NCBI GenBank assembly: GCA_035651995.1
Contig: DASRER010000004.1
Span: forward strand, 62,001 to 126,000
Direction of reading: 5' to 3'
DNA from: Terriglobales bacterium
GTDB taxonomy: Bacteria; Acidobacteriota; Terriglobia; Terriglobales; Acidobacteriaceae
Length of the DNA: 64,000 bases
The position numbers and the translations under genes were made by a program. Positions 1 to 64,000 of this stretch are shown piece by piece. The notes below the pieces were generated by a model, which was given only the letters and a program-made list of their open reading frames with translations, was not told where the DNA came from and made no database searches. The stretch's first letter is position 1. Every line of letters begins with the position of its first letter.

Positions 1-284
1 GAACGCAACGTTAACCGCAGGGTCGCGGACAGGCGAGATGTCAGCAGTAACCGCGAGTTGCGCGGAGGTAACGTGGAGGAAGCGGCCTGGATTCAGGGGA
101 TTAGCATTCAGCATTCAACAGTCAGCCTTCAGCCCCTGAAGGCACTCGGCATCCAGCACTCAGCCCCTGAACAGCATCGCTGGTCCGCACGGCCCTGGGA
201 AGCTCGAAGGCGATACGAGCTTTAGAGGTCGCTACGGGCCTTCGCGGGCTGAATGCCAAGTGCTAATTGCGGAGTGCTGATTCC
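1..284. other. Gene-free left edge; contains inverted repeat of family A
   Basis: No convincing coding region is seen. From about 92 to 285 the sequence has a left arm of degenerate heptamer words of the type GCATTCA/GCACTCG (92-172) and a right arm with the complementary words (249-283). This makes a long imperfect hairpin that abuts the 3' end of the tRNA-His gene. It belongs to the family found again at 23730, 48378, 49365 and 50871. Confidence 0.6.
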
Positions 285-360
285 TGGGGCGGGCGGTGGG
301 ATTTGAACCCACGACAGCCGGAGCCACAGTCCGGTGTTCTACCCCTGAACTACGCCCGCC
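285..360 (-). tRNA. tRNA-His: tRNA-His (anticodon GTG)
   Basis: The reverse complement folds into a full cloverleaf. It has the extra 5' G(-1) opposite C73 that marks tRNA-His, a 7-bp acceptor stem, a D arm, an anticodon stem CCGGA/TCCGG with loop CTGTGGC (anticodon GTG), and a T arm GTGGG/CCCAC. The CCA end is encoded (287-285). Confidence 0.96.
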
Positions 361-525
361 ATATTGCCGGAATCGGTTGCTGAAGAGCGGCGCTGAGGAT
401 GAACGCCAGGCGCCGCCGGCTATCCGGTTGGAGGAGCGGACACGCGAGCGTATCCGCGACATTGATTATAGCAACGGCGTTTGGGTGTGTCGCGCGCAGG
501 GGCTTGGCTTGGCGTGGCCTGTGCT

Positions 526-566
526 TCCCACGTTAGCGCCGCAAAGCACGCGGCGCGAACGTGGGG
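526..566. repeat. Strong hairpin, GC-rich inverted repeat
   Basis: Arms at 527-542 and 551-566 match at 15 of 16 positions around a 7-base loop (AAAGCAC). A second small inverted repeat (GCGGCG/CGCCGC) follows at 572-592. A related half-copy occurs at 4183-4215 (CGCCGCAAAGAGCGCGGCGC). The element lies between the divergent tRNA-His and the hydrolase gene at 610. It has no U tract, so it is not an obvious intrinsic terminator. Confidence 0.6.
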
Positions 567-609
567 CACCGCGGCGTATATTGTTCGCCGCTGACGTGGG
601 TCCGTCTCC

Positions 610-2055
610 ATGAAAAAAATTCCTCTCGCACTCTTACTCATGCTGGCGCCGAACGCGCTGGCGGTCATTCCTGAGGCGCGGCCCGGTGATTACATCGTCC
701 GCAACTTCCAATTCAAAGACGGCCAGGCGTTGCCCGAAGTCCGCATGCACTACATCACGCTGGGCTCGCCGGCGCGCGACCAGAACGGGCGCGTGACCAA
801 TGCCGTGCTCATCCTGCACGGCACGGGCGGGTCGTCGAAGCAGTTCCTGGAGGAGCGCTTCGCGGGCGTGCTGTTCAATCCCGGGCAATTGCTCGACGTC
901 ACCAAGTACTACGTCATCATCCCTGACAACGTGGGCCACGGCAAAAGCTCGCGTCCCAGTGACGGCCTGCGCATGCACTTCCCGCACTACGACTACGACG
1001 ACATGGTCGCGCTCCAGCATGCGCTGCTCGATGGGATCGGCGTGAATCACCTGCGGCTGATCTTCGGCACGTCCATGGGCTGCATGCACGCGTGGGTGTG
1101 GGGCGAAACCTATCCGGAGATGATGGACGCGCTCATGCCCATGGCGTGCGCGCCCACACAGATTGCCGGGCGCAACCGCATGTGGCGCAAGGCGGCAATG
1201 GACGGCATTCGGCGCGATCCGGCATGGGAGAACGGCGAGTACAAATCGCAGCCGGCTTCGCTGATCACGTCGGAGAACTTTCTGCAACTGATGGGCAGCA
1301 ACGCGCTGGAACGCCAGAAGCAGGGCCCGACGCGCGACCAGGCCGACCTGTACATGGAAACGCAGCTCAACAAGGTGCTGCCCGAGCTCGATGCCAACGA
1401 CTTCCTCTACTTCGTCGACGCCTCGCGCAACTATAACCCGGAGCCGGACCTGGAAAAAATCACCGCGCCGGTCATGTTCGTCAATTCGGCCGACGATGCT
1501 ATCAATCCGCCGGAGCTGGGCATCGCCGAGCGGTTGATTCAGCGAGTGAAGCGCGGCCGGTTCATCCTGCTTCCGTACACGGCCGAGACGCACGGCCACG
1601 GTTCGCACACCTGGGCGGCGCTCTGGCAGCAGTATCTGGAAGAGCTGCTGAAGGAGAGTGGCGGGCTTGCGCCGGGGACGGGAAGGGCCGTGACGAACGC
1701 GGAGGGGCTGGTGAACACGGGACCGGTGATGCCGCCGCCACTGCCGCCTGGAACCGCGAATCCCGTCGCTTACACCATCGGCCCGGGAATCACCCCTCCG
1801 CAGAAGATATCCGGAAGCCAGCCCGAGTACACCGAGTCTGCGCGCAAGAGGAAGATCACCGGGACCGTGCGGCTGGCGATCATCGTCGGGACGGATGGCA
1901 CGGTGCGCGTTGTGCAGGTCATCAACTCACTCGAGCCGTCGCTGGACCAGAGCGCTGTCGAGACCATCCGTACCTGGCGCTTCCGGCCGGGCGCCAGGGA
2001 CGGACAACCCGTTCCCGTGCGCGTCCAGGTAGAGGTCAGCTTCAGCCTGAAATGA
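610..2055 (+). CDS. Secreted alpha/beta hydrolase (MetX-like) fused to a TonB C-terminal domain
   Basis: This 481-residue protein opens with a signal peptide (residues 1-18, ending NALA). Residues ~20-350 form an alpha/beta-hydrolase fold related to homoserine O-acetyltransferases. The nucleophile elbow is GTSMG (Ser155), and candidate acid and base residues lie in SADDAINPPE (~295) and ETHGHGSH (~330). After a Pro-rich linker (~360-390), residues ~395-481 match the TonB/energy-transducer C-terminal domain, with the typical YTESARKRKITGTVRLAIIV opening and a TWRFRPG motif near the end. The signal peptide suggests an envelope enzyme, not a cytosolic methionine-pathway acyltransferase. The domain joining is seen directly; the substrate is unknown. 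It has no operon partner on its strand. Confidence 0.85.
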   Translation: MKKIPLALLLMLAPNALAVIPEARPGDYIVRNFQFKDGQALPEVRMHYITLGSPARDQNGRVTNAVLILHGTGGSSKQFLEERFAGVLFNPGQLLDVTKYYVIIPDNVGHGKSSRPSDGLRMHFPHYDYDDMVALQHALLDGIGVNHLRLIFGTSMGCMHAWVWGETYPEMMDALMPMACAPTQIAGRNRMWRKAAMDGIRRDPAWENGEYKSQPASLITSENFLQLMGSNALERQKQGPTRDQADLYMETQLNKVLPELDANDFLYFVDASRNYNPEPDLEKITAPVMFVNSADDAINPPELGIAERLIQRVKRGRFILLPYTAETHGHGSHTWAALWQQYLEELLKESGGLAPGTGRAVTNAEGLVNTGPVMPPPLPPGTANPVAYTIGPGITPPQKISGSQPEYTESARKRKITGTVRLAIIVGTDGTVRVVQVINSLEPSLDQSAVETIRTWRFRPGARDGQPVPVRVQVEVSFSLK

Positions 2056-2065
2056 TGCGGTCATC

Positions 2066-2142
2066 CTGACTGAACGCGGGCGTTCCAGCGACTCGCCCCC
2101 TTTGAGCCTTCGCTCAGGGCTGGCGCCGCTCAGGATGACCTT
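2066..2142. repeat. Intergenic element of the 'cat-cctgagcg' type
   Basis: The motif TCATCCTGACTGAACGCGGG at 2063-2082 is repeated as an imperfect inverse (GCCGCTCAGGATGACC) near 2127-2142, making a hairpin between convergent genes. Similar words recur at 36617-36735 and 62412-62440. Confidence 0.5.
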
Positions 2143-2178
2143 CCAATCGCTCTGCGATCTTTGCGGTGAACCGATGTA

Positions 2179-2415
2179 TCAGTCCAGGTCACCGAGCGAA
2201 CACGCGCCCGGGCCGCGCGGGTCGCCGCAGCTTCCGCAGGCGCCGTTCGGGGCCGCGCTTTCGCTCCTGGCCGGGCCGCCGGCGACGGCGAACACCGAGA
2301 GCTGTTGCTCCAGCTTTTTCCCGTGACAATGCGGGCACGCCGGCTTCTGCGAACCAATGACCAGCGCCTCGAAGCGGCGGTCACACTCCTTGCAGATGTA
2401 TTCGAAGATGGGCAT
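2179..2415 (-). CDS. FmdB-family zinc ribbon protein
   Basis: This 78-residue protein starts MPIFEYICKECDRRFEAL, the hallmark of the FmdB/CxxC_CxxC_SSSS putative regulatory family. A second CPHC pair at residues ~32-35 completes a zinc ribbon. The Gly/Cys-rich tail (CGSCGDPRGPGACS) adds Cys residues, as in other family members. The role is uncertain; FmdB was proposed as a regulator of formamidase or amidase genes, but most homologues are uncharacterised. A family E repeat lies directly upstream of the start, between this gene and the divergent hydrolase gene at 2496. Confidence 0.85.
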   Translation of the reverse strand: MPIFEYICKECDRRFEALVIGSQKPACPHCHGKKLEQQLSVFAVAGGPARSESAAPNGACGSCGDPRGPGACSLGDLD

Positions 2416-2426
2416 GACAGATTCCG

Positions 2427-2495
2427 TTTGGTGATTTGGTGATTCGGTGATTTACGATTTAAATCGTAAGTGATTACGTCGTAAATCGTAAATTC
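2427..2495. repeat. Family E octamer-word repeat/palindrome
   Basis: Degenerate octamers GGTGATTT/GGTGATTC (2430-2453) run into the palindromic centre ACGATTTAAATCGT (2455-2468) and a further partial copy to 2492. The element fills the divergent gap between the FmdB and YheT-type genes. A second member is at 46042-46138. Confidence 0.65.
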
Positions 2496-3491
2496 TTGCC
2501 CTTCACTCCCACAGACTTCAAGCCTCACCGTTTGCTGGTCGGCGGCCACGCGCAGACACTTGCGGGCCGCTTCCTGCCGCGGCGCGATGCGCTGCCGCCT
2601 GCAGACGAGCGGCTGTTCAGCGTGGAAGCAGGCGTCGAGGTGATGTGCCGCTGCCACTGGCAGGCGGACCGCCGCGCGGCGCTGACGGTGATCGTCGTGC
2701 ATGGGCTGGAAGGCTCGTCGGAATCGCAGTACGTCATCGGCACGGCGAACAAGGCGTGGGCGGCCGGCATGAACGTGGTGCGCATGAACATGCGCAACTG
2801 CGGCGGCACGGAAATGCTCGGGCCCACGCTCTACCACAGCGGCATGTCGGGCGATGTGGGCGCGGTGATGCGCGCGCTCATCACCGATGACAAGCTCGCA
2901 CACGTGGCGCTCGCCGGATTTTCCATGGGCGGCAACCTGGCGCTGAAACTGGCAGGCGAACTGGGGCGCGATCGCGCAACGCCGCCTGAGCTGCGCGCCG
3001 TGGCGGCTGTTTCACCCGCCGCTGACCTGGGTGCTTCGGCCGACGCCCTGAGCCTGCCCTCGAACCGCATTTACGAATGGCACTTCGTGCGCAACCTGAA
3101 GCGCAGCGTGCGGCGCAAGGCGCTCGCGTTTCCGGGGCGCTACGATGTGTCGCGCCTCGCCGGTCTGCGCAGCGTGCGCGATTTCGACGAGCACGTGACC
3201 GCGCCGTACTCCGGCTTCGCCAACGCCGATGACTACTACTTCCGGGCGGCGGCGGCACGCGTGATCGAGCACATCGCGGTGCCCACGCTGATCATTCATG
3301 CCGCCGACGATCCGTTCATTCGCCTGCTGCCGCCTACCCGCGCGGCCATTGCCGCCAATCCCCACGTCGTGCTCGAGGAAACCGCGCACGGCGGCCACTG
3401 CGGCTTTGTCGGCGAAGCCGACCGTAACGGCTACGACGGCCGCTGGGCCGAGCGCGAGATTGTGCGGTTCTTCGCAACCCCAAATCCTTGA
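2496..3491 (+). CDS. YheT-family alpha/beta hydrolase
   Basis: This 331-residue hydrolase resembles the YheT/ABHD1 family of predicted esterases. It shows the N-terminal GGHAQTLAGRFLPRR motif, an oxyanion-region HGLEGSSES (69-76) and the nucleophile elbow GFSMGGN (Ser143). A late Asp (HAADDPF) and His (AHGGHCGF) complete the triad. No signal peptide is seen, so it is probably cytosolic. The start is TTG at 2496, because no ATG or GTG lies between the upstream repeat and the conserved KPHRLLVGGHAQ block. The substrate is not known. Confidence 0.85.
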   Translation: MPFTPTDFKPHRLLVGGHAQTLAGRFLPRRDALPPADERLFSVEAGVEVMCRCHWQADRRAALTVIVVHGLEGSSESQYVIGTANKAWAAGMNVVRMNMRNCGGTEMLGPTLYHSGMSGDVGAVMRALITDDKLAHVALAGFSMGGNLALKLAGELGRDRATPPELRAVAAVSPAADLGASADALSLPSNRIYEWHFVRNLKRSVRRKALAFPGRYDVSRLAGLRSVRDFDEHVTAPYSGFANADDYYFRAAAARVIEHIAVPTLIIHAADDPFIRLLPPTRAAIAANPHVVLEETAHGGHCGFVGEADRNGYDGRWAEREIVRFFATPNP

Positions 3492-3636
3492 CCGCAGAGG
3501 ACGCGGAGGGCGCGGACGGACCATTTTCTTCTTCACGACATAAGGACACAGGAAGACACGAAAGGACGCAATGGCTGGTTTTCCCCTTATGCGCCTTTCT
3601 GTCCTTTGTGGTGAAGATTTTGCCTTTCTTTGCGGT
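3492..3636. repeat. Family F repeat ('gacacagag' words) hairpin
   Basis: The left half has degenerate GACGCGGAG/GACACAGGAA words (3490-3575). The right half has complementary CCTTTCTGTCCTTTGTGG words (3590-3612). This is an intergenic inverted structure between the hydrolase and recX. Other members are at 14893, 16680, 36775 and 56399. Confidence 0.55.
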
Positions 3637-3648
3637 TAGACTTTCGTT

Positions 3649-4167
3649 GTGCGCCAGCCGAAAAAACTCGCCGACGAAGACGTTCTCTACGACTACGCCG
3701 TGAAGGCGCTGGGGCGGCGCATGCGTTCGGTCGCGGAATTGAAGCGGCTGCTGCGGCAGCGTGCCGCGCCCGGCAGCGAAGCGGTGATCGAGCGCGTGGT
3801 CGCGCGCCTGAAGGAATACAAGTACCTGAACGATTCCGCGTACGCCGCCGCCTACTCCAGTTATCGCAAAGAGAACGAGAAGTTCGGGCCGCGGCGCGTC
3901 ATCTCTGACCTGAAGGCGCGAGGCGTGCACGGCGATGTGGTGCGGAAGGCCGTGGCGGATGCCTTTGCCGGCACCGACGAGGAGCAGCACGCGCGCGAGT
4001 TTCTGCGCCGCAAGCGCATTGCCAGGCCCGCCGATGACCGCGGGGCCGCCCGCATTTTCCGCACCCTGATGCGCGCGGGCTTCAGCACCCGGGCGGCGCT
4101 GCGCGTGCTGAACAAGTGGAACGTCGACAGCGAGGTCCTATCGGCGCTCGAGTCGGAGGGGGAGTAA
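3649..4167 (+). CDS. recX: Regulatory protein RecX
   Basis: This 172-residue all-helical protein has the RecX tandem three-helix repeats: ALGRRMRSVAELKRLLRQR (~15-35), then VVARLKEYKYLNDSAYAAAY and GPRRVISDLKARGV. RecX binds RecA filaments and inhibits them. The start is GTG at 3649. A -10-like TAGACT (3637-3642) lies only 6 bases upstream and no Shine-Dalgarno sequence is present, so the mRNA may be leaderless. recA is not in the window. Confidence 0.88.
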   Translation: MRQPKKLADEDVLYDYAVKALGRRMRSVAELKRLLRQRAAPGSEAVIERVVARLKEYKYLNDSAYAAAYSSYRKENEKFGPRRVISDLKARGVHGDVVRKAVADAFAGTDEEQHAREFLRRKRIARPADDRGAARIFRTLMRAGFSTRAALRVLNKWNVDSEVLSALESEGE

Positions 4168-4268
4168 ATTCCCCCGTTCACGCCGCAAAGAGCGCGGCGC
4201 GATCGCGGGGTACTCTCGCCGAATAAGTTTGCCCGCCTGCCCTCGCAAGCATTACAACTGAAGCCCTC

Positions 4269-6002
4269 ATGCGATCTCTTCGCTGCGTCCTGGTCTGTTT
4301 CCTGATCGCTTCGTTTTCGGTTGTGTGCAGGGCTCAAGCGGCTGCTCCCGAGAAAAAACACAACGACCCGCTGCAACAGTTCGCTGCGGACTTCTGGGCG
4401 TGGCGCGCGCGCACGCAGCCGTTCAACTTCGACGACATTCCCCGCATCGAGCGCCCCGGCGGACATCGCGACTGGTCGGCGGCGGCCGTGGAGCGCCAGC
4501 ACCAGGAACTTGCCGCGTTCGAGGCGCGCTGGACGGCGCTGGCGCCCAAACCGGGCGCGGCGATTCACGACCAGGTGGACTGGCGGCTGATGGGCTCGGC
4601 GCTGGCGCGCGTCCGCTGGGAGCTGGACGTGCTGCGCCGCTGGCAGCGCGATCCGGTGTTCTACGTGGAACAAACGCTGTCTGCGCTGCAAGATGCGCTT
4701 ACCGCGCCGCCGCCTTTTGACGAGGCGCGCAGCCGGGAAGTGCTGCAGCGCGTCGAAGATATTCCCGGGATATTGAAGGATGCGCGTGCCAACCTGGGCG
4801 CCAGCCGTGGCGCTAACAGGAATGGCCCGCCGCGTCCGTTCGCCGAGGTGGCCATCGCGGCCCTTGCCGACGTGCGCCCGCGGATGGAGCGCGTTGCCGG
4901 CAGCCTCGAGCCAGTGACCAAACTCAAACCGGGCGAGCTGCGGGCCGCGCTCACACGTGCCACCGGTGCGCTGGAGCAGTACCGCGATTGGCTGAAGCTG
5001 CAACTGCCGTCACTGCCGGCTGAGTCCGCCATCGGACGCGAAGAGTACGTCTTCTTTCTGCGCAAGGTCGCGCTGAACCCGTACACGCCGGAAGAGCTGC
5101 TGGCCATGGCGCGGCAGGAGTGGGAGCGCGCGGTGGCGTTCGAGGCGTATGAGCGCCAGCGCAACGCCGGCGTCCCGCCGCTGAAGATGTCGGCTTCGAT
5201 CGAGGAGCAGATCGAGCGCACGCGCAAGCAGGAAGCGGCGGTGCGCGAGTTCCTCAGCAAGCGCGGCGTGCTCACCGTGCCTGAGTGGCTGCGGCACTAC
5301 ACGGCGCGTGCGATTCCCGACTACCTCGCGGCGCTGGAGGACTACGGCGAGGCCGACGACTTCACCGGGCCGTCGCGCCTGAACGAGGACTGCGTGCGCT
5401 GGGAGCACCCGCCGGCGGCGCAGATGGGCTACTTCTGGGCGGCGACGGTGCGCGATCCGCGGCCGATCATCGTGCACGAAGGCGTGCCGGGCCACTACTT
5501 CCAGCTCGCGCTCGGCTGGCGGCATCCCGATCCGATCCGGCGGCACTACTACGATTCGGGCGCGAACGAGGGCCTCGGATTCTACGCGGAAGAGATGATG
5601 CTGCAAGCCGGCTTGTTCGACGATTCACCGCACACGCGCGAGATCATCTACAACTTCATGCGCCTGCGCGCGCTGCGCGTGGAGGTGGACGTGAAGCTGG
5701 CGCTCGGGCAATTCTCCATCGAGCAGGCGGCTGAGTATCTGCAGCGGACTGTCCCGATGGACTCGGAGACGGCGCACGCTGAGGCACGCTCCTTCGCCAC
5801 CACACCCGGGCAGGCGATCACCTACCAGATCGGCAAGATTCAGATCCAGAAATTCCTCGCTGACGCGCGCATCCAGCAGGGCGAGAAGTTCAACCTGCGC
5901 GCCTTCCACGACGCGCTGTGGCTGAACGGCAACGTGCCGATTGCGCTGCAACGGTGGGAGATGACGGGAGCGGCCGATGAGATTGAAAAACTAGATCACT
6001 GA
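4269..6002 (+). CDS. DUF885 family secreted protein (putative metallo-carboxypeptidase-like)
   Basis: This 577-residue protein has an N-terminal signal peptide (~1-25, hydrophobic CVLVCFLIASFSVVCRAQA). The rest matches the DUF885 family. The diagnostic motif HEGVPGHYFQ is near residue 403, and ANEGLGFYAEEMM follows about 35 residues later. These resemble HExxH-type and gluzincin-like metal ligands; in DUF885 the His/Glu pair is thought to bind metal. A role in peptide hydrolysis in the periplasm is inferred. The gene is transcribed alone. Confidence 0.85.
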   Translation: MRSLRCVLVCFLIASFSVVCRAQAAAPEKKHNDPLQQFAADFWAWRARTQPFNFDDIPRIERPGGHRDWSAAAVERQHQELAAFEARWTALAPKPGAAIHDQVDWRLMGSALARVRWELDVLRRWQRDPVFYVEQTLSALQDALTAPPPFDEARSREVLQRVEDIPGILKDARANLGASRGANRNGPPRPFAEVAIAALADVRPRMERVAGSLEPVTKLKPGELRAALTRATGALEQYRDWLKLQLPSLPAESAIGREEYVFFLRKVALNPYTPEELLAMARQEWERAVAFEAYERQRNAGVPPLKMSASIEEQIERTRKQEAAVREFLSKRGVLTVPEWLRHYTARAIPDYLAALEDYGEADDFTGPSRLNEDCVRWEHPPAAQMGYFWAATVRDPRPIIVHEGVPGHYFQLALGWRHPDPIRRHYYDSGANEGLGFYAEEMMLQAGLFDDSPHTREIIYNFMRLRALRVEVDVKLALGQFSIEQAAEYLQRTVPMDSETAHAEARSFATTPGQAITYQIGKIQIQKFLADARIQQGEKFNLRAFHDALWLNGNVPIALQRWEMTGAADEIEKLDH

Positions 6003-6004
6003 GT

Positions 6005-6112
6005 CCAATTGCGGAATTGCCGAACTGCCGAACTGCGGGACTGCGGGACTGCGGAACTGCGGAACTGCGAAACTGAAATTCGGCAATTAGGCAGTTCCGC
6101 AGTTCGGCAATC
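6005..6112. repeat. Family B octamer-word hairpin upstream of alaS
   Basis: The left arm (6005-6075) is an array of degenerate octamers GAACTGCC/GGACTGCG/GAACTGCG, about seven units. The right arm (6077-6112) has the reverse complement words (AATTCGGCAATTAGGCAGTT). The element lies between the DUF885 gene and alaS and ends ~14 bp before the alaS -10 box. Confidence 0.8.
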
Positions 6113-6125
6113 ACTCTGGCCGGAT

Positions 6126-6134
6126 TGCTACAAT
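6126..6134 (+). promoter_or_regulatory. Extended -10 promoter element for alaS
   Basis: The sequence TGCTACAAT has the extended -10 TG and hexamer TACAAT (6129-6134), 11 bases before the alaS ATG at 6146. Transcription would start about 5 bases before the start codon, giving a nearly leaderless mRNA. The same TTGCTACAAT occurs before aspS at 63821. Confidence 0.55.
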
Positions 6135-6145
6135 GAACAGTTTCC

Positions 6146-8896
<2,751 letters not shown>

Positions 8897-9312
8897 CGCA
8901 AGGCGCTTCGCGCCGCAATTCTCGGTTTGGGCAGAACGAGAAAATTCGTTGTCAGTTCGCTCGCTAACCTACGCTTCGCACCCGCGCGCGGCCCGTACAG
9001 GCACCGCAGGCCAAGCAGCATCCAATTCGATTGTGGCTGGAAAACGATTCAGTTCGCCGTGGAGATCGAACAAAGCAAGGCAGAACGGGTCATTCAGGCC
9101 ATTCGTAGGCGTGCCCCGATTGCTGTTGTGTCGAGCTATAGGGACGGTTTCGGCTCGACCTGGCTAAAGCTGTAGCGAAAACCTGGTTCCCTCGCACGCG
9201 CCGTTAGTCCGCTCCTCGCTTCGCGAGTGACTCCCTCGGCGCGGCTCGGGATGCCAATTCGTTAGCCGTATTCACCGGGCTAAAGTCCGGTGCTTCCGCC
9301 GAAAACATCAAC
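8897..9312. other. Gap of ~415 bp with no convincing gene
   Basis: A short open frame at 8927-9175 encodes 82 residues with a somewhat protein-like C-terminal half (WKTIQFAVEIEQSKAERVI), but it has no Shine-Dalgarno and no recognised relatives. It could be a relic. Near 9263-9300 lies an element reading ATTCACCGGGCTAAAGTCCG, a self-complementary intergenic word. Nothing else can be supported. Confidence 0.4.
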
Positions 9313-10560
9313 TCACGACGCTCTCACTGGCGCCGGCGCCGCTGCCGCAAACTTCTCCGACCAGCGGACCCTTCCCGTGAGCTGCATCACGACGAACAGC
9401 GTGATGATCGAGCCGATGGTCACCGCCAGCGCGGTGTATCCTTTGAGGAAGAAGGCGTAGGAGAACAGCACCAGGTACACGAACTGGGCGACGCCGGCTT
9501 CGACCAGCGCGAAGCGCAGCCCCACCACCAGCCGCAGGTACGTCACCACCAGGAAAATCGAGACCGCCGAGCAGATGGCAAAGGCGGCGTGGATGGAGAT
9601 GTGGTCCACCGTGTACGCCAGCAGCAGGTGGAAGGCGAAGAATGCCGTGGCGAGGAAGAAATAGTTCATCGGATGCAGCTCGATGCCGCGCATGGTGGTG
9701 ATGATCAGCATCAGAAAAAAGAAGAACAGCAGGGATACCGGCGCGAAGAAGCTGATGCGGCCCGCCAGCGGCCCGGGCTGGAGCTTCTCCGGCATGGCCA
9801 CGCCGATCTGCACGCCGGAGACAAGATTGGTGTAGTCCCAATTGAGCCGCCAGCCGCCGGCAGTTTCCGTCTTGCTGGTGGGCGAGAGCGCGCTCGGCGG
9901 GAAGTCGATATCGTGGAAGTTGGTACCGACCTCGAGGTGGAAGTCCTTGACCTGCGCCACGTCGCCGCCGAAGTCGTAGGTCCAGGTGTCGAGCCCGTGC
10001 GAGCGATACGCGAAGTGCAGGGTGAGCGTTTCGCCTTCGGGGACCACGATGCTGCCGGTCACCGTGTCGCCGCCGATGCTGGTGGGGACGGGCACGCCGT
10101 TCACCGACATTTCCATCGCGTCGTAGAGCACCTTCGCGGCGGGCAGCTTGACGGCGATGCGCAGCGCGCCCTCGCGCTTGGGCGGCGCGGGGAAGGTGTA
10201 GTCACCGGCAAAGTTGACCGTGTAGGTGCTGTACCAGAGCAGGCCTTTCTGGCGGTGCTCCAGGTCAACGGCAGCGCGGAGCCGGCTGGAGGAGAGCGTG
10301 AGCGGCAGGTCGCGCTCGTACTGCTCCTCGCGCGTGGTCAGCTGGTTGTCCTTGCGTACCTCGATGGTGCGCGTGGCGGTGGTGGCCCACTCCATCTTCG
10401 GCGGCGTGGCCTTCTGCGGCGCGCCCCAACTCGACATGACCTTTCCCTTCAGCTCCGAATCGGCGCTGTAGGTGCGCTGGAAGATGGTGCCGCCCAAGAT
10501 CCACCAGGCGACGGAAGTACAGGCGAAGATAAAGATCAGGGCGAAGATGCGGCGGGCCAT
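9313..10560 (-). CDS. CreD-like inner membrane protein
   Basis: This 415-residue protein has an N-terminal membrane segment (ALIFIFACTSVAWWILG). A large extracytoplasmic domain (~30-265) follows, with alternating beta-type sequence. Five or six closely packed membrane segments (~270-400) include FFAPVSLLFFFFLMLIITTM and the conserved ELHPMNYFFLATAFFAFHLLLAY. This layout and the latter motif match the CreD (inner membrane resistance protein) family. In Escherichia coli creD belongs to the CreBC regulon, but no sensor kinase is nearby here. The function is inferred only from similarity. An AT-rich near-palindrome lies ~55 bp upstream of the start. Confidence 0.8.
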   Translation of the reverse strand: MARRIFALIFIFACTSVAWWILGGTIFQRTYSADSELKGKVMSSWGAPQKATPPKMEWATTATRTIEVRKDNQLTTREEQYERDLPLTLSSSRLRAAVDLEHRQKGLLWYSTYTVNFAGDYTFPAPPKREGALRIAVKLPAAKVLYDAMEMSVNGVPVPTSIGGDTVTGSIVVPEGETLTLHFAYRSHGLDTWTYDFGGDVAQVKDFHLEVGTNFHDIDFPPSALSPTSKTETAGGWRLNWDYTNLVSGVQIGVAMPEKLQPGPLAGRISFFAPVSLLFFFFLMLIITTMRGIELHPMNYFFLATAFFAFHLLLAYTVDHISIHAAFAICSAVSIFLVVTYLRLVVGLRFALVEAGVAQFVYLVLFSYAFFLKGYTALAVTIGSIITLFVVMQLTGRVRWSEKFAAAAPAPVRAS

Positions 10561-10611
10561 AGGCAGCGCTCCTTTGTTCGCGGAGACTATGGCGCAGGGT
10601 ACATGTATTTG

Positions 10612-10641
10612 TCAAGTACTTTATATTATAAAGTATCAGCG
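10612..10641. promoter_or_regulatory. AT-rich near-palindrome upstream of the CreD-like gene
   Basis: GTACTTTATATTATAAAGTATC has inverted arms (GTACTTTATA / TATAAAGTATC) in an otherwise GC-rich region, 55-80 bp upstream of the minus-strand start at 10560. It could hold the promoter (TATAAT-like on the minus strand) and a repressor operator. This is inference from symmetry and composition only. Confidence 0.4.
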
Positions 10642-10834
10642 GCAGGCTGGCCGCGTCGGCGCAGGCGATGAGCAGGACGAGGGCAAACAGCCCACATCAT
10701 CATCAGCAGGAGTCGCGCCCGCCGCGTACCAGGTCTTCATGCAGCGGCAGGGTGATGGCGTGGACTTTGTGGTTCGAATCGGCGTACTGCTGCCCAAGCC
10801 GCGGCGAGATGGCCAGCAGGTCGGCGCGGCCCTG
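10636..10834 (-). pseudogene. Relic of an ADOP/MacB-like ABC transporter permease
   Basis: On the minus strand, one frame encodes ADLLAISPRLGQQYADSN followed by HAITLPLHEDLVRGGRD (10834-10709). It then meets three consecutive stops (TGATGATGA, 10705-10697) and continues in the same frame as FALVLLIACADAASLPL (10687-10637). These two blocks, in this order, match the segment just before and inside the second membrane helix of acidobacterial duplicated orphan permeases (typically ...VLLIACANVANLLL). No start, ATPase or other permease part remains. It is a gene fragment in advanced decay. Confidence 0.75.
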
Positions 10835-10916
10835 TTAGACGCCGGTCCCGAGTACGGGTTCGCTTTGCGTTCGGTTTGCCGGCGGGGGTATGCTTGCGCC
10901 CTCAGCGGAGGCCTTT

Positions 10917-11336
10917 ATGGACCGCGTCCAGTTCATCCAGCACAACGGCAAGTACGTGCTGCTGATCGACTACTCCGGGGTCACCGACGAAGCCGAGATG
11001 CTGAAGATCGTTGCGCGCCGCCGCGAACTGGTGAGCGCGCAGCGTCCCGCCAGCGTGCTCACGCTCACCGACATCACCGGGGCACGCTACTCCAAGCAGG
11101 TTCTGGCGAAGGTGAAGGAGGCCGCGGTGCTCGACCGACCATTCGTTCGCCGGGCCGCGCTGGTCGGCGTGGACGAAGGCAACCGGCAGGTGCTGGAAGC
11201 GGTGTCCACCTTCGCGGTGCGCACCTGGAGGCAGTTCGATACGCGCCAGCAGGCCCTCGATTGGCTCGTCGAGGAGTCCAAGAGCGCCGACAAAGCCAAG
11301 CCCACGAATGGTAAGGCTGACGTGAGGGCCAGCTAG
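10917..11336 (+). CDS. STAS/SpoIIAA-like hypothetical protein
   Basis: This 139-residue soluble protein begins MDRVQFIQHNGKYVLLIDYS. The ATG at 10917 is preferred over an in-frame ATG at 10890 because GGAGG lies 7-8 bases upstream of 10917. The alternating beta/alpha pattern, the early VLLIDYSG strand-turn and the RRAALVGVDEGNR block resemble SpoIIAA-like/STAS-type domains, but the match is weak. The Lys-rich tail (ADKAKPTNGKAD) looks disordered. It is a single gene and its function is unknown. Confidence 0.7.
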   Translation: MDRVQFIQHNGKYVLLIDYSGVTDEAEMLKIVARRRELVSAQRPASVLTLTDITGARYSKQVLAKVKEAAVLDRPFVRRAALVGVDEGNRQVLEAVSTFAVRTWRQFDTRQQALDWLVEESKSADKAKPTNGKADVRAS

Positions 11337-11438
11337 GTCATTGCCGAATTGCCGAACTGCGGAATTGCCGAATTTCTGCGCGTCCGCGAGGGTTAGATTC
11401 AATGCGGCAGTTCGGCGCTTCCGCAATCCGGCAGTTGG
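11337..11438. repeat. Family B octamer-word hairpin
   Basis: The left arm (11337-11372) reads ATTGCCGAATTGCCGAACTG and continues with the same words. The right arm (11403-11438) has the complement (GCGGCAGTTCGGCGCTTCCG). It directly follows the stop codon of the STAS-like gene. Confidence 0.75.
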
Positions 11439-11474
11439 TATTGTCCTTCCGGGTTTCCTCCCCTGATTCGGGGT

Positions 11475-11503
11475 TTGTTGCCGGCCGATATCGGGGATAT
11501 AAT
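11475..11503 (+). promoter_or_regulatory. Sigma70-type promoter for the lytic transglycosylase/amidase pair
   Basis: TTGTTG (11475-11480) and TATAAT (11498-11503) are separated by 17 bp. This is the best promoter between the repeat and the start codon at 11627. It leaves a ~117-base leader with several GC-rich self-complementary stretches (for example around 11550-11610), for which no known riboswitch class is recognised. Confidence 0.6.
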
Positions 11504-11626
11504 TTCAGCCACTCTGGACGAAGTTCTCCGTCAGGCTTTGGGGGCAGTGTCGGCCCGCGTGCCTGCCACTTGCGCGCGGGAAGGCAAGCATGGCAGAGCC
11601 CTGCCTGCGGGCCCCGAAGGTTGATC

Positions 11627-12568
11627 ATGCCGAAGTTCCCCAAAGTCGCCCTGATGGTTGCACTCCCGACCCTCCTTTCCGTGATTCCACGCGCCCGGGC
11701 GCAGGCGATCATGTCGGTGGAGGAGAACGGACGCAAGGTCTACGTCAACGACCTGGCGGCCGTTCCCACTCGGCCGGCCACATCGGCCCGCGCTTCGCGC
11801 AAGTACACGCTCATGTACTGGAGCCAGACCGAGCAGCGCTGGAAGCCGGTTCCGCTTGCTTCGCGCACAACCATGCGCGCGGCGCGAACAGCGGCTGCCG
11901 AGGTTTCGCAGTATCTGGGCATGAGCGGCGTGCCGGTACGGACGCCATCGGCGGACGCCAAGGCGACCAATGCCAACAACGGCGCTGTGACTCCAGCGCC
12001 GGAGATGGTGGCGGCTTCCACGCCAGCGCCGATCGTCAGCACGGCGACGGTGAAGCCGGCAAGCGCACCGGCGCTGACCGCCTCGGCGCCGAAGCGCACG
12101 GTCAGTGCGGCCGACCTGGACGCCGCGATCGAAGCGGCGGCGGCGCGGCACCATGTTGATCCCAACCTGGTGCGCGCGGTGATCAAGGTGGAATCCAACT
12201 TCAACCCCAGGGCGGTGTCGCGCAAGGGCGCGCTCGGCCTGATGCAGCTGATGCCGGCAACGGCGCGCGAGCTGAACGTGGCCAATCCCTTCGATCCGGA
12301 GCAGAACCTGGACGGAGGCGTGCGCCACCTGCGCGCGCTGCTGGAAAACTTTGGCGGCGACGTGCCCAAATCGCTGGCGGCGTACAACGCCGGCGCGGGC
12401 GCGGTGGCCCGCAACAAGGGTGTGCCGCCGTATCGCGAGACGCGCGATTACGTGAAGCGCATCACGCAGCTTTACGGCGAAGGCGCTCCGCTGGGGAACT
12501 TCTCCAGCGGCGCCATCCATGTGAGCCGCGGGCCGGACGGGGTTTTGAGCATCAGTAACACGGACTGA
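11627..12568 (+). CDS. Secreted lytic transglycosylase (SLT domain)
   Basis: This 313-residue protein starts at the ATG at 11627, which begins a good signal peptide (PKFPKVALMVALPTLLSVIP, cleaved near ARA-Q). A variable Ala/Thr/Pro-rich segment spans ~60-165. The C-terminal ~130 residues are a family 1 SLT domain: catalytic Glu in KVESNFNPRAVS (~188), GLMQLMPATA, DPEQNLDGGVRHLRALL and AYNAGAGAV. It cleaves the glycan strands of peptidoglycan. Its stop codon overlaps the start of the amidase gene by one base (TGATG), so translation of the two is probably coupled. Confidence 0.92.
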   Translation: MPKFPKVALMVALPTLLSVIPRARAQAIMSVEENGRKVYVNDLAAVPTRPATSARASRKYTLMYWSQTEQRWKPVPLASRTTMRAARTAAAEVSQYLGMSGVPVRTPSADAKATNANNGAVTPAPEMVAASTPAPIVSTATVKPASAPALTASAPKRTVSAADLDAAIEAAAARHHVDPNLVRAVIKVESNFNPRAVSRKGALGLMQLMPATARELNVANPFDPEQNLDGGVRHLRALLENFGGDVPKSLAAYNAGAGAVARNKGVPPYRETRDYVKRITQLYGEGAPLGNFSSGAIHVSRGPDGVLSISNTD

Positions 12569-14892
12569 TGAGGGACCCACACCGAATACGAGGCTTGCTC
12601 AGGCGGGCCGCCAGTGCGGGTGTGTGCGCCGCGCTGCTGCTGGCCGGCTTCACGCCGGCCGGCGCGGTAAGCGTGGCGCGCAAGAAGCAGATCGCGCGCA
12701 CGCAGTTCGAGCAGGCCGAGCGCATGCGCGAGGCGCTGAACGGACGTCCCATCAAGGAGCGCACGCAGGCGCAATATCAGAAGGTCATCGATGCCTATCG
12801 GCGCGTCTACTACGTTGCGCCGACGTCGAATCGCGCCGATGCGAGCGTCCTGGCCGTGGCCGAACTTCTGGCCGAGCAAGGACGCCACTTCGATGACGAC
12901 AAGCTGCTGAAGTCTGCCATCGGGCAGTACGAGTTCCTGCGGCGCGAATATCCCGGCAGCAAGCACCGTGTCAGCGCCCTGTTTGCCGAGGCCGAGGTCT
13001 ACCAGAACGACCTCGGCGACAACGCCAAGGCGAGGAGCACGTACGAAGAGTTCCTCAAGCGCTATCCGGGAAGCGCGCTGGCGGGCGACGCGCGCCAGGC
13101 CATCGCGCACATGGACGCCGACGCGAAGAAGGCGGCGGCGAAGAAGCCGGCGAAGGCCGCGGACGCGAAGGAAGCCCGCGCCTCGGCGAAGAAGCCGGCG
13201 GAAACAAGAGAAGCCCGCGCCGAGCCGGCGCCGGAGAAGCCGGCCGAGAAAACGAAGCCTGAGACGCAAGCGAAGACCGCGAGCGCCGCCAATGCCGAAG
13301 AAAGGGCCGCCGGCAAGCTGCCGCTGGTGACCGGCATCCGGCACTGGTCCACGCCCGACTACACGCGCGTCGCGATTGACCTGGAGCAGGAACTGAAGTA
13401 CGACGCCGGTCGCGTCCCGGGACCCGACCGCATCTTCTTTGACCTGCACGGCAGCAAGCTCGCGCCCGGGTTGAAGGGCAAAGTCTTCGACATCGAAGAC
13501 GGGTTCCTGCACAAGGTCCGCGTGGCGCAGTACCAGCCGAGCGAAACACGAATCGTGCTGGAAGTGGACGATGTGGCCGAGTACTCGGCCTTCCTGCTGC
13601 CGAATCCCTATCGGCTGATCGTTGACGTGCACGGCAAGAAGGAGACGGCTGCCAAGAAGGGCGCGCCCGCGCCGGCGCCCGCTCAGCCGCAGAGCGCGCA
13701 ACCCACGACGGCGCGAGCCAACGACCAGCCTGAGAAGACGAACGGTGCTGCAGCGTCGGAACCCGTCGTGAAGGTGACTGAGAAGAAGACGGAGCCCGCG
13801 CCGCGTCCAGCGAAGGCCACCGAGACTGCACGCGTGGTTCGACCGACTGAAACCAAACCGGCAGAGACGAAGGCAGCGTCGGAAACAAGGCCTGCCTCGT
13901 CAAAGCCGGGCAAAGTGGTGGAAACCGCGATCGCGAAGGAGCCGCCGGCCAAGGAATCCGTCGCCCGGGAAGTGGAAGAACGCGCAGCCGAAGCCGCGGA
14001 CGACACGCCCGCCGCCGTGACCACCGCCGGCATGACGCCGATCCAAAAGAAGATGGCGCTGGCGCGCGAAGCCGACTTCAAGCGCGACAACGCGCGGCGC
14101 AAGAAAGCGGCGCTGGCGACGCACGAAGCACGTCCCACGGCGGGTGGCGACCGCTCGCTGATTCGCGCGCTCGGGCTCAAGATCGGCCGCATTGTGGTTG
14201 ACGCCGGCCATGGCGGCCACGACACCGGCACGATCGGCCCGCAGGGTCTGGAAGAAAAAGACCTGGTGCTCGACGTCGCGCTGCGCCTCGGCCATCTGCT
14301 GGAAAGAGCCATGGGCGCCGACGTGGTTTACACGCGCGACGACGACACCTTCATTCCACTCGAGACGCGGACCGCCATCGCCAACCGCGAGCAGGCCGAC
14401 CTGTTCATCTCGGTGCACGCCAACAGCAGCCAGGACGACTCGGCGCGCGGCGTAGAGACCTATTACCTGAACTTCAGCTCTTCCCCCGAGGCGCTGGAGG
14501 TGGCGGCGCGCGAAAACGCCGTTTCGGAAAAGTCCATCCACGAGCTGCAGGACCTGGTGAAGAAGATCGCGATGAAGGAGAAGATCGAAGAATCGCGCGA
14601 GTTTGCCGCCGAGGTTCAGAAGTCGCTGGCCGGCGGACTCAGCATGCGCGGCTCCAGCATGCGCGATCGCGGCGTGAAGAAGGCGCCGTTCATCGTCCTG
14701 ATCGGCGCGAACATGCCCAGCATTCTGGCCGAGATCAGCTTCCTGTCGAACCCCGGCGATGAGCGCCGCCTGCTCACAGCTGAGTACCGCCAGAAGATCG
14801 CCGAGTCGCTTTATCGCGGCATCGCCCGGTACGTCGGCGGCCTGAGCGGCGTGAAAGTGGCGTCGCGGGATACGCGCGCGACCGGGCAGTAG
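12568..14892 (+). CDS. N-acetylmuramoyl-L-alanine amidase with AMIN domain
   Basis: This 774-residue protein has a signal region (GVCAALLLAGFTPAGA). Helical repeats at ~35-190 (TPR/BamD-like, LLAEQGRHFDDDKLLKSAIGQYEF) are followed by a Lys/Ala/Glu-rich linker, an AMIN domain (~255-355, TGIRHWSTPDYTRVAIDLEQ), a second long low-complexity linker (~365-530) and an Amidase_3 domain (~540-755). Zinc-ligand motifs IVVDAGHGGHDTG and SVHANSS and the catalytic ILAEISFLSN are all present. It removes stem peptides from peptidoglycan, as in septal splitting. It is longer than usual AmiC-type enzymes because of the N-terminal helices and linkers. Confidence 0.92.
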   Translation: MRDPHRIRGLLRRAASAGVCAALLLAGFTPAGAVSVARKKQIARTQFEQAERMREALNGRPIKERTQAQYQKVIDAYRRVYYVAPTSNRADASVLAVAELLAEQGRHFDDDKLLKSAIGQYEFLRREYPGSKHRVSALFAEAEVYQNDLGDNAKARSTYEEFLKRYPGSALAGDARQAIAHMDADAKKAAAKKPAKAADAKEARASAKKPAETREARAEPAPEKPAEKTKPETQAKTASAANAEERAAGKLPLVTGIRHWSTPDYTRVAIDLEQELKYDAGRVPGPDRIFFDLHGSKLAPGLKGKVFDIEDGFLHKVRVAQYQPSETRIVLEVDDVAEYSAFLLPNPYRLIVDVHGKKETAAKKGAPAPAPAQPQSAQPTTARANDQPEKTNGAAASEPVVKVTEKKTEPAPRPAKATETARVVRPTETKPAETKAASETRPASSKPGKVVETAIAKEPPAKESVAREVEERAAEAADDTPAAVTTAGMTPIQKKMALAREADFKRDNARRKKAALATHEARPTAGGDRSLIRALGLKIGRIVVDAGHGGHDTGTIGPQGLEEKDLVLDVALRLGHLLERAMGADVVYTRDDDTFIPLETRTAIANREQADLFISVHANSSQDDSARGVETYYLNFSSSPEALEVAARENAVSEKSIHELQDLVKKIAMKEKIEESREFAAEVQKSLAGGLSMRGSSMRDRGVKKAPFIVLIGANMPSILAEISFLSNPGDERRLLTAEYRQKIAESLYRGIARYVGGLSGVKVASRDTRATGQ

Positions 14893-15060
14893 CGCCCAGG
14901 ACGCTTGGCGAAGGACGCAGGGGACGCTGAGGGCGCAGAGGTCCTTTCATCGGGGGCCGCGGCCGCCCAAATATCCGTCTGGCCCGTATTTGTCTTGAAA
15001 AAGAGTCGTTCTCGGCCGACCTCTGCTTCCTCCGCTTCCTCAGCCTTGAAAGACCCCGCC
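14893..15060. repeat. Family F-like inverted words between amidase and DUF6599-like genes
   Basis: The left half has GACGCAGGGGACGCTGAGGG (14914-14933). The right half has complementary CTCTGCTTCCTCCGCTTCCT (15020-15039). It is less regular than the copies at 16685 and 56399. Confidence 0.45.
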
Positions 15061-15108
15061 CTGCATGGAATCTTTCCCGGCCCGCCTGTAGTCTAATAGG
15101 CAGTCCCG

Positions 15109-16257
15109 ATGGCCTGTTTCTCCCGGATGATTTTCGGCGTTCTGCTGGCGCTTTTTGGCGCCGCGGCGACCCTTTCCGCGCAGAATCCCGCGCCAAACTC
15201 AGTGCAGCTGGTGGGACCGGAAGCGGCCCGGTCGAAGCCTAAGGGGAAGTCGTCGTCGCTGCTGCCGGTTGACTTCGCCGGCTGGCAGAAGTCCGCCGAC
15301 GCGCACGCCAGCAAAGATCCGCTCGAGGCCGACGCCGTGGATCCCGCCGCGCTGCGCGAGTACGGCTTCACCGATTTTGAGCGGGCCACCTACACCCGCG
15401 ATGGCAGCAAGATTGAAGTTCGCGCGGCGCGCTTTGCCGACGCCGGCGGCGCCTACGGCGCGTTCACGCTCTACAAGAGCCCGGAAATGGTGATCGAAAG
15501 GATCGGCGACCAGGGCGCGTCGGCCACGGACCGCGTGCTCTTCTACCGCGGCAACATCCTGGTGGACGCGCACCTGGAGCACGTCACCGCCATGTCGGCC
15601 GCCGACCTGCGCACGCTCGCCACCGAACTTCCCGAAGCCGTCGGTACTCAGCGTAATCTGCCTGCCCTGCCGACCTACTTGCCGCAGCAGGGCTATGTGA
15701 AAAACTCGGCCAAGTACGTGGTCGGGCCGGCGGCGCTCGCGCACGTCGAATCGCCGCTGCCGGCCAGTGCGGTGGATTTCGGACGCGGCGCGGAACTCAC
15801 GCTGGGCGAGTACACGACTTCGAGCGGCACGGCGGACCTGGTGCTCATCTCGTATCCCACACCGCAGATCGCCGGCGACCGCTTGCGCGCGCTCGAAGCC
15901 ATGATCGCCGAATCGCAGAAGTCGCCGGCCGCGCCGATGCAGGCGGTGCGCCGCTCCGGTCCGATCGTCGCTTACGTCAGCGGCGCTATCTCGGCGGCGG
16001 AGGCGAAGTCGCTGCTCGCGGCGGTGAACTACGACGCGAACGTCACCTGGAACGAGCCCACGTTTCTCAGCAAGCGCGACAACATCGGCAATCTCGTCGT
16101 CGCGGCGCTGGTGCTGTGCGGCATCATCATGCTGCTGGCGCTGGCGGCGGGCGTCGCCTTCGGCGGGCTGCGCATCCTGATGAAGCGCCTCTATCCAGAC
16201 CGCGTTTTTGACCGCTCGCGCGACGTGGAGATCATTCGATTGAAACTGGGCGAATGA
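15109..16257 (+). CDS. DUF6599-like exported protein with C-terminal membrane anchor
   Basis: This 382-residue protein has a signal peptide (MIFGVLLALFGAAATLSAQ). The periplasmic domain carries blocks such as YGFTDFERATYTRDG and GAYGAFTLYKSPEM. A single membrane helix near residues 325-350 (NLVVAALVLCGIIMLLALAA) is followed by a short basic cytoplasmic tail. It resembles the acidobacterial DUF6599 family, whose function is unknown. A -10-like TCTAAT (15092-15097) lies 11 bases upstream of the ATG, so the leader would be very short. Confidence 0.7.
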   Translation: MACFSRMIFGVLLALFGAAATLSAQNPAPNSVQLVGPEAARSKPKGKSSSLLPVDFAGWQKSADAHASKDPLEADAVDPAALREYGFTDFERATYTRDGSKIEVRAARFADAGGAYGAFTLYKSPEMVIERIGDQGASATDRVLFYRGNILVDAHLEHVTAMSAADLRTLATELPEAVGTQRNLPALPTYLPQQGYVKNSAKYVVGPAALAHVESPLPASAVDFGRGAELTLGEYTTSSGTADLVLISYPTPQIAGDRLRALEAMIAESQKSPAAPMQAVRRSGPIVAYVSGAISAAEAKSLLAAVNYDANVTWNEPTFLSKRDNIGNLVVAALVLCGIIMLLALAAGVAFGGLRILMKRLYPDRVFDRSRDVEIIRLKLGE

Positions 16258-16403
16258 GCCCGGAAACTTCACCTAAGATGCTGTCCAAGAGTGGGTTAGC
16301 AGCGCTCAAGGCCTAAACTGGCAGACTTTTCCAAGCCCTGTAAGGGAAAACGCGTACCAACGTAACATGTTGAAAACACATGGGTTTATCGCGGAAAAAT
16401 TTC

Positions 16404-16433
16404 TTGACACCCTATCTGCCGCGCTCATAAGAT
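16404..16433 (+). promoter_or_regulatory. Consensus-like sigma70 promoter of the small RNA
   Basis: TTGACA (16404-16409) is a perfect -35 box and TAAGAT (16428-16433) is a near-consensus -10, with an 18-bp spacer. It is the strongest -35/-10 pair noticed in the window. No start codon follows before a terminator at 16489-16523. Confidence 0.75.
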
Positions 16434-16439
16434 TCGGCC

Positions 16440-16523
16440 ATAGATTTTGACGGATTTACCTCCGTTAGAACTATTCTCCCAAAGGAAGCGGCCGCCTGAT
16501 TGCCGGGCGGCCGTTTCGTTTTT
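16440..16523 (+). ncRNA. Candidate free-standing small RNA (~84 nt)
   Basis: Transcription from the promoter at 16404-16433 should begin near 16440 and end at the intrinsic terminator whose U-run closes at 16523. The short transcript has a 5' hairpin ACGGA-tttacc-TCCGT (16450-16465), an unpaired middle (AGAACTATTCTCCCAAAGGA) and the terminator stem. There is no open reading frame and no plus-strand gene downstream (the next gene is convergent). This argues for a standalone sRNA over a leader. No Rfam family is recognised. Confidence 0.65.
16489..16523 (+). terminator. Intrinsic terminator of the small RNA
   Basis: Perfect 8-bp arms CGGCCGCC (16489-16496) and GGCGGCCG (16506-16513) are followed by TTTCGTTTTT. 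Confidence 0.85.
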
Positions 16524-16679
16524 CAGGAAAATCAGAACCGCTGTGGCTGCTGAAATCCGGGGAGCGGCAGGAAGGCCTCTGATCGGCGCGGCGGGCGCGC
16601 GCAAGCCGGCGCCGCCGCGCCGTTTCCAACCGAAGGCAATCAGCTCACGAAAAAACGCTTCTGTAGCGCGCCCCGCGAG

Positions 16680-16755
16680 CGAACCGTGGAGACACGGACC
16701 GCGGAGGAAAACGGACCGTTTTCCTTCGTGTCTCCGCGCTCCGCGGTGAATGACG
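16680..16755. repeat. Family F inverted repeat
   Basis: GTGGAGACACGGACCGCGGA (16685-16704) is mirrored by TCCGCGCTCCGCGGTGAATG (16733-16752), with AACGGACCGTTT as the centre. It sits immediately 3' of the minus-strand globin gene and could act as its transcription-end hairpin. Confidence 0.65.
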
Positions 16756-16756
16756 C

Positions 16757-17215
16757 CTATTTCCCGACAATCTGGCTCTTCAGCGGCGCGATGGCGTTGA
16801 TGACATCGGTCTGCTCCGCCGGCGGCACCTTGAACTTGTTCAGCGTGTCGGTGAGGTGCTTTACGCTGATGGTCCAGTCTTCCTCGGTGATGCCGAGGCC
16901 GGTGTGCGCCGTGGTCATGTCGCGTCCCGTGTAGATGCACGGGCCGCCAGTGGCCGAACACAGGAAATCGACGATGTGCTGGCGGGTGCGCTTTTTCGAG
17001 TCGGTGCTCAGTCCGACGAAGAACCGTCCCTCCTTCGGATCGGAAGCGAGCCGGCCGATGAAGTCGTCGGTCACGGCGGCGATAGCGTCGTAGCCGCCGA
17101 GCCGCTGATAAAGCGACTTCTTTGCCTTTTCGGCCTGCGGGACAGCAGCCGACGCGGGCAGCGAGACGAGCCCAGCCACCAGCGTCAGGCACAGCAATAG
17201 CGAAATCTTTCTCAT
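16757..17215 (-). CDS. Exported group 1 truncated haemoglobin
   Basis: This 152-residue protein begins at the ATG at 17215 with a clear signal peptide (MRKISLLLCLTLVAGLVSLP, ASA-A cleavage). The mature ~125 residues form a trHb1/GlbN fold: SLYQRLGGYDAIAAVTDDFI, the region FLCSATGGPCIYTGRDMTTA, then the proximal His in AHTGLGITEEDW. Truncated haemoglobins bind O2 or NO at haem and are normally cytosolic, so the export signal is notable. It is a single gene, convergent with the small RNA. Confidence 0.88.
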   Translation of the reverse strand: MRKISLLLCLTLVAGLVSLPASAAVPQAEKAKKSLYQRLGGYDAIAAVTDDFIGRLASDPKEGRFFVGLSTDSKKRTRQHIVDFLCSATGGPCIYTGRDMTTAHTGLGITEEDWTISVKHLTDTLNKFKVPPAEQTDVINAIAPLKSQIVGK

Positions 17216-17441
17216 AACGTCTCCTGTCAGGTTTTCGGAAATGGGAACCAGGTCCGCTGGGAGTGGTACGGGGCGGGAGGATAAATCGGATTGTGGGCAG
17301 GCGCACGCTTTTTGCGAGCTGCGGACTGCCTGCGGATGAGAACAGCGCAGCGGCGCGCGACTTGCGCGCAACGGCCGCGCCGATCAGAGGCATTCCGGGA
17401 ACTTGGGTGAGCAGGGACCTGCGGCGGTTTCCAAAAGAAAC

Positions 17442-17517
17442 TGGAGCCGACGATCGGACTTGAACCGATGACCTGTCGATTACGAATCGACTGCTCTACC
17501 AACTGAGCTACGTCGGC
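17442..17517 (-). tRNA. tRNA-Thr: tRNA-Thr (anticodon CGT)
   Basis: The reverse complement gives acceptor GCCGACG/CGTCGGC, D arm AGCTCAGTTGGTAGAGCA, anticodon stem GTCGA/TCGAC around TTCGTAA (CGT), a T arm with GGTTCAAGTCC, and an encoded CCA. Confidence 0.97.
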
Positions 17518-17957
17518 CCTGTGCAGGGAAGCGGGCGGCGAGAAACTGCGTGGCTGCTGATGATTCTAACTGCGATGCTGCCGAGCGTAAAGGGTGCCCT
17601 TGAGCGGTTTTCCCGTGCGTGGAAGCGATTTCGTGTCGCTCACTTCGCGAGCCTCCATCTTCCATCCGGCCTGATCCACCCTACGCTGGGCCACTAAATA
17701 AGCAGCCGCCGGCTTCACCAGCTGTCGCGAACTGCGCCCGACTTGCTGGCGGTCGCAGCGCTGATTGCTGAGGTGCGCCCCTCTTGCCTCGAAGTCTCTG
17801 CGGCGAAAGTTTCGGCGTCGCCATCCACAAGAATGACGCGAATTTCACAGTGATAGCACCTATCCTGTTACCAATTCAGCAACTTTCCTCTTGCGTCAAC
17901 ATGGGTGTCTCCCGATAATGAGCCCAACGTGCGGCAAAACTTGCGCGCCTGGGCACC
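17518..17957. promoter_or_regulatory. Gap holding a promoter for the MerR-TPR gene
   Basis: No gene is seen. TTGCGT (17891-17896) and GATAAT (17914-17919), with a 17-bp spacer, form a good promoter ~38 bp before the GTG start at 17958. The rest of the 440-bp gap shows nothing identifiable. Confidence 0.55.
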
Positions 17958-18833
17958 GTGAACCGATACGATCGATCCGACGTCCTGCGGATTCTGCGCA
18001 TCACGGCGCAGCAACTGGTGGGATGGGAAAAAGCCGGCCTGATCGCCCCCTGCGAAACCTATTCCTTTTTTGATCTGCTGCAATTAAAGAAAGTCCGCGA
18101 CCTGCGCGCCAAGCGGGTGCGTCCGGCGGTGATTCGCGCCTCGCTCCAGGCGATGCAGAAGCAGGTCGCCGGCATGGAGAACCCGCTCATCGAGGCGGGA
18201 ACGTTCTCCACCGGCTCGCGCGTGGCCTTCCGCCACTCCGGTACGGCGGTGGAACCCCTCGCCGGGCAGTTCGTGATGGACTTCGGCAGTGAAGAGCGCG
18301 TGGTTTCCGCGAAAGTGCGGCACATGCGCTCGGCCGAAACCGTGGGCGAGCTCTTTGCCCGCGGCATTGCCCTGGAGGAAGACCCGGCCGGACAACAGGA
18401 AGCCATCGCCAGCTACAAGCGCGTGCTCGAAATGGATCCGCAGCACGCCGCGGCGCACATCAACCTGGGCACGCTCTACTACAACCGCCAGGACTACAAC
18501 CTGGCGGAGCGCCACTATCGCGCCGCCGTCGAAGTTGATCCGCGCTACGCCCTGGGCTACTTCGATCTGGGCAATGTGCTCGACGAAACCGGCCGCGTGG
18601 AAGAGGCCATCAAGTCCTATCGAGCGGCGCTGGCCCTGGCGCCTACCTATGCCGACGCGCACTACAACCTTGCGCTCGCCTACGAAAAGAGCAGGGAACC
18701 GCGCAAGGCGCTCACCCACTGGCGCGCGTACGTTCGGCTTGACACCTCCGGCCCCTGGGCCACCCACGCCCGCAACCAGATCCAGAAGATCCTGGCGGCC
18801 GAGGGCCTGAAGGTCGTCTTTCGCAAGAAGTAG
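17958..18833 (+). CDS. MerR-type HTH and TPR fusion protein
   Basis: This 291-residue protein starts at GTG (17958). Residues 1-75 are a MerR-like winged helix (SDVLRILRITAQQLVGWEKA, then the Tyr/Phe-rich turn and LLQLKKVRDLRAKRV). Residues ~130-270 hold at least three TPR units (AAAHINLGTLYYNRQDYNLA, ALGYFDLGNVLDETGRVEEA, ADAHYNLALAYEKSREPRKA). The pairing suggests a transcription regulator controlled by protein-protein contacts, not by a small ligand. The DNA target is unknown. The DUF2490 gene lies convergently downstream. Confidence 0.85.
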   Translation: MNRYDRSDVLRILRITAQQLVGWEKAGLIAPCETYSFFDLLQLKKVRDLRAKRVRPAVIRASLQAMQKQVAGMENPLIEAGTFSTGSRVAFRHSGTAVEPLAGQFVMDFGSEERVVSAKVRHMRSAETVGELFARGIALEEDPAGQQEAIASYKRVLEMDPQHAAAHINLGTLYYNRQDYNLAERHYRAAVEVDPRYALGYFDLGNVLDETGRVEEAIKSYRAALALAPTYADAHYNLALAYEKSREPRKALTHWRAYVRLDTSGPWATHARNQIQKILAAEGLKVVFRKK

Positions 18834-18862
18834 TTCCCCGGTCCTCGGCTCTCAGGAATAAA

Positions 18863-19522
18863 TTAAAAACGCAGTTTCACGCCCGTGTACACCACGTTGA
18901 TATGCCGCGGCAGCGAGCGCGCGTCGAATTGGCGCATGTAGTAGGTGTCGAGCGTGAAGTGACGATTCACGCCGAACTGGTTGCCGGCGTAGAACCGGCT
19001 GCGGTTCCACAGGTGGAAGCGCGTGTCGTAGAAGAACTCACCGGCGAGGTAGGGCGTTAGCTTGTGGCCGTCGAGCGAGAACTCGCGCTCCACGCGCGGC
19101 ATGTTGCGGAAGCGTTCGGAAAGCGCGCCATTCAGCCATCGCCACTCGATCCGGTTGCGATCGCTCAGGCCCCACTTGCGTCCGATGGGCAGGTGCGGGA
19201 TTGCGTCCAGCGTCCAGCGTTTCTCCAGAGTGTGATGCCCCTGCGCGGGCCGTTGCGAATCGAGCCGGTAGAAGCCGGCCAGGTTCAGATATCGGCTGGG
19301 CGCGTACCCACCGCCCGCGTTGATGTAGCGCTGGAAGAGGTGGGACAGATTGTCGTCGGCGCGATAGCCGGCGGCGCCCATCAGACTCCAATGGTGCGGG
19401 AGCGCCCAGGTAACCTGCACCTCCGGCCAGAGCTGAGTGTCGTCGTGCTTCTGCGCGGCCGCGGGCAGACACAGCGCGAGCGTGGCCGCGAACAGGACGA
19501 AGCGAATGGAAGATTTTGGCAA
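18863..19522 (-). CDS. DUF2490 family outer-membrane protein
   Basis: This 219-residue protein has a signal peptide (VLFAATLALCLPAAAQ). It is built from short amphipathic strands rich in aromatic residues and ends in F (VVYTGVKLRF), as outer-membrane beta-barrels do. Blocks LWPEVQVTWALPHHW and RNRIEWRWLNG match DUF2490. The function is unknown. It is divergent from the acyl-CoA dehydrogenase gene. Confidence 0.8.
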   Translation of the reverse strand: MPKSSIRFVLFAATLALCLPAAAQKHDDTQLWPEVQVTWALPHHWSLMGAAGYRADDNLSHLFQRYINAGGGYAPSRYLNLAGFYRLDSQRPAQGHHTLEKRWTLDAIPHLPIGRKWGLSDRNRIEWRWLNGALSERFRNMPRVEREFSLDGHKLTPYLAGEFFYDTRFHLWNRSRFYAGNQFGVNRHFTLDTYYMRQFDARSLPRHINVVYTGVKLRF

Positions 19523-19574
19523 GCCGGCATTCTAACAATTCATGCCCGCGTCCCGCATGGTGGTCTGGCGCGAA

Positions 19575-19583
19575 TGCTAAAAT
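19575..19583 (+). promoter_or_regulatory. Extended -10 for the acyl-CoA dehydrogenase gene
   Basis: TGCTAAAAT (19575-19583) has the TG extension and a TAAAAT hexamer, ~45 bp before the ATG at 19629. Confidence 0.45.
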
Positions 19584-19628
19584 TGCGGTTCGCGAGTTGG
19601 CGCCGGGCCATCCGGCAACGAGGCGCGT

Positions 19629-20807
19629 ATGACGGAAGCAACCTTGCAGAAGCCACAATCGCCGGCGCCGCTGGTGGCGCTCACTGACGATGAAGTCCTG
19701 TTCCGCGACAACATCCGCCAGTTTGCCGAGGAGAGCATTCGCCCGCACGTCCGCGAAATGGACGAAAAGGGCGTCTTCCATCCCGACCTGATCCGCCAGT
19801 TTTTCCAGCTCGGCATTATGGGCATCGAGATCCCCGAGCAGTACGGCGGCGGTGCGGGCACATTCTTCGAGGCCGTGCTGGCGGTGGAAGAGATCTCGCG
19901 CGTGGACGCCTCCGCCGGCGTCATCGTTGACGTGCAGAACACGCTCGTGAACAACGCGCTGCTGCGCTGGGGCAGCGAAGATCAGAAGAAGCGTTACCTG
20001 CCGCGCATGGCGACCGAACTGGTGGGCGCCTACGCGCTCAGCGAAGCGGGCTCCGGCTCCGACGCATTTGCGCTGCAGACGCGCGCGGAACTCAAGGGGG
20101 GCGACTACGTCCTGAACGGCCGCAAGCTGTGGATCACCAACGCCAAAGAAGCGGGCCTGTTCGTCCTGCTAGCCACGGTTGATCCGGCAGCGGGATACAA
20201 GGGCATCACCGCCTTTCTGGTGGAAAAGGAATTTTCCGGCTTCAGCGTGGGCAAGAAGGAAGACAAGCTCGGCATTCGCGCCTCATCCACCTGCGAACTG
20301 ATTCTGGAAGACTGCCGCGTGCCGAAAGCCAATGTGCTCGGCGAAGTGGGCAAGGGATACAAGATCGCCATCGAAACCCTGAACGAGGGACGCATCGGCA
20401 TTGGTGCGCAGATGTGCGGCCTGGCGCGCGGCGCCTGGGAGCACGCGGCGCGCTATGCGCAAGAGCGCAAGCAGTTCGGCAAGCCGATTGCCGAGTTCCA
20501 GGGCGTGCAGTTCCAGCTGGCGCAAGCCGCGACCGAGCTCGAAGCCGCGCGCATGATGGTTTACAACGCGGCGCGCATGAAGGATGCCGGAATGAACTTC
20601 GTCAAAGAAGCGGCCATGACCAAGCTGTTCGCCTCGCAAGTGGCCGAGCGCGTTACTTCGCTGGCGGTGGAAATCTACGGCGGCTATGGATTCACCAAGG
20701 ATTATCCAGTGGAAAAATATTGGCGCGATTCCAAGATCGGGAAAATCTACGAAGGCACCTCGAACATGCAGCTGGCTACCATCGCCAAACTGGTGTTGGG
20801 ACGTTAG
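19629..20807 (+). CDS. Acyl-CoA dehydrogenase
   Basis: This 392-residue FAD enzyme catalyses alpha,beta-dehydrogenation of acyl-CoA esters in fatty-acid or branched-chain amino-acid breakdown. The family motifs are present in order: EQYGGGAGTFFE, YALSEAGSGSDAFALQTRA (FAD/substrate loop), GRKLWITNAKEAGLFVLLAT, KLGIRASSTCELI, RAQ-type RYAQERKQFGKPIAEFQ, and YGGYGFTKDYPVEKYWRDSK near the C-terminus with the catalytic-base region KIYEGTSNMQ. Chain-length specificity cannot be told from sequence, though short/branched-chain is likely. Confidence 0.93.
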   Translation: MTEATLQKPQSPAPLVALTDDEVLFRDNIRQFAEESIRPHVREMDEKGVFHPDLIRQFFQLGIMGIEIPEQYGGGAGTFFEAVLAVEEISRVDASAGVIVDVQNTLVNNALLRWGSEDQKKRYLPRMATELVGAYALSEAGSGSDAFALQTRAELKGGDYVLNGRKLWITNAKEAGLFVLLATVDPAAGYKGITAFLVEKEFSGFSVGKKEDKLGIRASSTCELILEDCRVPKANVLGEVGKGYKIAIETLNEGRIGIGAQMCGLARGAWEHAARYAQERKQFGKPIAEFQGVQFQLAQAATELEAARMMVYNAARMKDAGMNFVKEAAMTKLFASQVAERVTSLAVEIYGGYGFTKDYPVEKYWRDSKIGKIYEGTSNMQLATIAKLVLGR

Positions 20808-20932
20808 GCCCGTAAGCAGACCTCCGGCGCACAGCAATTCATCCAGCAAGATACGGTTTGCGCGTGGCGCAACACGGCCAACCCATTCGGGAGTAGACGC
20901 ATCTCATCGCACGTTTTGCTAGGGGGAGTGGT

Positions 20933-21190
20933 GTGGAAGGCCGTGCTCGTGGGGTCCACCGGCCCGGAGACCCAGCATCCGAATCCGGAATTTACAAAGT
21001 CGTGCATGCCAGCCACCGGGAGCCTCACACGGTAACGGCAATTGAGGGCGAGATCTTCCCGGCCTGCCGCCATTGCAAGGGGAACGTACGTTTTGTGCTG
21101 ATAGCCGACGCGCCACACGTCACTCACGACTGGGACCTGGCAGGCCCGCTGCTGTTTCCGCGCACCAAGTCAGCGGCGGAGAGCGCCTAA
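20933..21190 (+). CDS. Small Cys/His-containing protein, unknown function
   Basis: This 85-residue protein starts at GTG (20933), with AGGGGGAG 5 bases upstream. The core SGIYKVVHASHREPHTVTAI plus GEIFPACRHCKGNVRFVLI resembles small single zinc-knuckle proteins common in Acidobacteria, where a CxxC pair follows an IYxVxH block. The His residues of the first block could complete a metal site. It stands alone between the acyl-CoA dehydrogenase and pilB. The function is unknown. Confidence 0.6.
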   Translation: MEGRARGVHRPGDPASESGIYKVVHASHREPHTVTAIEGEIFPACRHCKGNVRFVLIADAPHVTHDWDLAGPLLFPRTKSAAESA

Positions 21191-21331
21191 CACCCGCCAT
21201 GTTTCGGCCCTTGGGTCAGTCTTTTCCGTAGTTGGGCCCTGGTAACAGCCTTATATGCAAAGGTTTGCACAGCAAACCAGGGGTCATGGCCCGATGTCGT
21301 TGTGAGTTGTGACACCTTTTTCATTTTGTGT

Positions 21332-21361
21332 TTGACCCGGAACAATGAGCGAAGTTAAGGT
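21332..21361 (+). promoter_or_regulatory. Possible pilB promoter
   Basis: TTGACC (21332-21337) and TAAGGT (21356-21361) with an 18-bp spacer lie ~114 bp before the pilB start. The -35 is good and the -10 weak. The remainder of the 21191-21474 gap shows no gene. Confidence 0.35.
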
Positions 21362-21474
21362 GCGTTTGGGGGCGCCTGGGGGCTGGTCAGCTTAAGCCAT
21401 CGGGTCATCGTTCCAGGGCCGAACGCAGGCAAGCGCTCGACGGCGGACGGACATCGAAGTCACTCGAGGAGCAT

Positions 21475-23361
21475 ATGGGCCGTAAGCGCATTGGCGACGT
21501 CCTGCGGGAGCGCAAGAGGATCAGCGCAGAGGCGTTGGACGAAGCACTGCAAGAGCAGGCGAAGACCGCCACGCTGCTGGGCGAGCTGCTGCTGGCGCGC
21601 GGACTGGTCGCCAAAGAAGACGTAATTTCCGCTCTCGAAGAAGTGGGCCGCTTCCGCTACGTTGACGCCCGCTTCGCCACGGTTGAAAAGGCGGTCCTGG
21701 AATTGATTCCGCGTTCGGCCGCGGAGAAGTACACCATCCTGCCGGTCACCAAGGAAGGCAAGCGGATCGTGGCCATCATGGCCGAGCCGCAGAACCTGCG
21801 CGTGCTCGACGAACTGCGCTTCCTGATCGGCATGGAGGTTTCGCCGCGACTGGGCTTCGCCAGCGAGATCAAGGAAGCCATCGAGCGCTGCTACGGCGAG
21901 CTGGAAGGCCCGCCCCAGGAGCCGGTCAATCTGCCGTTCATCGACCAGGTGGACGTCAGCGACCTTCAGTTCTTCACCACCAGCTCGAGCGAGCGCAGCA
22001 AGGCTGCGATGGAAGAGTTCGAAGCCGAGCTGCGCAACGAAAAAACGCCGGCGGTGCGCCTGGTGTCCGCCATCCTGTTTTCCGCTTCCGCCAAGAAGGC
22101 CAGTGACATTCACATCGAGCCGCAGGCCATGGGCACGGTGGTCCGCATCCGCGTTGACGGCGTGCTGCGCGAGCTGACGCACGTTCCGGCCGAAATGACC
22201 ACGTCGCTGATTTCCCGCATCAAGATTCTCTGCGACATGGACATCGCCGAGCGCCGCCAGCCGCAGGACGGCCGCTTCCTGGTGCAGATCGGCAACAGCC
22301 AGCTCGACATGCGCGTCTCCACGCTGCCGACGCACTATGGCGAAAAGGTCGCGATCCGGCTGCTCGATCCGGAAAAGAGCCGCGTCGGCTTCCAGCAACT
22401 CGGCCTCAACCAGGACATGGCCGACACGCTGATCTCGCTGCTGAAGGCGCCCCAGGGAATGGTGCTGGTCACCGGGCCGACGGGATCGGGCAAGTCCACC
22501 ACGCTGTACTCGGCGCTGAACCTGCTGCACTCGCCCAGCGTCAACATCATCACGGTGGAAGATCCCATCGAGTACAAGATTGAAGACATCAACCAGGTTC
22601 AGATCAACACCAAGGCCGGGTTGACCTTTGCCAGCACCCTGCGTTCGATGTTGCGCCAGGACCCGAACATCATCATGGTGGGCGAAATCCGCGACCAGGA
22701 GACGGCGGAAATCGCGCTCCAGGCCGCACAGACCGGCCACCTGGTGCTTTCCACGCTGCACACCAACGACGCCGTTTCGGCCGTCACCCGCCTGCTCGAC
22801 CTGAATGTCCCCGGCTTCCTGGTGGGCGCGTCTGTTACAGGCATCATCGCGCAGCGCCTTGTGCGCAAGCTCTGCAAGTGCCGCGACGAAGCGCCCATGA
22901 ACGATGAGTACGCTTCGCGCCTGCTGGCCGCCGGCATCGTGGACTTCGAGAACAGGATGTACCTGCCCACCGGCTGCCCCGAGTGTGACAACTCCGGCTA
23001 CAAGGGGCGCGTCGGCATCTACGAACTGCTGGTCTTCGACGAGCAGATACGCGCCGTGGTGCGTTCCAACTTCAAGGATGAAGAGGTCCGGAACCTGGCG
23101 CGCAGCGGCGGCATGAAGCTCATGCAGGAAGACGCGCTCGACAAGGTGAGCCACGGCATCACCACGCTGGAAGAGGTGATGCGCACGGTCCCGTTCGAGC
23201 AGGGCATCGTTTCGCGCTGCCGCAACTGCGGCAAGGCGCTGGCGCCGGCGTTCCTGTTCTGTCCGTATTGCGGCGCCGGTACGCGCCATGTGGGCGGCGG
23301 GATGCAGCGCCAGCAGCAACAGCCGCAGCGCCCCGCATCGTCGTTTGCCCAAGGAGGCTAG
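21475..23361 (+). CDS. pilB: Type IV pilus assembly ATPase PilB with C-terminal zinc ribbon
   Basis: This 628-residue GspE/PilB ATPase drives pilus extension. The N-terminal MshEN-type domain (1-150) precedes a helical linker. The ATPase core has Walker A GPTGSGKST (~335-343), the Asp box TVEDPIEY, Walker B IIMVGEIRDQE (~400) and a His box (GHLVLSTLHTND). The tetra-Cys zinc site (CKC and CPEC) follows. Unusually, an extra C-terminal CRNCGK-CPYCG zinc ribbon (~581-605) and a Gln-rich tail follow the core. A PilZ-domain gene begins 6 bp downstream, so the two form an operon. Confidence 0.93.
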   Translation: MGRKRIGDVLRERKRISAEALDEALQEQAKTATLLGELLLARGLVAKEDVISALEEVGRFRYVDARFATVEKAVLELIPRSAAEKYTILPVTKEGKRIVAIMAEPQNLRVLDELRFLIGMEVSPRLGFASEIKEAIERCYGELEGPPQEPVNLPFIDQVDVSDLQFFTTSSSERSKAAMEEFEAELRNEKTPAVRLVSAILFSASAKKASDIHIEPQAMGTVVRIRVDGVLRELTHVPAEMTTSLISRIKILCDMDIAERRQPQDGRFLVQIGNSQLDMRVSTLPTHYGEKVAIRLLDPEKSRVGFQQLGLNQDMADTLISLLKAPQGMVLVTGPTGSGKSTTLYSALNLLHSPSVNIITVEDPIEYKIEDINQVQINTKAGLTFASTLRSMLRQDPNIIMVGEIRDQETAEIALQAAQTGHLVLSTLHTNDAVSAVTRLLDLNVPGFLVGASVTGIIAQRLVRKLCKCRDEAPMNDEYASRLLAAGIVDFENRMYLPTGCPECDNSGYKGRVGIYELLVFDEQIRAVVRSNFKDEEVRNLARSGGMKLMQEDALDKVSHGITTLEEVMRTVPFEQGIVSRCRNCGKALAPAFLFCPYCGAGTRHVGGGMQRQQQQPQRPASSFAQGG

Positions 23362-23367
23362 GCAGGA

Positions 23368-23727
23368 ATGGCAGAGCAACAGAAATCCGGAATGGCAGCT
23401 GCCGCCGAGCGTCCGCTGCGGTCTTATGGACGCACCAGCACCCACCACGACCTCAGCATCATCTACGAGGGCCGGACCGAAGAAATTCCTACCCGCGTTC
23501 CCGACGTTGGCCCGCGCGGCATGTTCATCAACACCTCGCGCAGCTTTCCCGAGGGCGCGGTGCTGAAAGTGCAGTTCCGGCTTACCCGCAGCGGCTACCT
23601 GGTGAACGCCCGCGCCGAAGTGCGGTACTGCCTCCCCGACGTCGGTATCGGCGTTGAGTTCGTGGAAATCTCGGAAGAGGCGCAGCGCGCCATCGAGTAC
23701 GAACTCGACGCGGCGCGGCGGCCGTGA
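23368..23727 (+). CDS. PilZ domain protein
   Basis: This 119-residue single-domain protein has the PilZ pattern VPDVGPRGMFINTSRSFPEG and a C-terminal VGIGVEFVEISEEAQRAIEY helix. The N-terminal RxxxR signature for c-di-GMP binding is not clear here, although R-rich positions precede it, so ligand binding is uncertain. Its position 6 bp after pilB suggests it modulates the pilus ATPase. Confidence 0.85.
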   Translation: MAEQQKSGMAAAAERPLRSYGRTSTHHDLSIIYEGRTEEIPTRVPDVGPRGMFINTSRSFPEGAVLKVQFRLTRSGYLVNARAEVRYCLPDVGIGVEFVEISEEAQRAIEYELDAARRP

Positions 23728-23729
23728 CC

Positions 23730-23842
23730 GGCACTCAGCACTCAGCACTCAGCATTCAACTCCTGAACATTGGTGGCGGTTCTTCAGGCATCGCCGGACT
23801 GTGCAGGGGCTGAGTGCGGAATGCTGAGTGCCGATTGCTGCC
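23730..23842. repeat. Family A heptamer-word hairpin
   Basis: The left arm has four GCACTCA/GCATTCA heptamers (23731-23758) and TCCTGAACATT. The right arm has CGGACTGTGCAGGGGCTGA, followed by complementary GTGCGGAATGCTGAGTGC. It lies between the PilZ gene and the next gene. Confidence 0.8.
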
Positions 23843-23871
23843 TCTTGCGCTAGGCTGTTTCCGCGGCAACC

Positions 23872-24720
23872 ATGAGCGCGCCTACACCGAACCCTCCTGC
23901 CCCAATTCAGACGGCACACCTGTTTCCCAAACTGGAAGCGCTGCTGCTGGAGCTGCTCGAGTCGCTTTCTCCCGACGACTGGCTGCGCCCCACGCTCGCG
24001 CCCAAGTGGACGGTGAAGGACGTCGCTGCCCACCTGCTCGATACCGAACTGCGGCTGCTCTCCATGGCGCGGGACGGCTATCGGCGCGAGCAGCCCGCGA
24101 TCGCCAGCAATGCCGACCTGGTGGCATTCGTGAATCGGCTGAATGCGGAAGGCGTGGCCGTTCTCGGACGCCTCAGCCCGGCGGTGCTGGTCAGCTTGCT
24201 GCGGGCGGCTTCGCCGCAGTTATGCGCGTACGTGGCCTCGCTCGATCCGTTTGCGCCGGCCGCCTTCGGGGTGAGCTGGGCCGGCGAGCAGCAGTCGGCG
24301 AACTGGTTCGACACGGCGCGCGAGTACACCGAGCGCTGGCATCACCAGCAGCAGATAAGGCTGGCCACGAACAAGCCCGGCGCCATGACGCGCGAGCTTT
24401 ATTTCCCCGTGCTCGATTGCTTCATGCGCGCGCTGCCCTTCGCCTATCGCGACGTGCCCGTGCCGGCGGGAACACTGGTGCAGGTGAACGTTTCCGGCGA
24501 CGCCGGCGGAACCTGGTATCTGCACCGCGCTCCAGACGCATGGAAACTGCTGGCATCCGCCGCCGGAACCAAGGCAGCGGAAGTGACTATTCCGCAGGAA
24601 ATCGCGTGGCGGATCTTCACCAAGGGCATCGATCGCCAATCGGCCACGCAACAGATGCGCTTCGAAGGCGACGCCGCGCTCGGGCGGCCCCTGCTTCGCG
24701 CCATCGCCATCGTGGGCTAA
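23872..24720 (+). CDS. DinB/maleylpyruvate isomerase N-terminal domain protein
   Basis: This 282-residue protein has an N-terminal four-helix domain of the DinB/MDMPI type, with LSPDDWLRPTLAPKWTVKDV and AAHLLDTELRLL (metal-ligand His in VAAHLLD). A further His-rich helix reads ARYTERWHHQQQ-like (EYTERWHHQQQIRLA). The C-terminal half (~180-282) resembles the MDMPI C-terminal beta domain. Family members are thiol-dependent transferases or isomerases that bind a divalent metal through three His residues. The substrate is unknown; mycothiol itself is not expected in this phylum. Confidence 0.72.
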   Translation: MSAPTPNPPAPIQTAHLFPKLEALLLELLESLSPDDWLRPTLAPKWTVKDVAAHLLDTELRLLSMARDGYRREQPAIASNADLVAFVNRLNAEGVAVLGRLSPAVLVSLLRAASPQLCAYVASLDPFAPAAFGVSWAGEQQSANWFDTAREYTERWHHQQQIRLATNKPGAMTRELYFPVLDCFMRALPFAYRDVPVPAGTLVQVNVSGDAGGTWYLHRAPDAWKLLASAAGTKAAEVTIPQEIAWRIFTKGIDRQSATQQMRFEGDAALGRPLLRAIAIVG

Positions 24721-24815
24721 GGTTTGTTGCGGCTTGTAAAACAACAGACCGAAAGGTAAGCTGCCGTCCCGGAGTTAACAACGGTTAACAAATTCAAACT
24801 GTAAGAAGGAGGCTC

Positions 24816-27800
24816 ATGAAACCCCTCATTCGTGGCCTTTCGCTCGCTGCGCTGATTCTGGCGGTGTCGATCAGCGCCTTCCCCCAAAGCCAAATCACCA
24901 CCGGCGTTATCCAGGGCACGGTTACTGACCCAACCGGCGCCATCGTCGTGGGTGCCAACGTACAGGTCACGAACCAGGACACCAAGTTTACGCGCTCCCA
25001 GCCCACCAACGCCGACGGACGGTTCGCGTTCCTGGCGCTGCCTCCCGGCCCGTACACCGCGACGGTATCGGCCGGCGGCTTCGCCACCATGGACCAGAAG
25101 GGGATCACGCTCACCGTGGGCCAGACCCTCTCGCTCAACCTGCAGATGAAGGTGGCGACGGGCAGCGAGCACATCGAGGTAACCGCAGCACCGGCGACGG
25201 TGGAGACGACCGCCAACGAGCAGAGCAGCACGCTCAACGGCCTCACCGTGGGCACCACGCCGATTCTGGGCCGCAAGTTTGAAGACCTGCTCACGCTCAC
25301 GCCGGGCGTGGCGATTACGCAGGGTCCGGACGGCGACGAAATCAACTTCTCCGGACAGCGCGGAATCTTCAACAACATCAGCCTGGACGGCGGCGACTAC
25401 AACAACGGCTTCTTCGGCGAGCAGGTGGGCGGGCAGCGCGCCGCCATCGACATCACGCTCGACGCGGTCGCCGAGTTTCAGGTGGTCGCGGCCGGCGCCA
25501 GCGCCGAGTTCGGCCGCACCGCCGGCGGCGTGGTGAACGTAGTCACCAAGTCGGGGACCAACAACGTGCACGGCAGCCTCTTCCACTATCAGCGGCTGGA
25601 GGCGCTTAGCTCAGACACGTCGGATGGCAAGCCGCTCAAGAACTTCAGCCGCGAGCAGTTCGGCGGCACCATCGGCGGGCCCATTGTGAAGGACAAAATG
25701 TTCGGCTTCGCCGCGATCGAGCAGATCTTCGAAAACCTGCGGCGCGACAACCTGAGCACGCCGCTGGGAACGTGTCCCGTGTCGGCGCCGACGATCACGG
25801 CCAACGAGGCGCTGATTGACAGCAACACCGAATGCCAGCGCATCGCGCTGCTCAACTTCTTCAAAGCCACCCGCAATCAGGACGAGGGCCAGCCGATCGA
25901 CCACAAGATTCGCAACACGGCTGTGCTCGCCAAGTACGACTGGAACATGGGACAAAACAACAAGGTGAGCGCGTCGTACAACTTCGACCGTTCGCGCAAC
26001 GAGAACCAGACCTTCGACGTTGCGACCTACGGCAACTCGGCCAACGGCATCGAAGGCACGCCGGCGCTCATCAACGGCTTCCACTTCAACCTGTTCACCA
26101 CCGTCTCCAAGACGCAGGTCAACGAAGGGCACTTCAGCTACTCGCGCGAAAACCGCGGCCGCGCCGCGGTCGATTCGAATGTTCCGGCTGACACCGCGAT
26201 GGGATTCGCCACCACGTTCCGTTTCGGAGCGCCGTTCTTCCTGGAGCCCTCGATTGATGAGCTGTTCTGGCGCACGCAGATCCGTGACAACTACTCCATC
26301 CTCGCCGGCAAGCACAACATCAAGTTCGGCGGCGAGTGGCTGCACAGCAACAACAGCCAGGTGTTCCGCGGTTTCTTCACCGGCCGCTACATCTTCGACA
26401 GCGTGACCGGCTTCCTGCGCTACGCGTCGCCGGCGGCGCCCGGCGGCTTCGGTCCGGCCACGTCGCGTTGCAGCAACGGCGCCGTCGTCACGGGTGCGGG
26501 CAATTGCCCCGCCGGATCCACCTTCACGGGTAGTCCGTTGCTCCTGTACTTGCAGGGCGGCGGCACCGGCCTGAGCGGCGCTCCTCCGCCCGGCTTCTCC
26601 GAAATCACGAACCAGAACTATGCGTTCTTTATCCAGGACAAGTTCCAGGTGCTGCCGAATCTGACGCTCAACTACGGTCTGCGCTGGGAAGGCCAGGTCT
26701 TCCCCGATCCGGTCATCGATCCGACGAAGACCGCCTACGGCGTGAATCTCACGAACCCACTGTTTCCGTCGAACGGCAAGATTCCCAATGATCTGGCGAT
26801 GTGGCAGCCGCGCTTGGGCTTTGCCTGGGACGTGAGGAACAACCAGAAGTCTGTGCTGCGCGCCAGCTACGGCATCTACAACGCCAGCCAGAACATGCTG
26901 ACGCAGGTCGGCGCCATCACCACCAACGGCGTGCAGAACCAGACCATCTTCGTCGGTAATGTGCCCGGGGGCTTCGTTGGCGCAACGGGTTTCAACACCG
27001 CCGGCCCGACATGGCCGAACGTTGTCCCGGTACCGGCCATTCCCGCGGGCCAGTTTCCGTTCCAGCCCGGCGTCACGGTGTTTGACCGCAACTACCGCAA
27101 CCCGCGCGTCTACACCGCGAACGCCGGCTACGAACAACAGCTCGCACCAGGCTGGAGCGGCTACATTGACCTGACGTGGTCGCGCGGCGTGTACCTCACG
27201 CGCTTCGTGAATCCCAACACCGGGTCGACGGTCTCGCTGCCGGTAAACGGCGACACGGTGGTCTACTCGGGAAACAAGCCGTTCAACAACCTCGGCGACA
27301 TCACCAACACGCAAAGCAGCGCGCAGTCGCTCTACCGCGGCATGACCATCGGCGTGCGCAAGCGCTTCAGCCGCGGCTTCCAGATGGAAGGGAACTACGT
27401 GCTCTCCGAGGACCTGGACGACGACTCCAACGAGCGCGATCCGTTCACCTTCCGCTACTTCAACCGCTTCGACTTCCGCAAGGACTACTCGTTCAGCGAC
27501 CGCGACGAGCGGCACAAGTTCAACTTCTACACGTACGCGAACTTGCCCGCCGGCATCCAGGCCAGCATCCGCATGCAGGCGCACACCGCCCAGCCGATTA
27601 CCGACAATGCGCTCGGAACCGGCGCCGGCGCGCCCTGCAGCGAAAACAACTCCAAGACGCGCGTGGTCGCCGGCGTGGATTGCGGCCGCAACCACCTGCG
27701 CAAGGACAACGGCTACTTCACCTTCGACTGGCGCGCCTCGCGTCCGTTCAAGTTCGGCGAGCACTATGAACTGATTCCGACCCTGGAGATGTTCAACACC

Positions 27801-27923
27801 TTCAACAACGACAACAACGTGAACCCGCTGGTGACGCCGGGGCTGTTCAACTTCGACGGCTTCCTGCGCCAGGGCGTGGGCGATCCGCGACAGCTGCAAC
27901 TGGCCGTGCGCTTCACGTTCTAA
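24816..27923 (+). CDS. Oar-like TonB-dependent receptor with carboxypeptidase-regulatory domain
   Basis: This 1035-residue outer-membrane protein has a signal peptide (AALILAVSISAFPQ). Residues ~28-115 are a carboxypeptidase-regulatory-like (CarboxypepD_reg) domain starting GVIQGTVTDPTGAIVVGANV. A plug domain follows (LGRKFEDLLTLTPGVAIT; GGVVNVVTKSGTNNVHGSLF). The rest is a large beta-barrel ending in F (LQLAVRFTF). Such proteins import large substrates with TonB energy or act like Myxococcus Oar. An AAGGAGG ribosome site lies 6 bases before the ATG, and a strong terminator follows. Confidence 0.92.
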   Translation: MKPLIRGLSLAALILAVSISAFPQSQITTGVIQGTVTDPTGAIVVGANVQVTNQDTKFTRSQPTNADGRFAFLALPPGPYTATVSAGGFATMDQKGITLTVGQTLSLNLQMKVATGSEHIEVTAAPATVETTANEQSSTLNGLTVGTTPILGRKFEDLLTLTPGVAITQGPDGDEINFSGQRGIFNNISLDGGDYNNGFFGEQVGGQRAAIDITLDAVAEFQVVAAGASAEFGRTAGGVVNVVTKSGTNNVHGSLFHYQRLEALSSDTSDGKPLKNFSREQFGGTIGGPIVKDKMFGFAAIEQIFENLRRDNLSTPLGTCPVSAPTITANEALIDSNTECQRIALLNFFKATRNQDEGQPIDHKIRNTAVLAKYDWNMGQNNKVSASYNFDRSRNENQTFDVATYGNSANGIEGTPALINGFHFNLFTTVSKTQVNEGHFSYSRENRGRAAVDSNVPADTAMGFATTFRFGAPFFLEPSIDELFWRTQIRDNYSILAGKHNIKFGGEWLHSNNSQVFRGFFTGRYIFDSVTGFLRYASPAAPGGFGPATSRCSNGAVVTGAGNCPAGSTFTGSPLLLYLQGGGTGLSGAPPPGFSEITNQNYAFFIQDKFQVLPNLTLNYGLRWEGQVFPDPVIDPTKTAYGVNLTNPLFPSNGKIPNDLAMWQPRLGFAWDVRNNQKSVLRASYGIYNASQNMLTQVGAITTNGVQNQTIFVGNVPGGFVGATGFNTAGPTWPNVVPVPAIPAGQFPFQPGVTVFDRNYRNPRVYTANAGYEQQLAPGWSGYIDLTWSRGVYLTRFVNPNTGSTVSLPVNGDTVVYSGNKPFNNLGDITNTQSSAQSLYRGMTIGVRKRFSRGFQMEGNYVLSEDLDDDSNERDPFTFRYFNRFDFRKDYSFSDRDERHKFNFYTYANLPAGIQASIRMQAHTAQPITDNALGTGAGAPCSENNSKTRVVAGVDCGRNHLRKDNGYFTFDWRASRPFKFGEHYELIPTLEMFNTFNNDNNVNPLVTPGLFNFDGFLRQGVGDPRQLQLAVRFTF

Positions 27924-27947
27924 GGCAGCCGTTCACGCGAAAAAACG

Positions 27948-27980
27948 AACGCCACAGCCGCAAGGCTGTGGCGTTTTCCT
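27948..27980 (+). terminator. Intrinsic terminator after the first TonB-dependent receptor
   Basis: A perfect 12-bp stem AACGCCACAGCC/GGCTGTGGCGTT with a GCAA tetraloop (27948-27975) ends in TTCCTT. The stem also contains an A-run 5', so it may serve both directions. Confidence 0.88.
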
Positions 27981-28027
27981 TTGACCTCAGTACCCTGGTA
28001 CTCACCACTCGTTACTGGGTTCCCAAG

Positions 28028-28101
28028 TAGGCCCGGCAGGACTCGAACCTGCAACCGTCGGATTAGAAATCCGATGCTCTCTCCAGTTGAGCTACGGGCC
28101 C
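28028..28101 (-). tRNA. tRNA-Arg: tRNA-Arg (anticodon TCT)
   Basis: The reverse complement folds with acceptor GGGCCCG/CGGGCCT (one G-U pair), D arm AGCTCAACTGGAGAGAGC, anticodon loop TTTCTAA (TCT) and T arm GCAGG/CCTGC. The genomic 3' end is CTT, so CCA must be added by the nucleotidyltransferase, unlike the His and Thr genes of this window. Confidence 0.95.
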
Positions 28102-28156
28102 GTGCCTTCAATTGTAATCTCAGCGTGCAACGACTTCGGCGCACTCGCCTTGCCGA

Positions 28157-28162
28157 TATAAT
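28157..28162 (+). promoter_or_regulatory. -10 box upstream of the secreted coiled-coil gene
   Basis: A perfect TATAAT lies 46 bp before the ATG at 28209; the -35 is poor. Confidence 0.45.
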
Positions 28163-28208
28163 TCTGCCTTTCGGATTCGCTCGGCGAGTCGGCTGTTCGG
28201 AGGGTTCC

Positions 28209-28619
28209 ATGCGCCGCATTCTCAGTGGGTTGGTTGTGCTCTTCACCATCAGCGCGGCCGCCGGTCCAGCGGCACTCGCGCAGGACGGCATGCAAGAGGT
28301 GCTGAAGCGCCTCGACGCCCTCGAGAAAAAGGTGCGGGACCTGGAGCAACAGAACCAATCGCTCACGCGGGAGCTGTCGGCCGCGCGCGCGAGCGCGAAC
28401 CTGGCTGCTCGCATGCCGCCGGGCGCGATTGCCACGCACATCAATGAATTTCGCGGTCAGCGCGATAGCGTCTCGATCGAAAGCATCTTTGACGCGCCGC
28501 ACGAGTTCTGTGCCGGCACGCCATTCAACGACGATTGCACCGTGGTCGAGGTGCAGTTCACCGGCGACTGTGCCGGCGAGCAATTCCTTCAGGTCGGCGC
28601 CACGGCCGGCGCCGCTTAG
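28209..28619 (+). CDS. Small secreted coiled-coil protein, unknown function
   Basis: This 136-residue protein has a signal peptide (RRILSGLVVLFTISAAAGPA, ALA-Q) and a heptad-rich helix (EVLKRLDALEKKVRDLEQQN, ~30-60). The C-terminal domain carries four spaced Cys residues (EFCAG, DDCTVV, GDCAGE), which probably form disulphides in the periplasm. Its tail overlaps the 3' end of the minus-strand gene by four bases. No family is recognised. Confidence 0.7.
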   Translation: MRRILSGLVVLFTISAAAGPAALAQDGMQEVLKRLDALEKKVRDLEQQNQSLTRELSAARASANLAARMPPGAIATHINEFRGQRDSVSIESIFDAPHEFCAGTPFNDDCTVVEVQFTGDCAGEQFLQVGATAGAA

Positions 28620-29206
28620 GTTTTCTGGAATCCCGACGCGCTCAACTGCAGCAGCGCATTCTCCAGCAGCTTCAGAGCGATCGTCCAGCGGCGCTGCGCC
28701 TCCTCTTCGTCATCGCCATAGCCGGAAGCGTAAAGCGTCAGGCAGTAGCCGTCGCGCGAGGCGTCGGGATCGCTGTCGTCGTGGAAGAAGCAGCGGCGCA
28801 GGACGAATTCGGCCGCGGCCGAAATCTCCGGCGCCTTGCCCAGAAGCCTGCAGGCCGCCTGCCCCAATCGCTCGTGCTGCTCGAATGAATACCGCGGCGC
28901 GTCATCGGCGAAGACGAGATCGACATAGCTGGCAAACTTGCACGGCGAGCCGAACGCCTCTTCGTCGGGCCCGAGCTTGCGGGTCGTCCAGGTGTCGCAC
29001 TTGGCTGTTTGCAGCATCGAGCCGGAGGAGTTTATCGAGCTCAGAAACTCACCGAGCGGGCGGTAGAGGCGGCCTTCCTTGATGTTCAGCAACAGCTCGG
29101 GCTGGGCGCGCAGGTCGAGATAGCGCAGGCTTCCGTCTTCCGAGCGCCAGGGGATCTCCAGCGCAGCGGCATCGGGCCCGATTTCGACGGAGAACTCGGC
29201 CTGCAT
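28616..29206 (-). CDS. Hypothetical protein, no recognised family
   Basis: This 196-residue soluble protein starts at ATG 29206. A TTG at 29239 is also open but sits only three bases from a TAGAAT -10-like box. Mixed composition, several conserved-looking aromatic/acidic blocks (YVDLVFADDAPRYSFEQHER) and an Asp/Ser-rich loop (FHDDSDPDASRDGY) are seen. No domain can be assigned and no partner gene is evident. Confidence 0.65.
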   Translation of the reverse strand: MQAEFSVEIGPDAAALEIPWRSEDGSLRYLDLRAQPELLLNIKEGRLYRPLGEFLSSINSSGSMLQTAKCDTWTTRKLGPDEEAFGSPCKFASYVDLVFADDAPRYSFEQHERLGQAACRLLGKAPEISAAAEFVLRRCFFHDDSDPDASRDGYCLTLYASGYGDDEEEAQRRWTIALKLLENALLQLSASGFQKT

Positions 29207-29317
29207 GCCTGTCAGTGGTTTCTTCCGAACAGCCGGCAAGACATTCTAGAGGGCATCGCCTCCGTTGCGAACTCAGCAATTGGGCCGTTGGCGGCCCGGC
29301 CTGTTTTGCAGTTAGTA

Positions 29318-29337
29318 AATGGCACATAAGTGCCATT
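29318..29337. promoter_or_regulatory. Perfect short palindrome (operator-like)
   Basis: AATGGCAC-ATAA-GTGCCATT has perfect 8-bp arms in the divergent region between the hypothetical gene (minus) and the second TonB-dependent receptor. No U-tract follows, so a protein-binding site is more likely than a terminator. Confidence 0.45.
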
Positions 29338-29511
29338 CATTCATCACATAGGAACGGCTGCTCTTCCCAGCCGAGTTCAGGGTTGTCCCCGCGTCGAGGG
29401 GATGTTTGTCCCCGAGCTCGCGAGCCCGCGCCGGCTTCGATGGTTGCGGCCGATAGACCAAAGCAGCACCGAACCGGGGTTTGGTGCGCGCCCACTTTCA
29501 GGAGGGGATAG

Positions 29512-32500
29512 ATGAAAGCGTCGCTACGCACAGGAGTGCTTTGCCTGCTGCTACTGGCTCTTGCGGCTTCTGCCTTTGGGCAGGCAGTTACGGCCAGCTC
29601 GAGCATCACCGGGACCGTGGAAGATTCCACCGGCGCCGTCATTGTGGGCGCCGCCGTCACCGTGACCAGCGCCGCTACCGGAGTCACGCGCACCACCGTG
29701 ACCGGCGACATCGGTACCTACCGCATTGACGCGGTGCCGCCGGGCGTTTACATGGTGAAAGTCACCAAGAGCGGCTTTGCTAGCGTCACGTTCGACAAGG
29801 TCGAACTCGTCGTCGGCCGCACGACCACGCAAAACGTCAAGCTGAACCCTGGCGCCGAATCGCAAGTCGTCGAAGTGCAGGCGGGCGCGCAGCTGCTCGA
29901 CCAGGAAAAAACGTCCGTCGGGCTCGAGATTCGCCCCAGTGACGTCGAGAACCTGCCGCTGAACGGGCGCGACTTCGGCAACCTTGCCTACCTCGCCCCT
30001 GGCGTGAAAGCAGTCACGCCTTACGATCCCACCAAGCAGCGCTACGCGACGTTCGGCGTGAACGGGTCGAACGGCCGCAATATGAACGTCACTGTCAACG
30101 GCATCGATAACAAGGACAACACGGTCGGCGGGCTGGTCATGCAACTCCCGCTCGGCGCCGTGCAGGAGTTCAACATCAGCACGCAGCGCTTTTCCGCGGC
30201 GAATGGCCGCTCCGAGGGCGCGGCCGTGAACGTGATCACCAAGTCAGGAACGAATTCATGGCATGGCAACGCGTACGTCTATGACACCGAAACCGCGCTT
30301 CAGGCGATTGACGGTCTCACCGTCCGTGCCGCGACTGCGGCGGGCAAGGCCCCGGTGAAGGCCGACTTCAGCCGTCAGCAGTTTGGCGGCTCGGCCGGTG
30401 GCCCGATTCGCAAGAACAAGGACTTCATTTTCGGAGCGATCGAGCGCGACCGCGAGCACACGGCCAACCCTGTTGGCGCCAAGGCCCTGGCCGAGCTCAC
30501 GGCATTGGCGGCGCAGCCGGCACTCTGCTCCACTTGCGTGAAGCCGGAGCCGGTTTCTTCCATTCCGACGCCTTACTTCGACTGGCGCTACAACGGACGC
30601 GTGGACCACGTGATCAATCAGGACCACCGCCTGTTCCTCAGCTACACCGGCCAGACGAACCTGGGGAACAACGACCAGGCCGGTATCGCCGACCTGACCG
30701 GCGGCAATTTCACCAAGAACGAGCTGATCGTCGCCAACATCTCGCTCAACTCGATTCTCTCGCCGCGCTTCGTAAACAACTTCACCTTCGGCTATCAGTA
30801 TTGGGACAACCTGATTGACACGCCCTTGAAGGTGCCCACCATCAACTTCCCGGCAGAATCGTTCGGCACGAACACCAACGTTCCGCAGCAGTCGTATCAG
30901 AAGAAGTGGCAGCTCAAGGACGACATGTCGTACGTGATGGGCGCGCACGGCTTGAAGTGGGGCGTTGACTTCCTGTTGGAGCCCACGCTGGGCGGCTTCT
31001 TTGAGTTCACGCCGACCCTTTCGCCCACCTTCTACGACGACGCAACCAAGATCCTCTCCGACAAGGTGAACTATCCACAGGGGTTCTCGACGCCGGGCGC
31101 ACTGTCGAACCTTTCCGCAACCTCGGGTGATCCTAAGTTCGACCTGCCGGGGGGCGCCAAGATGTTCGGCGTGTACTTCCAGGACGACTGGAAGCTGAGC
31201 TCGCGGCTTACGCTGAACCTGGGGCTCCGCTATGACCGTGATTTCAACCTTTACGGCACCAGCGGGGCGGACAAAAACCGTGTCTACCTGCAACTGAAGA
31301 AAATCGGAAATCCCTACGGCCGCGACATTCCGCACGACGATGCCCTGGACTTCAGCCCGCGCTTCGGCTTTGCCTGGGACGTGACCGGCGCCGCCAAACA
31401 CGTGATCCGCGGCGGCTACGGTATCTACTTCGGGCAGACGTTCCTGAATGTGCCGCTGTTCATGCTTCAGGAAGCCAACCCCACTCTGTTCGCGACCGTG
31501 ATGAACATTTCGGGCGCGGGTGCGCCAGTGAACGGCGTGTCGCCGGCCTGCAACCCGGCCTCGTGCACGGTGCCGGGGACGGGCAAGACGATGGCGACCT
31601 ACCGTTTCGGTGTGGATCCGCTTCCCACAATCCCGCCGCCGCCGACTGACCTGGTGGCCGGCTCCTCGGGACGCTGGATCGATCCGGCGTACCGCAATCC
31701 CTACTCGCAGCAATGGAACCTGGGCTATGCGTGGCAGGTCAATCCGAACTCGGTGTTCGAGATTGAGGCTGTGCACGAGCTGGCAGTACACGAGTCCAAG
31801 GGCGAGAACATTAACGGCATCGTTTGCCCGCTGCCGTGCCAAACGACCTCGGCGATCAATCCTTCGAACGCCAAGCGCGCCCTGGCCGACGCTTTTGCGG
31901 CGGCCGGCATTACCAATCCTCCGGGCCGCCTGACGGTCGAGCGGTCGATAGGCCGCTCGCGTTACGACGGCTTGAACGTGACCTTCCGGCGCCGCATGTC
32001 GAACCACTTCAGCGTGAACAGCACCTATACGCTCTCACGCGCGGTGGGCTACCGCGGCAGTTCGGCAGCTTTCGGCAATGCCGCCACCATTCCTTCGCAG
32101 CCGTATCGTAAGGAGGACTTCGGAGTAGTTCCCAACGACGAGCTGCACCACTGGTCGCTCACCGGCGTGGTGGACCTGCCCTGGGGCTTCCAGATGGCGC
32201 CCATCATGCACGTCGCTTCCCCGCGTGCTTATAACGCAACCAGCGGCCTCGACGTGTACAACAGCACCACCTCGGGCATCACGGCGCCTTCGGCGATCGT
32301 GCTGACCAGCGATCCCGGCAACCTGCAGGCGCTCGGACTGGCCTGCCCGGCGCCGGTGGGAAATAGCGCGACCGCCGGCTGCACGGCGGCTCAGCTGCGC
32401 GCTTGCCTGGTGGCTGGAACTTGCAAGGAGACGCATTTCGACCAGGTGCGCGGCATCCCGTTCTTCCAGCTTGATACGCGCGTATCGAAGCTGATCAAGT

Positions 32501-32691
32501 TTGGGGAACGCTCCAACCTGCGCCTGATCTTCCAGGGGTTCAACCTGACCAACCGCGGAAACTATGGAGCGAACTTCAACACCAGCGTGCGGTCAACCGC
32601 GTTCGGCACACCGGCCGGGTACATGACCGGCAACGGCACGGTGCTGCCGAAGTCGTTCCGGGCTGAGTTTGGAGCTCAGTTCTCCTTCTGA
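29512..32691 (+). CDS. Second Oar-like TonB-dependent receptor
   Basis: This 1059-residue protein has a signal peptide (LLLLALAASAFGQ). The carboxypeptidase-regulatory domain (SSSITGTVEDSTGAVIVGAA) spans ~25-115, then a plug (LNGRDFGNLAYLAPGVKAVT; GAAVNVITKSGTNSWHGNAY), and the barrel ends in the C-terminal Phe (FGAQFSF). AGGAGG sits ~7 bases before the ATG. It shares domain order with the receptor at 24816 but is too divergent for a recent duplicate. A ~170-base leader precedes it. The ligand is unknown. Confidence 0.92.
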   Translation: MKASLRTGVLCLLLLALAASAFGQAVTASSSITGTVEDSTGAVIVGAAVTVTSAATGVTRTTVTGDIGTYRIDAVPPGVYMVKVTKSGFASVTFDKVELVVGRTTTQNVKLNPGAESQVVEVQAGAQLLDQEKTSVGLEIRPSDVENLPLNGRDFGNLAYLAPGVKAVTPYDPTKQRYATFGVNGSNGRNMNVTVNGIDNKDNTVGGLVMQLPLGAVQEFNISTQRFSAANGRSEGAAVNVITKSGTNSWHGNAYVYDTETALQAIDGLTVRAATAAGKAPVKADFSRQQFGGSAGGPIRKNKDFIFGAIERDREHTANPVGAKALAELTALAAQPALCSTCVKPEPVSSIPTPYFDWRYNGRVDHVINQDHRLFLSYTGQTNLGNNDQAGIADLTGGNFTKNELIVANISLNSILSPRFVNNFTFGYQYWDNLIDTPLKVPTINFPAESFGTNTNVPQQSYQKKWQLKDDMSYVMGAHGLKWGVDFLLEPTLGGFFEFTPTLSPTFYDDATKILSDKVNYPQGFSTPGALSNLSATSGDPKFDLPGGAKMFGVYFQDDWKLSSRLTLNLGLRYDRDFNLYGTSGADKNRVYLQLKKIGNPYGRDIPHDDALDFSPRFGFAWDVTGAAKHVIRGGYGIYFGQTFLNVPLFMLQEANPTLFATVMNISGAGAPVNGVSPACNPASCTVPGTGKTMATYRFGVDPLPTIPPPPTDLVAGSSGRWIDPAYRNPYSQQWNLGYAWQVNPNSVFEIEAVHELAVHESKGENINGIVCPLPCQTTSAINPSNAKRALADAFAAAGITNPPGRLTVERSIGRSRYDGLNVTFRRRMSNHFSVNSTYTLSRAVGYRGSSAAFGNAATIPSQPYRKEDFGVVPNDELHHWSLTGVVDLPWGFQMAPIMHVASPRAYNATSGLDVYNSTTSGITAPSAIVLTSDPGNLQALGLACPAPVGNSATAGCTAAQLRACLVAGTCKETHFDQVRGIPFFQLDTRVSKLIKFGERSNLRLIFQGFNLTNRGNYGANFNTSVRSTAFGTPAGYMTGNGTVLPKSFRAEFGAQFSF

Positions 32692-32733
32692 AACCATGCC
32701 GGTGTAGCTTCAGGGGCGGCATGGAAGTTGAAA

Positions 32734-32765
32734 AGGGGCAAGGCCGTCGGCCTTGCCCCTGTTTT
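32734..32765. terminator. Bidirectional intrinsic terminator
   Basis: A perfect 12-bp stem AGGGGCAAGGCC/GGCCTTGCCCCT (32734-32760) with a 3-base loop has a T-run on the plus side (GTTTTC) and an A-run on the other. It serves the plus-strand receptor and the convergent pilT. Confidence 0.9.
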
Positions 32766-32783
32766 CTTGCGCCCGAAGCGCAG

Positions 32784-33911
32784 CTAACGCTGCCCGCCGA
32801 AGCCCGCCTGTTGCATTTCGTCGCGCGCGGCGTCGGCGGTGGAGCCGATGCCCTGCACGCGCAGCTTGAAGTCGTCGGGGTTCGACGCCGTTTCCAGCGC
32901 GGTTTCATACGTGATCAACTGCTGCTGGAACAGGTCGTAGAGCGACTGGTCGAAGGTCTGCATGCCGTACTGCGAAACGCCGGCAGAGATGGCTTCGCGA
33001 ATTGCGCGCGTCTTCTCCGGCGTGATGATGCACTCGCGGATATAAGCAGTCGAAATCATGATCTCGACGGCGGGCACGCGGCCTACGCCGTCGGCGCGGC
33101 GCACCAGGCGCTGGCTGATGACCGCCCGGATGGTCGCCGCCAATTGAAGCCGGATCTGCTTCTGCTCCGGTGGCGGGAAGACGGAGATGATGCGGTTGAT
33201 CGTCTCCACCGCGTCGAGCGTGTGCAGCGTGGAAAACACCAGGTGGCCGGTCTCGGCGGCGTGCAGCGCCGTGCCGATGGTTTCCAGGTCGCGCATTTCG
33301 CCGACCAGGATGACATCCGGGTCCTGGCGCAGGCTGGCGCGCAGCGCCGAGCCGAACGACGGCGTGTCCACTTCCACCTCGCGCTGGTTGACGAACCCCT
33401 TCTTGTCGCGGTGCAGGAACTCGATCGGGTCCTCGATGGTGATGATGTGCTCGGGCCGGGTGGAGTTGATGCGGTCGATCATCGCCGCCAGCGTGGTGGA
33501 TTTGCCCGAGCCGGTAACGCCGGTCACCAGCACCAGCCCGCGCGCTTCTTCGCAGATCTGCTCCACGATCTTCGGCATGTAAAGCTCGTCGAGCGCGCGG
33601 ATCTTGGTGGGGATGACGCGCAGCACCAGTCCGACGTTGCCGCGCTGCTGGAACACGTTCACGCGGAAGCGTCCCAGGCCGGCCACGCCGTACGCCATGT
33701 CGAGCTCGGCGTTCTCTTTGAACTTCTGCTTCTGCCGGTTGGACATCATGCTGAACGCCATGTTCAGCATGTCTTCCGCCGAGATGCGCGGCTGGTCGGT
33801 GAGCGGCACCAGTTCGCCGTCCACGCGAATGTGGGGATAGTTTCCGACTTTCAGGTGAAGGTCAGAGGCCTTACGCTCCATCGCGATACGGAGCAGGTCA
33901 TCTATGTGCAT
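32784..33911 (-). CDS. pilT: Twitching motility ATPase PilT
   Basis: This 375-residue retraction ATPase of type IV pili starts MHIDDLLRIAMERKASDLHL, with the SDLHL motif near the N-terminus. Walker A is GVTGSGKST (~127), the Asp box is TIEDPIEFLH, Walker B is VILVGEMRDLET, and the His box is GHLVFSTLHT. The AIRE-type motif (REAI in TRAIREAISAG) needed for retraction is present. It is monocistronic, far from pilB. The C-terminal 20 residues (GIGSTADAARDEMQQAG) are an extra tail. Confidence 0.95.
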   Translation of the reverse strand: MHIDDLLRIAMERKASDLHLKVGNYPHIRVDGELVPLTDQPRISAEDMLNMAFSMMSNRQKQKFKENAELDMAYGVAGLGRFRVNVFQQRGNVGLVLRVIPTKIRALDELYMPKIVEQICEEARGLVLVTGVTGSGKSTTLAAMIDRINSTRPEHIITIEDPIEFLHRDKKGFVNQREVEVDTPSFGSALRASLRQDPDVILVGEMRDLETIGTALHAAETGHLVFSTLHTLDAVETINRIISVFPPPEQKQIRLQLAATIRAVISQRLVRRADGVGRVPAVEIMISTAYIRECIITPEKTRAIREAISAGVSQYGMQTFDQSLYDLFQQQLITYETALETASNPDDFKLRVQGIGSTADAARDEMQQAGFGGQR

Positions 33912-34252
33912 GGCGCACCCGTGGCATACCTCGGCTCAACGGCGTGAGCCGCCGTTCAGGTGCGCTGAAAAGTATCACGGAGCGAGGGGGATAGCAATTG
34001 AGTAGAGGGCTGAAATCACCCCGGCTCACACCACGAACACATAGGACAAACGAAGGACACGCCTAAGACTCGCTGGCCCACAAGGAACTTGCCGGCCCGA
34101 CTCCCACTTGACGGCGAAATGCCAAATGAGAACTGAGAACTGAGAGCTAAGAACTGAGAAAAAACATGATTCCGGTCGACTTGCGCCAACCGGGGTTCCT
34201 GCCGAAGGCCACGGCGCGACTTCCGTCCAACCCGCTAAGGTCAGGAGGAAAC
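33912..34252. repeat. Gap with family F and G repeat words
   Basis: Words ACACATAGGACAAACGAAGG (34039-34058) recall family F. Four to five GAGAACT-type heptamers at 34121-34163 form a single arm of family G. No gene is seen in the ~340 bp between pilT and the small open frame at 34253. Confidence 0.5.
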
Positions 34253-34342
34253 GTGGCCCTCAAACAGCTCGCAATGCCGGAGCGGCCTTGGTTGACTCCT
34301 GCCGCCTCTGCGCTCTTGGACGCTCCACCTCCCAATACGTAA
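34253..34342 (+). CDS. Possible 29-residue small protein
   Basis: A perfect AGGAGG (34243-34248) is followed by a GTG start at 34253. The frame encodes MALKQLAMPERPWLTPAASA and nine further residues, and ends at TAA 18 bp before the convergent Ser/Thr/Pro-rich gene. The strong ribosome site is the main evidence; no relatives or membrane segment are recognised. It could equally be chance. Confidence 0.3.
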   Translation: MALKQLAMPERPWLTPAASALLDAPPPNT

Positions 34343-34359
34343 GCGCCTGCGCGATCGTT

Positions 34360-35061
34360 TCACTGCGGCGGCGGTGTCGGTGCGGCCGGCGGTGGAGTCA
34401 CAGCTCCCGGTGGCGGCGAAACCGCAGAGGGTGGCGGTGTAGTCGATGCCGGCGCGGTGTTCGTCGTCCCAGATGGCGACGTGGTGGCGCCGGTCGTCCC
34501 AGGAACGCTGGTTACGCCGGTGGCAGGCGTGATGCCGGTCGTGCCGCTGATCCCGCTTCCTCCGGTGATAACCGGCGGAGAAGTGATCACGGGCGTTGCT
34601 GGTGGAAGACTCGAGCACGGCGTTGCGGAGCTCGTCGAACCTGGCGGTGGCAGTGCGGTTGTGCTCGCTGTGGTTGGGCCCGGCAGCGATGTGCTTGGCA
34701 TCGTCGCCGGTGTTGTGACCGTTGTCGTAGAAGAAGCGCTCGTCACCGACGGCAAAGGTGCGGTCGTGGTGGCCGGCGGAGGACAGAGCGCAGTCGAGCG
34801 CGCGGTGATGCCCGTCCGCGACGTATTGCTCGTCGGCGATGTGGCTCCCATCTGGCGGGTGGTGGACGGATTCGTGCTCGGCGTTGACGGCGTCGCCGCC
34901 AGCGCCGCCGGCGTGGTTGTGGCCGGCGCCGGCGTCGTCGTGCTGGTCTGGCCGGGAGCTGTCGGGCCTGTGGCGCCTGAAGGAACGCTTGTGCTGGTCT
35001 GCGCCACGGCCACGCTGCTCGCCAGCAGCGCGATGGCGATCAGAACTACGGCGGTTCGCAT
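34360..35061 (-). CDS. Secreted Ser/Thr/Pro-rich low-complexity protein
   Basis: This 233-residue protein has a signal peptide (VVLIAIALLASSVAVAQ) and a mature chain that is almost wholly Thr, Ser, Pro, Ala and Gly (for example TTTPAPATTTPAALAATPST). It ends in Pro-rich PPPSAVSPPPGAVTPPPAAP, with only two Cys residues. AAGGAGAATCC precedes the ATG, which supports translation. The composition resembles mucin-like stalks or O-glycosylated wall linkers. The function is unknown. It is divergent from ndh. Confidence 0.65.
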   Translation of the reverse strand: MRTAVVLIAIALLASSVAVAQTSTSVPSGATGPTAPGQTSTTTPAPATTTPAALAATPSTPSTNPSTTRQMGATSPTSNTSRTGITARSTALCPPPATTTAPLPSVTSASSTTTVTTPATMPSTSLPGPTTASTTALPPPGSTSSATPCSSLPPATPVITSPPVITGGSGISGTTGITPATGVTSVPGTTGATTSPSGTTNTAPASTTPPPSAVSPPPGAVTPPPAAPTPPPQ

Positions 35062-35147
35062 GGATTCTCCTTTGAGGATGAGGGCTTCTTAATCGGATGG
35101 GCCTGCCAGCCACGGCGTGGCCCCGCAGCACGATTTTTGCGTGTAGC

Positions 35148-36455
35148 ATGGTGCATCCGAGGCAAGCGGCTCGCGCGAGTGGAACATTGCCGGCCAGCAA
35201 GACAGACAATCGTCCCCGCGTAGTGATCATAGGCGGCGGCTTCGGCGGACTCTACGCCGCGCGAACCCTGGCTCGCCATCCGGTCCAGATCACGCTGCTC
35301 GATCGCACCAACCACCACACATTCCAGCCGCTGCTCTATCAGGTCGCGACCGCGGTGCTCTCGCCCGGCGACATCGCCTCGCCCATCCGCAGCGTGCTGC
35401 GGCACCGGCACAACGTTGAGGTCATTCTTGACGAAGTAGCAGATTTCGATCTTGCGCGCCGCGTGGTGAAGACCAATGGTCTCGAGTTCGCTTACGACTA
35501 CCTGATCGTTGCCGCCGGCGCCACACACTCCTACTTCGGGCACGACGACTGGGCCCCGTTCGCGCCCGGGCTGAAGTCGCTGGAAGACGCCATTGAGATC
35601 AGGCGCCGCGTGCTGCTGGCGTTTGAGCTGGCCGAACGCGCCGCAGCGCGCGGCCAGCCGCCCGGGCCCATCCGCTTCGTGATCATCGGCGCCGGGCCCA
35701 CCGGCGTGGAGCTGGCAGGCGCGATCGCCGACATCACGCGCCACGCGCTGGCCGGCGAGTTCCGCGCCGTCGATCCCGCGCGCTCCCACGTGCTGCTGCT
35801 GGAGGGCGGGCCGCGCGTCCTGCCCGTCTATCCCGAAGACTTGTCGCGCAGCGCCCAGCAGCAACTGGAAAAGCTCGGCGTGGAGGTACGCGTGAATTCG
35901 CAGGTGACCGGCGTCGAGCCGGGACGCGTTTACGTGGGCGACACGGTGCTCGAGTCGGCCGTAACGCTGTGGGCCGCCGGCGTCGCCGCGTCACCATTGG
36001 GGAAAAAACTCGGCGCGCCCACCGACCGCGCTGGACGCGTGCTGGTCGAGCCCGACCTGAGCTTGCCCGGCCATCCCGAAGTGTTCGTGATCGGCGACCT
36101 GGCATCGGTCAAACAGGCTGACGGACGCCCGGTTCCGGGCGTCGCGCCCGCCGCCATCCAAATGGGCGAAGCCACCGCGAAAAATGTCTGGCGCGCGGTC
36201 AAGGGGCAGAAAACCGGGCCGTTTCGCTATCGCGACAAGGGAAGCCTGGCGACCATCGGCCGCGCCGCCGCCGTCGCCCAACTCGGACGCCTGCACATTG
36301 GCGGCGCCATCGCCTGGCTGCTCTGGCTGTTTGTCCACATCTTCTTTCTCATCGGTTTCCGCAATCGAATTCTGGTGATGTTCGAGTGGGCCTGGGCATA
36401 CCTGATGCACACCAACCCCACGCGATTGATCACCGGACGTACCGATATGCCGTAG
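35148..36455 (+). CDS. ndh: Type II NADH:quinone dehydrogenase
   Basis: This 435-residue FAD enzyme oxidises NADH at the membrane face without pumping protons. It has an N-terminal FAD Rossmann motif VVIIGGGFGGLYAARTL, an NAD-site motif FVIIGAGPTGVELAGAIADI and the quinone-side GVAPAAIQMGEATAKN. A C-terminal hydrophobic helix pair (AWLLWLFVHIFFLIGF) anchors it to the membrane. The ATG at 35148 is preferred; an in-frame start at 35097 would overlap the divergent promoter region. All hallmark motifs are present. Confidence 0.9.
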   Translation: MVHPRQAARASGTLPASKTDNRPRVVIIGGGFGGLYAARTLARHPVQITLLDRTNHHTFQPLLYQVATAVLSPGDIASPIRSVLRHRHNVEVILDEVADFDLARRVVKTNGLEFAYDYLIVAAGATHSYFGHDDWAPFAPGLKSLEDAIEIRRRVLLAFELAERAAARGQPPGPIRFVIIGAGPTGVELAGAIADITRHALAGEFRAVDPARSHVLLLEGGPRVLPVYPEDLSRSAQQQLEKLGVEVRVNSQVTGVEPGRVYVGDTVLESAVTLWAAGVAASPLGKKLGAPTDRAGRVLVEPDLSLPGHPEVFVIGDLASVKQADGRPVPGVAPAAIQMGEATAKNVWRAVKGQKTGPFRYRDKGSLATIGRAAAVAQLGRLHIGGAIAWLLWLFVHIFFLIGFRNRILVMFEWAWAYLMHTNPTRLITGRTDMP

Positions 36456-36460
36456 GGCAG

Positions 36461-36745
36461 GTTGTTGCCGGTTGCCAGCAGTCAATGGCCGGCTTTGCGC
36501 GTGCCGCTCGCGCAAGAACTGGAAGCTGGCAACGCGAAGCTCGAAACTGCCTTCCATCGCTTCGCAACCCGCCACTGGCCCGGCTCGACAGCGCGGAGGC
36601 GCGGAGAACTACAAGCCAGGTCATGCTGAGCGGAGGACCGCGCAGCGGGCCGGAGTCGAAGCATCCCTACTCGCACCACAGGTCGTGATAGGAGTAGGGA
36701 TCCTTCGACCCGCCCCTCGCAAGCGCGGGACCGCCCAGTGTGACA
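36461..36745. repeat. Family C inverted words and a 'catgctgagcg'-type element
   Basis: GTTGCCGGTTGCCAGC (36464-36479) and its inverse GAAGCTGGCAACGCGAAGC (36522-36540) form a family C hairpin. At 36617-36735, GTCATGCTGAGCGGAGGACC is followed by an inverted AGTAGGGATCCTTCGACCC. No gene is seen in this ~350-bp convergent gap. Confidence 0.5.
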
Positions 36746-36780
36746 GCAAAAAACGAGGGCGGGCCGCTAGGCTCGCCCTC
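36746..36780 (-). terminator. Intrinsic terminator of ilvE
   Basis: On the minus strand GAGGGCGAGCC-TAGC-GGCCCGCCCTC is followed by GTTTTTTGCTG, 34 bp after the ilvE stop codon. Confidence 0.85.
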
Positions 36781-36813
36781 TCTCTCTGTGACTCTGTGTC
36801 TCGGTGGTAGGTG

Positions 36814-37755
36814 TCAAACGCCCACCGGTTGCTTCACCGGCACGCGTGTGAACCAGCCGAAGCGGTCGGGCAGCGTGCCGTTCACCAGTCCGTAGAACTC
36901 ACCCTGGATCCTCTTTGTGATGGGGCCGAGCGCGCCGTTGCCCACGCTGATCTTGTCCACCGAGCGGATCGGTGTGATCTCCGCCGCCGTGCCGCTGAAG
37001 AACACCTCGTCGGAGATGTAGAGCATCTCGCGCGGGATCATCTGCTCCACGACCGGAATGCCGAGGTCGCGCGCGATGCGGATCACCGTGTCGCGCGTGA
37101 TGCCGGGCAGCACCGAGTTGCCCAGCGGCGCGGTGTAGATCGTGCCCTGGCGAACGATGAACAGGTTTTCGCCCGAGCCCTCGCTGACGAAGCCGTTCAC
37201 GTCGAGCGCGATGCCCTCGACATATCCGTTCATGATGGCTTCCATCTTGATGAGCTGCGAGTTCATGTAATTCGCGCCGCTCTTGGCGATGGCCGGCAGC
37301 GTGTTGGGCGCAATGCGCGTCCAGGAGGAGACGCACACGTCCACGCCCTCGGTGGCGTCCGAGCCCAGGTACTTGCCCCACGCGTAGTTGGCGATGTAGA
37401 CCTCGGTCGGCGAGTTGAACGGGTTCACGCCCGCCTGGCCGTAGCCGCGCAGAATGATCGGCCGGATGTACGACGGCCACACTCGGTTCACGCCGATCAG
37501 CTCGACCAGCGCCGCCACCAGTTCGTCGCGCGTGAAGTCCACGTCAATGCGGTAGATCTTGGCGGAGTCGAGCAGGCGCTGAATGTGCTCCTGCGCGCGG
37601 AAAATCGCCGGGCCGGCGGGCTGCGAGTAGCAGCGGATCCCTTCGAACACCGACGAGCCGTAGTTCACCACGTGCGACATCACGTGGATCTTTGCGTCGT
37701 CCCAGGGAATGAGCTTCCCGTTGTGCCAGATCTTTTCCGATTTCGTGATCGCCAT
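36814..37755 (-). CDS. ilvE: Branched-chain amino acid aminotransferase
   Basis: This 313-residue fold type IV PLP enzyme transaminates Leu, Ile and Val with 2-oxoglutarate. It opens with KIWHNGKLIPWDDAKIHVMS and carries HVVNYGSSVFEGIRCY. The PLP lysine lies in AIAKSGANYMNSQLIKMEA, followed by ALDVNGFVSEGSGENLFIV and the phosphate-binding GITRDTVIRIA. Length and motifs match BCAT class IlvE. It is monocistronic, with its own terminator. Confidence 0.95.
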   Translation of the reverse strand: MAITKSEKIWHNGKLIPWDDAKIHVMSHVVNYGSSVFEGIRCYSQPAGPAIFRAQEHIQRLLDSAKIYRIDVDFTRDELVAALVELIGVNRVWPSYIRPIILRGYGQAGVNPFNSPTEVYIANYAWGKYLGSDATEGVDVCVSSWTRIAPNTLPAIAKSGANYMNSQLIKMEAIMNGYVEGIALDVNGFVSEGSGENLFIVRQGTIYTAPLGNSVLPGITRDTVIRIARDLGIPVVEQMIPREMLYISDEVFFSGTAAEITPIRSVDKISVGNGALGPITKRIQGEFYGLVNGTLPDRFGWFTRVPVKQPVGV

Positions 37756-38021
37756 GCCGGCTCCTTAAGCACTCCTGGTCGGTGGGCAAAACCGGGCCGC
37801 GTTCCGCAAATTCAGATGCCGGGTGCGACAGAGCGGAACCGAAAAATTATAACCGAGAGGGCAAGGGAACTCAGGATTGATCCGGCTGCGGCGATTGAAT
37901 ATGCAGGCGTAACGTGAATCCGTGCCGCGCCACCGGCTGACTCATCCCTGCTTAACTACGGTTGCCGGGCAGGTAGGGGCCCCTCGCTGCGCTCGGGACC
38001 TAAACACAAACACCGACGTGC
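37756..38021. other. Gap between ilvE and the DUF4015 gene
   Basis: No gene is seen. Near 37972-38002 lies the word TAGGGGCCCCTCGCTGCGCT, a self-complementary intergenic element just past the stop of the downstream minus-strand gene. The ilvE promoter is expected at 37756-37850, but no strong box stands out. Confidence 0.4.
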
Positions 38022-39491
38022 TCAGTGCGAGGCGCTGGGCGTCGCGGTGTTGGAAGGACCGGGCAGTTCGTCGCCCTTGAAATACTTTCCCGAAGCCAGC
38101 CGCATCTCCTGCATCGCCAGCAGCGGTTTGGGATAACTGTTCTGCGCGTTCCAGAACTGGAAGCCGACGCCGCCATGCTCGCGCGCCGTTCGCACCTGCG
38201 TGATCACATAGTCCACGCTGTAGGTTTTGGTGCGCCATGCGAAGGCCTGCAGCCACGGGCGCAGCACCACATTGCTCCCCGAGGTGACCTTGCGGAAGCG
38301 GTCCATCGATTCGGAGATGAAGTGCTCGGGCGCGTCGCCGGGATTGGCGTAGCCCTCCATGTTGAAGAAGTGCGAGGGATAGATCATGGGCGCCATGATA
38401 TCGCAGTGGCGCGCCAGTTCCGCCACGTCCTGGCCGGTCTGCGCCAGGTCTTCTTTTTCCTGCCATGCCATGATGCCGAAAACGTCGAGCGAGAGCGCTA
38501 CGCCGGCCGCGTGCAGCGCCACGTAGCCGCGCTTCACGAAGTCGGTGATCACGTCGGCGCGGCGCCACGTGGGATGTTCGGTGAAAAAGGCGAAGACAGC
38601 GTCCTTCTGATCGCCTTCGGCAGGGAAGCGCACGTAGTCGAATTGCACTTCATCCGCGCCCGATGCCGCCACGTATTTCGCCAGCGCCAGGTTGTACTCC
38701 TGCACGGCGCGGTTGGAGCTGTCGGTCCAAACCAGCTTGCCGTTTTCCGTCCACGGCTGGCCGGATTTCTTGGAGCGCACCGCCAGCTCGGGATGTTCGG
38801 TCACCAGGCGCTCGTCGCGGAAGAGCGCGATGCGCGCAATCGCGCGCATGTTCTGCCGGTGCAGATAGCGGACGTACTTGGGCAGGTTCGGAATCGCGGC
38901 GTGCGTTTTTCCGGCCAGCGCGTGTTCGAAGGGAACGTTCAGAATGCCGTCCGCGTCCTTGATGTCGAACACCACGGCGTTGCCGCCGGCTTCGCGCCAG
39001 CGCCGCACGACGTCGAGGCCCAGGCGGCTGCCGGCCATCGTTCCCGTCAGGTAAATGGCGCGGACTTCGAAGTCCCGCGCCGCCGGGAGCGGCTTCTCGG
39101 CGATGGGCGCCGTTTCGTACCCGGGCACCACCACTTGCTGGCCCGGCCTCAGGAAAGTCGCGCGCTCGAGGTGGTTGGCCGAGCGCAGCGCCGCCTCCAG
39201 CTCGGCGCGCGTCATGTACTCGGTTTGCGGCCACAGCCGCCGCACCACGTCGGTGATTCGCTCGCCTGAGGCGGACGTGTAGACATATCCCGCTGGGGTC
39301 AGGGCCGGCTTTCCCGCCACAGCCGTCCCCGAGGCCGGGACATCAGCCTTCGCCTTGGCAGGCGTGCTCCAACCCGCCTCAGACGACGCAGAGGGCAGAA
39401 GCAGGGCGTTGGCGCCCCATACCAGCAGCGAGCAAATCGCGAGGGTTACGGCGGAGATTACGAGAGGACGAGACCCGGGTCGGCAAAGCAT
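38022..39491 (-). CDS. Exported putative glycoside hydrolase (DUF4015)
   Basis: This 489-residue protein begins with a membrane/signal segment (VISAVTLAICSLLVWGANAL). A LysM-like stretch follows (ITDVVRRLWPQTEYMTRAEL ... FLRPGQQVVVPGYE, ~75-135). The main domain (~140-470) matches DUF4015, a TIM-barrel glycosidase-like family, with VRAIYLTGTMAGSRLGLDVV, NAVVFDIKDADG, DEVQFDYVRFPAEGD and a PMIYPSHF block. Substrate and activity are unproven. The start at ATG 39491 is preferred because an extended -10 (TGCTAGTAT) overlaps the alternative GTG at 39533. Confidence 0.82.
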   Translation of the reverse strand: MLCRPGSRPLVISAVTLAICSLLVWGANALLLPSASSEAGWSTPAKAKADVPASGTAVAGKPALTPAGYVYTSASGERITDVVRRLWPQTEYMTRAELEAALRSANHLERATFLRPGQQVVVPGYETAPIAEKPLPAARDFEVRAIYLTGTMAGSRLGLDVVRRWREAGGNAVVFDIKDADGILNVPFEHALAGKTHAAIPNLPKYVRYLHRQNMRAIARIALFRDERLVTEHPELAVRSKKSGQPWTENGKLVWTDSSNRAVQEYNLALAKYVAASGADEVQFDYVRFPAEGDQKDAVFAFFTEHPTWRRADVITDFVKRGYVALHAAGVALSLDVFGIMAWQEKEDLAQTGQDVAELARHCDIMAPMIYPSHFFNMEGYANPGDAPEHFISESMDRFRKVTSGSNVVLRPWLQAFAWRTKTYSVDYVITQVRTAREHGGVGFQFWNAQNSYPKPLLAMQEMRLASGKYFKGDELPGPSNTATPSASH

Positions 39492-39812
39492 TCCCCCAAC
39501 TCTTTCAGAGCGCCTGAATCGCGATACTAGCACGCCACGCCCGGGCCGGGGTCCCGCCGGCGCCGCCGGGCATCTAGTCCAGCAACTCTGTTGGCTTGGA
39601 ACCCGGTTCGGGCCCGCGAGTTTTCCACAGCAGAAGTGAATTTCACTCGCGTTCGTGGTCGCATCGGCCCGCGCGTTGCATCTAATCAGTGTGTATGGAT
39701 TGTGCTCGGCTGTGCGTGATTACAACTCCGGCAGCCGCTTGTCCATCACATGAGCAGTCTGTCCAGGTCTCTGCGTGAGCGTGGACGGGGGTCCCCGATC
39801 GGAAGGGGAGAT
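39492..39812. other. Divergent gap (~320 bp), no gene
   Basis: TGCTAGTAT on the minus strand at ~39523-39531 is a likely extended -10 for the DUF4015 gene. Nothing coding is seen; the plus-strand promoter of the AAA+ gene is not obvious. Confidence 0.4.
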
Positions 39813-40979
39813 ATGAAAACCGGTCTGAATACCGCGCTCGATCCGAACCGCCGCAGTGGCGATGCCCAGGATTTCGAGACCGCGCTCCGCCGCCGCATCG
39901 TCGGCCAGGAACAGGCGATTGAGAAGGTGGTGGAGATCTACCAGATGTTTCTGGCGGGGCTGAACCCGCCGAACCGTCCCGTGGGCAACCTGCTGTTTCT
40001 CGGACCCACCGGTTCGGGCAAGACGCGCGTGGTCGAGTCAATCGCCGAGGCGCTGTTTTCCGACCCGCGCGCCTGCATCAAGATTGACTGCGCCGAGTTC
40101 CAGCACAGCCACGAGATCGCCAAGCTGATCGGCTCGCCGCCGGGCTACCTTGGCCACCGCGAGACGCACCCGCTGCTCACCCAGGAAGCGCTCAACCAGT
40201 GGCACACCGACCGGCTCAAGCTCTCGATCCTGCTGTTCGACGAAATCGAGAAAGCTTCCGACGCGCTCTGGCAGCTCCTGCTCGGCATTCTCGACAAGGC
40301 CACGCTCACGCTCGGCGACAACCGCCGCGTGGACCTGAGCCAGTGCCTGATCGTGATGACCTCGAACCTGGGCGCGGGCGAGATGAGCGAACTGGTGAAC
40401 GGCGGACTCGGCTTCGCCAGCAAGCCCAGCGAAGTGGACAACTCGCTCGACGACAAAATCGCGCGCACGGCGCAGGAATCGGCGCGGCGCAAGTTCTCGC
40501 CCGAGTTCATGAACCGCATCGACAAGGTCGTGGTCTTCAAGACGCTCCGCCCCGAGCACCTGGAGCAGATCCTGGAGATCGAGCTTGGCATGGTGCAGCA
40601 GCGCATCCTGCAGGCCACCGGCAACAACCAGTTCGTCTTCAGCTGCACGTCGCGCGTGAAGCGCCACCTGCTCGACGAAGGCACCGACGCGCGCTACGGC
40701 GCGCGCCACCTGAAGCGCGCCATCGAGCGTCACATCGTGTTCCCGCTCGCCAACCTGGTCGCCACCGGCCAGGTCAAATTGGGCGACTTCGTGAAGATTG
40801 ACATGAGCCCCGAGGGGCGCATGGTCTTCGTGAAGGAAGCCGAAGGGGCGCTGGTGCCGGTGCTGCTCGAGAAGTACGGCGCCGAGTTTGCCGTGTCGGC
40901 CGCCGGTGCCCGCGCCGGCAAGAGCGCCGGTCGCAGCCGCGAGTTCGGAGCGTCATCCTCGACGGTGGACCATAAGTAG
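39813..40979 (+). CDS. Solo ClpB/ClpA-type AAA+ ATPase (single module)
   Basis: This 388-residue protein starts at ATG 39813, preceded by GGAAGGGGAG. It is one AAA+ module like the second domain of ClpA/ClpB: RRIVGQEQAIEKVV, Walker A GPTGSGKTR (~70), pore loop GSPPGYLGHRET, Walker B ILLFDEIEKAS, sensor 1 TSNLGAGEMSEL, Arg finger region RRKFSPEFMNRIDKV, and sensor 2 YGARHLKRAIERH. It lacks the Clp N-domain, the first AAA+ domain, the ClpB coiled-coil arm and an IGL/IGF loop for ClpP. A remodelling role is likely but the client is unknown. Confidence 0.85.
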   Translation: MKTGLNTALDPNRRSGDAQDFETALRRRIVGQEQAIEKVVEIYQMFLAGLNPPNRPVGNLLFLGPTGSGKTRVVESIAEALFSDPRACIKIDCAEFQHSHEIAKLIGSPPGYLGHRETHPLLTQEALNQWHTDRLKLSILLFDEIEKASDALWQLLLGILDKATLTLGDNRRVDLSQCLIVMTSNLGAGEMSELVNGGLGFASKPSEVDNSLDDKIARTAQESARRKFSPEFMNRIDKVVVFKTLRPEHLEQILEIELGMVQQRILQATGNNQFVFSCTSRVKRHLLDEGTDARYGARHLKRAIERHIVFPLANLVATGQVKLGDFVKIDMSPEGRMVFVKEAEGALVPVLLEKYGAEFAVSAAGARAGKSAGRSREFGASSSTVDHK

Positions 40980-41135
40980 CTTGTTTCGACAGACTGCCTG
41001 CCAGGCTGTAGCGGCGGGCGCGCTTGTTCGCCGGCTTTCTCTGGCCCCAACCGCCAGCTCCGGCATCTAAACTCCGTAGGGCTTCTGTTACGTTATTAGG
41101 CCGTTCGGCGTGCCTCGGCACGCGCAGGAGGACGC

Positions 41136-42539
41136 ATGACTTCCAATCTGACCCGCCGTCTGATGGCGCTGGCGTTGGTCGCCGTGATGGCTGCGCCCCA
41201 GCTCTTGCTGGCCGCCACCAGCTCGGGGATCGCCTTTCCCCAGCCGCACTCGGCGATGTTCGTCTCCCGCGACCAGGAGATCCAGCTCGGCCAGCAGGCG
41301 GCGCAGGAGGCACGAAAGCAGTATCCCGTCCTTCCCGATAACGACCCGCTCACGCAGTACCTGCGCTACGTGGCGTCGCGGCTGGTGCCCAACGTGCCCG
41401 AACCGCGCTACCCGTACGAGTTCCACATGATCAACCAGAAGGACATCAACGCCTTCGCCCTGCCGGGAGGGCCGGTGTTCGTCAACGTGGGCGCTCTGCA
41501 GGCGGCCGACAACGAGGCCGAGTTCGCCGGCGTGGTGGCGCACGAGATGTCGCACGTGTACATGCGCCATGGCGCAGCCATGGCCAGCAAGGCGATGATG
41601 GCGCAACTCCCTCTCGGCGTGCTCGGCGCGGTGCTGGGCAGCGGAACGGGCGCGTCGCTGGCGCGCATCGCCGGCTCGCTGTTCGCCAACGGCCTGCTGC
41701 TGCGCTACTCGCGCGACGCCGAAAGCGAGGCTGACGCCGTGGGCGCCCGGCTCATGTACCTGGCCGGTTGGAACCCAAGGGCCATGGCCGACTTCTTCAC
41801 CAAGCTCGAGCAGGAAGGCGGCGCGCGCGGTCCCCAGTTCCTCAGCGATCACCCCAATCCAGGCAATCGTGCCGGCGCCATCCAGAAGCTGGTGGCGACT
41901 TTTCCGCCTCGCTCCTCATTCCAGGGGGATAGCTCGCAATTCCGCCAGGCCAAGCAGATTGCCATGGGCCGCAGGCCGCTGACGGCCGAGCAGGTCGCGC
42001 AGCAGCAGAAGCAGGGCGGACAGGGCGCCATTGGCCAGGTCACGCGCGACGAAATCCGGCCCAGCGACCAGATGCAGGCCCTGAATCACAGCGCATTCAC
42101 GGTTTCGTATCCCTCGAACTGGAAGGTAAGTGGCGACCAAAACTCGGGCGTGACGATTTTCCCGGAAGCGGGTGTGTCGCAGAGTGCAATTGCGTACGGA
42201 GTGATCATCAACGGTTACGATCCCGAGTCACGCGATCTCGATGGCGGTTTGCACGAGCTGGAGGCGCAGCTCAGGCAATCGAACCCTGACCTGCGCGTCG
42301 TCACCAGCGACGAAAACATTCGCGTGAACGGCGTTCCGGGCAAGTCGGTCGAGATGATCGGGCCCTCGCCAGTCACCGGCCCCAACAATCAGCCCTTGCG
42401 CGAGCGCGACTGGATGGTCGCCTTCCAGCGCGGCAACGGCAGCCTGGTCTATATCGTCTTCATTTCGCCGGAAAACGACTTCAATGCTCTGCGCCCGACC
42501 TACGAAAAGATGCTGAGGTCGTTCAAGCTGAAGCAGTGA
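41136..42539 (+). CDS. M48 family metalloprotease (BepA-like)
   Basis: This 467-residue exported protein has a signal peptide (ALALVAVMAAPQLLLA). The M48 peptidase domain has its HExxH zinc site in VVAHEMSHVYMRH (~135-147) and the third ligand Glu in DAESEADAVGARLM (~197). The N-terminal block SRDQEIQLGQQAAQEARKQY is typical of BepA/YfgC-like proteases, which maintain outer-membrane protein assembly. The C-terminal ~170 residues form a separate alpha/beta domain in place of the usual TPRs. A good AGGAGG site precedes the ATG. Confidence 0.88.
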   Translation: MTSNLTRRLMALALVAVMAAPQLLLAATSSGIAFPQPHSAMFVSRDQEIQLGQQAAQEARKQYPVLPDNDPLTQYLRYVASRLVPNVPEPRYPYEFHMINQKDINAFALPGGPVFVNVGALQAADNEAEFAGVVAHEMSHVYMRHGAAMASKAMMAQLPLGVLGAVLGSGTGASLARIAGSLFANGLLLRYSRDAESEADAVGARLMYLAGWNPRAMADFFTKLEQEGGARGPQFLSDHPNPGNRAGAIQKLVATFPPRSSFQGDSSQFRQAKQIAMGRRPLTAEQVAQQQKQGGQGAIGQVTRDEIRPSDQMQALNHSAFTVSYPSNWKVSGDQNSGVTIFPEAGVSQSAIAYGVIINGYDPESRDLDGGLHELEAQLRQSNPDLRVVTSDENIRVNGVPGKSVEMIGPSPVTGPNNQPLRERDWMVAFQRGNGSLVYIVFISPENDFNALRPTYEKMLRSFKLKQ

Positions 42540-42740
42540 ATCATTGAAAGTGGATAGTGAAGAGACCGCCTCCTGGGTGAGCGAGGTCGCGGCAGGCCGG
42601 CGCCGACCGGTTCATGACCGACGACAAGTCGCTATGCGGGAAGATGATCGAGGGAATCAGGTTTATTGCGGGAATTGATACCGACTTGTTCTGATCGGTG
42701 ACGAAATTCAAGGCCGTGCCCAAGCGGCACTTCCCGACGG

Positions 42741-43325
<585 letters not shown>

Positions 43326-43330
43326 GGATG

Positions 43331-43363
43331 CGTTCTCAGTTCTCGGTCTTCAGTCCTCGGCTG
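43331..43363. repeat. Family G heptamer array upstream of mglA
   Basis: On the minus strand GAGGACT-GAAGACC-GAGAACT-GAGAACG is a four-unit degenerate heptamer array ending 5 bp before the mglA GTG start. It is the same word family as 34121-34163. Confidence 0.6.
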
Positions 43364-43465
43364 GACACTGGGAACCCGCCAACCGAGCCCCTGAAACCGC
43401 GGGGATGGCCGCGATCCAGGCAGGCACTGACCTGTTCGGGCTGTCGGGGTGTTATATCACAACCG

Positions 43466-43578
43466 AAGTTGCCGGTTGCCAGTTGCCGGCCGTCAAGCAG
43501 AAAGCCGATAGGGCATGGCCGGATGACAGACGGTCCGGCTTTCGGAAGCCCATTCAAGACGGGCCATTGGACCGGCAA
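43466..43578. repeat. Family C heptamer hairpin
   Basis: The left arm is GTTGCCG-GTTGCCA-GTTGCCG (43468-43488). Shorter complementary words are ATGGCCGGATG near 43515 and ACCGGCAACCGCT at 43570-43582. It lies between mglA and the first VWFA gene. Confidence 0.55.
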
Positions 43579-43581
43579 CCG

Positions 43582-44931
43582 CTACTTCCGCTGCGGCGGC
43601 AGCGGGTAGTACCCGTCGCGGGCGAAGACTTTCAGGTTCGGCCGCCGCACCACGACTTCGATCTGCCGATAGTTGCTGGCCGCGGTGGCGCGCGCCGTGT
43701 ACCCCAGCGTGTACTGGTTGCGCGCCTCCAGCGTGGCGCGCTGGTACGCCGCTTCGATCGCCTGCCGGTTGAGTTCGGCAATCACGTCGCCGCCTGTCGC
43801 CGAGGCGTACTTGGGCAGCAGGTTGGCGTAGCCCATGCCGGGCACGCGAACTTTCTGCAGGCTGCCATACACCGGCGCGGCTGACTGGCCCACGTTGACG
43901 GCGTACACGGAAATCTCGTGCGAGAGGAGCACCTTCAGCACGTCGGAGTAGCTGGCGTTGCTGCCGCGCTCCCGGCCTTCCGAGATCACGAAGATCATGC
44001 GCCGCCGCGTGCGCTCCCGCGCCGAAAGATCGTTGGCCGCCGCCAGGATGGCGTCGTTCAGCACGCGTGGTTCCTCGCGCGCGATTTCCACGATGGGAGC
44101 ATTCGGATCCACCGGTTTGCCGTTGATCGTCGGCGAGCTGTTCAGCGGACCGCCCGCAACCGCGAAGCCGCCCTGCCGTCCGGTCCGGCGCGAACCGTCA
44201 TCGCGATAGCGCAGCCGCCGGATGGCCTCGTCAATCCGCTTCTGGGCGCTGCTGAAGTCGGAAAGCCGCTCCACCGAGCTGCCGAAGGTGTAGAACGAAA
44301 TCTCGTCATACTGGCTGAACGCGCCGGAAAGCGCGGGCAGCGTTTCCTGCACCTTGTTGAGGGTCAGGTCGCTCATCCCGGTGTCGAGCAGGACGGCCAC
44401 CGAAAGCGGGAACGGGTCGCTGGTGAAAAGCTGCAGCGTGACCGGCGCGCCGTCTTCGAAGACGCTGAAATCGCGCTTCACCAGGCCTGCGACCAGGTGT
44501 CCGCCCGAATCCTTCACCGTCACCGGAACCAGCACGAAGTTCACGTTTGTCGAAATGGTGAAGTCGCCGGCGCCCGGCGGCGGCGCCGCGGAGGGGCGCG
44601 ACGGCGGTCCAACATCGGTCCCTGGATTCTCCGAGGTCGGCGCCGGCGGCGGCTGCGAAGACGACGTGCCCGCTGAGCCCGGCGTGTTGTTACCCGGCGG
44701 CGGCGGCAGCTGCGGCTGGGGCGCGTCGGGAAGCTGCGTCTGCTGCGCGGCAGAAGACGAAGACGACGAGGCTGCCGGCTGCTTCGGGGCCGCCGTTGAG
44801 CGCGGACCGTTTTGCGTGAACGTGGGCTGACGGCTCGACGACGGCGCATCCGGCGGCGGGACCTGCTGCGCCATTCCAGCCAGGGCCACAATCAGCAACA
44901 CCGCTGCGCATCCTGCAAGTAAAACTCTCAT
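43582..44931 (-). CDS. VWFA-related acidobacterial domain protein (copy 1)
   Basis: This 449-residue secreted protein starts at ATG 44931 with a signal peptide (VLLAGCAAVLLIVALAGMAQ). A Pro/Ser/Gln-rich linker (~25-120) precedes a von Willebrand A-type domain of the acidobacterial subfamily (TIGR03436-like): VNFVLVPVTVKDSGGHLVAG, FSVFEDGAPVTLQLFT, AVLLDTGMSDL (altered MIDAS, DTGMS), RRRMIFVISEGRERGS and a C-terminal NQYTLGYTA. Such proteins are thought to mediate surface or periplasmic protein interactions. Confidence 0.88.
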   Translation of the reverse strand: MRVLLAGCAAVLLIVALAGMAQQVPPPDAPSSSRQPTFTQNGPRSTAAPKQPAASSSSSSAAQQTQLPDAPQPQLPPPPGNNTPGSAGTSSSQPPPAPTSENPGTDVGPPSRPSAAPPPGAGDFTISTNVNFVLVPVTVKDSGGHLVAGLVKRDFSVFEDGAPVTLQLFTSDPFPLSVAVLLDTGMSDLTLNKVQETLPALSGAFSQYDEISFYTFGSSVERLSDFSSAQKRIDEAIRRLRYRDDGSRRTGRQGGFAVAGGPLNSSPTINGKPVDPNAPIVEIAREEPRVLNDAILAAANDLSARERTRRRMIFVISEGRERGSNASYSDVLKVLLSHEISVYAVNVGQSAAPVYGSLQKVRVPGMGYANLLPKYASATGGDVIAELNRQAIEAAYQRATLEARNQYTLGYTARATAASNYRQIEVVVRRPNLKVFARDGYYPLPPQRK

Positions 44932-45028
44932 CCGCGTTCTTCTCTCAAGGGCGTCAGCGCGCCAACAAACAAAAACTGTATAGTAGGGGTCCAGCATCCA
45001 ACATTATAACGGCTGCGTTTCCGTCTTT

Positions 45029-46039
45029 ATGTCGTTGTCTTCCCGCTGTATTGCTCTCCCGCTTGCGTTTGCGTTGCTGTTCTCCGCCGCGTCGGCCCAG
45101 GCCCCGTCGAAGCCCCCGCTTTCAGACGATCAGGCGATGGAAACCTTGCGCCTCGACGTCAACGTGGTCAACCTCTTCTTCAACGTCAAGGACAAGCGCG
45201 GCGCGCTCGTTCCCGGCCTCACGCGCGACGACTTCAAGATCCTGGAAGACGGCCAGCCTCAGACCATCAAGTACTTCAGCGCTGAGAGCAATCAGCCGCT
45301 CACGCTTGGGATCCTGGTGGACACCAGCGCCAGCCAGCAGCGTGTTTTGCCGATGGAGCAGGAAGTCAGCGCCGAGTTCCTGCGCGAAGTGATCCGCGAA
45401 AAGGACCTCGCCTTCCTGGTGAGCTTCGACGTGAACATCGACCTGATGCGTGACTTCACCAGCTCACCCAGGGAGCTGGCCCAAGCGCTCAGCAGGCTGA
45501 AGATCAACACGGGCGGAGGAGGCGGCGGCCTGCCCGGCATGGGCGGCGGGCCTGTGCCGGTCTCGCGTCCTCGCGGGACCCTGCTTTACGACGCCATCTT
45601 TGCCGCTTCGCGCGAGCAACTCGCGCGCGAGGTGGGGCGCAAGGCGATGATCATCTTCACCGACGGAGAAGATCAGGGCAGCCAGGAGACCATCAACAGC
45701 GCTGTTGAGGCGGCCCAGAAGGCTGACGCCGTCTGCTACGTCATCCTCATCGCCGACCGTGGATTTTACGGGGGCGTTGGCTACGGCGGCGATCGCGCCA
45801 TGCGCCTGCTCACCGAGCAGACCGGCGGCCGCATGATCGATGTCGGCAGCAGCCGCAACAAGCTTCAGGAAGCGTTCAGCCAGATTTCCGCCGAGCTGCG
45901 CACCCAGTACAGCATCGGCTATACCCCCACCAACAACAAGCGCGATGGCACCTTCCGCAAAGTGGAAGTCCGCACCGTCAGGAAGGATTACCGCGTGCAG
46001 AACCGCTCCGGCTACTACGCGCCGCTGCCGCAGAGCTGA
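45029..46039 (+). CDS. VWFA-related acidobacterial domain protein (copy 2)
   Basis: This 336-residue protein has a signal peptide (LPLAFALLFSAASAQ) and almost no linker. The domain carries NVVNLFFNVKDKRGALVPGL, DDFKILEDGQPQTIKYFSAE and a MIDAS-like DTSAS in GILVDTSASQQ. GRKAMIIFTDGEDQGS and TQYSIGYTPTNNKRDGTFRK follow. The DxSxS motif is intact, so metal binding is likely. It is divergent from copy 1 (97 bp between starts) and convergent with copy 3. A -10-like TATAAC is at 45005-45010. Confidence 0.9.
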   Translation: MSLSSRCIALPLAFALLFSAASAQAPSKPPLSDDQAMETLRLDVNVVNLFFNVKDKRGALVPGLTRDDFKILEDGQPQTIKYFSAESNQPLTLGILVDTSASQQRVLPMEQEVSAEFLREVIREKDLAFLVSFDVNIDLMRDFTSSPRELAQALSRLKINTGGGGGGLPGMGGGPVPVSRPRGTLLYDAIFAASREQLAREVGRKAMIIFTDGEDQGSQETINSAVEAAQKADAVCYVILIADRGFYGGVGYGGDRAMRLLTEQTGGRMIDVGSSRNKLQEAFSQISAELRTQYSIGYTPTNNKRDGTFRKVEVRTVRKDYRVQNRSGYYAPLPQS

Positions 46040-46041
46040 AC

Positions 46042-46138
46042 TTGGTGATTGGGCGCACTGGTGATTCGGCGATTTAGGGCAGCTCTGTTTCGTGATTTTC
46101 AAAATCACTCAATCACGAAATCGCCAAATCACGAAATG
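46042..46138. repeat. Family E octamer hairpin
   Basis: The left arm GGTGATTGG...GGTGATTCGGCGATTT (46044-46076) and the right arm AAATCACGAAATCGCCAAAT plus CACGAAATGAG (46103-46138) are complementary arrays of degenerate octamers. They fill the convergent gap between VWFA copies 2 and 3. Confidence 0.75.
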
Positions 46139-46140
46139 AG

Positions 46141-47313
46141 CTACTGCCGTGGCGCGAAGTAGCCTTTGCGCGCGCGCACCTTCAGGCCTTTGTTCGCTGC
46201 CATGATCTCGATCGAGCGGTAGCGTCCGTCGCTGCGGAAGTCCGCCGGACGATAGGCGATGGCGTACTGGCTGCGCAGCTCGTCCTGAACGGCGCTGAAG
46301 AAGTTGGCGATGTCTTCCACTTTGAATGGGAAGAAAGCGCGTCCGCCGGTGGCTTCGGCAATGCGCTCCAGCACCTTGTCGCCGCGCAGCTTCATGCCGC
46401 TCACGTTGGTGCTGATGGCGTAAACGATCACCTCGGCGCGCTGCGCCATCTCGATGGCTTCTTCGCGGGTCACGCGGCTCTGGTTGTCCTCGCCGTCGGT
46501 CAGCAAAATGATGGCGCGGCGCACCGGCATCCCGGGATTGATCTTGCCCAGCTTGTCGCGGCACGCGTAGTAGATCGCGTCGTACAGCGCCGTGCCGCCG
46601 CCGGGGCGAAGCTCACGCACGCCGTGCGAGAGCTTTTCCGTGTCGTCGGTGAAGTCCTGCGTGACTTCGGCGGTGGTGTCGAAGCCGAGCACGAACGCGC
46701 GGTCGCTCTTGGGCCGGACGATCTGCGCCAGGAACTCGATGGCCGCCTCCTGCTCGAACTTGAAGCGGTCGCGGATGGAGTTCGACGCGTCCACCAGCAG
46801 GCCCACGCGCAGCGGCAGGTCGGTTTCGCTGCGGAAGTTCACCACCGTTTGCGGCGGCTTGTTGTCGTCGAGCACGGAGACGTCGGCGGCCTTCAGGTTC
46901 TTGACGAAGTGCCCGTGCTTGTCGGTGACGGTGAAGATCACGTTCACTTCGTCCACGCGCGACCGGATGGTGATGTTGCTGTTTTCCGCGTCGCCGCCAC
47001 CGGCGGTTGTCGCCGGCTGCGCCGCGCCGCGGTTCTCCGGTTCCGCCGCGTCCGATGAGGCCGGCGCAGCCGCCGGCTTAGACGCCGTGGCCTGGCTTGC
47101 GCCGTTTTCCGGCGAGGCCGCGGGAGCGGTCGCGGCCGGCGCTGGCCCGGCCGCTTGCGGTTGCGGCGCCGGCGGAGGCGGCGGCACAGGCTTGGGCGCC
47201 TTGGCGGCTGATGGGGCCGAGGGCAGCTCGTCCGCCGGCGGGTTCGTCTGTGGCTGTTGTGCCCAGCACGTCACCGCCAGCGCGGCGCAAACAATGAGTA
47301 CAGGAATTCGCAT
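46141..47313 (-). CDS. VWFA-related acidobacterial domain protein (copy 3)
   Basis: This 390-residue protein has a signal peptide (VLIVCAALAVTCWAQ) and an Ala/Pro-rich linker to ~115. The domain then reads VDEVNVIFTVTDKHGHFVKN, SVLDDNKPPQTVVNFRSETD and LLVDASNSIRDRF (MIDAS DASNS, intact). RRAIILLTDGEDNQSR and RSQYAIAYRPADFRSDG follow. TATAAT lies 9 bases before the ATG, so the mRNA is probably leaderless. Confidence 0.9.
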   Translation of the reverse strand: MRIPVLIVCAALAVTCWAQQPQTNPPADELPSAPSAAKAPKPVPPPPPAPQPQAAGPAPAATAPAASPENGASQATASKPAAAPASSDAAEPENRGAAQPATTAGGGDAENSNITIRSRVDEVNVIFTVTDKHGHFVKNLKAADVSVLDDNKPPQTVVNFRSETDLPLRVGLLVDASNSIRDRFKFEQEAAIEFLAQIVRPKSDRAFVLGFDTTAEVTQDFTDDTEKLSHGVRELRPGGGTALYDAIYYACRDKLGKINPGMPVRRAIILLTDGEDNQSRVTREEAIEMAQRAEVIVYAISTNVSGMKLRGDKVLERIAEATGGRAFFPFKVEDIANFFSAVQDELRSQYAIAYRPADFRSDGRYRSIEIMAANKGLKVRARKGYFAPRQ

Positions 47314-47322
47314 CGAAATCCA

Positions 47323-47328
47323 ATTATA
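47323..47328 (-). promoter_or_regulatory. -10 box of VWFA copy 3 (leaderless arrangement)
   Basis: On the minus strand a perfect TATAAT is followed by nine bases and the ATG (47313). Transcription should start within about 3 bases of the start codon. Confidence 0.55.
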
Positions 47329-47346
47329 GCCCCTCGCCGCACGGCC

Positions 47347-48357
47347 TCAGCGGGCCGACTGGTTGGGCAACAGCAGGCCAAGGAACTCCTCCAGCTCTGC
47401 CGGTAGGGGCCGGCGAAATGACAACGCGGCGCGCGTGCGTGGATGTTTAAGTTCGATGGCCGCGGCGTGCAAAAAGTTTCTCGCCAGGGCCAATGAGTCC
47501 GCCCTCGTGACGCTTCCCGGCGTCTTCTCGCCATGATACTTAATTACGCGCGGCGCCCCGTAAAGCGTGTCGCCCACCACCGGATGTCCGAGCGACGACA
47601 TGTGCACCCGAATCTGGTGCGTGCGCCCGGTCTCGATCTTCACCTCCAGCAGCGAAAAGCGGCCGTAGGGAGACTCGATCTTCTTCAGCGCGCGCCAGTG
47701 ACTGATCGCGTCGCGTCCCTCGCGGCGCCGCGTGGTCATTCGCGTGCGGCGGATGCGGTCGCGGCTGATGGCGCTCTCCACCGTGCCGCTCTCGCGCTGC
47801 ATCCAGCCGTGCACCAGCGCCAGGTAGGTCTTGTGCACTTCGCGCCGGGAAAACTGCTCCGCCAGCTTGCGATGCGCCGCATCGTTCTTCGCGACCACCA
47901 TCAGCCCGCTGGTTTGCCGGTCGAGCCGGTGCACAATGCCGGGCCGGGTTTCGCCACCCTGCTGCGAAAGCGACGCGAACCGATGCAGCAGGGCATTGAC
48001 CAGCGTGCCGCGGTTGCGTGCGTCGTCGGTTGCGCCCGCGCCGGCGTGCACCATCATGCCCGCCGGCTTGTTGACGATGGCCAGATCATCGTCCTCATAG
48101 ACCACATCGAGTGGGATTTGTTCCGCCACGGCGCGAAGCGGCGGCGTTTTTGGCTCGCCAAGCACACGCACGTCTTCGCCGCCGCGCAGGCGCATCGAGG
48201 CACGCGCCACCTCGCCGTTCACCTGCACAAGCTCCTGCTTGATGAGCTGTTGCACCCGTGCCCGGCTCACGTCGCCCAGTTGCGCCACCAGGAACTGGTC
48301 GAGGCGCCTGCCTTTATCTTCGGGACACGCCTGGAATGTACGGGTGGCGTCAGACAC
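47347..48357 (-). CDS. rluD: RluA/RluD-family 23S rRNA pseudouridine synthase
   Basis: This 336-residue enzyme has an S4 RNA-binding domain (~18-65, RRLDQFLVAQLGDVSRARVQ) and a pseudouridine synthase domain. The catalytic Asp is D146 in the motif HRLDRQTSGLMVVAKN, and RTHQIRVHMSSLGHPVVGD near residue 245 is the conserved C-terminal motif. RluD modifies helix 69 of 23S rRNA, but the RluA group has several targets, so the symbol is tentative. The start is GTG at 48357. lgt lies upstream on the same strand, beyond a family A repeat. Confidence 0.87.
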   Translation of the reverse strand: MSDATRTFQACPEDKGRRLDQFLVAQLGDVSRARVQQLIKQELVQVNGEVARASMRLRGGEDVRVLGEPKTPPLRAVAEQIPLDVVYEDDDLAIVNKPAGMMVHAGAGATDDARNRGTLVNALLHRFASLSQQGGETRPGIVHRLDRQTSGLMVVAKNDAAHRKLAEQFSRREVHKTYLALVHGWMQRESGTVESAISRDRIRRTRMTTRRREGRDAISHWRALKKIESPYGRFSLLEVKIETGRTHQIRVHMSSLGHPVVGDTLYGAPRVIKYHGEKTPGSVTRADSLALARNFLHAAAIELKHPRTRAALSFRRPLPAELEEFLGLLLPNQSAR

Positions 48358-48377
48358 GGAAGGATTCTAGAGGGAAA

Positions 48378-48482
48378 CCCAGCACTCGGCGGTCAGCAAT
48401 CAGCACCCAGCCATTGAACACTCGGTCACCTCAGGCAAGTCACGGAATGTGCACGGGCTGCTGGCCGCTGCGTGCTGACTGC
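48378..48482. repeat. Family A heptamer hairpin
   Basis: The left arm CCAGCACTCGGCGGTCAGCA and on to 48412 is mirrored by TGCTGGCCGCTGCGTGCTGA (48459-48478). It fills the gap between lgt and the pseudouridine synthase gene. Confidence 0.7.
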
Positions 48483-49292
48483 TTAACGCGCGGCAGTGAC
48501 GGCAGCCGGCCGCTCGATGCTCCGCACCCCGCGCGCCCAAAGGATTCCGCCCACGATGACCAGCCCGATCGAGATCAGCTGCGTGTAGCTGAGCGCGCCG
48601 TTGAAGGCCGAGCCGCGCTCAGGATCGGCGCGCAGAAATTCCAGGAAGAAGCGCGCGATGCCGTACAGGAACATGTAGGTGCCCATGATCTGCCCGTCAA
48701 ACCGTTTGCGCTTCAGCAGCCACCAGAGGAAGACGAAGTTGGCGCCCTCCACCAGGAACTCGTAGATCTGCGTGGGATGCATCGGAATGTTGAGCGGAGT
48801 CCCTGTCCACTCGTTGGCGAGGGGATTGGTGAACGTGACGGCCCACGGCACATGCGTTTCCTTGCCGTAGCAGCAGCCGGCGGCGAAGCAGCCCAGGCGC
48901 CCGATGGCGTGTCCCAGCGCGATGCCCGGCGCGAAGATGTCGCAGGTCTTCAGCAGCGGCATACGCGTGTAGCCGATGTAGACGAAGGCCACCGCCACCG
49001 CCGCCAGCAGCCCGCCGTAGAAGACGCCGCCGGCCTGCAACGTCGCCAGCGTGAAGATGGACTTGGGGTGCTCGGTGTAGTAGTGCCAGTCGTTAATCAC
49101 CATCAGGACCTTGGCCCCGATGATGCCCGCCAGCACGCCGATGATCCCCAAATTCCAGGCCTTGTCGGGATCAACGCCCTCGCGCCGTGCGCCACGCACC
49201 ACCACGCTGAGGCCTGCGATCATTCCCAGCGCGGCCATCACGCCGTAAGTCGGCAGGCTGAAATTTCCGAGATGAAAAAGGCGGGGGAACAT
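48483..49292 (-). CDS. lgt: Prolipoprotein diacylglyceryl transferase
   Basis: This 269-residue inner-membrane enzyme transfers diacylglycerol to the lipobox Cys of prolipoproteins. About seven membrane segments are visible. The signature GHAIGRLGCFAAGCCYG is in the middle, followed by the catalytic-region MHPTQIYEFLVEGANF and RFFLEFLRADPERG. The ATG at 49292 is preferred over a TTG two codons upstream. Lgt is essential in diderm bacteria. Confidence 0.96.
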   Translation of the reverse strand: MFPRLFHLGNFSLPTYGVMAALGMIAGLSVVVRGARREGVDPDKAWNLGIIGVLAGIIGAKVLMVINDWHYYTEHPKSIFTLATLQAGGVFYGGLLAAVAVAFVYIGYTRMPLLKTCDIFAPGIALGHAIGRLGCFAAGCCYGKETHVPWAVTFTNPLANEWTGTPLNIPMHPTQIYEFLVEGANFVFLWWLLKRKRFDGQIMGTYMFLYGIARFFLEFLRADPERGSAFNGALSYTQLISIGLVIVGGILWARGVRSIERPAAVTAAR

Positions 49293-49364
49293 GCTCAATT
49301 GGATGCGCGCGGCATGCCTGCCGCCTCACGCGTCGCTGCGCTGATTTTATCAGCCTTGACGTGC

Positions 49365-49475
49365 AAGCACTCAGCAGTCGGCGCCCAGCATTCAGCCCCT
49401 GCACATTCGCTGGCCCTTTGCAGGATTGCCCGGACGTTCAGGGACTGAGTGCTGACTGCTGAGTGCTGACGGCTG
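49365..49475. repeat. Family A heptamer hairpin
   Basis: The left arm AGCACTCAGCAGTCGGCGCC and CAGCATTCAGCCCCTGCACA (to ~49406) pairs with CAGGGACTGAGTGCTGACTG and CTGAGTGCTGACGGCTG (49439-49475). It ends at the stop codon of the methyltransferase gene. Confidence 0.8.
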
Positions 49476-50525
49476 CTACTTCGCCACCGCCTCCACCACG
49501 CACACAGGTGACTTGGTCGGCACCACGCGCGTCATTCGGAATCCGGAGCGGTCGAACAGCGACGCAAACTCGGCTTCCGTGCGCTCGCGCCCGCCGGGGA
49601 GCATGAACATCTCCAGGTCGAGCAGCTTGGCGAAGTGGGGCTCGCTGCCGGAAGAGAGCACCGCCTCGATCAGCATCACCTTGCCGGGCTTGCGCGAACC
49701 CATCGCAGTGCGGATGTTCTTCAGGATGGTGATTGCCTTCTCGTCGTCCCAGTCGTGGATGATGTGCTTCATCACGTACGCGTCGCCGCTGGGCACCGCC
49801 TTGAAGAAATCGCCGGAGGCGCGCTCGCAGCGGTTTTCCACCCCGCACGCCGCAATGCGCTCGGTCGCGCCCGCCACCACGTGCTCCAGGTCGAACAGGA
49901 TGCCCTTCATGCCGGGATACTTCTGCAGAATGGATGTGAGGATGAAGCCGTGACCACCCGCCACGTCCACCAGCGTCCCGATGCCGCTGAAGTCGTAGGC
50001 CTCGAGCACGGCAGGCGCCATCATGGCGCTGAACGCCGTCATCGCCTGGTTGAAAACGGCGCCTTCCTCGTGGTCGCGCTCCAGCACTTCAAAGCACTCG
50101 CCGCCGAAGACGCGCTGACAAACCGTGTTGCCGCTCTTCACCGCGTACAGCATCTCGCCGTAGGCGTCGAAATGAAATTTGTCGGCCATCCACACGACCA
50201 TGTCGTAAACGGCGTCGCGCTTCTGCGTGTCGAGCGGGGAGCTGATGTCATTGTTGGCGAACTTGCGTGGCGCCACTTCGCTGAAGATCCCAGCCGAGAC
50301 TAGCGCGCGCAGCACGCGGTATAGCCGGTCCTCGTTCGCTCCGGTCGAGCGCGCCAGCTCCCCGGTTGTCTTCGGACCCGACGCCAGGTGGTCCGCCACT
50401 CTCAGCTTCGCCGCCACATACAGCGCTTGCGACAGCATGTACCCCAGCGCCGTCTGCAGCAGCCGTTCCTGCGGCGTGGATTGTGGCGGAGCTTTCCGGT
50501 CAGCGGGCAAAGGCTGAGCAGACAT
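49476..50525 (-). CDS. SAM-dependent O-methyltransferase (family 2)
   Basis: This 349-residue protein starts at ATG 50525, with GGAGGATT 5 bases before it. It has an N-terminal winged-helix dimerisation domain (LLQTALGYMLSQALYVAAKL; GANEDRLYRVLRALVSAGIF) and a Rossmann methyltransferase domain. SAM motif I is DVAGGHGFILTSIL; later motifs are GILFDLEHVV, MKHIIHDWDDEKAITILKNI and the LDLEMFMLPGGRERTEAEF block. This resembles acetylserotonin, hydroxyneurosporene and polyketide O-methyltransferases. The substrate is unknown and no biosynthetic cluster is nearby. Confidence 0.88.
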   Translation of the reverse strand: MSAQPLPADRKAPPQSTPQERLLQTALGYMLSQALYVAAKLRVADHLASGPKTTGELARSTGANEDRLYRVLRALVSAGIFSEVAPRKFANNDISSPLDTQKRDAVYDMVVWMADKFHFDAYGEMLYAVKSGNTVCQRVFGGECFEVLERDHEEGAVFNQAMTAFSAMMAPAVLEAYDFSGIGTLVDVAGGHGFILTSILQKYPGMKGILFDLEHVVAGATERIAACGVENRCERASGDFFKAVPSGDAYVMKHIIHDWDDEKAITILKNIRTAMGSRKPGKVMLIEAVLSSGSEPHFAKLLDLEMFMLPGGRERTEAEFASLFDRSGFRMTRVVPTKSPVCVVEAVAK

Positions 50526-50600
50526 GAGCAATCCTCCATGAAAGTACAAAAAGACTTGGAGCGCGCCGGCGGCCCGCGGCGCTCGATGGACGAAGTTAAA

Positions 50601-50794
50601 GCCGACCCGCGTGGCCGTGAGGTGGGCCGCTAATGAACCTTGTCGAAGACAAGGTGGGAACCCTCCGCAGCCCTTCAGGCATCTCCGCATGACGGAGCAT
50701 CGCACACCAGGCTGAATCGAGTCGGGCCCCCGCGTTATTTGAATGTTGGTTCAAATAACGGTGACCACCAGCACCAACCTTGCAGGCCGGCTTC
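50601..50794 (-). ncRNA. ssrS: 6S RNA
   Basis: The transcript of about 190 bases has closing-stem ends GCCGGCCTGC (50791-50782) and GCGGGTCGGC (50610-50601), which pair over 10 bp with G-U wobbles. Pairing continues inward for ~20 bp. Interior stem-loops include GTTATTTGAAccaacATTCAAATAAC and ACCTTGTCTTCGACAAGGT, and a large central region lies between. The length, long rod-like fold and position just downstream of zapA match 6S RNA, which sequesters the housekeeping RNA polymerase holoenzyme. A -10-like TAGCAT (50808-50803) sits at the right distance upstream. Confidence 0.82.
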
Positions 50795-50870
50795 AGGGGG
50801 AGATGCTAAGGAAAGCCCGAGTACAACGCAAGCGAAGCGAGAAAAAAGTTGGAAGCGAAGTTGCTGAAAA

Positions 50871-50991
50871 GCAGCACTCAGCTTTCAGCACACAGCATTC
50901 AGCCCCGGAACATTCCGGTGAGCTGCAAACCTTTCTTACCGGACTGCGCAGGGGCTGATTGCTGATTGCTGAGTGCTGATTGCTGAGCGCT
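50871..50991. repeat. Family A heptamer hairpin between zapA and 6S RNA
   Basis: The left arm CAGCACTCAGCTTTCAGCAC and on to ATTCAGCCCCGGAACATTCC pairs with GGACTGCGCAGGGGCTGATT and GCTGATTGCTGAGTGCTGAT (50941-50980). Its right end overlaps the zapA stop codon. Confidence 0.8.
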
Positions 50992-51292
50992 AGCCTGCCC
51001 TTCGGCACTCCTCGATCACCTTGTCCAGCGCGCCGGAGAGACTCTGGCTCCGCTGGTTGAATTCTCCGGCGATCGCATCGTACTTGCGCTTGAGCAGGTG
51101 ATATTCGTCGGCGATGTTCAGCGCCGCCAGCACCGCCAGCCGCAGCGAATCCACCGTGGCGGTCTGCTCGGCGACGGCGCGCATCTTCGTATCCACGAAT
51201 TCGGCCAGCCGCAGGATGTGCTCGGGATCTGTGCCGCGCAGGTTATAGGGCTGATCGTAAATTTCTACGCGAATGCTGCTGGCTTGGGCCAC
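50990..51292 (-). CDS. zapA: Cell division protein ZapA
   Basis: This 100-residue protein promotes FtsZ filament bundling at the division site. It begins ASSIRVEIYDQPYNLRGTDP, the usual ZapA N-terminal beta hairpin, with EHILRLAEFVDTKMRAVAEQ next. A long C-terminal coiled coil is last. The start is GTG at 51292, with GGAGG 7 bases upstream. It lies 30 bp downstream of the coiled-coil gene and is followed by the 6S RNA gene, an order also seen in other bacteria. Confidence 0.92.
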   Translation of the reverse strand: MAQASSIRVEIYDQPYNLRGTDPEHILRLAEFVDTKMRAVAEQTATVDSLRLAVLAALNIADEYHLLKRKYDAIAGEFNQRSQSLSGALDKVIEECRRAG

Positions 51293-51322
51293 TCCGTTCC
51301 TCCGGGAACCGAATCTGCCGAA

Positions 51323-51625
51323 TTATCGCCCGCCTTCGGCCGCGGTCAAGCCGTCAATCTGGTTCAGCATCTTTTCCACCCGGGCCCGTACCTCCTCGCG
51401 CTCGCGCCGCAGGCCCACCAGTTCCCGCCGCAGCGCCTCGAATTCGTGCGCCTGCTCGCGCATCTGCTCCCGCACGCGCTGCGTTTCGCGCTCCGCCGCC
51501 GCCCGCGCCTCGCGCGCCGCCTTCAGCAGCTCGATGGTCTGGTACACCTTCGCTTCCAGCGACTCAAAATCGTCGCCGCGGTTATCACGCGCGTCATCAA
51601 TCTCGCGGACTGCCTTCACCGACAT
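51323..51625 (-). CDS. Short coiled-coil protein next to zapA (ZapB-like role possible)
   Basis: This 100-residue protein is nearly all one coiled coil (ARAAAERETQRVREQMREQA; LRRELVGLRREREEVRARVE). The ATG at 51625, with GAGGA upstream, is preferred to a TTG at 51634. Size, composition and position directly before zapA suggest a divisome accessory protein of ZapB type. Coiled coils match many families, so this is inference from context. Confidence 0.6.
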   Translation of the reverse strand: MSVKAVREIDDARDNRGDDFESLEAKVYQTIELLKAAREARAAAERETQRVREQMREQAHEFEALRRELVGLRREREEVRARVEKMLNQIDGLTAAEGGR

Positions 51626-51681
51626 GATGGCCAATTCCTCGTATGAAAAATTCCAGCTGATGTGCGCAGTATAGCCAACAT

Positions 51682-51799
51682 TCCGGAATTGCCGAAGCTA
51701 AGAAATTCGACTGCCGAACTGCGGAATTGAAACTCTTCCATCGCCGCGCGCCAGGTTTTTCAATTCGGCCATTCCGCCGTTCGGCAAATTCGGCAATCG
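51682..51799. repeat. Family B octamer hairpin
   Basis: The left arm CCGGAATTGCCGAAGC...CTGCCGAACTGCGGAATTGA (51682-51730) and the right arm AATTCGGCCATTCCGCCGTT plus CGGCAAATTCGGCAATC (51761-51798) are inverted arrays. It fills the gap between the aminotransferase and coiled-coil genes. Confidence 0.8.
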
Positions 51800-52999
51800 C
51801 TATCCGATCTTCATTTCATCCCACGCGTCCCAGAACGCCTTCATCTCCTCCGGCGTGCCGAAACTGACGCGCGCCCACTTCTCCAGCGTCGGAAAAGGCC
51901 GCCCGATGCTGATGCCGCGCTCCCGGAAGCCGGCGATCACGTCGCGGACCGGCCGGCCGGTTTCGACCATGGCGAAGTTGGCCGACGACGGCATCACATG
52001 CAGCTTGCGCGCCCTGGATGCGGCCAGGAACGCCTCGCGATCGCCCACGATGCGCTTCGACGCGGCCAGCATCCCGGCGTCATCCTCCAGCGCCGCGGCG
52101 CCGCACTGCGCCGCCAGCATGTTCACGTTGTCCTGGAGCTGGCACTTGGCCATGGGCGCAATCGCCTCGCGCGATCCGGCGGCATAGCCCAGCCGCAGGC
52201 CCGCCATGCCGTAGACCTTGCTGAACGTCCGCGCCACGACTACCCGCGGGTTGCCGCCGCCATCGGCCAGGAAGCTCTGGTATTCCGGCTCGCCGACGGC
52301 GAAGTGGTGATACGCCTCGTCCAGCAGCACGGTGAACTCCGCCGGCACACGCGTGAGGAACTCGGCCAGCTGCTTGCGCGGCGTGAGCGTCGCCGTCGGA
52401 TTGTTGGGATTGCAGATGTAGATCAGCCCGCTGTGTCCGCGCGTCGCCGCCAGCATGGCATCGAGGTCGTGCGCCCACGTGCTGGTGAGCGGCACGCGCA
52501 CGGTTTCCGCTCCGCAGTTCGTCGCGTACCACTCGATGGACTCGAACGTCGGGTGCGGCACGATCAGCCGCTTGCCCGGCCCGGTGTACGCGGCCGCCGC
52601 CATGCGCAGCACCTCGGTCGAGCCGCACCCAACCAGCAGTTCCTGCTCGCTGCGCCGCAACGTGCGCGCCAATGCGGCGACCAGCTCATGCTGCTGCACG
52701 AACGGATACCGGTTCGTGACCGCCAGGCACTGCTGCATCACCGCAGCGACCTTGGGCGGCGCGCCGTAGGGATTTTCATTGCTGCTCAGGATGATGGCGC
52801 CGCGTCCGCCGCGCGCATGCGCGGCACGTGAGGAGTGGCGAGCGGGCGCCGTCGCGGTTTGCGGGAGGGCAAAAGCCGCAGCGGTTTTCAATTCGAAGTC
52901 GCGCGCCCATCCCGCTTCGAACGGGATCACGCGTCCCGCGGCGGCGACGGCCGTTCCGGCGGTGAAAGCGGTCAGGAAGTGGCGGCGGGATACAGGCAT
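51800..52999 (-). CDS. Tat-exported HisC-like aminotransferase
   Basis: This 399-residue PLP enzyme of fold type I starts at ATG 52999, with TGGAGG upstream. Residues 1-25 form a twin-arginine signal (SRRHFLTAFTAGTAVAAAG). The catalytic domain resembles histidinol-phosphate aminotransferase: IILSSNENPYGAPPKVAAVM, VGCGSTEVLRMAAAAYTGPG, ICNPNNPTATL, LLDEAYHHF and the PLP lysine in ARTFSKVYGMAGLRLGYA. Export of a HisC-like enzyme makes a role in histidine synthesis unlikely; a periplasmic transaminase is inferred. It sits between pheT and the zap genes. Confidence 0.85.
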   Translation of the reverse strand: MPVSRRHFLTAFTAGTAVAAAGRVIPFEAGWARDFELKTAAAFALPQTATAPARHSSRAAHARGGRGAIILSSNENPYGAPPKVAAVMQQCLAVTNRYPFVQQHELVAALARTLRRSEQELLVGCGSTEVLRMAAAAYTGPGKRLIVPHPTFESIEWYATNCGAETVRVPLTSTWAHDLDAMLAATRGHSGLIYICNPNNPTATLTPRKQLAEFLTRVPAEFTVLLDEAYHHFAVGEPEYQSFLADGGGNPRVVVARTFSKVYGMAGLRLGYAAGSREAIAPMAKCQLQDNVNMLAAQCGAAALEDDAGMLAASKRIVGDREAFLAASRARKLHVMPSSANFAMVETGRPVRDVIAGFRERGISIGRPFPTLEKWARVSFGTPEEMKAFWDAWDEMKIG

Positions 53000-53160
53000 G
53001 ATCGCCTCCAGGTACTTTCCGGCGGATTGTACGCCTGTCGTGGGCCGGCCGGGGCCCTTGTTTTCACATCCCGAAGCGAAGCGAGGGATCCATACTCGAA
53101 CCCGAGCTGCACGGGTCAGGCATGAATCCATCGTCGCTTTGCTCCTTGGGATTTAGTTTT

Positions 53161-55191
53161 CTATGCCCTGAGAGTTCCGCCCAGCGCCTTCAGTGCCTCG
53201 ATGATCCGCTCCGACCACGCCGCCACTTCGTCATCGCGCAATGTGCGTTCGCCGGACTGGAAGCCGGCGCGCAGCAGCATGGAGTAGCGGCCGGTCGGAA
53301 CCGACCCGCCGCGGAACACCTCGACCGGAGCGAACGAGCGCAATTCGGCGATTCCCAAGTCGCGCACCGCCGCCGAGATGCGCTCGAACGTCACCTCGTC
53401 GGAGAAAATGAAGCTGAAGTCGCGCTCCACGGCAGGGAAGCGCGGGATCGGCCGGTACTGCGGCTTGCGCAGCTCGTGCCGGTATAGCCGCTCCAGCCGC
53501 ACCTCGGCGATGTACACCGGCTGGCGCAGCTTGCGCGCCGCGGCGACGTCCGGATGCAGCTGGCCAAAGTGGGCCACCGTCGCTCCATCCATCACCGCGC
53601 GCGCCGCGCGCCCCGGATGCAGATACGCGGGCAGGCCGCTCGCGTCGAAATAGAGCGAACCGTGCTGGAAGCGGCCAAGCAGCGTCTCCACGTCGCCCTT
53701 CATGTCGAAAAACGAGTACGGGCGCGGCTTCTGTTCCAGCGGCGAGGGGCCGGCAGTGCCGGTTGCGCCAAAGCACAGCTCGGCGCGCTCGCTCACCGCC
53801 TCGCCGGTCATGTCGAAGATGTGACCGTGCTCGAACAGCCGCGCCGCGTCCACGCCGCGGTTCAGGTTCCACGCCAGCATCCCGAGCATGCCGGGCACCA
53901 GCGAGTTGCGCAGCATCGGCGCGTCTTCGCTCACCGGGTTGGCCAGCTCCACCGGCTTCGACCGCGAGTACGCCGCCGCGTCGTCGCGCCCGATGAACGT
54001 CGTCGAAATCGCCTCGTTGAATCCCAGCGCCAGCATCGTGGAGCGCACCGCGGCATCGCGCCCGGCGCCGGGTGTTTCGCGAATCGTTCCGGCGAAACCG
54101 GGCAGCGTGTTGGGGAAGCGGTTGTAGCCGTAGATACGCGCGATCTCTTCGATCAGATCAATCTCGCGCTCCGCGTCGAGCCGCCACGTCGGCACGGTGA
54201 CTGAGAACTCGTCGCCGCGCGCCTCCACCGCGAAACCGAGCCGCGTCAGAATGCCCGCCACCTCGTCAGCAGGAACCTCCTGCCCAAGGTGCCGGCGAAT
54301 CTCCGATCGCCGCAGCGTGAGCACCGCGCCGCCCACTTTGCGCGCGACCACGTCGATCAGCCCGCCCTCGAGCTGCCCGCCGGCGGAATTCAGGATGAGC
54401 TCGGCCACGCGCCGCGCTGCCGCCGGCGTCGCGCCCCAGTCGGCGCCGCGCTCGAAGCGATGCGACGCGTCGGTGTGCATGTCCAGCCGCCGCGAAGTCT
54501 TCCGCACCGCCGCCGGATCGAACCAGGCCGATTCGATCAGCACGTTGCGCGTCTTCGCAGTGATCATCGAATCGAAACCGCCCATCACGCCGGCGAGCGC
54601 AACCGCGCGGTCAGCGTCGGCGATGACTACGTCTTCCGGATGCAGCCTGCGCTCCACGCCGTCGAGCGTCTTCAGCTGCTCGCCCGGACGCGCGCGCCGC
54701 ACGATGATCTTCCCGCCCGCCAGTTTGTCGAGGTCGAACGCGTGCGTCGGATGCCCAAACTCGTGCAGCGCATAGTTGGTCGCATCGGCCACGTTGCTGA
54801 TCGGCCGCGAGCCCAGCTTCTCCAGCCGCCACTGCACCTTCGGCGGCGACGCGCCGATGTTCACGCCACGAACCACCTGCGCCGTGTACCGCGCACAGCC
54901 TGCGGCGTCTTCAATCTCGATCGCAAACGGCGCCGTGCCGCCCTCGGCCGGGATTTTCGGCGTGAACGGCTTCAGCGGCTTGCCATAGATCGCCGACGCC
55001 TCGCGCGCCACCCCGTAGTGGTTCATCGCATCGGGGCGATTGGCGCCGATTTCCATCTCGAACACGGTCGAATCGCCGTACGCCGCGACGGACTCCACCG
55101 CCATCCCCGCCTGGGTCAGGTCGGCGGCGAGCTTCGCGTCGTCGGCGGGCAGTTCGGTGAACTCCCGCAGCCAGTTGGGAAGGATCTTCAC
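53161..55191 (-). CDS. pheT: Phenylalanyl-tRNA synthetase beta subunit (short form)
   Basis: This 676-residue beta subunit of the alpha2-beta2 enzyme starts MKILPNWLREFTELPADDAK. It runs directly from the first helical region into the B1/B5 domains, so the EMAP-like tRNA-binding domain present in ~800-residue PheT proteins is missing. The B3/B4 editing region (DATNYALHEFGHPTHAFDLD; VALAGVMGG), the B5 domain and the C-terminal FDX-ACB domain (RFPAVERDFSFIF ... LLRAGFQSGERTL) are present. Short PheT forms are known in several phyla. It lies 101 bp downstream of pheS, the gap being filled by a repeat. Confidence 0.95.
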   Translation of the reverse strand: MKILPNWLREFTELPADDAKLAADLTQAGMAVESVAAYGDSTVFEMEIGANRPDAMNHYGVAREASAIYGKPLKPFTPKIPAEGGTAPFAIEIEDAAGCARYTAQVVRGVNIGASPPKVQWRLEKLGSRPISNVADATNYALHEFGHPTHAFDLDKLAGGKIIVRRARPGEQLKTLDGVERRLHPEDVVIADADRAVALAGVMGGFDSMITAKTRNVLIESAWFDPAAVRKTSRRLDMHTDASHRFERGADWGATPAAARRVAELILNSAGGQLEGGLIDVVARKVGGAVLTLRRSEIRRHLGQEVPADEVAGILTRLGFAVEARGDEFSVTVPTWRLDAEREIDLIEEIARIYGYNRFPNTLPGFAGTIRETPGAGRDAAVRSTMLALGFNEAISTTFIGRDDAAAYSRSKPVELANPVSEDAPMLRNSLVPGMLGMLAWNLNRGVDAARLFEHGHIFDMTGEAVSERAELCFGATGTAGPSPLEQKPRPYSFFDMKGDVETLLGRFQHGSLYFDASGLPAYLHPGRAARAVMDGATVAHFGQLHPDVAAARKLRQPVYIAEVRLERLYRHELRKPQYRPIPRFPAVERDFSFIFSDEVTFERISAAVRDLGIAELRSFAPVEVFRGGSVPTGRYSMLLRAGFQSGERTLRDDEVAAWSERIIEALKALGGTLRA

Positions 55192-55196
55192 AGAAA

Positions 55197-55289
55197 TTCA
55201 AAATGCAAAATTAAAAATGCAAAATGTCCCACCGCTACGGTTCGGCGGCGAATCGTTCATTTTGCATTTTTCATTTTGAATCTTGCATT
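55197..55289. repeat. Family H hairpin in the pheS-pheT gap
   Basis: The left arm TTCAAAATGCAAAATTAAAA plus ATGCAAAATG (55197-55226) and the right arm CATTTTGCATTTTTCATTTT plus GAATCTTGCATTG (55258-55290) are complementary and AT-rich, in contrast to the surrounding GC-rich genes. The whole 101-bp space between the two genes is used. Confidence 0.8.
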
Positions 55290-55292
55290 GCT

Positions 55293-56387
55293 TCACCCGC
55301 ACTGCTCCAAAAACCTCACATCGCCCTCATAGAACAGCTGGATGTCGTCAATGCCCCAGCGCAGCATCGCGATGCGCTCTACGCCCATGCCGAAGGCGAA
55401 GCCACTCACTTTTTCCCTGGCGTAGCCATACTCGCGCACGGCGTCGAATACGTTCGGATCAACCATTCCCGAGCCGAGCAGCTCGATCCATCCCGACATC
55501 TTGCACACCCGGCAGCCCTTGCCGCCGCAGAACACGCACGAAATCGCCACTTCGGCGCTCGGCTCGGTGAACGGGAAAAACGACGGTTGGAAGCGCGTGC
55601 GCACCCCCGATCCGAACAGCGACTTCATGGCGTGGTCGAGCGTGCCCTTCAGGTCGCTGAAGGTGATGTTGGTGTCCACCGCGAGACCTTCCACCTGGTG
55701 GAAGACCGGCGAGTGCGTGGCGTCGGGCGTGTCGCGCCGGTGAACTTTTCCCGGGCACACGATGCGCAGCGGCGGCGGCGACGCCATCATCGCGCGGATC
55801 TGCACCGGCGAGGTGTGCGTGCGCAGCATCAGCCGGTCGCGCTGCTGCTTGCGCTCCTGTCCGGCGACGAACAGCGTGTCCTGCGTGTCGCGCGCCGGAT
55901 GCCCCGGCGGAAAATTCAGCGCCTCGAAGTTGTACCAGTCGCTCTCCACCTCGGGGCCCTCGGCCACCGAGTAGCCCATCGCCTTGAACACACCGACGAT
56001 TTCATTCTGCGTGCTGACGACCAGGTGCTCGGCGCCGATCGGCCGCCGCAGGCCGGGAAGGGAAATGTCGAGCCGATCTGCCTTGCCTGCACTCTTTCCT
56101 GACGTTCGCGATTGCACGGCCTCGACCGCCTGCTCGACTTTCTGTTTCACTTCATTCACACGCCGCCCAACCTCGCGCTTGTCGTGCGGGGGCGCGGCCT
56201 TGAGCCATGCGTCATTGAGCTGCGTCAGGATGCCGTTCTTGCGCGCCATCCAGCGATCGCGGAAATTCTTCCAGTCCGCTTCGCTCGCCACGGCCGCGGC
56301 TTCCTGCTCCAGCGCAGCCGTCAGCTCGGCGACCGCGCGGTCCAGCGCATCTGCCGAAAATCGCTCGGGTTTGGGCACCTCGTACAC
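55293..56387 (-). CDS. pheS: Phenylalanyl-tRNA synthetase alpha subunit
   Basis: This 364-residue catalytic subunit charges tRNA-Phe. The N-terminal coiled coil (~10-90; AELTAALEQEAAAVASEADW) is followed by the class II core: HLVVSTQNEIVGVFKAMGYS, NFEALNFPPGHPARDTQDTL (motif 1 region), VYHR-like RRDTPDATHSPVFHQVEGLA (motif 2) and GFAFGMGVERIAMLRWGIDD (motif 3). The GTG at 56387 is preferred: AGGGG lies 7 bases upstream, and the open frame further upstream runs through the family F repeat. Confidence 0.95.
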   Translation of the reverse strand: MYEVPKPERFSADALDRAVAELTAALEQEAAAVASEADWKNFRDRWMARKNGILTQLNDAWLKAAPPHDKREVGRRVNEVKQKVEQAVEAVQSRTSGKSAGKADRLDISLPGLRRPIGAEHLVVSTQNEIVGVFKAMGYSVAEGPEVESDWYNFEALNFPPGHPARDTQDTLFVAGQERKQQRDRLMLRTHTSPVQIRAMMASPPPLRIVCPGKVHRRDTPDATHSPVFHQVEGLAVDTNITFSDLKGTLDHAMKSLFGSGVRTRFQPSFFPFTEPSAEVAISCVFCGGKGCRVCKMSGWIELLGSGMVDPNVFDAVREYGYAREKVSGFAFGMGVERIAMLRWGIDDIQLFYEGDVRFLEQCG

Positions 56388-56398
56388 GAACAAACCCC

Positions 56399-56476
56399 TA
56401 ACCACGGAAGACACAGAGAACCACAGAGGCGCACGGGCCTGCTCTGTGTTCCTCTGTGTCCTCTGTGGTGAAAACA
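56399..56476. repeat. Family F hairpin in the rplT-pheS gap
   Basis: The left arm ACCACGGAAGACACAGAGAA (56401-56420) plus CCACAGAGGC pairs with CTCTGTGTTCCTCTGTGTCC plus TCTGTGGTG (56441-56469). It is the clearest member of this family. Confidence 0.85.
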
Positions 56477-56478
56477 GT

Positions 56479-56853
56479 CTACGCTGCGCTGGAACCCTTG
56501 CCAGCCGCGGCTTTTGCCTGCTGGGCAAGGCTGCTAAATGCCGCCGGATCGGCCACCGCCAGATCGGCCAGGATCTTGCGGTCCAGCTCCACGCCGCTCT
56601 TCTTCAGCCCGCTGATGAACTGGCTGTAGCTCAGCCCGTTCGCGCGTGCCGCGGCGCCGATGCGCACGATCCACAGCGAGCGGAACTGGCGCTTCTTCTG
56701 CCGGCGTCCGGCATAGGCGAACTTGAGCGCGCGCTCCACGCTCTCTTTTGCTGAGCGATGGAGTTTGCTCTTGGTCAGGAAATAACCGCTTGCGCGGTCC
56801 AGTATTTTCTTGCGGCGGGCGCGGCGCTTGGCGCCGCGTTTTACGCGAGGCAT
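56479..56853 (-). CDS. rplT: Ribosomal protein L20
   Basis: This 124-residue protein has the bL20 signature: [60 protein letters not shown] and [14 protein letters not shown]20 binds 23S rRNA early in 50S assembly, and in many bacteria it represses its own operon. It is slightly longer than usual (about 118), with a Lys/Ala tail. Confidence 0.97.
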
Positions 56854-56919
56854 TGGCTCTTCTCCTTTTCACTTCTCAATTGCGGCTGGAGGCAGGATGT
56901 GCCTCTTCGCACGCGATAC

Positions 56920-56999
56920 GGCAGTTGTCAGTTGCCGGAAAACCGGCCCCGGTGCGCAACCGGCCTGCCAACTGGCAACCGCCAACCGGCGCCTGCCGT
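56920..56999. repeat. Family C hairpin in the rpmI-rplT gap
   Basis: Words GGCAGTTGTCAGTTGCCGGA (56920-56939) are mirrored by CCTGCCAACTGGCAACCGCC (56965-56984) plus AACCGGC. It lies between L35 and L20. Confidence 0.75.
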
Positions 57000-57193
57000 T
57001 AGTACGGAATCATCCGCTTGATCTTGGGCGCGTCGGCCGGGTCCACCATCACGTCGCGATCCAATTGCCGCTTCCGCTTGGTCTGCTTCGACGTGAGGAT
57101 GTGCCGCGCGAACGCGTGTCCGCGCTTGATCTTGCCCGTGCCGGTCTTCTTGAAGCGCTTGGCGGCGCCGGAGTGTGTCTTCAACTTTGGCAT
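56999..57193 (-). CDS. rpmI: Ribosomal protein L35
   Basis: This 64-residue basic protein has the bL35 pattern [40 protein letters not shown] and a C-terminal IKRMIPY. It is a late-assembling large-subunit protein. It lies between infC and rplT, as is usual. Confidence 0.97.
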
Positions 57194-57204
57194 ATCTGTC
57201 TCTC

Positions 57205-57286
57205 TCGTAAGTCGGTCAGGCTTTCAGTCAGTCAGCGGCCAGGGTCAGCGTCTGCTTCATGCTGACATCCTGACCGACTGACAGAC
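57205..57286. repeat. Family L hairpin in the infC-rpmI gap
   Basis: AAGTCGGTCAGGCTTTCAGT plus CAGTCAGCGG (57209-57238) is mirrored by CTGACATCCTGACCGACTGA plus CAGACTC (57261-57287). The words (GTCAGTC/GGTCAGG) belong to none of the other families seen here. Confidence 0.75.
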
Positions 57287-57288
57287 TC

Positions 57289-57804
57289 TTAGGCTTTCTT
57301 GGGGGCCAAGATAGCGTGCAGCGTGTTGCCTTCCTGCCGCGGCCGGAATTCCACGATGCTCTTCTCGGCCACGTCGGCAATCAGCCGTTCCAGCACCTGG
57401 CGTCCCAGGCCGGTGCGCGTCATTTCGCGCCCGCGGAAGAAAATCGTCGCCTTCACCTTGTCGCCTTCTTCCAAAAACCGCAGCACGTGGTTTTTCTTGG
57501 TCTGGTAGTCGTGCTCGTCCACGTTGATGCGGAACTTCACTTCCTTGACGACGATCTGCTTCTGGTGCTTCTTCGCCTCGCGCTCGCGCTTTTCCTGCTG
57601 ATAGAGGTACTTCCCGAAGTCCATAATGCGGCACACCGGAGGTTGCGCCGTGGGGGAAATCTCTACCAGGTCCAGGTTCTTTTCCCGGGCCATCTTGAGC
57701 GCTTCGAACGGAGGAAGAATGCCAACTTGGTTCCCCTCGTCGTCAATCACGCGGATTTCGCGCGCGCGGATGCGCTCATTGGTGCGGATAAAACGCTTGT
57801 CGAT
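57289..57804 (-). CDS. infC: Translation initiation factor IF-3, probable AUC start
   Basis: This 171-residue protein binds the 30S subunit and checks the start codon. The N-domain begins IDKRFIRTNERIRAREIRVI; the C-domain includes VEISPTAQPPVCRIMDFGKY, VKEVKFRINVDEHDYQTK and FRGREMTRTGLG. The conserved TNERIRAREI block lies upstream of the first ordinary start codon (GTG, 57750), so translation must begin earlier. The only candidate is ATC at 57804, placed 5 bases after a perfect GGAGG (57814-57810). Non-AUG starts on infC are known from other bacteria and let IF-3 repress its own mRNA. It heads the rpmI-rplT-pheS-pheT operon. Confidence 0.93.
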   Translation of the reverse strand: MDKRFIRTNERIRAREIRVIDDEGNQVGILPPFEALKMAREKNLDLVEISPTAQPPVCRIMDFGKYLYQQEKREREAKKHQKQIVVKEVKFRINVDEHDYQTKKNHVLRFLEEGDKVKATIFFRGREMTRTGLGRQVLERLIADVAEKSIVEFRPRQEGNTLHAILAPKKA

Positions 57805-57837
57805 ACAGTCCTCCGGAAGGCGTGAAAAAACTCAACG

Positions 57838-57846
57838 ATTATAGCA
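57838..57846 (-). promoter_or_regulatory. Extended -10 promoter of the infC operon
   Basis: On the minus strand TGCTATAAT (57846-57838) is a perfect extended -10. The start of transcription would be near 57831, giving a ~27-base leader with the GGAGG site. That leader is too short for an L20-type or attenuator leader. Confidence 0.65.
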
Positions 57847-58061
57847 CGCAGCCCACATGAATCGCGGCGCCCGCCGGCTCCAGGCGCGGCGCAAAATTGC
57901 CGCCGCCGCCGTTTGCCTCGCGCCTCCGCCCGGCGAGAAAATCAATGTGCGCGAGATCGGCAGCGGCTCGGGGCGCTACGCCATTCATTCGCTGGCACGC
58001 CGCCCGCGCCAAGCGCAGGCCGGAGCTGGTGCGGATGGAAGGGGAAGAGAACTTCCAACGA

Positions 58062-59540
58062 TTACAACGCTCCCTGCTCTGCGTGAAGACGGTGAGCAGC
58101 GAACGCCGGCTGGTGCGCGAACTCTGCCTGGCGCGGAAGTGGGTTGGCAGCTGAGAGCGCGATGCCGCGCAGGCCGTCGGGCGTCAGCGCGTTCACCCGC
58201 ACGCGCATCCAGTTGTTGGCTTCATGCCGCTTGGCGATTTGCAGCTTCAGATAATTCGTCGTCAGCGCTTCCGTCCAATTCTCGCCGCCGCGCCCAAGCG
58301 TAATGGCTTCCACCTCGCGTCCCAGCATGGTCTGACGAAACGCGCGGTTCTTGGCCACCGCCAATTCGCGCAGCGCGCGATTGCGCTCGTGCGCCACTTG
58401 CGACGGGACCTGTCGGGGCATCTCTGCCGCCGGCGTCCCCGGACGCGCCGAATACGTGAACACGTGCAGATATGTAAACGGCATCTCCTCGATGAAGCGC
58501 CGCGATTCTTCAAACTCCGCATCGGTCTCGCCGGGAAAACCCACCATCACGTCGGCGCCGATCGCCGCGTCGGGCATCGCCTCGCGAATCTTCCGGGCGC
58601 GCTCGGCGTAGTGCCACGGCCGGTACTTGCGATGCATGCGCCGCAGCACCGCGTCCGATCCCGACTGCAGCGGCAGGTGCGCGTGCTTAGCGATGCGCGG
58701 CGACTGTGCCACCATCGCAATCAGCTCGCCCGACCAGTCCATCGGCTCGACTGAACTCAGCCGCAGCTTCTCCAGCGATGTGCGATCGAGAATGGCGCGA
58801 ACAAGCTCTTCGAAGCGCATCGTCTCGTCGAACTCCCGGCCCCATCGCCCCAGGTTGATGCCCGAAAGCACCACCTCGCGATAGCCGGCGGCAACCAGTT
58901 CGTCCACCTGCCGCACCACTTCGTCCAGCCGCAGCGAACGGCTCTGCCCCCGGACGTAGGGAATCACGCAGAACGAACAGCGGTTGTCGCAGCCGTCCTG
59001 CACTTTCAGGTTGGGGCGCGTGCGCTCGCCCGCACCCTCGAATACCGGCGCCGCCAGCAGTTCGGTGTGCGCGAAGATGTCGCTGACGAAAATGCGGCCG
59101 TCGGCTGTCGGCCGCCGGGTATCGGCCAGTACACTTAGGGGCACAAAGCCCGCTGCCGGCCCACTTTTTCCTTTTTCCTTTCGCCTCTTGCCTTCGATTT
59201 CGAATGCCGTCGCGGCAATTTCGGCGACCTGCTGTTTGTGCGAGTTGCCCACTACCCAGGTCACGCCTTCCAGCGCGGCGATCTCCTCCGGCGCGCGCTG
59301 CGCGTAGCAGCCCGTTACCAGGATTTTCACATCCGGATTTCCCCGGCGAATGCGGCGCACCGCGGCGCGCGCGTCCTGGTCGGCGGCGCGGGTTACGGTG
59401 CAGGTATTGAGCACCACCAGGTCGGCCTGGGTAGATGAAAACCCTTGCTGGAAGCCGGTTTCCGCCAGTTGCCGCTCGATGGCTGCGCCGTCGGCCTGGG
59501 TGGCGCGGCATCCGAAGTTCTGCACGAAGTAGCGCGGCAT
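58062..59540 (-). CDS. mtaB: tRNA (t6A37) methylthiotransferase MtaB
   Basis: This 492-residue radical-SAM enzyme adds the 2-methylthio group to t6A37 of ANN-decoding tRNAs. It starts MPRYFVQNFGCRATQADGAA (UPF0004 domain, first cluster Cys residues incl. LNTCTVT and GCYAQ). The radical-SAM cluster CDNRCSFCVIPYVRGQSRS is near the middle, and a TRAM-like C-terminal domain follows. The GCRATQADG opening favours MtaB over MiaB or RimO. TATAAT lies 6 bases before the ATG, so the mRNA should be leaderless. The last ~30 residues are non-conserved. Confidence 0.88.
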   Translation of the reverse strand: MPRYFVQNFGCRATQADGAAIERQLAETGFQQGFSSTQADLVVLNTCTVTRAADQDARAAVRRIRRGNPDVKILVTGCYAQRAPEEIAALEGVTWVVGNSHKQQVAEIAATAFEIEGKRRKEKGKSGPAAGFVPLSVLADTRRPTADGRIFVSDIFAHTELLAAPVFEGAGERTRPNLKVQDGCDNRCSFCVIPYVRGQSRSLRLDEVVRQVDELVAAGYREVVLSGINLGRWGREFDETMRFEELVRAILDRTSLEKLRLSSVEPMDWSGELIAMVAQSPRIAKHAHLPLQSGSDAVLRRMHRKYRPWHYAERARKIREAMPDAAIGADVMVGFPGETDAEFEESRRFIEEMPFTYLHVFTYSARPGTPAAEMPRQVPSQVAHERNRALRELAVAKNRAFRQTMLGREVEAITLGRGGENWTEALTTNYLKLQIAKRHEANNWMRVRVNALTPDGLRGIALSAANPLPRQAEFAHQPAFAAHRLHAEQGAL

Positions 59541-59546
59541 GGGTGT

Positions 59547-59552
59547 ATTATA
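59547..59552 (-). promoter_or_regulatory. -10 box of mtaB (leaderless arrangement)
   Basis: On the minus strand a perfect TATAAT is followed by six bases and the ATG at 59540. Transcription would begin at or next to the start codon. Confidence 0.65.
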
Positions 59553-59664
59553 GCCATCGGTCTCCAAGTTCCCCGTAACGCACAACGCGGGCGACAACAA
59601 CCAGAGACTCGGAACCTTGCATCTCAGGTCCCGATTGCCAGATTCAATTCCCCTGGAGCTCCTG

Positions 59665-60111
59665 ATGCGCCGAATCCTGCTGGTGGACGATGAACTCGCC
59701 ATTCTGCTCACATTGAAAGCGGTCCTCGAACTGAACGGCTTTGAAGTCGAGACCGCTGCTTCCAGCGGTGAAGCCATGAAGTTGATCCAGAGCAAGACCT
59801 ACGACATGGTCATTACCGACATGCGCATGGAAACCGAGAACGCCGGCTACGACGTGATCCGCACCGCGCGACAGCAGCCCTACGATCCCGCCACCGCCAT
59901 CCTTACCGCGTTTCCCGCGCTCGGCAGCGAGTGGGAGAGCAAAGGCGCGCAATCGCTCTTGGTCAAGCCGGTGGGCACCGAGGAACTTCTTCGCCAGCTC
60001 GATCAGTTGTTGACCCGCCACGAGGCCCAGCGCCTCCGCGAGCAAAAGGGCTCCGCACGCGCCGCCTCTGTCCAAGCCAAGTCCGGCGACCACTCCCGAC
60101 GCGCGTCATAG
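59665..60111 (+). CDS. Stand-alone response regulator receiver protein
   Basis: This 148-residue protein has a REC domain: acidic pocket VDDE (7-10), phospho-acceptor Asp52 in VITDMRMETENAG, Thr in AILTAFPALG and Lys in LLVKPVG (~103). A short charged tail follows in place of an output domain, so it probably acts by protein contacts. The expected LxxG loop after the Asp is replaced by MRMETENAGYD. The ATG at 59665 is preferred, giving MRRILLVDDE. No histidine kinase is nearby. It is divergent from mtaB. Confidence 0.88.
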   Translation: MRRILLVDDELAILLTLKAVLELNGFEVETAASSGEAMKLIQSKTYDMVITDMRMETENAGYDVIRTARQQPYDPATAILTAFPALGSEWESKGAQSLLVKPVGTEELLRQLDQLLTRHEAQRLREQKGSARAASVQAKSGDHSRRAS

Positions 60112-60283
60112 CGCCAGTTTCAAGTTTCCATTTCGAGCAGGCGTGTTTGCGCCCTGGTCTACTCCAGGCTCAGGCCGGGCCCGAGCTGCGTGGGCCTTTC
60201 GCTTCAAGCCAAGAGCCAAAGGCTAAGGGCCAACGAGCGCCTTGTTGTTCTGGAAACTGGAAACTTGAAACGCGAAGCTGGCG
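60112..60283. repeat. Family D heptamer words, inverted
   Basis: GCCAGTTTCAAGTTTCCATT (60113-60132) is mirrored by GGAAACTGGAAACTTGAAAC (60252-60271) plus GCGAAGCTGGC. The ~110-bp centre contains no gene. Confidence 0.6.
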
Positions 60284-60339
60284 GTAGACACACTTCCGCG
60301 CGCCCGCCGGTTGCAGGCTCAATCAGAGAAGAGGGAGAT

Positions 60340-60675
60340 TTATGCGCTGGCGCCCGCCGCCGTCGTGCGGCGCTGCTGGAAGCACTCGCGGCAGAACACC
60401 GGCCGTCCTTGCGTGGGTTTGAACGGGACGGTGGTTTCCTTGCCGCAATTGGAGCACGTAGTCCGGGTCTCGACTTTCACGTAGCTGCCGCTGCCCGCGC
60501 TACCGTTGGCGCTGGCAGACGCACCCAGCGAGCTTGCCCGTTTTGCCTTGCAGGGTTTGCAGCGCTTGGGTTCGTTCTTGAACTGCTTGTCGTGGAAGAA
60601 AAGTTGTTCCCCGGCGGTGAAGACGAAGTCGGCCCCGCAGTCAACGCACTTCAGTATCTTGTCCTGGAATTCCAT
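60340..60675 (-). CDS. Double zinc-ribbon protein
   Basis: This 111-residue protein begins MEFQDKILKCVDCGADFVFT. It has a first zinc ribbon (CVDCG...CKPC, ~10-45; zinc-ribbon family of probable zinc-binding proteins), a Gly/Ser/Ala linker, and a second CxxC pair set (CSNCG...CREC, ~76-100) like CxxC-x(n)-CxxC ribbons. Both sites retain all four Cys residues. Similar proteins are common in Acidobacteria and Chloroflexi. The function is unknown; nucleic-acid binding is possible. The ATG at 60675 is used, as the upstream extension is not conserved-looking. Confidence 0.75.
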   Translation of the reverse strand: MEFQDKILKCVDCGADFVFTAGEQLFFHDKQFKNEPKRCKPCKAKRASSLGASASANGSAGSGSYVKVETRTTCSNCGKETTVPFKPTQGRPVFCRECFQQRRTTAAGASA

Positions 60676-60958
60676 GGAGAACGCGCCTCCGGCCCTTAAT
60701 CGCCCGCGCCGTTCCTCCCCGTTCCCCGAACAGGACGGCATGCCACCGCAGCCTGGCGTTGCATGCGAAGCGGCGCAGGTTCCCTTAAACCCCTCTGGTT
60801 CGGCCCAAGGCCGTGCTCGGCGCGCGGCCCTTACTGCACCTCTACTCGGATAATGCCGGGCTACTGCTTATCGCTTAGTACTCGCAACGGGCGCGTTCTG
60901 CCTTATGGCCGGTGGCCGCCGCCAGTTGGGTGCCGTCGGCGGCCGCGCGGGTTGATCT

Positions 60959-61156
60959 CTACTCCTGCTCCTTGCGCGCCTTCTTGCGGCTGCGTTTGCG
61001 CGCCAGGGCTTGCTTCATCCGCTTCTTTTCGCCGGGCTTCAGATAGAAGGAATGACGCTTCACTTCCTTGATGATGTCTTCCGTCTGGACCTTGCGCTTG
61101 AAGCGGCGGAGGGCGTTTTCAAGAGGTTCTCCCTCTTGTACGCGAACTTCTGCCAA
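60959..61156 (-). CDS. rpsU: Ribosomal protein S21
   Basis: This 65-residue basic protein has the bS21 pattern: VRVQEGEPLENALRRFKRKV, a central helix ending IIKEVKRHSFYLKPGEKKRM, and an Arg/Lys-rich tail. It binds the 30S platform near the anti-Shine-Dalgarno. The start appears to be TTG at 61156, as no ATG or GTG lies in frame nearby. Confidence 0.93.
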   Translation of the reverse strand: MAEVRVQEGEPLENALRRFKRKVQTEDIIKEVKRHSFYLKPGEKKRMKQALARKRSRKKARKEQE

Positions 61157-61345
61157 AGAAACTACACCCCCAAACTCGTCGGTTGACCTTGGTAGTTATT
61201 GCAGCGTTCCCGGGGCAAGTCAAGCGGGAAGTGGCATTTTTACGCCATCTGGCCGGCCATGGCGCTTCCCGGCGCTCCCGTGTTCCAGCGCATGGTACGC
61301 GACACGTTTGGGCCATCTGCGCCCGGATGTTATCTTCGCCTGCCG

Positions 61346-61391
61346 TCCGCGAACGACTGACGACTAACGACGAGGACCAACGACCAATCCC
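61346..61391. repeat. Family J heptamer array abutting the gamma-CA start
   Basis: CGACTGA-CGACTAA-CGACGAGGACCAACGACCAA (61353-61386) is a degenerate heptamer array that runs to within five bases of the ATG at 61392. Confidence 0.6.
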
Positions 61392-61910
61392 ATGCTCCGT
61401 CCCTACAAAGGCATCTCGCCCCGCGTCCCCGCCACCTGCTACGTCGACGCCTCCGCTCAGCTCATCGGCGACGTCGAACTCGGCGAGCACGCCAGCATCT
61501 GGATGAACGCCGTCCTGCGCGGCGACGTCCACCACATCCGCATCGGCTCGAACTCCAACGTGCAGGACTGCTCCGTCCTCCACGGCATGCGCGACCGCTA
61601 TCCCGTTATCGTCGGCGACTGGGTCACCATAGGCCACTCGGTCACCCTGCACGGCTGTGTGGTCGAGGACAAGTGCCTCATCGGCATGGGCTCGGTCATC
61701 CTCAACAACGCGCGCATTGGCGCGGGCTCCATCATCGCCGCCGGCACCGTGGTCCCCGAGAACACCATCGTCCCGCCGCGCACGCTCTGGATGGGCGTCC
61801 CCGGCAAACAGCGCAAAGAGCTGACCGACGCCGACCAGGAAGGCATCCTGCGCTACGCCCGCAATTACCTGGACTACAAAGAGCAGTACATGCGGGAGAT
61901 GAAAGGCTAG
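61392..61910 (+). CDS. Gamma-carbonic anhydrase family protein
   Basis: This 172-residue left-handed beta-helix protein has the hexapeptide pattern throughout (IGDVELGEHASIWMNAVLRG). The three zinc His residues fall in NVQDCSVLHG, TIGHSVTLHGC and nearby, as in CamH/YrdA-type gamma-CAs. It begins MLRPYKGISPRVPATCYVDA. Family members hydrate CO2 or act as related trimeric transferases; activity is not certain from sequence alone. hicB follows 9 bp downstream. Confidence 0.9.
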   Translation: MLRPYKGISPRVPATCYVDASAQLIGDVELGEHASIWMNAVLRGDVHHIRIGSNSNVQDCSVLHGMRDRYPVIVGDWVTIGHSVTLHGCVVEDKCLIGMGSVILNNARIGAGSIIAAGTVVPENTIVPPRTLWMGVPGKQRKELTDADQEGILRYARNYLDYKEQYMREMKG

Positions 61911-61919
61911 AATGTACGC

Positions 61920-62156
61920 ATGCCAATGAAATTGAAAGCGATTGTCCATCGCGCCGAGGAGGGCGGCTTCTGGGGCGAGGCGCCCGCAATTCCCGGCTGC
62001 GCTTCCCAGGAGGAAATTGTCGAGGAGTTGCTGAAGAACCTTCGCGAAGCCGTTGAGGGCTGTCTTTCCGTTGATGTCAAGTCAAACGGGCCGAAGGCGA
62101 CCAGGTACTTGAAATTGCCATTTAGCCGTGTAGAAAACCCTGTATTTCCGGCCTAG
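61920..62156 (+). CDS. hicB: HicB-type antitoxin
   Basis: This 78-residue protein has the HicB partial RNase-H fold: MKLKAIVHRAEEGGFWGEAP, the conserved IPGCASQ (G-C-xS-Q), and EEIVEELLKNLREAVEGCLS. It lacks a C-terminal DNA-binding domain, as short HicBs do. It normally neutralises the HicA mRNA interferase encoded next to it. Here the neighbouring hicA is frameshifted, so hicB is an orphan antitoxin. Confidence 0.88.
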   Translation: MPMKLKAIVHRAEEGGFWGEAPAIPGCASQEEIVEELLKNLREAVEGCLSVDVKSNGPKATRYLKLPFSRVENPVFPA

Positions 62157-62192
62157 TTGACAGGTTTTTTGATTCTGGGCTAGAGCGGAAGC

Positions 62193-62407
62193 ATGGCAAC
62201 GGGCAAAGCACTGTCCGGCAAGGAAATGTGCCAGCTGCTGGAACAGCACGGATGGCACTGCTTCGAGTCCACGATAGCCATCACATCTACGGTCGTGCCG
62301 GCAGCGTGGTTCGTCTTTCTGTTCCTGTTCATGGAAACCAAACGTTGAAGCGCGGCCTGCTTCGGCGCCTGCAAGGCTGCAGGCATTCCCGCATGAGTTC
62401 TCGTTAG
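62193..62407 (+). pseudogene. hicA: hicA toxin gene with frameshift
   Basis: From ATG 62193 the frame gives GKALSGKEMCQLLEQHGWHCF, a normal HicA dsRBD-like N-terminus. It then diverges and stops at 62348. Shifting frame at about 62265 restores VHDSHHIYGRAGSVVRLSVP and VHGNQTLKRGLLRRL, which include the catalytic His region (SHHIY) and the VPVHGN motif, and this frame ends at TAG 62405-62407. Loss of one base near 62265 explains it. The toxin should be inactive unless the ribosome shifts frame. Confidence 0.85.
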
Positions 62408-62473
62408 AATTGTCATCCCGAGCGGCGCGAGGGATCTGCTTTTGCCCATGACCGACAACCAACGACCGATGAC
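62408..62473. repeat. Intergenic words and family J array at the hisS start
   Basis: GTCATCCCGAGCGGCGCGAG (62412-62431) is a common self-complementary intergenic word. The family J heptamers CGACAAC-CAACGAC-CGATGAC (62453-62473) overlap the possible hisS start codons. Confidence 0.55.
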
Positions 62474-63770
62474 CCGCTCCATCAAGTCCATCCGCGGCAC
62501 GCGCGACCTGCTTCCGCCCGACACCGAACTGTGGAACTTCGTCGAGACGGCCGCCCGCGACGTCTTTCGCGCCTACAACTTCCACGAGGTCCGCACGCCC
62601 ATCATCGAAGATGTGCAACTGTTCCAGCGCTCGGTAGGCGAAGAGACCGACATCGTTGCGAAAGAGATGTTTGCCTGGGAGGACCGAGCCCGCGCTGACT
62701 CTGAAAAGGGGCAGATGCTCGCCCTGCGCCCCGAAAACACCGCCGGCGTCGTCCGCGCCTACATCGAGCACAAGCTGTGGGAGCGCCCGGGCGTGCAGAA
62801 GCTCTACTACATCGGGCCGCAGTTCCGCCGCGAGCGTCCGCAGAAAGGACGCTATCGCCAGTTCTTCCAGATCGGCGCCGAGGTCATCGGCCCGCCCGCC
62901 GCCGGCTCGGAATCGCCCGCGCGCGACGCCGAAGTGCTGGAGATGCTGGCCACGCTGCTCGACCGCCTCGGGATCACCGGCTGGACACTCGAACTGAACT
63001 CGGTCGGCTGTGCTCATGACCGCGCGCGCTACAACGAAGCGCTGCGCTCGGCGCTCGCCGGCGTCAAAGACAAGCTTTGCTCCGACTGCCAGCGCCGCGC
63101 CCTCACCAACCCGCTGCGCGTCTTTGACTGCAAGGTGCCCGCCGATCAACCGATCATCGCTACGCTGCCCCGCATCGCCGACTATCTTGACGAACCGTGC
63201 CGCCGGCACTTCGCGGAAGTGCAAAACATCCTGAAAGCGGTCGGCGTGCCCTTCGTCCTCAACGACCGGCTCGTGCGCGGCCTCGACTACTACACCCGCA
63301 CCGCCTTCGAGTTCACCCACGGCGCGCTCGGCGCGCAGAACGCCATCCTCGGCGGCGGGCGCTACGACGGTCTCTCCGAAGCCCTCGGCGGCCCGGCTGC
63401 GCCCGGCATCGGCTTCGCCATCGGCGAAGACCGCCTGGTGCTCACGCTGCAGGAACAGACTTTGAAAGACGAGCGGACCGCTGCCGCGCACCCGCCCGAC
63501 GTCTACATCGCGCCGCTCGGCGCCGGCATGGGCACCGAGGCCGCCCGTCTCGCCCGCGAACTTCGCCGCCACGACCTGGTCGTCGAACTCGGCGACGCGA
63601 CCTTCCGCCTGAAGAAGTCCCTCGAAACCGCCAGCAAGCTCGGCGCGCGCTACGCATTGATCGTCGGCGAAAACGAGGTCAAGTCCGGCGAGTTCGCGCT
63701 CAAGAACCTGGCCAGCGGCGAGCAAACGACCATCGCGCGCGGCGAATTGCCAGTCCGAATCCAGCGATAG
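62469..63770 (+). CDS. hisS: Histidyl-tRNA synthetase
   Basis: This 433-residue class II synthetase charges tRNA-His (its tRNA gene is at 285-360). From ATG 62469 it begins [20 protein letters not shown]. Motifs are [56 protein letters not shown] (motif 2), [12 protein letters not shown] and [14 protein letters not shown] (motif 3), plus a C-terminal anticodon-binding domain. In-frame ATG 62448 and TTG 62442 are alternatives that would translate part of a repeat, so 62469 is preferred, though none has a good Shine-Dalgarno. aspS follows. Confidence 0.95.
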
Positions 63771-63782
63771 CTTGGTTTGTTT

Positions 63783-63811
63783 TCAATTCGGCAATTCCGC
63801 GGTTCGGCAAT
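63783..63811. repeat. Family B half-repeat upstream of aspS
   Basis: CAATTCGGCAATTCCGCGGT (63784-63803) and TCGGCAATC form one arm only, ending 10 bp before the aspS -10 element. Confidence 0.6.
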
Positions 63812-63820
63812 CCCGCTCCG

Positions 63821-63830
63821 TTGCTACAAT
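63821..63830 (+). promoter_or_regulatory. Extended -10 of aspS
   Basis: TTGCTACAAT is identical to the element before alaS (6125-6134). It lies 32 bp before the TTG start at 63863. Confidence 0.5.
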
Positions 63831-63862
63831 CCTCGTTTACCCAAACTGACCCGAGAGGCCCC

Positions 63863-64000
63863 TTGGAACTGGACTTCCTCGCCGACACCCAGCGCACTCA
63901 CATGTGCGGCGCGTTGCGCCCTTCCGATGCCGGCGCCCGTGTGACGCTCATGGGATGGGTGCATCGCCGCCGCGACCTCGGCAACCTCATCTTCATTGAC
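63863..64000 (+). CDS. aspS: Aspartyl-tRNA synthetase, N-terminal part (runs off the window)
   Basis: Only 46 codons are visible. The frame reads [20 protein letters not shown], then the OB-fold [20 protein letters not shown] and FID. This matches the N-terminal anticodon-binding OB domain of bacterial AspRS (RTHYCGELR..., GWVxRRRDLGGLIFID). TTG at 63863 follows GAGAGG by 4 bases and is the likely start. Its position after hisS matches the hisS-aspS order of many bacteria. Confidence 0.9.

Follow-up and report, generated by a model that had tools for sequence, protein, structure and literature searches.

The DNA analysed here, a window of 64,000 nucleotides from a Terriglobales bacterium, encodes a predicted small RNA (sRNA A) belonging to a previously undescribed family that is recognizable, from sequence comparison, in most families of its class. 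A probably acts in trans as an antisense sRNA that would block the translation of one dedicated partner, RNA B. A preliminary description of this stretch had proposed a compact unknown sRNA unit, and conservation across the class together with the lack of any Rfam match bears this proposal out. The features of the window that matter here are the following.

15109..16257, plus strand: DUF6599 gene (PF20244; Pfam E 8.9e-28), constant upstream neighbour of A on the same strand
16404..16409, plus strand: -35 box TTGACA of A, also present in 120/121 homologous loci
16428..16433, plus strand: -10 box TAAGAT of A, embedded in the conserved CATAAGATT
16440..16523, plus strand: predicted sRNA A, about 84 nt from a putative start site; conserved family, covariance model R1
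16440..16474, plus strand: 5' hairpin of A, with U/C wobble changes in its 5' arm
16464..16480, plus strand: pairing core of A, GUUAGAACUAUUCUCCC; its complement in RNA B covers the ribosome-binding site and start
16485..16523, plus strand: intrinsic terminator of A (14-bp stem, U tract), showing numerous compensatory changes
16757-17182, strand opposite to A: truncated-globin gene

The promoter first noticed upstream of A, TTGACA and TAAGAT separated by an 18-bp spacer, is recovered as the top promoter-like site within 5 kb (score 10/12). The terminator stands as well, as its 14 pairs at 16485-16517, 10 of which are GC, are followed by GTTTTT and make it the best of the region. Folding of the predicted 85-nt RNA gives -43.8 kcal/mol (z = -7.0), with equally stable shuffles in 0/200 cases, and the claimed 5' hairpin is found both in the predicted fold and in the conservation of base pairs across loci. 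The segment following it had been described as single-stranded, which holds for UCUCCCAAAGG, predicted to be exposed, but not for AGAACUA, which is paired as the 3' arm of this hairpin. Open reading frames (ORFs) had been reported absent from the unit; mechanical ones do overlap it, although none is supported as a gene. On the strand of A, where no downstream gene had been seen, the next downstream gene begins about 1.4 kb away.

In many lineages, a conserved AT-rich stretch (TTGTAAGTTATTGAAAATAAAGATATTTATTTC-like, at about 16356-16402 here) lies 5' of the -35 box and is clearest in loci L004, L006, L010, L012, and L016; it is possibly an UP element or a regulator site. The window also carries a 6S RNA (RF00013, 76 bits) at 50600-50791 on the minus strand.

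The family of A extends well beyond its first member. A BLASTN search with a 136-nt query finds it in 33/37 genomes of the same family and in 0/24 others, and the covariance model, built from 32 sequences and applied to a class-wide sample, in 71/74 same-family genomes. Among the matches listed for the 19-mer CCGTTRGAACTATTCTCCC in public genomes, all records are Acidobacteriota, including Edaphobacter lichenicola, Granulicella, and Acidicapsa. With the neighbouring DUF6599 gene used as an anchor, diverged copies are identified in families f2, f3, f5, f6, f8, f10, and f12, also in f7, whereas family f4 displays only a degenerate A-like unit. Across 91 non-identical sequences, standard pairs make up 99.4% of base-pair cells and double changes occur in 15/24 pairs, values reached by no shuffle. 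This covariation is mostly located in the terminator. The two arms of the 5' helix behave differently: wobble changes accumulate in the 5' arm, whereas the 3' arm, CCGUURGAAC, hardly varies, a pattern suggesting that this arm and CUAUUCUCCC next to it are constrained at the level of sequence. The retention of promoter, hairpin, core, and terminator across genera is far beyond chance. The preliminary description had suggested a search for conservation and covariation and had named confinement to one strain as the outcome that would speak against it; the search places A across the class.

Some units at the margin of the family deserve mention. In three f4 loci (L331, L332, and L342), a TTGACA-promoted unit follows DUF6599, with a hairpin and UCCUUUUUCUCUUU replacing the core, and is itself followed by a tRNA gene; it is a candidate for a diverged or reassigned A. 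Weak hits of the model elsewhere in the phylum scored 30-41 bits, and the two inspected, in G382 and G509, were rejected as they match chiefly via the terminator and lack the core.

The partner of A was searched for in 37 genomes as a complement of the core, AGGGAGAAT, followed by a start codon. One class of sites recurs, in which AGGGAGAATAG lies directly 5' of the start of a Lys/Ala-rich ORF of 12-32 codons. The core complement occurs at this one recurrent gene, about once per genome, and always at the ribosome-binding site of the mini-ORF. Within A, GAACUAUUCUCCC is perfectly complementary to GGGAGAAUAGUUC, a stretch of B that overlaps its ribosome-binding site. In the genome from which the window comes (G000), B lies outside the window and has the sequence AGGGAGAATAGTTCAATG and then MAKKAKKAKKKKH.

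G000, contig C14:121335-121352, minus strand: pairing site of B, complement of the A core
G000, contig C14:121335-121436, minus strand: B gene, unannotated, with the 13-codon MAKKAKKAKKKKH and its own promoter and terminator (loci L174 and L206); homologues occur in most families of the class

B units are composed of TTGACA..TATACATTC, a 5' stem, and GGGGACGC..GCGTCCCC with a T-run, and would constitute small monocistronic RNAs. A sequence-only model detects them in 50/54 genomes of the same family (f1), 5/5 of f2, and 6/6 of f8, and, at lower scores backed by the K-rich ORF, in f3, f5, f6, f10, and f12. The putative peptides, 12-32 residues long, are Lys/Ala-rich and include no hydrophobic stretch. 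The genes of A and B are unlinked, present in single copy, and vertically inherited. The 10-mer GGGAGAATAG has four copies in the window's own genome, of which only that of B is found at a start site, the others being one opposite A and two without a start codon. In family f7, which has A, two patterns and the model revealed no convincing B, a model hit in G148 being rejected because it encodes an unrelated protein; neither A nor B is seen in family f9. The pair is therefore not universal in the class. In genus g59, B is not detectable and A is degenerate or absent, a joint decay that speaks for the antisense reading.

The two RNAs change together in a way that preserves their predicted pairing. 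Cognate duplexes in 52 A-B pairs have a mean energy of -21.9 kcal/mol vs -18.8 kcal/mol for non-cognate ones (0/20,000 permutations). The difference is larger among 21 divergent representatives (-24.9 vs -16.0 kcal/mol, 0/100,000 permutations); when each of eight families is represented by one genome, no other of the 40,320 possible assignments scores as well as the true one, some A and B segments of distant families being chosen by eye in these two comparisons; and removal of the Shine-Dalgarno core (GGAG/CUCC) leaves -9.2 vs -3.8 in seven families (7/5,040), while masking it in 14 representatives gives 0/50,000, all these permutation p-values being approximate because family representatives share ancestry. 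Compensation recurs in separate families. Thus, A GAACGAUUCUCCCUU is matched by B AAGGGAGAACGUUC in G005, CUUUUCCCUUGAAG by UUUCAAGGGAGAAG in G013, CCAUUCUCUAUUUCGA by UCGAAAGGGAGAAUGG in f8, AUUCCCUCC by GGAGGGAAU in f10, and GAGCUACUCUCCC by GGGAGAGUAGCUC in f12. In genus g55, A CUGCCUCCCAU is matched by B AUGGGAG(C)GCAG, and in f5, 18/19 pairs form and run through the start codon. The CUCCC stretch had been expected to pair with Shine-Dalgarno sequences (GGGAG), and the comparison gives this expectation a specific, coevolving partner.

Features of a trans-acting antisense sRNA are found in A, namely its own promoter and terminator, a conserved structure, and a complementarity, conserved and coevolving, to the mRNA of an unlinked gene. 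Once A is transcribed from its putative promoter, its exposed C-rich segment and adjoining bases of the hairpin 3' arm would pair with B around the ribosome-binding site and start codon, B being a separate transcript that encodes the Lys/Ala-rich peptide in most lineages. The pairing site of B is partly structured in predicted folds, and co-folding of the two RNAs gains about 18.7 kcal/mol. Their association may block ribosome binding to B, so that regulation would be repressive and the peptide would be kept low until A falls or B rises. Hfq is a probable helper of the pairing; a canonical hfq gene is present, and Hfq is encoded in nearly all relatives.

In two genera, the ATG and the K-rich frame of B have disappeared, but its promoter, stem, pairing site, and terminator persist together with GGCAAAGC-like repeats. 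These are g31, with six genomes (L245, L249, L250, L244, L243, and L241), and g55, with four (L251, L253, L256, and L257). Pairing with A is retained and the site still covaries. A block of translation is consequently not the whole story there, and B, with a site that outlives its ORF, probably has an additional role at the RNA level, such as that of a sponge. Indeed, pairing would also sequester A, so B could act back on A, which would explain what both genera have preserved. In g55, the AGGCAAA of B could also pair with the A loop UUUGCCU.

It is conceivable, if doubtful, that B is mainly such a regulator (sponge or decoy) of A, that the important targets of A are other mRNAs reached via its generic anti-Shine-Dalgarno motif, and that the Lys-rich ORF is secondary. 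The ORF-less units argue for it, as does the conservation of the A core far beyond the apparent need for one target. However, although the ORF varies in length, most lineages and families conserve it together with its start and K/A-rich composition, and no second conserved ribosome-binding-site target recurred in a search with the exact 10-mer GGGAGAATAG in five genomes, weaker targets lying outside its scope. A tentative extension of the antisense reading would combine both roles. A and B would then be an ancient pair of RNAs acting on each other, B serving both as the micro-mRNA of a histone-tail-like peptide and as a sponge dedicated to A, the RNA-RNA role being older and more constrained, so that whole genera could drop the peptide and keep the pairing RNAs.

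It is rather unlikely that A and B represent a type I toxin-antitoxin-like pair, with a cationic peptide harmful when over-made and A as its RNA antitoxin. In such systems (tisB/IstR-1, shoB/OhsC, zorO/OrzO), an ORF shorter than 60 aa is controlled by an sRNA pairing with its mRNA (PMC11264685), and the A-B pair reproduces this layout, in that a tiny ORF of this size has a promoter of its own and an RNA complements its ribosome-binding site. The fate of genus g59, where A is degenerate or absent and B not detectable, would also fit. Nevertheless, small size and hydrophobicity typify the known type I toxins (PMC3919570), whereas the B peptide is cationic, and the lack of this hydrophobic feature is the reason why A-B is not assigned to type I. 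In addition, the two genes are unlinked single copies with vertical inheritance, and A persists in g31 and g55, where the two RNAs have survived the loss of the ORF. Reports of type I systems had come from only a few other phyla (PMC12390103).

The locus of A has a remarkably constant left border. DUF6599 stands immediately upstream on the same strand in 123/128 loci (species partly redundant), usually 75-300 nt away, the five loci without it being contigs cut just upstream. This synteny is also found in other families of the class, and DUF6599 itself occurs in 104/111 genomes of the class and 0/14 control genomes; a literature search found no paper on it. The nearly absolute synteny could suggest that A is a 3'-UTR-linked element serving the DUF6599 gene and not a trans regulator. 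This is very improbable because A retains its own near-consensus promoter in all but one of the 121 loci, which makes it an independent unit, and because its conserved core matches B. Least probable of all, a generic anti-Shine-Dalgarno motif merely meeting an ordinary strong ribosome-binding site would account for CUCCC facing GGGAG, AGGGAG sites being common at starts, but is rejected by the masked-core permutation test, as pairing reaches well past the Shine-Dalgarno sequence, involves a single gene in each genome, and still covaries once the core is masked.

Very little work exists on post-transcriptional regulation in Acidobacteriota, and a literature search found no acidobacterial sRNA study, a 2017 survey of 224 candidate RNAs falling outside its scope. 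The sRNA family described here is present in most families of its class, and the predicted pairing site of its partner has repeatedly covaried with it, so that the RNA-RNA interaction is directly testable. The analysis also brings to light an unannotated class-wide gene for a lysine-rich peptide of 12-32 residues, and the DUF6599 locus provides a marker for the position of A.

Among known RNAs, Acido-1 and Acido-Lenti-1 (RF01686, RF01687) are candidate noncoding RNAs from Acidobacteria (PMC2864571), and neither matched the window at Rfam thresholds. More generally, no Rfam 15 family reaches the gathering threshold over A or in any of the six scanned B loci. The best sub-threshold alignment, to suhB/MmgR (alpha-r14, RF00519), reaches 19.7 bits vs a gathering score of 41, and this identity was rejected. 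The suhB/MmgR family, described from alphaproteobacteria, nonetheless resembles A as a short RNA with a 5' hairpin, an exposed CUCCC, and a GC-rich terminator. On the peptide side, B recalls the histone H1-like HC2 family (PF07382) by its Lys/Ala-rich composition. Membership was rejected, as one of four peptides gave E = 0.0014 and 19.2 bits, below the 40-bit cut-off, and the likeness is of low complexity for peptides of such a length. The C-rich sRNAs of Firmicutes, RsaE/RoxS and FsrA, carry a C-rich anti-Shine-Dalgarno segment. RoxS has a sponge RNA (PMC8216469). A shares such a segment with these sRNAs, whereas it differs from them by its lack of an Rfam match and by its only recurrent partner found, one tiny transcript with which it is co-conserved.
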